Source: Saccoglossus kowalevskii (taxonomy: Eukaryota; Hemichordata; Enteropneusta; Harrimaniidae). Taken from it: DNA of 39,486 bases. The translations under genes and the position numbers were made by a program. The DNA lies in the NCBI RefSeq assembly GCF_000003605.2, contig NW_003120422.1, positions 415,215 through 454,700 of the forward strand, in the 5' to 3' direction. Below, in pieces: positions 1 through 39,486 of this stretch; the first letter of the stretch is position 1, and every line of letters begins with the position of its first letter. The notes below the pieces were generated by a model. The model ran no database searches. It was not told the origin of the DNA and was given only the letters and a program-made list of their open reading frames with translations.

Positions 1-587
1 CCTCCTCCCTCTATATACCATATTCAACTATAACTACAGTGAAATGAACACAATCCATATGTCTCTCACTTTAAATTGTGGAGTCCCTGCAACTTATAAA
101 GGCAATAGAGAATCTGAAAATCATTTTCAGAGTGTTTTAAATGTGTCTGCACCCACTGTGTTTAAGTAGTTCAGCTCTATGTAAACACACTCCCTTTATT
201 TAATAAATATCAGATAAGGTTTTATAATCATCACATGGAAATGTCCAGAGAGTTTATCATGAAATCTAGGACGAAGCCAACACTTAAAAAGAATCATAAC
301 ATTAGGGACAGTAGGTGGTGAAAGTTAAGGGTCAAACTATTTTATCATGGGAAGGATTTTTTTTCCTGGTAAGTAACTTAATTTCTGAAAAAATTCACAA
401 CCTAGCATAGGTCCAGTCCTTGGGACATGTGCCTGTATTTATGAAGGTTGTGACCCCTGACCTTTCACCCTTGGGTTGAGGACAAACAAGTGTGGTACAT
501 GTATTTATATGAATGCAAAGAATTCAGAAAACTATATCTCACTACTTATGCTTCAAAGTATTGAAAGTAGATTCCCATCTAAATAGA
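1..587. other. Non-coding, no recognised feature
   Basis: AT-rich sequence with stops in every frame. A GTAAGT word near 370 follows a T-run, but no open, bounded exon precedes it. I see no gene, RNA or repeat structure here. Confidence 0.5.
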
Positions 588-680
588 ACTGTATAATCTG
601 TATTAGGAGCTGCATCCCTAATAGAAATCACAACCATGCTACAATAGAAGCCACAACATCTCAGTTGTATTGTATTTTAA
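588..680 (+). repeat. MITE family B, degraded fragment
   Basis: Contains TCTGTATTAGGAGCTGCATC, then two decayed CTAATAGAA(G/A)-type subrepeats. This matches the left half of the complete family B element at 12644-12827. The right terminal inverted repeat is missing, so this is a truncated copy. Confidence 0.6.
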
Positions 681-1030
681 TCTACACATTCTTTATTCCA
701 TTGTTATGTATATATTTATTACAATTATTTTTTTTCCAATTTTTAGACTTTTATAACAGTTTTTCTATATTGCTTTATTTGGTCCAGTGGAAAATTTCAC
801 TTGCATACTTGTCCAGACATCTACATGTGATAATCAATGGGTTGGGCACTTCAATAGGATTATGGCAACTCCAAATCCCGCCATAACTACCTCCATGTAC
901 TTATATTGTAAATGTGCAGAACTAATATTATACACTGCTTTTCAATTCTAGAAATGTTAATTATAAAATTTACCTTTTCCCCTGAGTAAACTGAACCCCC
1001 TTTTTACTATCAAATATTAACCCCCCCAAG

Positions 1031-1282
1031 CCTCAATGGAATCACCTCTTATTGCCATTCTAAACTTAGAGCTACAACATTTTACTATAGTCAGTAAAAA
1101 CAAGCTTTACTATAACACACAAGACGTAATACAAGTCCACAGAGACTTGAGACTCAGATGTTATTCTTTTCAATCAAACTGGCTATCTAAAAATAACAGG
1201 AAAGCCTTCCAAGCCCAAAGAATATTTTAGATCCATTTAACCTCTTTCAAGACACATATTTTAACTTGGCTTAAATTCTTTG
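1031..1282 (+). repeat. Duplicated ~250-bp block, copy 1
   Basis: Shares ordered words with 1466-1720: CCTCAATG, AGCTACAACATTTTA, AACAAGCTTTACTATAA, ATCTAAAAATAACAGGAAAG and TTAACTTGGCTTAAA. Offset is about 435 bp. The copies differ by substitutions and small indels, so the duplication is old. The short open frame inside is not conserved in copy 2, which argues against coding. Confidence 0.75.
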
Positions 1283-1465
1283 AATTTCCAGAATTATCAG
1301 TGTTGAAATCTGCCTGCACCCGAAATAATTGGATCACCTGAGCTAGCAATCAATTATAAAGTTTACCCCAAGTAAAAAGTATCCCCATTCCAATCAAATA
1401 TGATGTTCACCCCTGTCAAGTAAACAGGATTACCCTGTATTAACAAATCATATGTTATCTCCATC

Positions 1466-1720
1466 CCTCAATGAAACTTACTACGATTCTCAGCCTACGT
1501 GTAAAAAGCTACAACATTTTAGTCTGTAAAAAAACAAGCTTTACTATAAGTCCACCGAGAGTTGGGATATATCTTCCTCAGATTTTATTCTGTTCAATCA
1601 AATTGGTTATCTAAAAATAACAGGAAAGCCTTTCTAGCCCAAAGATTGCTTTTCAGAAACCTTTCCAGACCCATTCAACCTCTTTCAAGAAAAAAATTAT
1701 TAACTTGGCTTAAAACTTTG
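1466..1720 (+). repeat. Duplicated ~250-bp block, copy 2
   Basis: Second, diverged copy of 1031-1282 in the same orientation. The sequence just before each copy (CCCC-rich with ATCAAATAT) also looks related, so the duplicated unit may be about 430 bp in tandem. Confidence 0.75.
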
Positions 1721-1739
1721 CAGATTCTTTCAAAATAAG

Positions 1740-1856
1740 TTCAAATAGGACTAAACAACATTTTGTTCAGTTCAGTCTCATTCAAGGAAATATTCAAATA
1801 GGACTAAACAACTTTTTGTTCAGTTCAGTCTCATTCAAGGAAATATTCAAATAGGT
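1740..1856 (+). repeat. 53-bp tandem repeat, ~2.2 copies
   Basis: TTCAAATAGGACTAAACAAC recurs at 1740 and 1793, and TTCAAATAGG again at 1846, an exact 53-bp period. The two full units are nearly identical, so the duplication is recent compared with the block just upstream. Confidence 0.9.
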
Positions 1857-2297
1857 TGAAACAACTAAACAACTAGCCTCTTTAATGAGTAAAGGTTTTA
1901 AATATTACACTTCACACTGCTTCTCTAAAACCACTGAACCTATCTCACTCATATTTAATTAAATTTACATCAACGATTACTTCGAGATCAACTTCACAAA
2001 AAAAAATTCACGTCATCTGACACCAATCAAGCAATTTTATATCACGTTCCAATGCTACAAAATGTAGCGAGCCCACTTTTAAGTCAGGTCAAAGTTCATG
2101 CCCAAATACCGATACAATGTAAATACATAACAAACAGGCCAATTAGTGAATATAAAGATGTAAAAAACACAGTTATAATTGGATAGAGTTTTGCCACCCT
2201 AATACTTGCAGATTAAAACCAAATGTGCATTATTAGGTCTTAATATGAATGTTTACTTAACACAATTTATGTTCCATGTTTGAACTCAATCTAACCA
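1857..2297. other. Non-coding, nothing recognised
   Basis: AT-rich sequence with no bounded open frame, hairpin or repeat that I can match elsewhere in the window. Confidence 0.45.
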
Positions 2298-2608
2298 ATC
2301 CTCGGGAACGGAGCTACGTCACAAGACATTCCACGTTGCTAAGACGCGCCAATGTATCATGTATTTCTATGGGTTCTGTGTCGAGCCAATGGTCAAAGAG
2401 CCGATGAAAATAGCTAAATTCGAGAAAAACAGCACAAAATCAACTTTGAAGTAATCCTGGACAACCAAATGAATGGATGGATCTTGTTACACTGTTCAGG
2501 GGAGTTTCAACAACCATCCCAAACCTGTCTCTGAAAGTTTTGGGCCTTTGTTTTCACCGTGGCGGTTGCCAGGCGGTGAAAATGCCCGGATGTCCGCCCC
2601 CAAGAATA
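2298..2608 (+). repeat. 310-bp interspersed element, copy 1
   Basis: Matches 37453-37778 in order and orientation. Shared words are CCTCGGG, GGAGCTACGTCACAAGAC, TATTTCTATGGG, CAACTTTGAAGTAATCC, CTTGTTACACTGTTCA, CAACCATCCCAAA and AAATGCCCGGATGTCCGCCC. It is more GC-rich than its surroundings. No terminal inverted repeat, poly-A tail or tRNA-like box was seen, so its class is unknown. The 66-codon open frame at its right end is not maintained in the other copy. Confidence 0.8.
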
Positions 2609-2933
2609 TCGTAACATTGCCAGCCGGCAGAGCCATGGAGTTTGCATTTCATGTTAACAAGTGCAAACCTTGATCACTCAGAGGGCAAGAAAGAGAAGAG
2701 GTGCACTTGATTTACTAATGAAAGTGTGTTTCTGATAGAGGGTATACTTAGAACAATATTTTGACCTGGATGTGGTCACTGAAACAATGCTGCAATACAA
2801 ATACAGTCAATACAGAATACTCCTATTAAAGGTGTACATGTACTTCAGAATACACCATTCTAGCCATGCAGTAGAAATGACAGGTGTGTGTAGCATACAA
2901 TAAATAAAATTTTTGATTTATTGGAAAATGATG

Positions 2934-3145
2934 TACTGTGGAATACTTTATTTTCGCTGGAATTAATTTTCGCTGAAAAGGCTTTTTGGGCGTTTTGCTT
3001 GGAATTTATTTTCACTGATTTTTGATGAGATTAATGTGAAATATAGGAAAAAAAGTATATTCGCTGGATTTTATTTTCACGGAATCATCCCTTCAGCGAA
3101 AATAGCGAAAATAAATTCCAAGCGAAAATAAAGTATTCTACAGTA
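2934..3145 (+). mobile_element. MITE family A copy 1 (full length)
   Basis: 212 bp with terminal inverted repeats: TACTGTGGAATACTTTATTT at the left pairs with its near reverse complement ending CTACAGTA at the right. The interior has several ATTTTCGCTGG / GCGAAAATAA half-repeats, so most of the element can fold on itself. TA at both ends suggests TA target duplication, as in Tc1/mariner-type MITEs (inference). The left TIR has CTGTGG where most copies have CTGTAA, a variant shared with the 20789 copy. A family B end abuts it at about 3146-3172 (CTATTAGAGCAAATATGGTA), which suggests it inserted into a family B element. Confidence 0.9.
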
Positions 3146-3567
3146 TTTCTATTAGAGCAAATATGGTAGAGGCTTAATTAGAACATACATGTACTTCTTA
3201 ATATTACACATATGCTTATTCCTAAAACAACGTAATTTTTAAACCTTGGTGCAAGTGTGAAAGTAACATACAAATTAAAACAACTTTCAATACAGTTGCC
3301 ATTTCAAAATTACAGGGGCCGGCGAACTAATAGCGATAAGGGTAATACTCATCGATGACTTCCCCTGCCCTCTTCCCCACTGTTTGGAAAGAAGAGGTCA
3401 ACTGTGCTGATGGCACACTACTGACATATATCGTGTTGAATTACTAAATGTACTTTAAAAGTAACAAGAAAGTTATGAAAGCAAAAAAAGTCAAATTAGT
3501 AAGATGACTTTAGTGCACCATCCTGGACTCTCAACTGTTTAATAACTCTCCTGGCCATGCAAGAAAA
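3146..3567. other. Family B remnant, then unassigned sequence
   Basis: The first ~30 bases are a family B terminal fragment. At 3310-3410 a GC-richer stretch reads on the minus strand as a possible acceptor followed by a short frame ending VIDEYYPYRY and a stop. That could be a terminal exon, but it is too short to accept. Confidence 0.35.
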
Positions 3568-3676
3568 AATATGTGTTTCTCCATCTTGTCGCTTATTAAA
3601 TTTATAAATTTAATATGATGATAAGAAAGAAAAATGAAAAAAATATGTTTCTCCATCTTGTCGCTTATTAAATTTT
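3568..3676 (+). repeat. ~71-bp tandem duplication
   Basis: TTTCTCCATCTTGTCGCTTA occurs at 3577 and 3648, followed both times by TTAAATTT. Two copies with a 71-bp period. The minus-strand open frame here simply reads the repeat twice and is not a gene. Confidence 0.85.
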
Positions 3677-3767
3677 TAATTTGAATATTGTGAGGAGAAA
3701 TTGCAATATTATTAAGCACCTCCTGGCAGGTTGTACCTATGAATGTTTTTTTGCTTACTGCTTAAAA

Positions 3768-4020
3768 TACTGTATTTTCTCTATTAGCAGTGTGTGTGCT
3801 TACATAAATAACAGAGATTTTATGGTGAAAATAGTACTTACTATTCCAGTCATCAACCACAGTTACTGTATTTACTCTATTAGTAGCACATACACTATAT
3901 ATGTAAATTACATACTGTTTCTCCGGTGAAAATAGGTACCGAAAATAGGTATGATTTAATGATATACAACAAATGCGATTTTTGGTTTTGAGATGCACTT
4001 CTAATAGAGAAAATATGGTA
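3768..4020 (+). mobile_element. MITE family B, 253-bp copy
   Basis: Left end TACTGTATTTTCTCTATTAG; right end CTTCTAATAGAGAAAATATGGTA, its near reverse complement. An internal second copy of the left motif (TACTGTATTTACTCTATTAG, about 3864) suggests an internal duplication or nested copy. The open frames on both strands are products of the inverted repeat. Confidence 0.8.
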
Positions 4021-4796
4021 TTAAAACTGATTTGTTAATTGAAAGAGGTGAGCTGACGAATAGCTTCATGACTGATGAACATGATCTGTACTGACCCATG
4101 CATCAATGAAATACACTGCCAGTACAATTACATGATAAGCTGTCAAATTTTAGAACGACATTAAATAGATAATTTTTGAAAAAGGCAAGCTACTCAAATA
4201 CACCAAGCAAACTTTGATAATTACAATCAAAACTTCAACTTCACAAAACAAGTTTTCACGAAGATCTACAATATAATGCACTACTCAATATCTACCCTGA
4301 TGATCCCAATCCCAGTGATATGTCGGAACAAGAAAAATCAACATCGGGGGTTTAAGGATTTCTCTTGACTCGTGCATAAACGTCAATGACAAAACTGAGA
4401 ACTATTTTGCTACCATTTGACATGTAAACTACTTCAATAATTTTCAAGACAATACTTTTTAAGAGTTGCGCATTTCAGTACAAGTAATGAAATTTGTGCA
4501 GCAGCGCCAATTTCCCTAGGGTCTTACGACAGCAACTTTCACAAAATTTTACCTTCAGGAATGGCAGAAAATGAAAATCTCAAGCAGCAAAACCTAAGTG
4601 GTTTACAATATTCTATGGTTTATATTTCATAAAAGAAGTCATGTGGATAAAAACTCAGTAGGTGCCAAAATCAGGATATCCAGTTTCACCAGAGATTCAA
4701 TTTATGATATGATTCTAAAAGTCAAGAACGCTAAAAGTATGACAGTGACTGCAAATCATATAAATTCTCAAATTTGTTAAACCCCCACCCCCATGT
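4021..4796. other. Non-coding, no recognised feature
   Basis: AT-rich, multiply stopped in all frames apart from chance frames of about 60 codons without splice context. No repeat shared with the rest of the window was noticed. Confidence 0.45.
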
Positions 4797-5053
4797 CCAG
4801 ATGATAGGATTTACCAGTAACAGCCACAAGTGACTTGTACAGCCATTAAAATGTCAAAGGTCGTGAGAGAAATTATTTCGACATAAAGAACTAAATAGCA
4901 AACTTTGAGACGATGACTTTTATCACATAAATTCTTTGCAGATGATAAATTTTACCAGCATCAACTAAAAGCGACTCCTACAGTCATAAAAAGGTTGAAC
5001 GTTGACAGAAAACTTGCTTCGATCTAAGAAGCAAACAATAAAGTTTGAGAGTT
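4797..5053 (+). repeat. Diverged 141-bp tandem duplication
   Basis: The two halves share, in order: AGATGATA, TTTACCAG(T/C)A, AAGTGACT/AAGCGACT, TACAG(C/T)CAT(T)AAAA, GA(G)AGAAA, TTCGA and AGCAAACTTTGAGA / AAGTTTGAGAG. The first begins near 4797 and the second near 4938. They are clearly related but much diverged. Confidence 0.65.
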
Positions 5054-5366
5054 TAATCTGTCTTATTTTATTGGCAATATGACAATACACAGAATATAAG
5101 ACTTGTATTATGGCCGATCGTTGTCTACCTCGCATTTCCCCCAAGGCATTTCGAGCAGAACAAGGAGTATACGTAATGTGGAATGACAAATGTATCATCC
5201 CTAGAAGTTTGAAATACACATAGTTACAGCAAACAGAACACAACTGACATGAAGAATATAGTATATAGAACATTCTATATTTTGAATGCCATTTCCAAGA
5301 TATTGACCCCATACTTTCGCTTCTTCAAAACTCTAACACGTAGAATGTCATAAGGTTGGGCACGTA

Positions 5367-5392
5367 TGACGTCACATGCTAAAAATATATAA
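5367..5392 (+). promoter_or_regulatory. Perfect CRE next to TATA-like sequence
   Basis: TGACGTCA at 5367-5374 is a perfect palindromic cAMP-response element (CREB/ATF core). An A/T stretch, AAAATATATAA, follows 6 bases later and could act as a TATA box. No coding exon follows: the first downstream ATG at about 5436 reaches a stop after five codons. Promoter activity is only an inference from the pairing of the motifs. Confidence 0.3.
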
Positions 5393-6763
5393 CACATGAG
5401 AATTGTTCACTACAGGATGACTCGTCTTGTATGACATGATGGAGGAGAAATAAAGTTCGAAGGAAACAATTTAGAAAAGACACATGGAAATGAGTTACGC
5501 TATATTTATTATAAAAAGAAAGAAAAAGAAATGAAACGATACAGTCTTGATCACTTTGCTATAATTTCTGTGGTACGGAGAGATGAATGACAGGAAGTGG
5601 ATCGTACAATATTGAGTTATGTGCGACTACCCTGTATTAATATTAATACGCATCAAATTACGATCAACGCACTCAGAATCTATTTTAGGATAATTTGACT
5701 TTAAAAACTACATGGTAGACATAATCTTAGAAATTTCAATTTGATTTTAATAGTTAGACCTCAGCAAGAATGACCATATTTGCTCTATTAAAAGCGCATA
5801 TCAAATCCAAATAGCATTTGCAGAATAGAGTTGCATAAATACCCAAAATAAACGTAATTTTAGTTACTATAGCCACTTGTATATACAAATGTACATGTAG
5901 TCACAGTGACCGTGTTCGATGTTAGGGAATAGATGTCATAAAAGAGATTATACGTTACTCTCTTTATGCTACGCATGTGCAACATTTGTGTTGATAAACA
6001 TTGCTTTGCCCTCAATCCAATGTGTTCTTCTATAGAAATCACAAGTGCAAGTTTTGACCTGGGCACAATATGCGCTGATTACTATTGGTGACTGACACCT
6101 TCGATACCTAGCTTCCAATTACCAAAGAAATTACCTAGTTAAAGTTTGGTAACATCTCAGTTTGTACGCATTGGTCTGTTTAACAGACAAAGTCGTCATC
6201 TTGAGATGAGACCCATATCTCCCGCATGCATGGCACGACAACCATCGCTGTTTCATATTAGTATGGCATTATGGGAATTCAATGCACTATTCCAGAAAGA
6301 TTTGTGCACAATCACCTCTCAAGACAGATTAATACTCTATGAGACAACCTCTCAGAGAACATAAATGGGTCAATTCCTTTTGCTGCTCCATCCCCAAGTC
6401 AGATTAGAATTCCAGAGCATCAACAACCACTAGAGTAAAGAGTGATCAATAAAAAAAAAACACTTCACATCTTTGCTCAGACGCTTTTTCAAACAAATAA
6501 TTAAACTTGAACAAGTAAACAAAACAGTATGAAGTCTTCAAATTCCATATTCATGGTCATCAAACTTGCTCTATAAACACATTTGGAATTCTAGGCCATT
6601 ATCTCAGCAGCAGCACACATCTAAATCTTGTTTTCGCTTGCTGGTACTATATTAAGTTTCTTCTTCACATGTACATATCTCTAATGACCTACTCTTGGTT
6701 AAAATCACAACCAATTATGGTTAAGCTAATTTATTTTATTTTATTGTCCTATACTCAATTATT
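5393..6763. other. Non-coding, with two weak motif hits
   Basis: Holds a short family B-like fragment at about 5772-5800 (CCATATTTGCTCTATTAAAA). At 6266-6278, GCATTATGGGAAT is, on the minus strand, close to the core of the metazoan ZNF143/THAP11 promoter motif (TTCCCA..ATGC). The plus-strand open frame at 6146-6364 has no splice or family support. Confidence 0.4.
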
Positions 6764-6924
6764 CACTGTAAAATACTTTAATTTAGCTGGAATTAAATTT
6801 CACTGTTTTTTGACGAGTTGAATGTAAAATATAGAAAAAATGGTGTATTTGCTGGATTTTATTTTCACTGAATCATTCCTTCAGCGAAAATTAATTCCAA
6901 GCGAAGATAAAGTATTTTACAGTA
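6764..6924 (+). mobile_element. MITE family A copy 2 (internally deleted)
   Basis: Starts CACTGTAAAATACTTTA and ends AAGTATTTTACAGTA. At 161 bp it is about 50 bp shorter than the full-length copies, because the GCTGAAAA...GGGCGTTTTG section is missing. The middle (TTTTTGACGAGTTGAATGT, GCTGGATTTTATTTTCACTG) is intact. Confidence 0.9.
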
Positions 6925-7591
6925 CTCAATTATTAGCTCATCTCTAATAAATAAACTAAAAAAATATGCTTATTTCATACTGGATAATAAAACTACAGAC
7001 TTTATGTATGAACACTGCTATGTAATAATTTTTAATAATAAGTTTTATATTTCAAATTTTTGAATAGCCTCACATGTAAGGTGAGGACCATAGTTATTAT
7101 TAATTTTTTTTAATAAATTTAATTTTTGTGAATTTCACCAATCAAGGGAAACCAGGAAAGTTTGTAACAGTTCCCTTTTGCAAATTTTTATTCTCTAGCA
7201 GAAACAAATTATAGTGATCACAATTCTGTTATTTTGATTTATATATTTCAATCAATAAGTACAGAATAATATTTTTGTTAAGTCTATTATTTTTCAACTG
7301 AGAAAATCACATGAATGACTTGACACCGGTCATGATGACACCGATGAAAGATTTGAAAATGTTTTTCAAATCAGCCAATAGAATCTCTTATTTTAGTTTC
7401 AATTGAAAATTATAAATGTATATAATGCAAACCAAGAGAATGGATTTGTGGTTGCCATGGGAAACCTATTTACAGTTGATCAAGAGAATCAATAAGAAGC
7501 TCTAAACTGGTCAAATTTTCCCATCCTACTACATTTTTGGTGCAAATTTCTATGAATTTGAGTGCAAATATACATATAAAGTGACACTGTG
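6925..7591. other. Non-coding with one X-box-like site
   Basis: Very AT-rich. At 7451-7465, GTTGCCATGGGAAAC resembles an RFX X-box with one extra spacer base. No exon or shared repeat was seen. Confidence 0.4.
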
Positions 7592-7804
7592 TACTGTAAA
7601 ATACTTTATTTTTGCTTGCAATTAATTTTCACTATTTTCACTGAAGGAATGATTCAGTGAAAATATAATCCAGCGAATATAACTTTTTTCCTATATTTTA
7701 CATTCAATTCATCAGAAATCAGTGAAAATAAATTCCATACAAAACACCCAAAACATCTTTTTCAGCAAAAATTATTTCCAGCTAAAATAAAGTATTTTAC
7801 AGTA
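7592..7804 (-). mobile_element. MITE family A copy 3
   Basis: TACTGTAAAATACTTTATTT at the left and AAAGTATTTTACAGTA at the right, 213 bp. The interior reads in reverse relative to copy 1 (AAACACCCAAAA instead of TTTTGGGCGTTT). Flanks are TG/AT with TA at each end of the element. Confidence 0.9.
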
Positions 7805-8385
7805 ATCAAAATCCGGAAAATACTTCAACAAATTGAGGAAGCCATTCAAGAAGGAGGACACATAACAGCACATTTGACTCACCAATTTCACAAGATACCT
7901 CTACATCTGGTGATTACGTTTTGGCTTCTCTTAAAGCTATGAACTGATGTAAGATTAGGCCCCTGGGAAAAAGTAATTTTGCCAAAATGAGGAACAGGGG
8001 GGTGCTAACAAAATGAAAATGTGTCACAGTCTGTTTATAAACCAGGTTATCACTAATATAATCAATAACACATGTGAATCATATGTGGAACTGACCCAAG
8101 TTTAAGGTCAACTGAACTGTGAATGTGTACTATATACTGGAAGAGTCAAACCTAGTTTTTGTTGGCTGAATGATTGCCTGATGAGACAGCAAAATCACTT
8201 GCATGTTTCTATTCTAAACCATGTATCACATGTGAGTGAAAGTAAATGGATGTATTAAATTACCAGTACAGTGCAATATTAGGTCGATACATTACAACCA
8301 ATGTACACGTACCTCCACTGGTGTGCCCTCTGAGCCAACATGACGCTCACCTCCGAGACCAACTGATTTTTCATTATGCAACCCC
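7805..8385. other. Non-coding, no recognised feature
   Basis: A minus-strand splice-like arrangement lies at about 7880-7960 (strong acceptor, GTGAGT donor), but every frame between them is stopped. Nothing else was recognised. Confidence 0.4.
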
Positions 8386-8533
8386 CGTATATGCTCTATT
8401 AGTAGCGTATGCCCTGGCATACATCTCAATTGTGTGTTTATGAACAAAACAAGTAATATTTGAATGATCCAGCATACAACTGATGGCTTACATGCACTTC
8501 TATTGAAGATGCGCTTCTAACAGAACAAATATG
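8386..8533 (+). mobile_element. MITE family B, 148-bp copy
   Basis: CGTATATGCTCTATTAGTAG at the left and GCGCTTCTAACAGAACAAAT at the right form decayed inverted termini, with the family B signature TAATAGAAGCGC recognisable in both. No coding content. Confidence 0.65.
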
Positions 8534-8821
8534 ACCAGTACCCTATTTTCATCACAAATTCGAAAATTGTCCTGTTTATAGTCTGCTCCTTACTTCAGAA
8601 GATTGGGACAAAAATAGCCAAATTTTTAAGTGAAGACTAAAAAATTACTTGAATTTTGTCTGTTTGCTCCAAAATTAGAGTTCATATCCCAAAATATTGA
8701 AGAATATAAGAAACAAGCAGCCTGTCGGCTGAAATAGCTCTGCTGTTAGCAATGCACATTTCATTTAAAGAACAGAAATATCATTAGAAAATGAACAATA
8801 TGTATAGTATCAAAACAATCA

Positions 8822-9165
8822 GACTTGCGGTTTTCAACAAGATATGGAAAATATCACTTTTTACCAAAAATGACAAAAATATTCATCAAAATTAGAGAAT
8901 TAAAGATATCATCATGAAATGAACAAATCTGAGTTAGAACCACATGTAGTACCTATATATGTAATATCAAAGCAATTTGACTTGAGGTTTTTAACAAGAA
9001 GTCAAAAATATCACTTTTTACCAAAAATGACAAAAATATTCACCAAAATTAGAGAATTGAAGATATCATCATGAAATGAACAAATCTGAGAGAGGTCTAC
9101 CCAAGGTACATATACACCAAGTATCAAAGTATTCAGGCTTGTAGTTTTCAAGAAGAAGTCGAAAA
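8822..9165 (+). repeat. 157-bp tandem repeat, two units plus partial third
   Basis: GACTTG(C/A)GGTTTT(C/T)AACAAG starts units at 8822 and 8979; a third start (GGCTTGTAGTTTTCAAGAAG) lies at 9136. Each full unit contains ATATCACTTTTTACCAAAAA and GATATCATCATGAAATGAAC. The partial third unit runs directly into the SINE tail at about 9165, so the array and SINE may form one composite element. Confidence 0.9.
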
Positions 9166-9211
9166 AGTAAAACATTGACACGAACGACGACGGACAATCA
9201 CTCATATGATA

Positions 9212-9242
9212 AGCTCCGCTCGACAAAGTCGACAGCGGAGCT
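9212..9242. repeat. Perfect-arm hairpin at SINE tail
   Basis: AGCTCCGCT and AGCGGAGCT are perfect inverted arms, with a second inner stem CGAC/GTCG and an AC bulge. The GC-rich hairpin stands out from the AT-rich surroundings and sits at the 3' side of the SINE body (minus strand). Recurring tails of this kind are common in interspersed repeats; no function is known to me. Confidence 0.8.
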
Positions 9243-9244
9243 AA

Positions 9245-9605
9245 AAATTCAGACAAATTTTGGAGTGCTAGTGCTGCCACAGAAGTCATATTCATGTTTG
9301 GGACTACATGACAGGCCATCTCCTATCAAATGGAAATTTGAATGCACTATCCTGGCGACAACCAGGTCAAACACCACCTGCAGTCCTTAACCAAGGTTTC
9401 CCAAATGTCGCATTCCCGTCGCATTTGTTAGTGAAATTTCTCAGCCAGTAGAATTGGCCTTCCCATTGAGTCTGTGGCACACTCACCCAGGGTAGGGGTT
9501 GAACACCTTTGATGTATAGCCAAAGGCTGGATTTGAACTTGGGTCTACCAATCATGAGTCTGATGCGACAACCAGTGACCACTATGCTACCAGTGATGAC
9601 AATTT
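9245..9605 (-). mobile_element. tRNA-derived SINE
   Basis: Read on the minus strand the element starts near 9605 with a tRNA-like head: an A box TGGTAGCATAGTGGT at 9592-9578 and a B box GTTCAAATCC at 9538-9529, the RNA polymerase III promoter arrangement. A body follows containing GGGTGAGTGTG and CAGACTCAATGGGAAGGC, then GGTTAAGGACTGCAGG, CCAGGATAGTGCATT and CATGTAGTCCCAAACA. Parts of the body recur at 19083-19260 and the head plus first body part at 37255-37420, both on the plus strand, so this is a dispersed family. Overlapping open frames on both strands are not genes. Confidence 0.85.
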
Positions 9606-10728
9606 TTCTACATGACAGGCATATGTATCTATATCTGTGTTATTCATCAGTGGAAGCAATATATCAAGTATATTATACGGTAATTCATTCCAAAATCGAA
9701 TATCCTGACAGTGCTAATCAGTAGTAATTTTTTTTTCCTCAGAGTAAACTTACACATCTGTGAAGTTGTGTAAATGATCTTCACATTTTCTTTAAAAAAC
9801 ATTCAATGAGCACAGATTTGTATATCAGCAAAATTTTGCTTACCAAATCAGATGAAGAGTAAACGGTGAGCAACATTTTTTAACTCGAAACAGATTATCA
9901 CTCAGGGTCAACCATTTGAAATAGAGGGGATGGTAAATTTGGATTCTTTTTCAATACATGTAGAGGTTTGTTTTCACATACATGTCATTTTTTGCTAAAC
10001 ATGTAATTGCGTATTTAACCCTACGAAGCCAATTTTTGCACCCCACTGCAAAAATAAACCACAGGGCTTGAATTTCACAGAGAAAATGAAAGACTTGGTG
10101 CTCTTCAATGTTTCCAAAGCTTTTCCATTCTTCCTAATGGTAAGACAATTTGGACTTTGAAAATCAAGTCCAAAGATAAAACTGGCAGATTATTTGACAT
10201 ATTTTTTTTTTTTTAATATAGATGGAAAATCCAGAAAAAAAAATATGTAAATTAAGTTCAAAGTTGAAAAAATTCAGGTAAAATGCATAAAACTTCACAG
10301 AATGCTAAACAAAATTGTGACAAAACAAAATTCTGGTATTCATTAGGCACATTAACTGGCAGACACGTTACCACATTAAAATATAACGAACATGTGCAAT
10401 TTGATTCAACAAAATGAGAACTTCCGATGGGAGGTGAAAGGTCATGTAACCCTATCATTGGCAGCATTCTGTCTGGGGTAAAATGAAAGCTATTATTAGA
10501 ATAAAGAAGATCAACGACCACTCATCTTTGCACTTATATTTGTTGCATTTTACCTAACTGAAGAATGTGGCTTTCAAAGGAAGAAGAATTTTGTTCATCT
10601 GAAAACAATTTCCGCACATTCAACCCAGCAATACGTGAAATCGTTGAAATCAAATTTCATTTTTAAAATTCTTTTTTTATTTTTTTAATATGCAGTGATT
10701 TAATTAATTGGTTCATATTACTTTTTAC
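9606..10728. other. Non-coding, no recognised feature
   Basis: AT-rich sequence with homopolymer runs. The minus-strand frame of 87 codons at 10258-10521 has no family resemblance or splice context. Nothing else is supportable. Confidence 0.45.
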
Positions 10729-10729
10729 C

Positions 10730-10772
10730 AAAAAAAAAAAAAAAAAAAAAATATGTGTATGTATGTATGTAT
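10730..10772 (+). repeat. A22 tract plus (TATG)n microsatellite
   Basis: A run of 22 A followed by TATGTGTATGTATGTATGTA. Could be the tail of an old retroposon, but no retroposon body was recognised upstream. Confidence 0.85.
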
Positions 10773-11177
10773 TGTGAATTCCAGATATATGGCATGTTAT
10801 GTCTATTTGGTGTAAAAGTAACTGAGAAAGCTTTCAAAAATTCAAAAATTGCGAAAAAAGAATTGTTATGATTTTTAAGTAGATAAAGTTCTGGTAGTGA
10901 AGAAATAACGTAAATATTGACATCATATAGTGTATGCATAACGCATTGTTTGTATCTAAAATTTAAATATGCAAATACGCTGGATTGTATATCAACCGTG
11001 GCACTTTAAAGCAGGGGAGTCGTCACCTGCGTATGCGTCAGACGGTCATAGCGTGTCATTGTTTACAAACAAGCGTCTACACATGAGCCTTTGCGATTTT
11101 TGGTTTGAATTGCTATCATCGCTTTAATCACCAAAACCAAATTTTTGAGTGCCAATGACATTTTGGTCATGAATATT

Positions 11178-11592
11178 TTAAATCAGAGGTACATTACTTG
11201 GGGTTTGCAACTCGCATAGTACTGTATGGTGACATCGTGTCAAGATCCCATTCAAGTCTCTTCTCGTAGATAGCGAGACTGAGGCTACGACCTTCTGACA
11301 TGACACATATCAATGTTCAAGGTTTGTAATGAAAAAAATAAACTTTTCTTGTCACTATCATAGTGAAAAATGTAATACATCGAAAATGTACAGAAAATAT
11401 AGTTCTCGTAATCCGTCATATCGTGGTCAGCTATTTTGATCCACCTGGACATCCCAGTATCCTAGTTACCTCGGGCATGCGCATTCGCATTTTTTCTGAG
11501 TTGAAACGCTTGTGCGAGAGCGAGATTGTGACGGGATCTTGGTATCATGTCACCGTAGTTACAAACCCCAAGTAATGTACCTCTGTTTAAAC
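11178..11592. repeat. Large inverted repeat (foldback element)
   Basis: The 24 bases at 11184-11207 (CAGAGGTACATTACTTGGGG then TTTG) are the exact reverse complement of 11562-11585. Similarity continues inward: GGTGACAT and AAGATCCC at 11228-11250 match the complement of GGGATCTT and ATGTCACC at 11533-11553, with a ~15-base insertion in the left arm. The arms enclose about 260 bp. The 70-codon frame across the right arm is probably fortuitous. Confidence 0.8.
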
Positions 11593-11914
11593 CCACACAA
11601 TTTCCAAAATTTTGGTCGAACCATAGAGGTAAAAGTCTGATGTTTACCTCCATGGTCAAAATTTGTAACCAGTAACAAATTATGCTTGTTCGGTACAAAA
11701 TTTTATAAAGAGATATGAAAAATACATATAAATATAAATATAAGGCAGAACCCATTTTTGATCAGAAAAATTCTGGTGCTCAAAGCATTAAATGTAGATG
11801 ACACTCGTGCACTAAACATTTGAATGTCGAGGTTAACTGCATAATTCTTTATTTTTTCAAATTTTTTTATCAATACATGTAGCCAATAGGAAGTTATATA
11901 AATTTTGTAAATAA

Positions 11915-12245
11915 AATTAAAATTGAAATTATAGAAAAAATCTAAATATTGCATTAAAATTTGAACGAGAGAAAAATTGTGTTTGATGTGTTAAAATGGA
12001 AATTTGAAAATTTGATGTGTTTGATGTGTTAAAATGGAAATTTGAAAATTTGATGTGTTAAAATTGAAATTATAGAAAAAATCTAAATATTGCATTAAAA
12101 TTTGAACGAGAGAAAAATTGTGTTTGATGTGTTAAAATGGAAATTTGAAAATTTGATGTGTTAAAATTGAAATTATAGAAAAAATCTAAATATTGCATAA
12201 AAATTTGAACGAAAGAAAAATTGTGTTTGATGTGTTAAAATGGAT
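11915..12245 (+). repeat. Tandem array with nested 38-bp subrepeat
   Basis: TCTAAATATTGCAT starts at 11941, 12082 and 12185, giving periods of 141 and 103 bp. The 38-bp difference is an extra copy of a GTTTGATGTGTTAAAATGGA-type subrepeat inside the first unit, a simple higher-order structure. All units carry AAATTTGAACGA(G/A)AGAAAAA, so turnover is recent. Confidence 0.9.
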
Positions 12246-12643
12246 TTTAATGTATTGTTTCATGCCTATACAAAATCTGAACATCATAAACAATGACCAA
12301 ATCTATTTAATGTGCCACAGTGAATGTGCATAACACAAAAGTTTTCCTGTTTTTCAAAACAGTCTCTTATACTTTTCACAGAATGGTAGAATATCCATTA
12401 ACTTGTTGTTACACTACTATCTTGAGTTAAGTGATGGCAAATGTATATCTCTGTCTTCAATCAGTTTCTTGCATTCATGGCCTATACAGGAAATGATTCA
12501 TGGCTGACAAGTATCACACTTTGGCGCCAAACTCACAGATAAAAATCTGGTAAGTTTCATCACTTTAGCGGATGTACAAGTGACTCTGTTTCATTGAAGG
12601 AAAGACAACTTAGGCTTCAGCTTGCAAATACTGAATCTACATA
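12246..12643. other. Non-coding, nothing recognised
   Basis: No bounded open frame or repeat found. Confidence 0.45.
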
Positions 12644-12827
12644 TACCGTAAAATCTGTATTAGAAGCCGCATCCCTAATAGAAGTCGCACCCATTCTTTT
12701 TGAATAATTGAGAACCAAAAATTCGTCATTTCTCATATGTGTAGATGCTCTAATAGAAGCCGCATCCCCTCTGTTGCATTGTACCATTTTAATAGAAGCC
12801 GCGTCTTCTAATACAGATTTTACAGTA
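12644..12827 (+). mobile_element. MITE family B, complete 184-bp copy
   Basis: Left end TACCGTAAAATCTGTATTAG and right end CTAATACAGATTTTACAGTA are near-perfect inverted repeats (one mismatch). Four internal copies of (C)TAATAGAAG(C/T)CGCA follow the left end, so the family consists largely of repeated short units within TIRs. The ends CTGTAAAAT/ATTTTACAG resemble family A, which suggests mobilisation by the same or a related transposase (inference). Open frames on both strands are by-products. Confidence 0.9.
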
Positions 12828-13965
12828 CTACATATATCCACACGTTTGATTCCAGAAAATTTGCATGTGCCTTTAAGGGGGCATTTCTAGTAAGCCTAAT
12901 CTCACAACAAATTTACTTTCTGGATTAAAATTACAATGAATAACAAAAGATAGATTAATTATGTAAACAACATAATCAATAGTAATTTAATATGGGACTT
13001 TTTTGGCCTGAAATAAAGGATTAATAATAATAATAATAGTGTCCCATGATTCTTTGGTGCAATCCATGGGATTGAGCGGTTTCCATTTAAAAATAATTTT
13101 CACAAGAAACTATGACACTTATTTTCACCCGGTATGAAAATCAAAATTTTTAAAAACTCTCATAAAATTACATAAAGAATCTTACAACATTTTGTGTGTA
13201 CACAAAACATGGAGTTGAAATTTCACATAACATGGCATATAAATTTAGCATCCAAATGACAAAATGTGACATTAATATATCGTGTATATTAATATACATA
13301 TTACTGAATGTTTGATGGGTGAAGCAGTTAACCCTTTCAGACCATTTACGATTTTGTATATTTCTGTAATTTTATTGTTAATTTTGGACCAAATAGGCAT
13401 AATTTTTTATTGATTACAAATCTTTATAACAATTTTGAAAAAAAATTGGTGTTAATTTTATGAAAAATGAAGTTTTAGAAAAAAAAAACCTTCTTCAATT
13501 TTGTTTTGAAACAAGTGGAAAAAACATAGAAACAAAATATGTGAGTAAAATTTTTTAAAGTTGCATCTTAATTTTATTTTGAAAGAAGCGAAAGAGCACA
13601 TTTTTGTGAGTACTATGCTCATTTCACCTCATGCATTGAGAAACCTTCTTCACAATTTAGGAGCATCTCTCGCATTTGACATATATACATACAAATCACT
13701 TGAATCAGCCAGACACGCTCTGGTTTGCTGATTACAAAGCTGAACACATCAACTGAACACACTGGTGTAATACATAACAAGTAATCATCACATGTTTCAC
13801 GCAATCAAGTGTTATCAAGCGCTCCTTGACTTTCGATTAAAAGTCCTCACATGGCTGTAAATTTCCATTCAGAGTGTGTTGTTAAATGGGCCAGAACAGA
13901 GCGACCTGACACCACGTCTTAGATATCGGCCTAGTTTGCAGCGTGCCGCTCCTCCAACTATCTCT
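12828..13965. other. Non-coding, low complexity
   Basis: AT-rich, with (AAT)n at 13020-13037 and long A/T runs. The 61-codon minus frame at 13619-13804 is unsupported. Confidence 0.45.
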
Positions 13966-14215
13966 GCTTTGATAACGTATCTTTTAAAGCTAATTAATTT
14001 GGTATTTTGGTACCGTTAGAATAATAGCCAATTTTAATTTCTTTCAGAACTTCACCGACTAATCCGAGGATGAAGTTATTCTAACTTACAATGCTTTGAT
14101 AGGGTAGCTGCTAAAACTAATTATTTTCTTGTCCTGACTAGTTTGGAATAACACAGGCCTACTGTGCTTGCCTAAGAACTTTGCCGACAAGGCCTGGTTT
14201 GAAGTTACACTAACT
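13966..14215 (+). repeat. Diverged 127-bp tandem duplication
   Basis: GCTTTGATA at 13966 and GCTTTGAT at 14093 begin two halves that share AGCTAATTA/AACTAATTA, (TT)AGAATAA/GGAATAA, AGAACTT, GCCGAC/ACCGAC and GAAGTTA..CTAACTT in the same order. They are diverged but collinear, and immediately precede the CpG-rich patch. Confidence 0.65.
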
Positions 14216-14269
14216 TTTGTTGTTTTCATAGACTGTTTTTCAGAGTAGGCCTGGACTTCTCTGCTACTC

Positions 14270-14680
14270 TAGATCTCGCGCGCTATAATAAATACGATGC
14301 ATGCGTTATCCCGCGCAGCTGTATTGCGCATGCGTTAGGGAAAAAATCTGGGCAAAATAAAATTTCTCGGCACGACTAAAAAAAAAACTTCTCGGCTTAT
14401 GATCAGTGTGACTGCGCGTGCGCCGTCAACAGCGTGCTAGCATATTTTTTTCGGCATGGCTGAAAAATAAAATCTCGGCAATTGGTCAGAATGAATACGT
14501 TTATATACGGTCAAGAAAACCAGCTCGGAATTTGTTTGAAAATAAACTCGGCTCGGCCGATATGGAATAGTAAAATCTCAGCATACAAAAATAAAATCTC
14601 GTCACAATCACATTAGTGAAATAATATTCTCGGCGATGGATCTTTCTCCGAAAAAGAAATTCCGGCTTTTATTTTCTGCT
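14270..14680. promoter_or_regulatory. CpG-rich patch with NRF1-like sites and CTCGGC words
   Basis: CpG density jumps relative to the flanks (CTCGCGCGC, CCGCGCAG, TGCGCATGCG, TGCGCGTGCGCCG). TGCGCATGCG near 14324-14336 and GCGCGTGCGC near 14413-14423 match the NRF1 palindrome. From 14365 to 14660 the word CTCGGC or a one-base variant recurs about nine times, usually after an A/T run such as AAATAAAAT. This could be an unmethylated promoter or an unusual simple repeat. No coding exon was identified on either side. Confidence 0.4.
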
Positions 14681-15423
14681 ACCGGGAACAAATTAATTTT
14701 TATCAGATGTTGAAAAAAATTGAAGTTTTCTCGACAAATGGTGACTGCCGTTAGTTTTGCCTTATATGTGTCCTTTCAATTGAATAAAAATATTTATCGG
14801 GGGTCCCCTACGGCTTTCCATAATATATATATACATAAGATAAACATTAAATTTATTAAATAACACTCTATCGTCATCAGGTTATGTAAATAAACAAATT
14901 ATTTTACACATGATGTACATGTCACATGGGACCCACACTGAACATGACATGAAGTTGCTTTAATATAAACAATATAATAAATTTTTTTTAGCCATTTCTA
15001 AATTTGCTCTGTACATATTCATGAGTTCACATTACATACTGTCTGAAATCTTATTAACAATAATGTATAAGTTGTTTCAATATACCTAATATTTTTGAAA
15101 TGTAGGCATGACTGCTAGGACTGCTAAAATTTACTGTGTGAGCAAATGTTGTGTATATTATTAAAAAGGGGATCCTCAATCCCTGGGATTACACAATGGA
15201 ATCATGAGATACTATTGTTCTTGTTGTTTAAACAACTAATCTGTCTATTGCTGCCTATTGTCTTTTTGAATCAATTATGAAATAAACTGAAAATTAATCC
15301 AATAAACAACAATTAAGCCTGCCCTGTGTGATTTAAAAACAAACAATATTATATCTGTATTGGTTGCATGGGACCCATATAAAATCTGGATCAGCAGGTA
15401 CTTTGAATAAGCAAATACTATTC
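14681..15423. other. Non-coding, nothing recognised
   Basis: AT-rich. CAATCCCTGGGATT at about 15178 is nearly complementary to TCCCAGGGATTG at about 16157, a distant weak inverted pair whose meaning is unclear. Confidence 0.4.
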
Positions 15424-15556
15424 TTAAAGGGTGGCAGTCGTCTTGCCGCGTCCTGTTCAATATGGGACTCATAGCGACGTATACAACGCGTGTAAAATAC
15501 ATTGTTTATTTACATGAAATTGGAAAACACGCTGCACGACGACCACCGCGCTTTAA
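15424..15556. mobile_element. Small MITE-like element (family C)
   Basis: Left end TTAAAGGGTGGCAGTCGTCT and right end (reverse complement) TTAAAGCGCGGTGGTCGTCG are imperfect inverted termini of a 133-bp GC-richer element. TTAA at the outer edges hints at a piggyBac-type TTAA target (inference). A related end, TTTAAAGCAGGGGAGTCGTC, occurs near 11005. Confidence 0.55.
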
Positions 15557-16734
15557 ATTATTGTAATATATCTGCTCAATGAGACTGGTAATGTGAATGC
15601 AATAAGGTTTCTGTTAACTCTAAACCAAAGGATCAAACCCAGACTACTTGTCTGTTTCCTTATCACCATCCTTTTCTGTTTATATTATTTTGCCCAGTGT
15701 CCATGTCAAAGTTTTAATTTGCTCATTCAACCAAACGGACTATTTAGATTTCAAAAATGTTACAATCAACACAGCCGGGATCTCATTTTAGTCATGTTGA
15801 CCTCACTGTAATAACTTTAAATATTAATTTTACAATTTTAATAGAAAACGATGGTTACAACTGACATTCTGTTCTGGTGTCTTATAGAATTCAATTATGA
15901 TACAGTCTCAGCGATGGAAAGTACAACATCTGGATTAAAAGGTCAGGGCATGAAATTCAAATCAGAAGCATTCCAAAAAAGAAAAGCTTTTATATACGAG
16001 TACCCAAACAAACTTTGAATGAAACATTATTTTCAGGAAACCAATTCAGTCAAATGTGTATCAATGCATGCATACTTAAACATACTTTACACATACATGT
16101 ATGTGACATGGTGGGACCCACGTTTTAATAACATGGAATAGCAAACTATATTGTGCAGTCCCAGGGATTGACAGTTGGTTCTTGGACTGAAAAGAAATGT
16201 CAACTTTTGGCTAACAATTAATTTTTACTAAATTTCATGAAAAACAAATTTTCCTAATTTTCGCATATTCTTTATTTTAGTTTAGGCGAAAAAATGCGAC
16301 TATATATACATAATTTACGCGAAGCAAAACCACTTTTTTGCTTTTTTTGTATCTCTTTGGGAGGGGGAGGGGGTTAAAATAGCTTCTTTTTTTTAAGAAA
16401 AAAATAAATATGAAAATGATATACCCATCTATACCTAGATATGATTTTTGATCAAATGGAACAACACTGTGCATCAACCTCCCATACACCAATGAGAGGT
16501 TTACCACAATGTGACCACCCGACTACCTTTAATAGTCAGAGTCCAAACAACACTCATCACATTCTAACCAACTCTTACAGCAAATAAACTACACAGCTCA
16601 GTTTATTTACATAGGCAAAGAGTATAAGAGTGAGAAGTGTAGTGAGTACACCATTATATAATCATAGTTGTATTGATGACAGGTTAAATACCTCCTCCGA
16701 GAGACAGTAAATAATACTGACCATAGACCTTGTA
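15557..16734. other. Non-coding, no gene recognised
   Basis: Chance open frames of 72 and 76 codons lack splice support. The sequence is AT-rich with short homopolymers. Confidence 0.45.
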
Positions 16735-16926
16735 ATACTGAAAAATGCTTTATTTTCGCTTGGATTTATTTATGCTATTTTTGCTGAAGGGATGATTCAG
16801 TGAAAATAAAATCCAGTGAAAATACATGTTTTCCTGTACATTACATTCAACTCAAATCAATTCCATACAAACCACCCAAAAAATCTTTCCAGCAAAAATT
16901 AATTCCAACTAAAATAAAGTACATAG
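16735..16926 (-). mobile_element. MITE family A copy 4 (degraded)
   Basis: Left end TACTGAAAAATGCTTTATTT, interior GCTGAAGGGATGATTCAGTG and CCATACAAACCACCCAAAA, right end AACTAAAATAAAGTAC. Reverse orientation relative to copy 1. The right terminus has lost its TTTTACAGTA. Confidence 0.85.
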
Positions 16927-17817
16927 TTATTTTCTGCCAGAAAGTTGTACTTTACATGACTGTTTAAATCCAGAAAACAAAAATATCTAGCTACCAACTA
17001 TTTTGCATATAGTGTGCAATCACATCATACAAAGTACCCTCCTCTTCCAAGCCCCCCCCCCCATTTTACATGATTCACCCCTAACTTGAACCTTTGAATG
17101 CAAAACTGCATATGCATGTATGTATCCTAAAATGAATGATTATGTGTTTGAACTTGATCAGTCTAGGTCTGTGATCCAGGCATGTCGGAGATTTCAGGTG
17201 CAGACGGCCGAACGCACGCACACATGCACGAGGTAAAATTATAATTTTTATTTTAATTTCCTCCTAAATGAATATTAATTTTTATTTTATTTTTATTTAT
17301 CTGCTTTTCCTAGCATGTAAGTTCATTGAAGGGTAAAAACTTTTTTTATCCTAACTGAATTCTTATCATGCAAAAGTCATTTTATTTTAACCCAGGTAAA
17401 AAAATGTGGAATATGTATACTGCAAATGTGACAAAATTATATATTACAGAAATAAAGTTCTGTATTCTACAATATCTTTTGATATTGCCAGTAAGCCGAC
17501 AGCTGTCTAAAATCATGGGAATTTGAATCAGTCACTGTTGTCTTGTCCTCAATTACCCCCCTAATTATAAAATTGTCAATCCCTTAACTACTGTCTATTT
17601 TAATTTTTAATTTCTATTTTAAATCTTTATTTTTATTTTAATTGATGCCCATGCTCTCTTTGCTTTCAACTGCCTGACAGAGGGACTTATAAAGTTCAAC
17701 CGTGCATAATTCATGTACGAGTTACGCAGAATACAACTGTCTTATAACAGTAGTCTGCCGCCGCCGCATCGGTTCTTATAAGAACAAGACTACATAATCA
17801 CCACCGGGATCCCCAGG
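16927..17817. other. Non-coding, low complexity and dispersed-repeat fragment
   Basis: C11 run at 17052-17062. At 17150-17225 a fragment (GTTTGAACTTGATCA, GGCATGTCGGAGAT, GCAGACGG) resembles 25345-25385 and looks like one dispersed repeat. TTCTTATAAGAA at 17773-17784 is a 12-base palindrome within a larger imperfect hairpin (AGTAGTCT...AGACTAC). T/A-rich 17240-17300 and 17600-17645. Confidence 0.4.
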
Positions 17818-17842
17818 CTATTCAGATACCATTTCAGCCCAG
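17818..17842 (-). CDS. Gene X, tentative terminal exon
   Basis: A minus-strand acceptor (GATGTTGTCAGGCAG) is followed by a frame that completes the split Arg codon of the preceding exon and adds WAEMVSE before a TAG stop. The intron (17843-17944) would be 102 bp, short like the 155-bp intron upstream. Support is only acceptor shape and phase agreement. An alternative is that the donor at 17944 splices to a more distant exon. Confidence 0.3.
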
Positions 17843-17944
17843 CTGCCTGACAACATCAAAACACCAATCAAAAGACAGTCAATTTAAGAACATACAACTG
17901 AATATGAAATTAAAACACGCTTAACAAAGAGTTCGTGTACTCAC

Positions 17945-18136
17945 CGGTCGTTCCCGCCGGCTACGTCTTCAGTATAAAATTTTCCCACAGAAAGTTGAGA
18001 AGCCTGGAGCAAAACTGTCGCAGGTTCTACTTTCAAGAGTTTAAATAATTCACTAATTTGATGTTGGCTCCCTGTTGTTAACAGTTCACTCTGAAGCTTA
18101 CTTGTACATGTATCACCATCAATATGAACTTGATGA
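17945..18136 (-). CDS. Gene X, exon encoding a helical segment (unknown protein)
   Basis: A 192-nt open segment bounded by a good acceptor (CATTGCTTTTGCCAG) and a strong donor (CCG|GTGAGT). It begins and ends in phase 2 and joins the upstream exon without a shift. It encodes about 64 residues, beginning HQVHIDGDTC and ending GKFYTEDVAGGND, with leucine-rich segments such as SELFKLLKV and TVLLQAS that look alpha-helical. Codon choice and balanced base composition differ from the surrounding AT-rich DNA. I do not recognise the family. Starting the exon at the earlier TAG|GTGGTC acceptor would break the frame with the upstream exon. Confidence 0.6.
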
Positions 18137-18291
18137 CTGGCAAAAGCAATGAATTTACAGACCACCTAACTTACTTGAAATTAATCTACAAGTTCATAAC
18201 TTTCCTCTCCGAAGAAATTTTACATTCAAGACTTTTTTTCAAAGTAAAAATATTATTATCATTGTACCCTTGCAACAGCAAAGAAGCTTAC

Positions 18292-18488
18292 CGATATTGT
18301 TGACAGTTCAGAACTAATTTGGGAAAAATTTGTAACAGATTTTGGAATAATTTTCTTCTTTCCAGATTTGTTTTGGATCTCTGCCAGGGTGTCTCGAATT
18401 CAATGGTGTAATTTTCACAACTGTAGGACCGAACCATTTTACTGACAGGGGTGTGTACTGGCATGTAATCTAACGTAACACAATGAAA
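18292..18488 (-). CDS. Gene X, exon encoding Cys-containing segment (unknown protein)
   Basis: A 197-nt open segment after a textbook acceptor (TTTGTGTATTTTCAG) and before donor CG|GTAAGC. It starts in phase 0 and ends in phase 2, matching the next exon across a 155-bp intron. It encodes 65 residues including YMPVHTPVSKMVRSYSCEN, an N-Y-T glycosylation sequon, ETPWQRSKTNLERRKLF and a leucine-rich stretch NLLQIFPKLVLNC. Three Cys in this exon and one in the next suit an extracellular protein, but the family is unknown to me. It could also be an internal exon of a larger protein. It is not part of the navigator CH domain. Confidence 0.6.
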
Positions 18489-18738
18489 CTGAAAATACAC
18501 AAATCATAGGAAATGCATCATCATTTTCATAAAATTGCTTTTCAACTCAAACATTATTTTTTACTTCCTTGCTTCCTTATAGCTAAAATCAAGTTCCCTC
18601 AGATTAAAACTTGTCAATCCTATTCTAAAATGGTAGAGCCTCTTCCAAATATGGTAATTCCTATCACTGAATATCATAGGTTTATCTAGTTAATAGGAAT
18701 GTATCACTTTTACAAGCATCTCTGGCTGTCCAAATTAC

Positions 18739-18777
18739 AGCAAATATATATAGTATCTGTGAATGACGAGTTGCCAT
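18739..18777 (-). CDS. Gene X, tentative first exon (signal-peptide-like)
   Basis: ATG at 18777 lies in an excellent Kozak context (CATCACCATGGCA). The 13 codons encode MATRHSQILYIFA; joined in phase 0 to the next exon this gives a hydrophobic run ILYIFAFHCVTL after a basic N-terminus, typical of a signal peptide. The donor CT|GTAATT is weak, and this is the main doubt. With the other three segments the reading frame totals 453 nt, 150 residues plus stop. Confidence 0.3.
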
Positions 18778-19082
18778 GGTGATGACTTACAGTAATTACA
18801 TTGAGAATATTCACAAAAATATTTATTTTTTTAAATCCTGTATGCAAAATGCATTTTTTATTGTTATATTTCTGTTAGTAACTTTTTCATCAGTTGTTAC
18901 TAAAATTAAAGGATAACAACAGTTACTGAATCTGAACTCTGCATCAGACTACAATTTTAAAATATATTTAAAATTCTCTTTCTCGGAACATAACAATATA
19001 ATAGTTTGGGATTAAGTTTGAGACGGTGGCATCATCACCTAGGTGTAGCTGATCAATTCTTAATCAAATTCTAAGTTCACTT
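18778..19082. other. 5' flank of gene X, AT-rich
   Basis: On the minus strand AATAAATATTTT about 40 bases before the ATG could serve as a TATA-like element. Nothing else was seen. Confidence 0.3.
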
Positions 19083-19260
19083 ACGAATGCGACTTTGGGG
19101 GAGCCTTGGTTAAGGTCCGCAGGTGCTTGTGTTTGACTGAGCCTGGTTGACGCCAGGATAGCGCATTAAATTGCCATTTGATATGTAGATGGTCGCACAG
19201 CTATGTCATGTAGTCCCAAACAGGAAATGAATTCTGTGGCAAATTGCACTATGTGTCAGC
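19083..19260 (+). mobile_element. SINE body fragment
   Basis: GAATGCGACTTTGGGGGAGC, CCTTGGTTAAGG, CGCCAGGATAGCGCATTAAA, CATGTAGTCCCAAACA and TTCTGTGGCA match the body of the SINE at 9245-9605 in order. The tRNA-like head is absent. An A12 run follows at about 19266. Confidence 0.85.
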
Positions 19261-20514
19261 AGTACAAAAAAAAAAAAGTCAAGAGAGACAACAGTGACAA
19301 AACGTCCAAAAATGTCGCCTGTCACAAAAACATTTAAAATTCTAAGTCCAGAAATTCAATTATCCGCACAGAGCAACGACTACTATCGGTAATATGATCA
19401 AACAAGTCGGTTATTGTGAAGCTCAGTGATATTACAAGATCTGGACAACAACAGAAATTACCAGAAACTGACAATAATCTGGTAAATATCTGTCTTATCC
19501 CCCATTACCAATGCAGTGACGTTCCCCATCCATGTACATGCAAGGGAAATCAGCATGTGTGGCCTCAACTTTTCAGTACAGGTACGCCTTGAACGTGGCG
19601 GACAGTGACTGCGCTCAGACAAAAAAAAAATGTGTTTGATTAATTTCTGTCATATTTCCAAACGTCCAAGCAGTAGAACATACTATTCGCGTGTGGTCAT
19701 GGTAATACCGTTGTGAACTGCACGTTTGTATCTGACAACAGATCTACGGTTGGTCAACCGTGCGCAACATGCTAACATACGATCCTCTCATTACGCCATG
19801 TGTTCGGGGTAATAGTAAACTCATAATGGAGCACAAAGTTTATCAAGACATGATGGTGTTGATGATTATACGATACAAACACTAAAAAGATGCAGCTGGA
19901 ACTGAGACAAGTGAAAAAATATCTCTGTAAAATGCTGACTTTTACAACAAGGATATTCACCTATTTCACAAGGTTGGTTTGGGAAATGCTTCTTATGAAA
20001 AGCAGATCTTTTGAAATGATAGAATCAAGAAAATGCTGTGTTGCAGCAAGCGGAGTGAAAACAGACTGCCTCTTACACAACCAGATAGATTTCTTCCCAC
20101 GAAAAATATCTCTGCCCCCCCCCCCTCTATATTTCTAAAAATGTACATTTTGAATTTTAATATGCATAACATGATATATACGGTTTTGCAGGTTTGTCAC
20201 GTGACTCAATCTGACCAATCAGAAGCAATTGTTGACCTTATTTGCATATTCAAATCTATTTTTAATAACAAATGCAGAAATGATCTGTATCATCTGTTTA
20301 TTTAAGAACAAATTCAAAATATAATTCCTCCCCACTCCCCCGAGGTTGACACAACTATGAGGAATTGACACCTTAGCACAGTTATTCTATGTTACAAGTA
20401 CTAATTAAATTCATCACCTTAATTATAATTTAAGCCTGATAACAGTCAGTTTTAAAGTGAAGACACAATTAGTCCAGTCACATGAGTAATAAACATAATA
20501 ACATCATTATCAAT
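19261..20514. other. Non-coding, with one open plus-strand stretch
   Basis: 19267-19396 (+) is open for over 40 codons (MSPVTKTFKILSPEIQLSAQ) and ends at a donor-like CG|GTAATA, but no acceptor was found. C11 run at 20115-20125. The remainder is featureless up to the assembly gap. Confidence 0.35.
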
Positions 20515-20628
20515 NNNNNNNNNNNNNNNNNNNNNNNNNNNNNNNNNNNNNNNNNNNNNNNNNNNNNNNNNNNNNNNNNNNNNNNNNNNNNNNNNNNNNN
20601 NNNNNNNNNNNNNNNNNNNNNNNNNNNN
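20515..20628. other. Assembly gap (114 N)
   Basis: Run of N. True length is unknown. It lies where a downstream navigator exon could be hidden. Confidence 0.99.
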
Positions 20629-20788
20629 CTTAATTGTGACAATATTTTATCAACCTTCTAACTTATCACCTATATTCCCCAATCTGGGTAATGGAATGAC
20701 CCTATTGTTAGCCAGACATGGAATATTCCATTGACGAGTCATATGGAGGTGGAGAACAAACTAATTCCCTGTCTGGATAATGGAATAA

Positions 20789-20986
20789 CTATTGTGGAAT
20801 ACTTTATTTTCGCTGGAATTAATTTTCGCTGAAAAGGCGTTTTGGGCGTTTTGTACATGGAATTGATTTTCACTGATTTTTGATGAGTTTAATTTGAAAT
20901 ATAGGAAAAAAAGTATATTCGCTGGATTTTATTTTCACGGGATCATCCTTTCAGCGAAAATAGCGAAAATAAAGTATTCTACAGTA
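20789..20986 (+). mobile_element. MITE family A copy 5
   Basis: TGTGGAATACTTTATTTTCG at the left, AAAGTATTCTACAGTA at the right. The interior GGCGTTTTGGGCGTTTTGTA and GGAAAAAAAGTATATTCGC nearly match copy 1, including the TGTGG terminal variant. It and copy 1 form a recent subfamily. It lacks the second GCGAAAATAA half-repeat at the right end. Confidence 0.9.
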
Positions 20987-21249
20987 TATTGTTAGTTAAG
21001 TATGGGATATTCCATTAATAGATAATAGGGGTGAAGAGGTTAATTCAAAATATACTAGTTTAAAATTATGTAAGTATGGAACTAATTGAAGAAACTGATT
21101 GTTGCAGTATGTTCCTTATTACTGTTTTTGACCTTTGACCTGCCCTCAAACATTATAAACAATTTCGCATAATAAGGTGTTTTTTTTTGTATTGCACACT
21201 CTAAATTCTAAAATTCTTATTTTTCACCCAAATTAATTTATTTACCACA

Positions 21250-21469
21250 TACTGTCAAATAATTTATTTCGCTTGGAATTTCTTATAACTGAAGGAATGA
21301 TTCAGTGAAAATAAAACCAAGTAGTGAATATAGCTTTTCTTATATGTTTCTGTATGTTACATTCAACTCACTCAACTCATTCAAAAATCACTGAAAAACT
21401 CTACAAAACACCAAACTAATTTTTTTCAGTGAAAATTAACTCCAGCTAAAATAATTGTATTTTACAGTA
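21250..21469 (-). mobile_element. MITE family A copy 6
   Basis: TACTGTCAAATAATTTATTT at the left and TGTATTTTACAGTA at the right. Interior ACTGAAGGAATGATTCAGTG and CTACAAAACACC in reverse orientation. A small internal expansion of CAACTCA is present. Confidence 0.85.
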
Positions 21470-22639
21470 TCAGTTTTAGAATGTTAATAACTACCACATT
21501 GATTGTTGGTCAAAGTTGTGGTTTCATTCAAGCAATGCTGCTCACCAAATTCAGTTCTAAAACCACTTTCCCATCATTATTAACAATAGAGTAACTGTTT
21601 GTTGATATCTATTACATCTTATTTTCAAATGGTAAGCTATAATGGCAACAGTCAGAAATGAGCTAGGCTATATATAGAGGCGGGAAATAGGAAATACTGC
21701 CCCAAACCTAAACAATGTGGTATCTATTATTTCCGCTGTAGTACTGGTACATTAACATTGGGCAAGCTGTGCCGGAATAGTTAAACTCAAACCAGCCATA
21801 CGTCAAGTGGACGGATAGTAAGTTTTTAAACTGTCTACAAACTAATTATTTTTTTCATTAAATAATGAATACTAATTCAAAGGCAAATAAAAACAAAAGT
21901 CATTAGCAAAAATGTAATAATTGTGTTATTTAGAGCAAAACTGGAAAAAAAACAACTTCTAATTACATGTACCGGGGGGTACTAGTAATGTAATACTACA
22001 AGGACAGACAAAAAAAATTGTTTTCCTTTTTTTGCCCAAAAGCAGGAAACAAGGGTGTTTTATTTTTGTTTTTTTTGCCAAAAAGTTTAAAGGTTTATAC
22101 TCATCTTGAATGTCAAGCAAATCCAGAAAAAAAAATTTGAAAAATTTAATCTGGTAGGTGCAAGTGTCTCAAGAACAAAAATTTGTTTTGGTCTTGTCAA
22201 CTTCAAACAGGTTATTAAAAAATTTGACACTAAAATGAAACAATATGTATGAATTTGAATGCACAGAAAAACAGAAATCACAATCAGGCAAAACGATATT
22301 ACTGCTTAAGCAAGGGGAAAAAATAAACACGATTCTGGTCAATTTGGTCTTTAAAAATTCATGTTGACGTACAATTTTACTTTACAATTATCATGCAAAT
22401 TCCTTGACAAAAACAAAACAGAAAGGATGTGATGTCACATTTGTAACTGAAAACTAGAAACCTAAACATTTCTGGATCTAAAACAAACTACCAGATAATA
22501 TTAAACTGTTCTAATCCAAGCTATGACCTGATAAGGTGAAGGCCATGGGAACAAATAATTTAAAAACAATACTGCCATTTTATTGTTCTCTCATAAAAAG
22601 TAGGACACAAGTAATCAAATAGACCATTTTCCGTTCACT
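21470..22639. other. Non-coding, no gene recognised
   Basis: A minus-strand frame at 21556-21600 (NDGKVVLELNL) ends at GTGAGC but has no convincing acceptor. The rest is AT-rich with homopolymers. Confidence 0.4.
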
Positions 22640-23010
22640 GCGAGAATCACGCGTTATGCGTGAAATCGAACGTAAAAACAGGACAAACAAAGGTCATAGC
22701 GTCGTAGTCGCGTCAAACATCGCGTGGGATTCGACAAACGCGAAAGTATTTCGGGGACATTTCCATGCTTAATAATGTGCTGTCCACATTTGATGATAGG
22801 CAATTTGGATTAAGTAAGGGTATTCGGAAGCAATATTCCTCTGTCGAAAGATCGGCCGGTCAATGTAAGCTGCGAAATAAAGAAATTCGAGTTCAAAATC
22901 AAATCGTTCGATTTTTGCGGCAGACGTTCGACACGCGTCTTCATGCATCTCGCGAGATCTTCGCAATTGTTCGGAAAACAAGGTCAAAAGCTCAATATCA
23001 GATAAAAAAC
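22640..23010. promoter_or_regulatory. CpG-rich block, possible unmethylated island
   Basis: Dense CpG (ACGCGTTATGCG, GTCGTAGTCGCGTC, ATCGCGTGGG, CGACACGCGTC, TCTCGCGAGATC) in otherwise CpG-poor DNA. About 310 bases are open on both strands (103 codons plus, 109 codons minus), which the low density of AT-rich stop codons would itself produce. It could be a promoter with a first exon, or a young repeat not yet CpG-decayed. Strand and function are undetermined. Confidence 0.4.
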
Positions 23011-23632
23011 TTATTTGCTTTAGTTTGCGGGTGGGGGGGGTTTTGTTCTCAAAAAGTTTCCACCCTACAAAAATGATTTTATTTTTTAATGAAGTCAAAA
23101 AAATCTTGGAGTATTTGTAGTTTTTTTCTCTCTATCCAATCATGGACAAAAATAACAGAAAATGAAAAAAAACACATCCAAGACGAGAAAATGGTTTGCT
23201 TCGAGTGTAAATATGTGCGTCAAATACTATGCCATACTACTGTCCGATTATCAATTTGTATTTAATGGTGAATGTAGTCTGACGCCATGGTCAATATTTA
23301 TCAATTAAGTTTCAGTGGGGGTGGGGGGTTTGAGAAAAAAAAACTAAAGGAATTAAGTTTTTTATCCTACATTGAACTTTTGATGTTGTCCCTAAGTTAG
23401 TATACTAAAGAGAAATGCTTTGCTAGAGATGTCTTCACAGGTGTTGAATCAATCAAGTATACACCAACAGACACACAGACAAAATGTCTGCCTCTGTATC
23501 AAAGCCCAGGTCACTTCAGGTTAATGGAGGCTTAATGTCATTTCTATATGCCTCTCATTTATTGCTTTTGTACAATGAGTTGCTGTTACACAACAGGACA
23601 CACAGGCAATCATCTCAAATAGCCAAGTTGTT
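23011..23632. other. Non-coding, nothing recognised
   Basis: Contains G-runs (GGGTGGGGGGGG at about 23029 and GGGGGTGGGGGG at about 23317). The 77-codon plus frame at 23484-23717 is unsupported. Confidence 0.4.
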
Positions 23633-23645
23633 GTTGCTAGGCAAC
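23633..23645. promoter_or_regulatory. RFX X-box-like palindrome
   Basis: GTTGCTAGGCAAC is a perfect-length X-box (GTTGCY..RGCAAC), the binding site of RFX transcription factors that control ciliary genes in animals. It lies about 2 kb downstream of CH exon 1 in a presumed intron. A single 13-base hit is weak evidence of function. Confidence 0.3.
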
Positions 23646-23801
23646 TATGCACATAATGGTGACAATCTGACAATCCATATAGCTTTTAAACTTAAAATTT
23701 TGCCTTATAGTTGTTGAGGTTTTCTGAAAGTTTCAAAAATATTTTGAAAATATGAATATTTATGTACAAACCGATTGAGTGACACAAAATGTAACTACCG
23801 G

Positions 23802-24009
23802 TACTGTGAAATATTTATTTTAGTTGAAATAATTTTCGCTGAAAACACTTTTCAGACATTTTGTATGGAATTTATTTTCACTGATCTTTGACGAGTTATA
23901 TAAAATATAGAAAAAAGTGTTTATTTGCTGGATTTTATTTTCACTGAAAATTCCTTCAGTGAGAATAGTAAAAATTAATTCAAAGCGAAAATAAAGAATG
24001 TTACAATAT
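23802..24009 (+). mobile_element. MITE family A copy 7
   Basis: TACTGTGAAATATTTATTTT at the left; decayed right end GAAAATAAAGAATGTTACAA. Interior TTTTGTATGGAATTTATTTT and TTGCTGGATTTTATTTTCAC are intact. It lies in a presumed navigator intron. Confidence 0.85.
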
Positions 24010-24254
24010 ACAGTGTCTTCTTGGTATCTCTATATATATAGTACAAGACATCACCGCGGGGTAACAGACGGAAAATATATTAAACTTGTGAAAAATCATA
24101 GCTAAATGGTCTCATCCTGGAATTAATACTGCACATAATCAGTAACATAGCAACCAGAAGACTGAAAACTTTTATGTATTGTCTAGGAGGTGGAGAGAAA
24201 ATATTATACTATCTGCAATGAGCAATGCATTTATTTGATACACAAATCCGGCTA

Positions 24255-24425
24255 TGGGGGGAGGGAAGGCGACAGAGAAAATGTTTATAAATTCATCTTA
24301 CTTTACAGAGGGAGGGACAGTTGTAGAAATGACAGCCTCTTGACTCACCTGATTTTCATTACATTCAGAGGGAGGGAAGGTTATAGAGATAACAGCTGAC
24401 TCACCTTGTGATTTTCATTCCGTGG
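24255..24425 (+). repeat. ~60-bp tandem repeat overlapping a splice donor
   Basis: Units begin GAGGGAGGGA at 24308 and 24368 (60-bp period); a more diverged unit starts near 24255. The second and third units both contain TGACTCACC(T)TGATTTTCATT, which on the minus strand is the end of the 24405-24457 exon plus its GTGAGT donor. The duplication has therefore produced a second, decoy donor at 24343-24348. Confidence 0.85.
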
Positions 24426-24457
24426 ATTGCATTTTACATTTTGTACTTTTTCATTTG
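24405..24457 (-). CDS. unc-53/NAV: Neuron navigator, exon encoding middle of CH domain
   Basis: A 53-nt exon between a very strong acceptor (TTTTTGTCTGTTTTTCGCAG) and donor AAG|GTGAGT. Completing the phase-1 codon left by the 25773-25890 exon, it reads TNEKVQNVKCNPRNENHK. Vertebrate navigators continue at this point with an NEKI...I...CPKN-like segment, so order, phase and sequence all agree. It ends in phase 0, before the region where the family has a conserved NID.CL.FL helix. It is the weaker of the two exons by sequence alone because it is short and diverged, but the join is clean. The donor lies within a tandem duplication. Confidence 0.85.
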
Positions 24458-25548
24458 CTGCGAAAAACAGACAAAAATTATTAATAATTTTATTTCTTGT
24501 ATCATTTCTTCAAATAAACTGTGAGGGCGCACTCATTCACAATTGGAGGGACATCCACTGCTTCCAAGATTCTGTAAGCCTAGGGGTAAACAATCACAGC
24601 TAAATTTAGATCTGTATGACCAGATGATTTAATGAGAGAGATTTGTTATTACTGTGCAAGAGTGACCCATGCGTGAAAATTTACCTTCTGGCTCTATGAG
24701 ACGAGTAATAGGGGCATACTAGGAAAGGGAGATAATAAGGCAAGTATGGATCTTCACCAGAGGCCTTGGCGGCCTTGTCAGTGATATCATTCTTTACAGG
24801 TTCTGTGGCATATGCTGTGTAAGTCTATGTACATGTACATCATCATTTTTTTATAATTTGCCACATTTTCTGTGTGTGAATCAGTAAAATTTAGTAAAGT
24901 GTACGGTTGTAATATCACCTGGATTTTTAGGATGAAGTACAGTGAATAAGGGGTTCATTTCTAGCTCATACAATTTATTCACTGTTTTTTTTTGGTACCT
25001 GGCATTCTGATGAGCTATCAAATGTTACACCAGACCGCACAAGTTTCTAAGGTAACTAGAAAACTTGTCTATCTCATGTGTCTTGAACGGCCTGCAAGTT
25101 TGTAGTAAAACAGAAAGCAAGTCATTGTTAATGACATATTGGTGCAAGATATCGAATGAATGCCAAGACGATATCCATAATATCAGCCGACGCCAAAGGC
25201 TTATTATGAGGCTGCAATGTGAAATAAAGCATACACACCTGCAATTTTTACTTAAAATGGCTGCCAGTCGGCTATTATGAATCAGATCATGAAACAAATG
25301 TATGTGCATATGACCGATATAATGTCTGATATGTGTGAAGTTTGAACTTGATTTGGTCCAAGCACGTGCGAGATATGGCTGGATACACATGGACACACGT
25401 ATATAAACATGTGCTAACGGAGGTCAATCCATAAGTCTTTGTTTTCTGACTGCATTCAAACAGGGACTAATAAAGCACAGTTGGAAGATGCAAGTCTTTT
25501 AGGTGTGGCATGTTATCATATAAGGAACACGTTTTCATATGAAACATT
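24458..25548 (-). other. Navigator intron with dispersed repeat
   Basis: Presumed intron between the two CH exons. An acceptor-like and donor-like pair frames 34 nt at 24685-24718, but including it would disrupt the CH domain. 25200-25405 (AAAATGGCTGCCAGTCGGC, GGTCCAAGCACGTGCGAGAT) resembles parts of 17150-17225 and 27100-27260, a dispersed repeat. The 123-codon minus frame here lies mostly in that repeat. Confidence 0.6.
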
Positions 25549-25713
25549 TCTCATGATTCAAGTGTAAATTACCCAAGATTCAACAGTATTACAAATATAT
25601 TACCCATGATTCATGTATACTACTCTTGATTCAATATTATTACCCATGATTCAAATGTATTACCCATGATTCAACAGCATTACCCATGATTCATATATAT
25701 TACGACTGAATCA
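25549..25713 (+). repeat. 20-bp minisatellite, ~8 units
   Basis: Unit is approximately TTACCCATGATTCAAnnnTA. Starts lie at about 25569, 25590, 25600, 25620, 25640, 25660, 25680 and 25700; the units at 25640-25680 are best preserved. It lies 60-220 bases into the navigator intron, downstream of the CH exon 1 donor. Confidence 0.9.
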
Positions 25714-25772
25714 AATCTAGCACAAGATGGTAGCTAATTCCTTCCTTGACTACAGTCTCTATGGTTACTTAC

Positions 25773-25890
25773 TGACTGCTTCAATAACATTGGCTAGGAT
25801 TACTCCATCATGGATATCAAGCTGCAGATCTCCTATAAGCTTTTTAAATCCGGCTCTCTCCAAGTAATGGTTGGCCCAATCCGTGTAGAT
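25773..25890 (-). CDS. unc-53/NAV: Neuron navigator, exon encoding start of CH domain
   Basis: A 118-nt exon bounded by acceptor TTAATTATAG and donor A|GTAAGT. It begins in phase 0 with IYTDWANHYLERAGFKKLIG and continues DLQLDIHDGVILANVIEAV, ending in phase 1. IYTDWAN.(H/Y)L..., DLQ.D..DGV.LA..I..V is the opening of the calponin-homology domain of neuron navigators (NAV2/NAV3, C. elegans UNC-53, fly Sickie). Family knowledge: these are large cytoskeletal proteins with an N-terminal CH domain, Ser/Pro-rich microtubule-binding regions, coiled coils and a C-terminal AAA-type ATPase, acting in cell migration and axon guidance. NAV1 lacks the CH domain. The upstream exon with the start codon was not securely found. 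Confidence 0.93.
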
Positions 25891-26086
25891 CTATAATTAA
25901 ACAAATACAGGCAATTATAAACAAGGGTGAAAAGTAAGAATATATCAGGATATGACTCAATGTGTTTTTGCATTCCTGCCATGGGAAGTCAGTTTCAAGG
26001 CGGAACAGCCATACAACACATTTGTCATCTCTGTATGTATTTACATGTAGTCACAAGTGTGTTGTAACTTTGTAGTATCAACCATC

Positions 26087-26285
26087 TACTATAAAATACT
26101 TTATTTTAGCTGGAATTAATTTTTCACTGGAAACACTTTTTGGGTGTTTTGTATGGAATTTATTTTCACTGTTTTTTGACGAGTATGAAAAGTAGGAAAA
26201 ATGGTATATTCACTGAATTGTATTTTCACTAAATCATTCCTGCGGCAAACATTAATTCCCAGCGAAAATAAAGTATTTTACAGTA
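26087..26285 (+). mobile_element. MITE family A copy 8
   Basis: TACTATAAAATACTTTATTT at the left and TAAAGTATTTTACAGTA at the right. Interior TTTTTGGGTGTTTTGTATGG and TTTTTTGACGAG. It sits about 200 bases upstream of CH exon 1 (minus-strand sense), inside the presumed intron. Confidence 0.9.
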
Positions 26286-27704
26286 ATCAACATGATATTT
26301 TATAAGGAAATCCAAATAAGGAGCAATAAAGTTATATTTTCAAGATGATGGAAACGTACAAGGAAATATATCGCAAACAAATAAACTATTTTTCACAATT
26401 CTGCCAAATCCTATGCTTCATAGAAAAAGGGGGCACCCAATATAAAAACTGTAGATGACAACAAAGCAGGGAATTGCACGAACTCAATAAATGTTCACAT
26501 TATAGCGCTCTCTCATAACTTTGTGAATAATTTTTATTTCAATTACCTTCAATTATTATTTTCAGTTATTAAGAAAGTCTATAAAGTTAAAATAATATAA
26601 AATAAATATTTTAAAAAAATCCATTTTTTGTGAAAGAAGGAAAATCATATTTTTTCAATAATATTCATATGTTTAACTTTCAACTTGAAGCAAAACAACT
26701 GGATAATACAGTGATTGCTAGAGGAAATGGTATATAGCACCCTAACATTCATTACAAATATTCACTTGGCATGGCATGTGACTATTCAGTCTCATTTTGC
26801 GATATCATTTTTCCTTTGAATGCCATTATTTTTCTCATCACAAGCTTGGAGCAAAATGTTTGTATATTTTTAAATTAAATTTTTTATTATATTTGAACCA
26901 AATAAACATACATGTATTTTCTCATTGACTACAAATCTTGATAAAAAATTTTGCCAAAAAATAATTTCATGCTGAGGATGCTCCGTACTTTAATACATTA
27001 TATTACACATAAACATGTAGGAAAAAAACTCAATTTGTGCTCCGTCTGATGTAAAATCCACTTGTAAAAGCAAACCATATCTGCCTAATTAGAAACACAT
27101 CTATAACAAGTGCACCAAAAACCCATCATGTGTACGCACACCAAGTTTGAATGAAATTAGCAATGGCATGCCTGAGAAATTATTGTATATTCAGACTTTA
27201 AAATGATGATTTTCTGTGTTATTTTGTAAAAAATGGCCACCAGTCAGTCAAAGGCCAGCAAAACAAGAAACAAACCAACGTGCATTATGTAGGCTGTTAT
27301 TGACTTCTCTTTTCACAAAATCAATTCAGGCATGTTCGAAAAATACTGACAGCGGGTACCTAAAACATAAGTCACCATCACAGACTACATCAATGAAAAC
27401 TAAAAATAGTGGAAAAACATGTTTGGTAAGTACACACACAGAGGGACTATGTTACACACAAGAGCCATGTGCTTGACACCATGTGTTTATTTTAGCCATT
27501 GTATTGTAACCCTGGGTCAAATAAGATACATATAACATTGAGAGAATTATATACAAAGTTGACCACCCCAGGATGTATTACATCATGAAACACTTCATTT
27601 ACCTTTGGCAATCGGCCAACATAATCAAAACGAACAAGAAGGAAAAACTCAACTGGAGGAAACTAAATAATTATGGAAACTTTAAGCTATCAACACTAGT
27701 ACGG
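26286..27704. other. Non-coding, includes dispersed-repeat fragment
   Basis: 27100-27260 (CCAAGTTTGAATGAAATTAG, GCATGCCTGAGAAATTATTG, AAAATGGCCACCAGTCAG) is a decayed dispersed repeat related to 25200-25405. The plus-strand frame at 27216-27476 ends near a GTAAGT, but starts in this repeat and is not supported. Confidence 0.45.
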
Positions 27705-28508
27705 ATGTTTATAGTTCAACCCAACTGCACTGATGACAATTTCTATTTCAGATGCAATGAGTTTTCAACTCAAGCTTAGGGATGTATCATTTTGTTATTG
27801 GGGGGGTGTGCTACACTAGCCTGAATTTTTATATTTCAAACCTACTACAATGACAATTCTTTTTCATATGGACTTACAATAAGTTTTTGTTTCAAGCTTA
27901 GGGATGTATCATTTTGTTATGGGGGGGGGGGGTGCTACACTAGCCTGAATTTTTATATTTCAAACCTACTACAATGACAATTCTTTTTCATATGGACTTA
28001 CAATAAGTTTTTGTTTCAAGTTTAGGGATGTATCATTTTGTTATTGGGGGGGTGCTACATTAGCCTGAATTTTATTATTTCAAACCTACTAGAATGATAA
28101 TCTTTTTTTCACATTGACTTCCAATAAGTTTTTGGTTCAAGCATAGGGATGTATCATTTTGTTATTTGGGGGGGGGTGCTACATTAGCCTGATTTTTTAT
28201 ATTTCAAACCTACTATACTATAATGGCAATTCTTTTTCATATCGACTTCCAATAAATTGTTGTTTCAAGCTTAGGGATGTGTCATTTTGTCATTTCGGGG
28301 GGTGCTACATTAGCCTGAATTTTATATTTCAAACCTACTATAATGGCAATTCTTTTTCACATCGACTTCCAATAAATTTTTGTTTCAAGTTTAGGGATGT
28401 GTCATTTTGTTATTGGGGGGAATTTTTATATTTCAAACATTCTACAATGAGGAACATTTTCTTTCTTCAAGACTTACAATTAGTTTTCATTCAAAAATAG
28501 AGATATGT
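27705..28508 (+). repeat. ~120-bp satellite array with G tracts, ~6-7 units
   Basis: AGGGATGT(A/G)TCATTTTGT starts units at 27778, 27900, 28024, 28145, 28273 and 28393 (periods 120-128), with degraded half units at both ends. Each unit carries a G tract of 6 to 12 bases, then GTGCTACA(C/T)TAGCCTGA, ATATTTCAAACCTACTA and CAATTCTTTTTCA. Most period variation comes from the G tract and small indels. The plus-strand frame at 28159-28500 is repeat read-through. Confidence 0.95.
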
Positions 28509-30060
28509 TTTACATTTCATTTCATATCACATGTAGAATAAACTGTTCCATACATATTGCACATTCCAGTTATATTTGAACAAAAATTACATAAAAAATA
28601 TACTACAATAATTGTTTCGTTGTATTTCAAAACAAGGAAATGAGATTATCAGTTTTGGGTGTACGTGCCAGAGTACTCTATCATATGGCACCATCAAATA
28701 TAAACATGCTGAAGTTCACATACATGTACAATGTATGCGGGACAAAACAAATCTGCAGTCAGCTGGTTTATTGTCTTACAAAGCACCATGATCACGAATT
28801 GTTGTTCAACAGCTGCATATTACTGATTTTCTACACATATGTGATATACATTCAGTAACAGCTTTCAATTCATTTCATTCAAAAAGGCAATTTCCTGCTC
28901 AAGAAAAAAAAAAGACGATTCTTTTGTTCAGGGTAATTTAAGTGCATGTGCTTTTGTTTTCCTATGGTGATATCAAAAACAGAATTGCATTTACGCTGAC
29001 GTTTCTTGCTAACAGATGAATAGGGTTTTGTAAGAGGGTACAAAGTCTTGAAGAGTTTAAATCCCCTGAAGGCAATTTTCTTTTTCAAACAAACATCACA
29101 GAAATTTGTGCCCAAAAAACAAAGCGACTGTTCATTGTCTGTTTTGGTTTTCTACACAAATTCATTTGATCATCCTGTAAGTTAATGTAATTAATCTCCA
29201 GTACAGAACTCGAATTTGAACTTCAGGGAGGCATCAAAAGCTTGTTTTTGCCATGATGTTGAGTTTAGTAAGGGGAGTTTTATCAAATTTAGTCTTCAAA
29301 CTGGGTGCCCCCTCAAGTTCAAAATTTAAGCCATCTGCTATACATATGTGTGGTGTCAGTATCACAATGCTGTCAAACTCACTAGAAATCAACAATTATT
29401 AGGTTATACAAATTATGCGATAAAATTGCAAAAAACTATGTTCTGAAAAAAATGATATGCACATATATCTATCTGAATTACATTCATCATAATTTTGACA
29501 TTTCATATTTCTATCAAATCTCTTTTGTTCATGTACGTGCAGTAGCACATGTTACAAGACAGCACATTGCTAGGCAATATATGGTTTGACCTTTGACTTT
29601 TTATAAATAATGGCAGGTAAGGAAAAATAATTCTGTTTTGATAACTCATCCCAACTGCATATATTATTCGTGTTAATTAACACAAACACTTGTTTTACAT
29701 ACAAAAGTCTAATTTATTTTATTTTTATGAAATTAACATGTTCTTGTGAGTTATATTGGTTTTTTTATATTTTCACCCAGATTTTTTTTGGCTGATTTTA
29801 TTCTTCATCAAAATTTTAAAAATTTTGAAATTAAAACCTAATGAATAATTATTGCATTACAGTATATCCTGAACATATAACGGATATCATTTTTCACATC
29901 CGTGATTATAACCATTCTATGTTTTAGCAATAACATGAGTACAACTTATTGAGAAAAAATTAAACAAAATAAAAAATACTTGGTATTAATTAAAATAATG
30001 GCATTATTTACATATTTCATTTATTTTTTTTATTTGTTAATCATGATAAGTTTATGAGCT

Positions 30061-30094
<34 letters not shown>

Positions 30095-31296
30095 GATGCT
30101 TATTCCAACACACAAAATATATATAAACAAAAATATGCAAATGAAATAGGGGTTGAAAATAGTTGCGAGTAGCAACTAATCAAGTCCTGTGCTGTAAATC
30201 ACAGATTGCAAGATATTAATTTTTTGGTATTGCACGAAGTATTTGTATCTTACCATATTAGGAAATTAGAAAACAACTACGCTGCATTACCAAGATGGCA
30301 GACAATTTTGAAAATGAAGTTTGAAATGAGAAAGTTGCAATATTTTTTTCTTATTTTCTAAGATATAGGCATTCTAACACCAAGCAGTCATAAAAAGAAG
30401 ATATCATTTTAAGGTTATTACGAGAATACCAGAAAGTATGTACTCAGACAGTACGGGGTCACACTGACCTCAGCTACGCGTTGGCCCATACTTCCGCAGT
30501 AATGTCTCTGTGGATTTTTTACCCCATCCTTGCAATAACCTCATAGCACAGTTCAGTTCACGCATTTCAAAGATTTAATTTTGTGCATTTCAGGAAAATC
30601 ACAGACTTCCTGTCTAAACCTTTAAGAACCAAAGTCAATGTATCAACCACATAATAGTTCTACTTATAGTCTGCTTTTTCACACATGAAATGTTGCAAAA
30701 ATTTCAATTTTTTTGATTAAAGTCTAAAAACAGTGTCACTTTTATCTGTTTGGTCCAAAATTAAGATTGAATTCAGTGAAAATTACAGAATATGTGAACA
30801 AATTTACTCAAATTTCAGCGAACAAAAAATTTGGCATGCCAATGATTATACACCAAATTGAATTTTCACTGCAACAATATTTCATGACTTCCTGATTTGC
30901 AAAATTTACCCAAATAATTTCTTTTTTTCCCCCAAGGACATTTTTTTCACTAGACTGTCTGAGATGATGAACAAACATGACTGAAGGCCAAAAAATTAAT
31001 TATATAACTCATGGAAATAAAAGAATTATTAATAATTTACTCCCTGTGTGGCAGAGCTTATTTTTCTACAGTAATTTATTCAACCCTTATTGTATACATT
31101 TTAGAGCAGCATTTCAAACAATTTTATTAATTTTTCTATAATTTTTTTGATAATTTTGACATAATATTTTTTTTGTTACTGATTTTGATAAAATACCCCG
31201 AAAATTAATGAAGCCTTGCCTTGAAAATGGCCTACTAGCTAAACAGGGGAATTGTGAGAGGAGTAATCACTTGCTTTATAGAAAGTACATCTCAAT
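28509..31296. other. Long non-coding stretch, AT-rich
   Basis: Contains an (ATA)n microsatellite at 30061-30092. The 78-codon minus frame at 28879-29115 (FCDVCLKKKIAFRGFKLF) has two close Cys, but no clear donor and no recognised homology. Otherwise no exon, MITE or RNA gene is visible. Confidence 0.45.
30061..30092 (+). repeat. (ATA)n microsatellite
   Basis: About ten uninterrupted ATA/TAA triplets. Confidence 0.97.
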
Positions 31297-31508
31297 TACT
31301 GTAAAATGCCTAATTTTCACTGGGTTTAAATTTCGCTGATTTACCATTTCAGGCATATTCAGTGGGTTTTTAATTCACGGTTTTATCATTTAGATAATGT
31401 GTTCTATGCTAAATTTAACATATTCACTGGGTTTTAATTTAGCGCATTTTCCAGTCAGTGAATTAAAGCCAAATTAAACCCCAGTGAATAATTAACCTCT
31501 TTACAGTA
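31297..31508. mobile_element. MITE family A relative, second subfamily
   Basis: TACTGTAAAATGCCTAATTT at the left, TTAACCTCTTTACAGTA at the right. The outer CTGTAAAAT.. resembles family A, but the interior differs: repeated TTCACTGGGTTT(T)AA half-units and TTTTTAATTCACGGTTTTAT. The length (212 bp) and the design of half-repeats within TIRs are the same, so it is a sister family. Confidence 0.8.
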
Positions 31509-33967
31509 TGTGGGTTTTTATTTTGTTAAAAAAGGTTAAAAATGATGAACCTCATATACAGGAAATCGGACATTTTCCAAAATTCTATGAATTATTTGAT
31601 TTATTGATTTATTTGATAAGTTGAAGAAAAAAACTTCAGTAGAACTAGTTCATAGAAAATGAACAAATGACGACCGAAATCTCATTGAGAGGAAGAGAGA
31701 AGCGACTTGTTTTTCGTCCTCATTGTACCCACCTGTTTGCCAGATGTATGCAAGCATGGTAGTGATAAATGTTATCAATATTTAGTTCACGAGATACAAA
31801 TTTTCGAGGAAGTCAGTTAAAGTCTTGGAACTTTGTAGCAGTGTACATTTCAGTGGGATCCTTGAAGACACAGCAACTCTTGTCCTTACAAACTTAATTT
31901 AGGCATTCAATTTAAAAAAATTTCTAGCAGCAAAAAATAAAATATTTACAAAATTCTTAATGGACTTTTTTGGTTGATTTATATTCCAAATGAAAATAGC
32001 AACAATATAATCTAGGTGCAAAACTTTCTGAAATGGAAAGCAGTGAAATGGCTATATCTTTCACAATGTAGTCCTTCTCCCATATTTGCTATGATGAAAT
32101 TAACGATAATTGAAATTTTTTTACAAGTACAAACCAACCACACAAATTCCTGAGTCTCAATATCAAATTTCTAACAATTCATAAATTGGCGATAAGCGAA
32201 TATTTGTTAATGATTTTATCTATTAGTACAAATATGTATCTGAATTGACATCTTTGTAGTAAATCAGTTATGTGCCAGCGATGTTATGATAACTTAACAG
32301 TTAGAAGTATTTTAAGAGCAATTAGCATTCCAGCAACTCTTCTTCTTCAGTATAACCACCTGTGACCTTTGACATGGCATTATGCACCCCTATCAGGTTT
32401 TTAACATTAAATCAAATTATCATAAATCTCTTCATCAACCAGCGGAACCACTTGGATGTAATTTTGTCAGCATTGTTGAATTGGTTTACATTATTTCATC
32501 CTTTTTGTTCTCAGCAGTAATAACCCTACTTAAAATATTTGCAGAAAGTATGGATTGGCATCCGACTGACTAAAAATAACCCAAGGTTTCTTTAAATACT
32601 AATTTAAATTTTTTTTTAAATATTTAATACCTTGATCTAATTCATATATCATTAGTTTTTTATTTCAGGAGTAACAAAAAAAATTATGTATTCAAAAAAA
32701 AATTGTAATTATTGCATTTATAATGATATATTTGAAACACTGTATACTAATGTATTGTCTGAACATGCAGCAATTATCAACACTATTTTCAAAATGGTTT
32801 CTTTCAATACTATTCCATTTGAAGCCTAATTTGCTACGCAAACTAGCCATTTGATTCAACATAAATTGCTTTTTAAAATAACAGAAATACGAACAAAAAT
32901 AAGCAAGAAATATTTAAATAAAACATTTAAGTATTTTGGTATACCGGAAAAAGATTTGAAACAGCGATGAAAACATGTCTGATACTCTAATTACTAATTG
33001 CACTCTCTACACCTGAAAACTATATTACTGCATTCTGACATGTAGCTGACCCCGACAACATATTACCTTGGCTTCATTTGGAGCATCTTTTAAATGTCAA
33101 ATTCTAAAAATCAATCTACATTCATCCAATCAGAAAACATTAACTGAGATTCAGATGTTTATTTACAATCGAGAAATCCCAACTCATGAATTTTGATAAA
33201 TAATTTCAACGCACATTATCATATATTCATACAGAGAATGTTATAATTAATCCAGATGATAAAACGGAATACGCTGACATGCATCACAACAAACCTGCCA
33301 AATTAACAGCAGGGAAAAAATCACTATAAGAGACAGATCGTTTTCCAGATCTATTATAATCAGAGATTCAGTGAACCACTGGATGTAAAACATCCCTGAT
33401 CTTCACTGCTGAGAAAACAACAATGACATTAAAAAATGGATAAATATTAGTACCAAATAAACAATATTGTCACCTACTTTTTCACTAAAAGCAAGATGAA
33501 CTGCTAGATCGGTATTAGTCCTTGATGGTTTGATTCGAATGTTCAGCAATATACTATCCCCTTTCAAAAATGTATTAATCATGAGGATGAAGACCCCTTA
33601 AGTCAGTGAACATTATCAATTCTATTTTTAGAACATTGTAATGCTCTAATTTAGAATATTTCTTTTGGGTTTAATTTAAAGCGGATTTTTAATGTGTATT
33701 TTTTTTATTTATGAGTGTTGCAGTATTAGGTGTTTTTTTTCTTCAAATTATCTTTTATAATCTTTTAATAACTACAATTATTTGGTAATTTCATAATCCA
33801 AATAATACCTTGAAAGACATGGAAGTTATAAGACAATTCACTATGTATTTTGGTCAAAATTAATAGAAAGTCACAAAGAATGAATATTTTAGGTGTAACA
33901 AAAATACTAAATTTTTAAATCAGTGGTTTAGTAGATGAATAATGATGTTGGTATTTCCCTTGTTAGT
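31509..33967. other. Long non-coding stretch, nothing recognised
   Basis: AT-rich with A/T homopolymers. No open frame over about 65 codons, no repeat shared with the rest of the window, no splice-bounded segment that reads as protein. Confidence 0.45.
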
Positions 33968-33979
33968 CACTAGAGGGCG
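33968..33979 (+). promoter_or_regulatory. CTCF-like core motif
   Basis: CACTAGAGGGCG matches the core of the bilaterian CTCF motif (CCAnyAGRKGGCR) in forward orientation. It lies about 150 bases upstream of gene Y exon 1. A 12-base match is suggestive only. Confidence 0.25.
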
Positions 33980-34130
33980 TAGTTCCTCAGTATTAGTTTA
34001 CCGGGGGTACGGTACTATCATTTGCCTGGAATTCTTTTTTCATATCAATTTTGTGCAATCATGGCAGAACACTATATCAACTCAGAACAATTTATCCACG
34101 TAGCACTAGGTTTCTTTTTGTATGAAATAG

Positions 34131-34203
34131 TGAAATGTTTTGTTTTGTTAAATATGAGATTAACAGTGATAAAGATGATTTCACTGGGGTTGTGAAGAAG
34201 TCA
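34131..34203 (+). CDS. Gene Y, tentative 5' exon (unknown small protein)
   Basis: A possible acceptor (TTTCTTTTTGTATGAAATAG) precedes 73 nt reading EMFCFVKYEINSDKDDFTGV then VKKS, ending at a strong donor TCA|GTAAGT in phase 0. The peptide looks protein-like and balanced. It could instead be a first exon starting at the ATG at 34135. An overlapping frame starts at ATG 34061 (MAEHYINSEQFIHVALGFF) and stops 36 bases past the ATG 34135 context, so the choice of frame is not proven. The family was not recognised. Confidence 0.4.
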
Positions 34204-34317
34204 GTAAGTGTGACTTTCCTGAAAAAAATTCATCATAATGATCATGCTGTAACCAAATCATGGACTTTCTCAGCAAACTCTTTTACAGTTAGATCATAAA
34301 AAGTCTAAATGTATGGC

Positions 34318-34391
34318 AAGACAAAAGAATAATGACACCAGTTCTAATAGAGAATAGATATCATCTGAAGATGTCATGATTCTTTTGTCTT
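34318..34391 (+). repeat. 20-bp-stem hairpin in gene Y intron
   Basis: AAGACAAAAGAATAATGACA at 34318-34337 pairs with TGTCATGATTCTTTTGTCTT at 34372-34391 with one mismatch; the loop is 34 bases. The size is like a precursor microRNA, but the loop is long and contains CTAATAGAGAATA, resembling family B MITE ends, so a tiny MITE is equally possible. Confidence 0.6.
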
Positions 34392-35205
34392 CCTAAATCA
34401 CGCATTGTTCACTATGAGATAAAAACATGGCAAGGTCACATACATATCCATGGCTTCCCTACAAAACACTTCCATGAAATCCACACACAGTATGGTAACT
34501 GCATGTAAAGTTTGTTTCCTATACAGGTGCATGTAAACCAAATACTATATTTATGTATATACAAGATTATGAAAATATTACTTAGTTTGGCCATGGACAT
34601 ATCTCTTTTCATTTACATGCACTAGTAAAAGCGTAAGGTCTGTTTTTTTTCAAAATTATTCGCAATTGATTGCGATCAACCATAGACACAAATTAAAGTG
34701 ATAGTATTGATGTTAGTCATGGCTAATTGCAAATATCTTAGCTTTAACAATTCTCTTTTGATGCTTAAAACAACAGGAATGATCAAGTGACTTTCAGCAA
34801 ATTTTGTTCTATAAAACATTTGTAAATTATTATTTTTTAAAAACATTCCAGCCTCAAAAATTTATTAATTTCACATCTATTTTTTAACATCACAATCACC
34901 ATTAATGTTCAAATTTTGCGTAATTTTACATACAATACGCTGCAAAAAATTTGTATTTAAACACAATTTAAGTATTTTTCTACTCTTACAACTATATGTT
35001 CTATATTTTTCTTTAACCCTTTCATGCCAAATCCTAAAAATAAGTTAATGATATTTTAAATCGATCATTTGGGCATAAATACAAATAAGTGATTTTGCAT
35101 GTGTGAAAGATGAAGTTAGAACATCTGTTGCAAAAATTAAATGATTTTATTTTGAACTTTTTTCTCTTTTTTATAATACAATTTCAAAATTCTGATCTTT
35201 CAGAG
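34392..35205 (+). other. Presumed gene Y intron
   Basis: AT-rich, ending in a long pyrimidine-rich tract and TTCTGATCTTTCAG. No intermediate exon was seen. Confidence 0.4.
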
Positions 35206-35505
35206 GAAAATATGGTCTTGAGATTCCCTTTTTTCATCAAAATTGACAAATGCGCATATCATAATTGTGGAAATACCCAAGGAATACTTTCACGTTTCAA
35301 ACCACGACAACGCTATGACCTTTGTTTGTCCTGTTTTTTTACGTTTGATTTCACATATAACACGAGATCTCCCGATGAACGGGAAATTGTCTATTATACT
35401 ACATCACCAGCTACAGTAAAGAAGACAATGAAGCAGAGACTGAAAAATGAGCAACCTAAGGGGTCATATCTGATGAGGGATATCCCTACCTTCACAAATC
35501 CTTAA
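35206..35505 (+). CDS. Gene Y, terminal exon with CxxxxC/CxxC zinc-ribbon-like pattern
   Basis: Open from a pyrimidine-rich acceptor (TTCTGATCTTTCAGAG) to TAA, 99 codons. Starting after the second AG gives phase 0, matching the donor at 34203. Starting after the first AG needs a phase-1 partner. The protein begins ENMVLRFPFFIKIDKCAYHN and ends KGSYLMRDIPTFTNP. Cys at exon residues 16, 21, 40 and 43 (CAYHNC and CLSC, 18 residues apart) suit a small zinc-binding module, followed by a basic segment (TVKKTMKQRLKNEQ). The frame stays open upstream to ATG 35110, so a single-exon 131-residue reading is an alternative, though the added part is low complexity. I do not recognise the family. Confidence 0.5.
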   Translation, partial: ENMVLRFPFFIKIDKCAYHNCGNTQGILSRFKPRQRYDLCLSCFFTFDFTYNTRSPDEREIVYYTTSPATVKKTMKQRLKNEQPKGSYLMRDIPTFTNP

Positions 35506-37254
35506 TTAATATTCATAGTAATTTAATATAATTATAGTCCGTGTAAACGTAGACGTATTTCACCGAGTCAGCATTTTCCATCGCACACTCACTGTCAAGT
35601 AATGAAGGATCTAAATGGTAAAATGTAGCCATATTATAATTAATTCACAATTCATAGTGATGCATTCAATTGTGAAAGGTCATTGCCTAGGCCATTGATA
35701 ACGGGGCTTGTATACGGCTATGAATCACACTTTCCAGAATAAATTCTATCCATATTACAGATTAGAGAAATCATGACCAATTTTCAATAATTCTTCAAAT
35801 CTTCAATCTGTTCAATTTTACCGTTTTTTATCTGGGCCAAAATTTGGTGAAAATACTGTCATATTTGTTATTTCTGGATTAAGGATTGTAGTAGACGTAA
35901 CAGTCACTATTTTTTGTTTTTTTATTGTGTAGTTTGGTGGCATCTGCATGCACTGGATGTGTTTCCCACTCAAAATTGTAACCAATACACCCAAAAATAG
36001 CTTTCTTTAAATAAAAAAAAGTTAGGATATGTGTTTATGAAAGCAGACCACTCACTTTGAAAGAATGTGACACCAATGTCCGTAGAAGCAAAACTTCCTC
36101 TCAAAAAAAAAACATCGATCGTGGTGAGAGTCTAGCGAAAGTTCAGACTCTGACGATACTGCTGTGACAGTGCAAAATTTAAAAGCAATTTTACATTGTT
36201 TATCTACAAAGAATACATGTAATAGTAGTATACCATACTTTTTTATACCATTAGTCCCACATGTGCTTAATACGTAAATAACATATGTTTCTATGACAAT
36301 AATAAGAAGGCATATTTTAATGGAAGTATGCAATTAATGTAATTAATGTAATTGTTTATTAACATGTGCAGCATATCTTATTTGCCCTGAAGTGAGTCTC
36401 AAATAGAAGGGTATTGGTAGAAACAAACCGTACTTTTTTCTTCATGTCATTGTCCTGAATCGTTTCTCATTAAAATAATAACTTGTTATTTTGCAGCATA
36501 TTTTTATCCTCACTAAGTATTACAAATAAAATCGGAAAATTGATAAAATCCCCAGCAATACAAATTTTAAAGCAACACTGCCATCATTACTGTGCATGTA
36601 CCCACCGAGGGCTCCACACAAGTGTTTGCTATTTGTCGAAAATCAAGTTGTGCATTCCGAAAAATACAAGCATGTAAATTGTCAGTTCGTGATTGACTAT
36701 GGTCATGACCAGAGCACTCTTTATGCTATGAACTGTTCATAACAAGTAGCATGAGTGATGTTAAGACCATCCAGAACACAGAACAACAAAACAGCAGAAT
36801 TCGCACAACACTGTTTCTTTAAATGGTTCTCAGTCTCTTCGCTATATAAAAAATAAACTTTTTAAATTTTCCCTCAGACTCAAAATTTTAATAAAAACAC
36901 ACTGCATGGTATAAAAATATCAACTGACATTAAAAATTAAAATATGAATGAATTTTTTTTAAAATTTGCTTCAATAGCCAAATGTCAGACTCACTTAGTT
37001 CAACAGTCGATAAAATGACTATGTCCTTTGAAAAAATTCTCCAGTGACATTTCAACCCACGCAAAAAAAACATGTTGAAATATCAAAAATAATATAATAG
37101 GTATAATCAAGCGTAGATTACAAAATTGTAATTGTAACTTAACTGCAAATGTAATTTATTATTGCTCAATTAGAAGTGCACACATATGAAACAATGTCCT
37201 TTGGAATTCCGAAGTTTGTAGTAACGTATTACCTCAACAATTCCAACAACTCCC
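35506..37254. other. Non-coding, no secure feature
   Basis: AATAAA-like words occur about 245 bases after the gene Y stop (AGAATAAATTC near 35740). A 42-nt minus-strand candidate microexon at 36056-36097 is discussed under findings. No repeat shared elsewhere was noticed. Confidence 0.4.
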
Positions 37255-37420
37255 CACTGGTGGAATAGTACTTGTTACATCAGACTCGTAAATCAGTAGA
37301 CTTGAGATCAAAACCTACTGAAGGTGAACATCAAATAGGGTTGATGTACACCAACCCTGGGTGAGTGTGCAACAGACTCAATGGGAAGGCAAAAACCACT
37401 GACTGATGGCAGAAGACTAG
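37255..37420 (+). mobile_element. SINE copy, decayed head and first body part
   Basis: CACTGGTGGAATAGTACTTG, CATCAGACTCGTAAATCAGT and TTGAGATCAAAACCT are a decayed version of the A box to B box region of the SINE at 9245-9605. They are followed by CACCAACCCTGGGTGAGTGT and CAGACTCAATGGGAAGGC. The B box has lost its consensus, so it is probably transcriptionally dead. The 3' half of the element is absent. Confidence 0.75.
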
Positions 37421-37452
37421 TGATGACCCCAAGATGAGATATACTAGTATAT

Positions 37453-37778
37453 ATCCTCGGGTGGAGCTACGTCACAAGACGCTGAGGACGCGCACCAATG
37501 TACCACATATTTCTATGGGCTCCGGGTGCGCTGCTGAGGACGCGGAACGCCGAGCGAAGAGCCAATGAAAAATCAAGAAAACAACTGGAACTCAACTTTG
37601 AAGTAATCCAGAACAATCAAATTTATATGCGTTACACACGCAGGGGTAATCTTGTTACACTGTTCAAGGGAGTCTCAATAACCATCCCAAAGTACAGTTT
37701 TCTTAGAGTTTTCAGCCTTTGTTTTCACTGTGATGGTTGCCATGCAATGAAAATGCCCGGATGTCCGCCCCGAGAATA
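37453..37778 (+). repeat. 310-bp interspersed element, copy 2
   Basis: Collinear with 2298-2608 (GGAGCTACGTCACAAGAC, CAACTTTGAAGTAATCC, CTTGTTACACTGTTCA, AAATGCCCGGATGTCCGCCC). It contains extra CpG-rich bases (GGGTGCGCTGCTGAGGACGC) and an insertion of about 15 bases near 37625 that copy 1 lacks. It abuts a SINE on the left and a CTCF-like motif on the right. The 93-codon frame is not conserved in copy 1. Confidence 0.8.
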
Positions 37779-37799
37779 AGCATGTACTTTGGGTTAATA

Positions 37800-37812
37800 C
37801 AGCGCCCTCTAA
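37800..37812 (-). promoter_or_regulatory. CTCF-like core motif, reverse orientation
   Basis: CAGCGCCCTCTAA is, on the minus strand, TTAGAGGGCGCTG, a close match to the bilaterian CTCF core. Its orientation faces the forward motif at 33968. It starts about 20 bases beyond the 310-bp element. Confidence 0.3.
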
Positions 37813-38191
37813 CGGAAATTATATTGAATAGGATGTGAATAAGTGTGAACAAAAAGCAAAATACAAATCATGCCTTAAGTCACATGAACAAAACATAGGT
37901 TTATCCCACTTGTAAGGAATATTTACAACACTGTCTTGCCCTCTGTTTGTCAGCATGTGTGAACACGGTTATAAAATCCCAAACCAAATTGTTAGGAGAA
38001 CACATATGTGATTCCAAGGTATTACCACGAATGCCGTCATAACAGTTTACATTATCAATGACAGAAAGCTTCTCAGCCAGACAGAATTTCTCAACTCATA
38101 CAACTCACGAATCTAACAGAGCAAATACAATGGAGAGCAAAATTTAATTTAAATGTACATTGATTTATGAATTGGCATTCATACATCTATA
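37813..38191. other. Non-coding, nothing recognised
   Basis: AT-rich, no open frame or repeat noticed. Confidence 0.45.
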
Positions 38192-38376
38192 TACTATAAA
38201 ATACTTTATTTAGCTGGAATTAATTTTCACTGAAAGGACTTTTTGGATGTTTTCTATGGAATATCTTACTGATTGATGTCGAGTTGAATAACAAATATAT
38301 GAAAATAGAAATATTCTCTGGATTTGTATTTTCACTGAATCATAAATTCCAAGCGAAAATATAGTATTTTACAGTA
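38192..38376 (+). mobile_element. MITE family A copy 9
   Basis: TACTATAAAATACTTTATTT at the left, TAGTATTTTACAGTA at the right. Interior GACTTTTTGGATGTTTTCTA and CTGGATTTGTATTTTCACTG. At 185 bp it lacks the second GCGAAAAT half-repeat near the right end. Confidence 0.9.
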
Positions 38377-39167
38377 ATGATATACACGTTTTTATAGTAC
38401 ACTATGAATTTAACCATTTTTTTAAAGGCCTTCATGAGGCGCTGTGTGCAGGAAGCAATCTAGAGTTTTTGCAATGCATGCATTCTGTGTTTAATGGAAT
38501 CCTGAGAGTCTATATGCTCGCCATTTATTTCTAAAAATGAAATGTTTTCTGCCTTTTTCTATTTTATATAATATTAAAAAGTCCTGGGGAGGATTCTAAT
38601 ATTTTTACAAATTATTCTCGATTTGTTAAAATACAGAATACAAAGTGTAATGAGTGCAATAGATGCAGAAATACAATACTGACCTACTCTATTTTTTGAT
38701 TTACAAAACACAAGAATAAAGAAAATAATTTCCGAAATAATCTTCAGTATGTGTAAAAATGTTTTCCACAAAGCCTGAATCGCTTATGCAGATAAAAGAA
38801 ACATTTGACACAATTATCAGACCCGATGTGAACACTGATGCACTTCAACTGTCAAAGAGAAATTAGACAAAAGTAGAATTCTTTTATGAAACACACTTTT
38901 ACAATTTAACAATACAATCACCTGCACACCATATTTTTCACAGCAGTATTGGTCTCCATGGCAACAAACAATTCTAATCTGAACATGTCATTTTTAATCC
39001 TCAATAAATGGTGTTTTGATTAAAGAAATATTCTATAAGCTCCATGTCAACTTACAAATAATGGATGGAAAACTGTCAATGTGAGTCAAAAAAACTAGTA
39101 TTACCTCAAAAGAGTGATTTGATTCTTTCAACTTGCATAATCTTAATCCTGAATTATTCTGACTAAA
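38377..39167. other. Non-coding with one X-box-like site
   Basis: GTCTCCATGGCAAC at 38952-38965 matches the RFX X-box consensus. A 54-nt minus-strand candidate exon at 39105-39158 is discussed under findings. Nothing else was seen. Confidence 0.35.
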
Positions 39168-39324
39168 TACAGTATTTGCTCTATTAGAAGCGCATCTCCA
39201 ATAGAAGCGCATATAAAGCAAATACTGCATTTGTTGTTTCCTAAATCATTAAAAATATCACCTATTTTGACCATAGTAATACTCCTATAATGGGTACTCT
39301 AATAATGATAGAGAAAACATGGTA
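39168..39324 (+). mobile_element. MITE family B copy with internal foldback
   Basis: Left end TACAGTATTTGCTCTATTAG and right end TGATAGAGAAAACATGGTA are family B termini. The first ~60 bases form a smaller foldback on their own (CAGTATTTGCT ... AGCAAATACTG) containing two TAGAAGCGCAT units. Confidence 0.75.
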
Positions 39325-39486
39325 ATGGCCTAGAAATAATAGGGGGCATAATTTCACAAATTAGCAAACAGTCAACACTGAGTGATTGGCCAGAAAGCCT
39401 TGTTTTTTGTCAGAAAATGATTGGAATCACCCAATCACAGTTTCAACACCCACAAGGTGATGTCATTGATACAAATCCAGGTCTCA

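Follow-up and report, generated by a model that had tools for sequence, protein, structure and literature searches.

A putative small gene of no recognised family nested in a long navigator intron of Saccoglossus kowalevskii

Two candidate exons on the minus strand of contig NW_003120422.1 of Saccoglossus kowalevskii (NCBI RefSeq assembly GCF_000003605.2) form a putative spliced pair whose arrangement exceeds chance. The single most likely reading of the locus is a small nested protein-coding gene of no recognised family (probability roughly 0.45), about as likely as chance frames and all other readings taken together. The exons, 18488 (or 18469)-18292 (exon A) and 18136-17945 (exon B), would belong to a small single-copy gene that shares its strand with navigator and lies in one of its introns, which is longer than 24 kb. 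All coordinates refer to the analysed window, a stretch of 39,486 nucleotides covering contig positions 415,215 to 454,700, unless a contig position is indicated. A preliminary description had joined four segments into one frame and had proposed a small secreted product. The four segments are unequally backed, with exon B best and the first exon weakest. The locus comprises the following features:

18777-18739, 18488-18292, 18136-17945 and 17842-17818, minus strand: four-segment candidate gene (39+197+192+25 nt)
18739..18777, minus strand: proposed first exon MATRHSQILYIFA, with good start context and a donor of -2.8; weakly supported
18292..18488, minus strand: candidate exon A of 197 nt, entered in phase 0 and left in phase 2; may begin at 18469 or carry a 5' untranslated region and ATG 18437
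18435..18437, minus strand: alternative start codon in exon A, context AAAATGG (A at -3, G at +4)
17945..18136, minus strand: candidate internal exon B of 192 nt, entered and left in phase 2, with 63 full codons and a junction codon
17818..17842, minus strand: possible terminal exon, ending in WAEMVSE and a stop, acceptor 3.0
17834..17846, minus strand: rival terminal exon, ending in QLG and a stop, acceptor 4.2
17599..17642, minus strand: AATAAA/ATTAAA cluster in A-rich DNA, possible poly(A) signals

Read directly from the window, the four joined minus-strand segments yield 150 codons and a stop, interrupted by introns of 250, 155 and 102 nt with phases 0, 2 and 2; the frame and the intron lengths of the preliminary description were thereby confirmed. 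The four Cys residues and the single N-Y-T sequon are likewise present in the translation. Considered as a complete frame inside one host intron, the locus has central exons that fit, an uncertain start and end, and an exon A that lacks coding-like composition. All splice scores rest on generic matrices, and the amino-acid frequencies are likewise generic.

Judged by its sequence, the host gene is NAV (navigator, unc-53), with both the N-terminal CH and the C-terminal AAA-type features of this gene found on the contig. Two NAV exons lie in the window:

25773..25890, minus strand: NAV CH-domain exon (tblastn with a NAV CH domain, E 2e-14, 62.5% identity)
24405..24457, minus strand: probable next NAV CH-domain exon, phase 0 out (weak tblastn match, E 1.3; acceptor 8.2, donor 8.3)

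The CH-domain and AAA-region queries were both sequences that we take to represent NAV. The tblastn matches spanned 25890-25771 and 24458-24402, and the DNA itself places the ends of these exons at 25773 and 24405; joined, the two CH exons score 25.9 bits with the Pfam CH profile, just below its cut-off of 26. The AAA-type region was recovered in five pieces that share the strand of the CH exons and span contig 279351-282369, the best of them with 80.6% identity over 108 residues (E 3e-57), and the NAV span on the contig is approximately 162 kb. These matches support the location that had been claimed for the candidate, on the host strand in a navigator intron longer than 24 kb, namely the one that follows the second CH exon. 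Neither the window nor the unmasked contig searched yielded the remainder of the CH domain. Because a further CH exon is absent from the window, the intron measures at least 24.4 kb, a lower bound given that the 56.6 kb beside the window (contig 358602-415215) read as N. The second CH exon has two very strong minus-strand donors 56 nt apart, 24405 (8.3) and 24349 (9.4); use of the latter would add seven residues before a stop and might produce a truncating splice form.

The competing reading that fares best holds that there is no gene, and that chance open frames happen to lie beside chance splice-like sites in intronic DNA; it is possible, if doubtful. The central exons were set against order-4 Markov strands of 39.5 kb by searching for pairs of phase-compatible segments, each at least 150 nt long and free of stops, that lie 60-500 nt apart and have the observed summed splice score. 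On either strand of the window, the candidate is the sole locus of this kind. With the thresholds set to the candidate's own values and fixed after the pair had been seen, such pairs occurred in 0/40, 13/1220 and 13/1560 simulated strands (total 26/2820), a rarity that argues against chance, and pairs that also had the observed coding score occurred in 0/1560. In 132,150 unmasked contig bases, about 0.06 chance pairs were expected on both strands and three were found. The two others, at contig 348148-349388 and contig 256687-258294, are plainly coding-looking, which also weighs against a chance origin of pairs marked in this way; the former has long, Ser-rich reading frames and falls inside the NAV span, and the frames of the latter are presumably amino-acid transporter-like. 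Their coding scores are 88 and 74 bits, respectively, compared with -0.3 bits for the candidate, and their exons are 2-4 times longer. That the central exons exceed chance as a spliced pair is supported by these counts.

Other measures are in favour of chance. By a mixed splice and coding score that admits exons from 60 nt, the candidate pair is ordinary: its score was reached by six minus-strand loci (candidate included) and four plus-strand loci, and at least one pair as good turned up in half of 40 simulated strands. Frames of 71 and 74 codons, moreover, are common in the window, because 36 stop-to-stop frames of at least 75 codons are listed there.

The codon compositions of the two exons point in different directions. 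The scores come from a codon model whose training set, 2747 codons of the same genome, comprised 11 stop-free kinase segments, picked from 143 matches, and six NAV pieces; the exons were compared with 41 real coding chunks and with 72 other stretches of 63 codons in the window that are free of stops. Exon B, whose GC content by codon position is 0.57/0.35/0.29, scores +0.131 per codon, a value attained or exceeded by 5/72 of the window stretches and not exceeded by 13/41 of the real chunks. Its composition thus resembles that of real exons of the same genome, which speaks against a chance frame, and its donor CCG|GTGAGT is very strong (8.1; acceptor 2.3). Exon A is stop-free, with a donor of 4.5 and an acceptor of -1.3, and scores -0.147 per codon, or -0.203 from ATG 18437 onward; 41/72 of the window stretches score at least as high, and 0/41 of the real chunks as low. 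The composition of exon A is non-coding-like, as expected if the frames are fortuitous. Young or fast-evolving genes may show such composition, and chance frames do too. The earlier view of both middle exons as the strongest unassigned coding signals was not confirmed: exon B ranks second among the exon-like segments of the whole window, and exon A is not coding-like. The first rank is taken by 22800-23030 on the plus strand, part of a high-copy repeat. Antisense or shifted readings of exons A and B are ruled out by the 2 to 8 stops that each of the other frames contains.

The start of the candidate gene depends on where exon A begins. Acceptor 18469 (entry phase 1) scores above acceptor 18488 (phase 0), and the proposed join of the first exon to exon A breaks with its use because the entry phase changes from 0 to 1. 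Start codons are recognised in a preferred context described by the Kozak rule, and the context of the ATG at 18777 is good, as had been stated. ATG 18437 within exon A is probably the likelier start; translation from it would give a protein of 116 or 120 residues that lacks a signal sequence, and no upstream coding exon would be required.

Secretion, which the preliminary description had put forward, is not supported. A signal sequence could come only from the first exon, which has a poor donor (-2.8, against 0.9 and 8.3 for the two NAV donors), and the hydrophobic N-terminus and the secretion idea consequently rest on the weakest part of the model. Between 18540 and 20000, 24 possible initial exons exist, nine of which (first exon included) have a donor of at least -2.8. 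The proposed first exon is the only one of the 24 with a strongly hydrophobic N-terminus, and the hydrophobic 12-mer in question (mean Kyte-Doolittle value 2.12) is present only when this weak exon is used. Secretion was dropped as a main claim, since it depends on the weakest exon. From 18520 to 21546 the minus strand has no donor scoring at least 3, and this absence of good upstream donors fits the chance reading.

At the 3' end, two terminal acceptors lie four bases apart, 17846 (leading to QLG and a stop) and 17842 (leading to WAEMVSE and a stop), and either may be used by the candidate gene. The poly(A) site would lie near 17600-17640, where AATAAA/ATTAAA hexamers start at 17642, 17637, 17631, 17611 and 17604. 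The GC-rich stretch 17720-17820 did not fold better as RNA than its shuffles (z 0.21).

The designation of the protein as unrecognised holds for every library tried, among which the S. kowalevskii genome was the sole animal genome. No match above chance was obtained with Pfam profiles, no relative was found in NCBIfam or in the GTDB contigs and IMG/VR, and PDB contained no match at E 10. The profile searches that had been suggested for the central exons were run and revealed no family above cut-off. Two weak, short PHROG matches (E 0.0055 and 0.049; 28 and 27 residues) were treated as chance, as was an alignment of 15 residues of exon A with the C-terminal UBA domain of N4BP1 (PF23054; E 0.077-0.29), which reached 11.4-13.2 bits against a Pfam cut-off of 27 and covered 15 of 47 profile positions. 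Own-genome searches covered 572 Mb in 4830 contigs: region 17818-18777 has one DNA copy, and the protein search returned the candidate itself and one match at E=2. The gene may be lineage-restricted, to judge from a search in which its own genome was the sole animal genome.

A transposable element or repeat piece is ruled out by the single copy of the region and by the lack of a notable repeat in 17500-19000. In this respect the candidate is unlike the repeat open frames at 22708-23131 and 35107-35502. The first of these contains a 122-codon frame on the plus strand and a 120-codon frame on the opposite one; its protein search listed at least 150 genome places (self included) out of 2404 candidates, marking a high-copy interspersed repeat. 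The second contains a 132-codon plus-strand frame that weakly resembles a ZZ zinc finger (E 0.0074, below cut-off) and belongs to a degenerate repeat family with 26 genome places (self included), many of them with stops. Just upstream of the candidate, 19076-19299 is a local repeat: the unmasked contig has similar sequence at four further places, including approximately 9275-9415 of the window. At 27770-28420, a 124-bp unit is repeated in tandem about 5.3 times.

Two further readings accept splicing at the locus and are both improbable. Exons A and B could be alternative last exons of navigator, with donor 24405 (phase 0) joined to acceptor 18488 (phase 0) and a truncated CH-only isoform ending at 17818 or 17834. 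The phases fit, the strongest upstream minus-strand donors are those at and beside the NAV exon (24405, 8.3; 24349, 9.4), and the sole other donor of at least 3 in 18520-24404 is 21546 (4.2). A phase match is, however, expected by chance in one of three cases, the CH domain would be cut, and the better acceptor 18469 is out of phase. With a comparably small chance, the locus could produce a spliced transcript that is non-coding, or be a gene in decay, its splice sites being used and its frame free of selection. Acceptable splice sites and a patchy coding signal are consistent with this, but exons A and B are stop-free over their full length in one compatible frame, an intact paralogue is absent from the own genome, and Rfam contained no RNA family matching the candidate region. 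The least probable reading is a lineage-restricted, secreted, four-Cys helical protein encoded on the same strand in the navigator intron and co-expressed with navigator, which is very unlikely; if it were true, a neuronal guidance gene would carry a private signalling peptide.

The preferred reading, a small protein-coding gene nested in the navigator intron, would involve its own promoter, short introns and transcription beginning above exon A. Translation would yield a small, largely helical protein without a signal sequence. Single-exon AlphaFold models predicted three helices for exon B (mean pLDDT 56) and a hairpin with two helices for exon A (mean pLDDT 54), and they were not used for fold comparison because these mean values are too low. 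At a guess that is itself unlikely, based on the predicted helices and on the lack of a supported signal sequence, the product might act as a soluble intracellular binding protein.

Intron-nested genes are already known as a class. Among papers on same-strand or lineage-specific nested genes, none concerned the candidate locus by its title, and no paper was found that combines navigator/NAV2 with a nested gene. If real, the candidate would be one further orphan among animal nested genes, of a type missed by homology-based annotation. Human nested genes are reported to disturb host splicing and polyadenylation (PMC3192792), and a same-strand nested unit could affect its host in a similar way. 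Current understanding would be altered by neither point. PMC3786989 puts the nested share of all genes at about 6% for D. melanogaster, 2.1% for C. elegans and 0.5% for human. In the same source, 2mit in tim2 of Drosophila offers a parallel as a gene with short introns that lies wholly within a long intron of a large host gene. Nested genes are there described as frequently located on the opposite strand, whereas the candidate would lie on the strand of its host.
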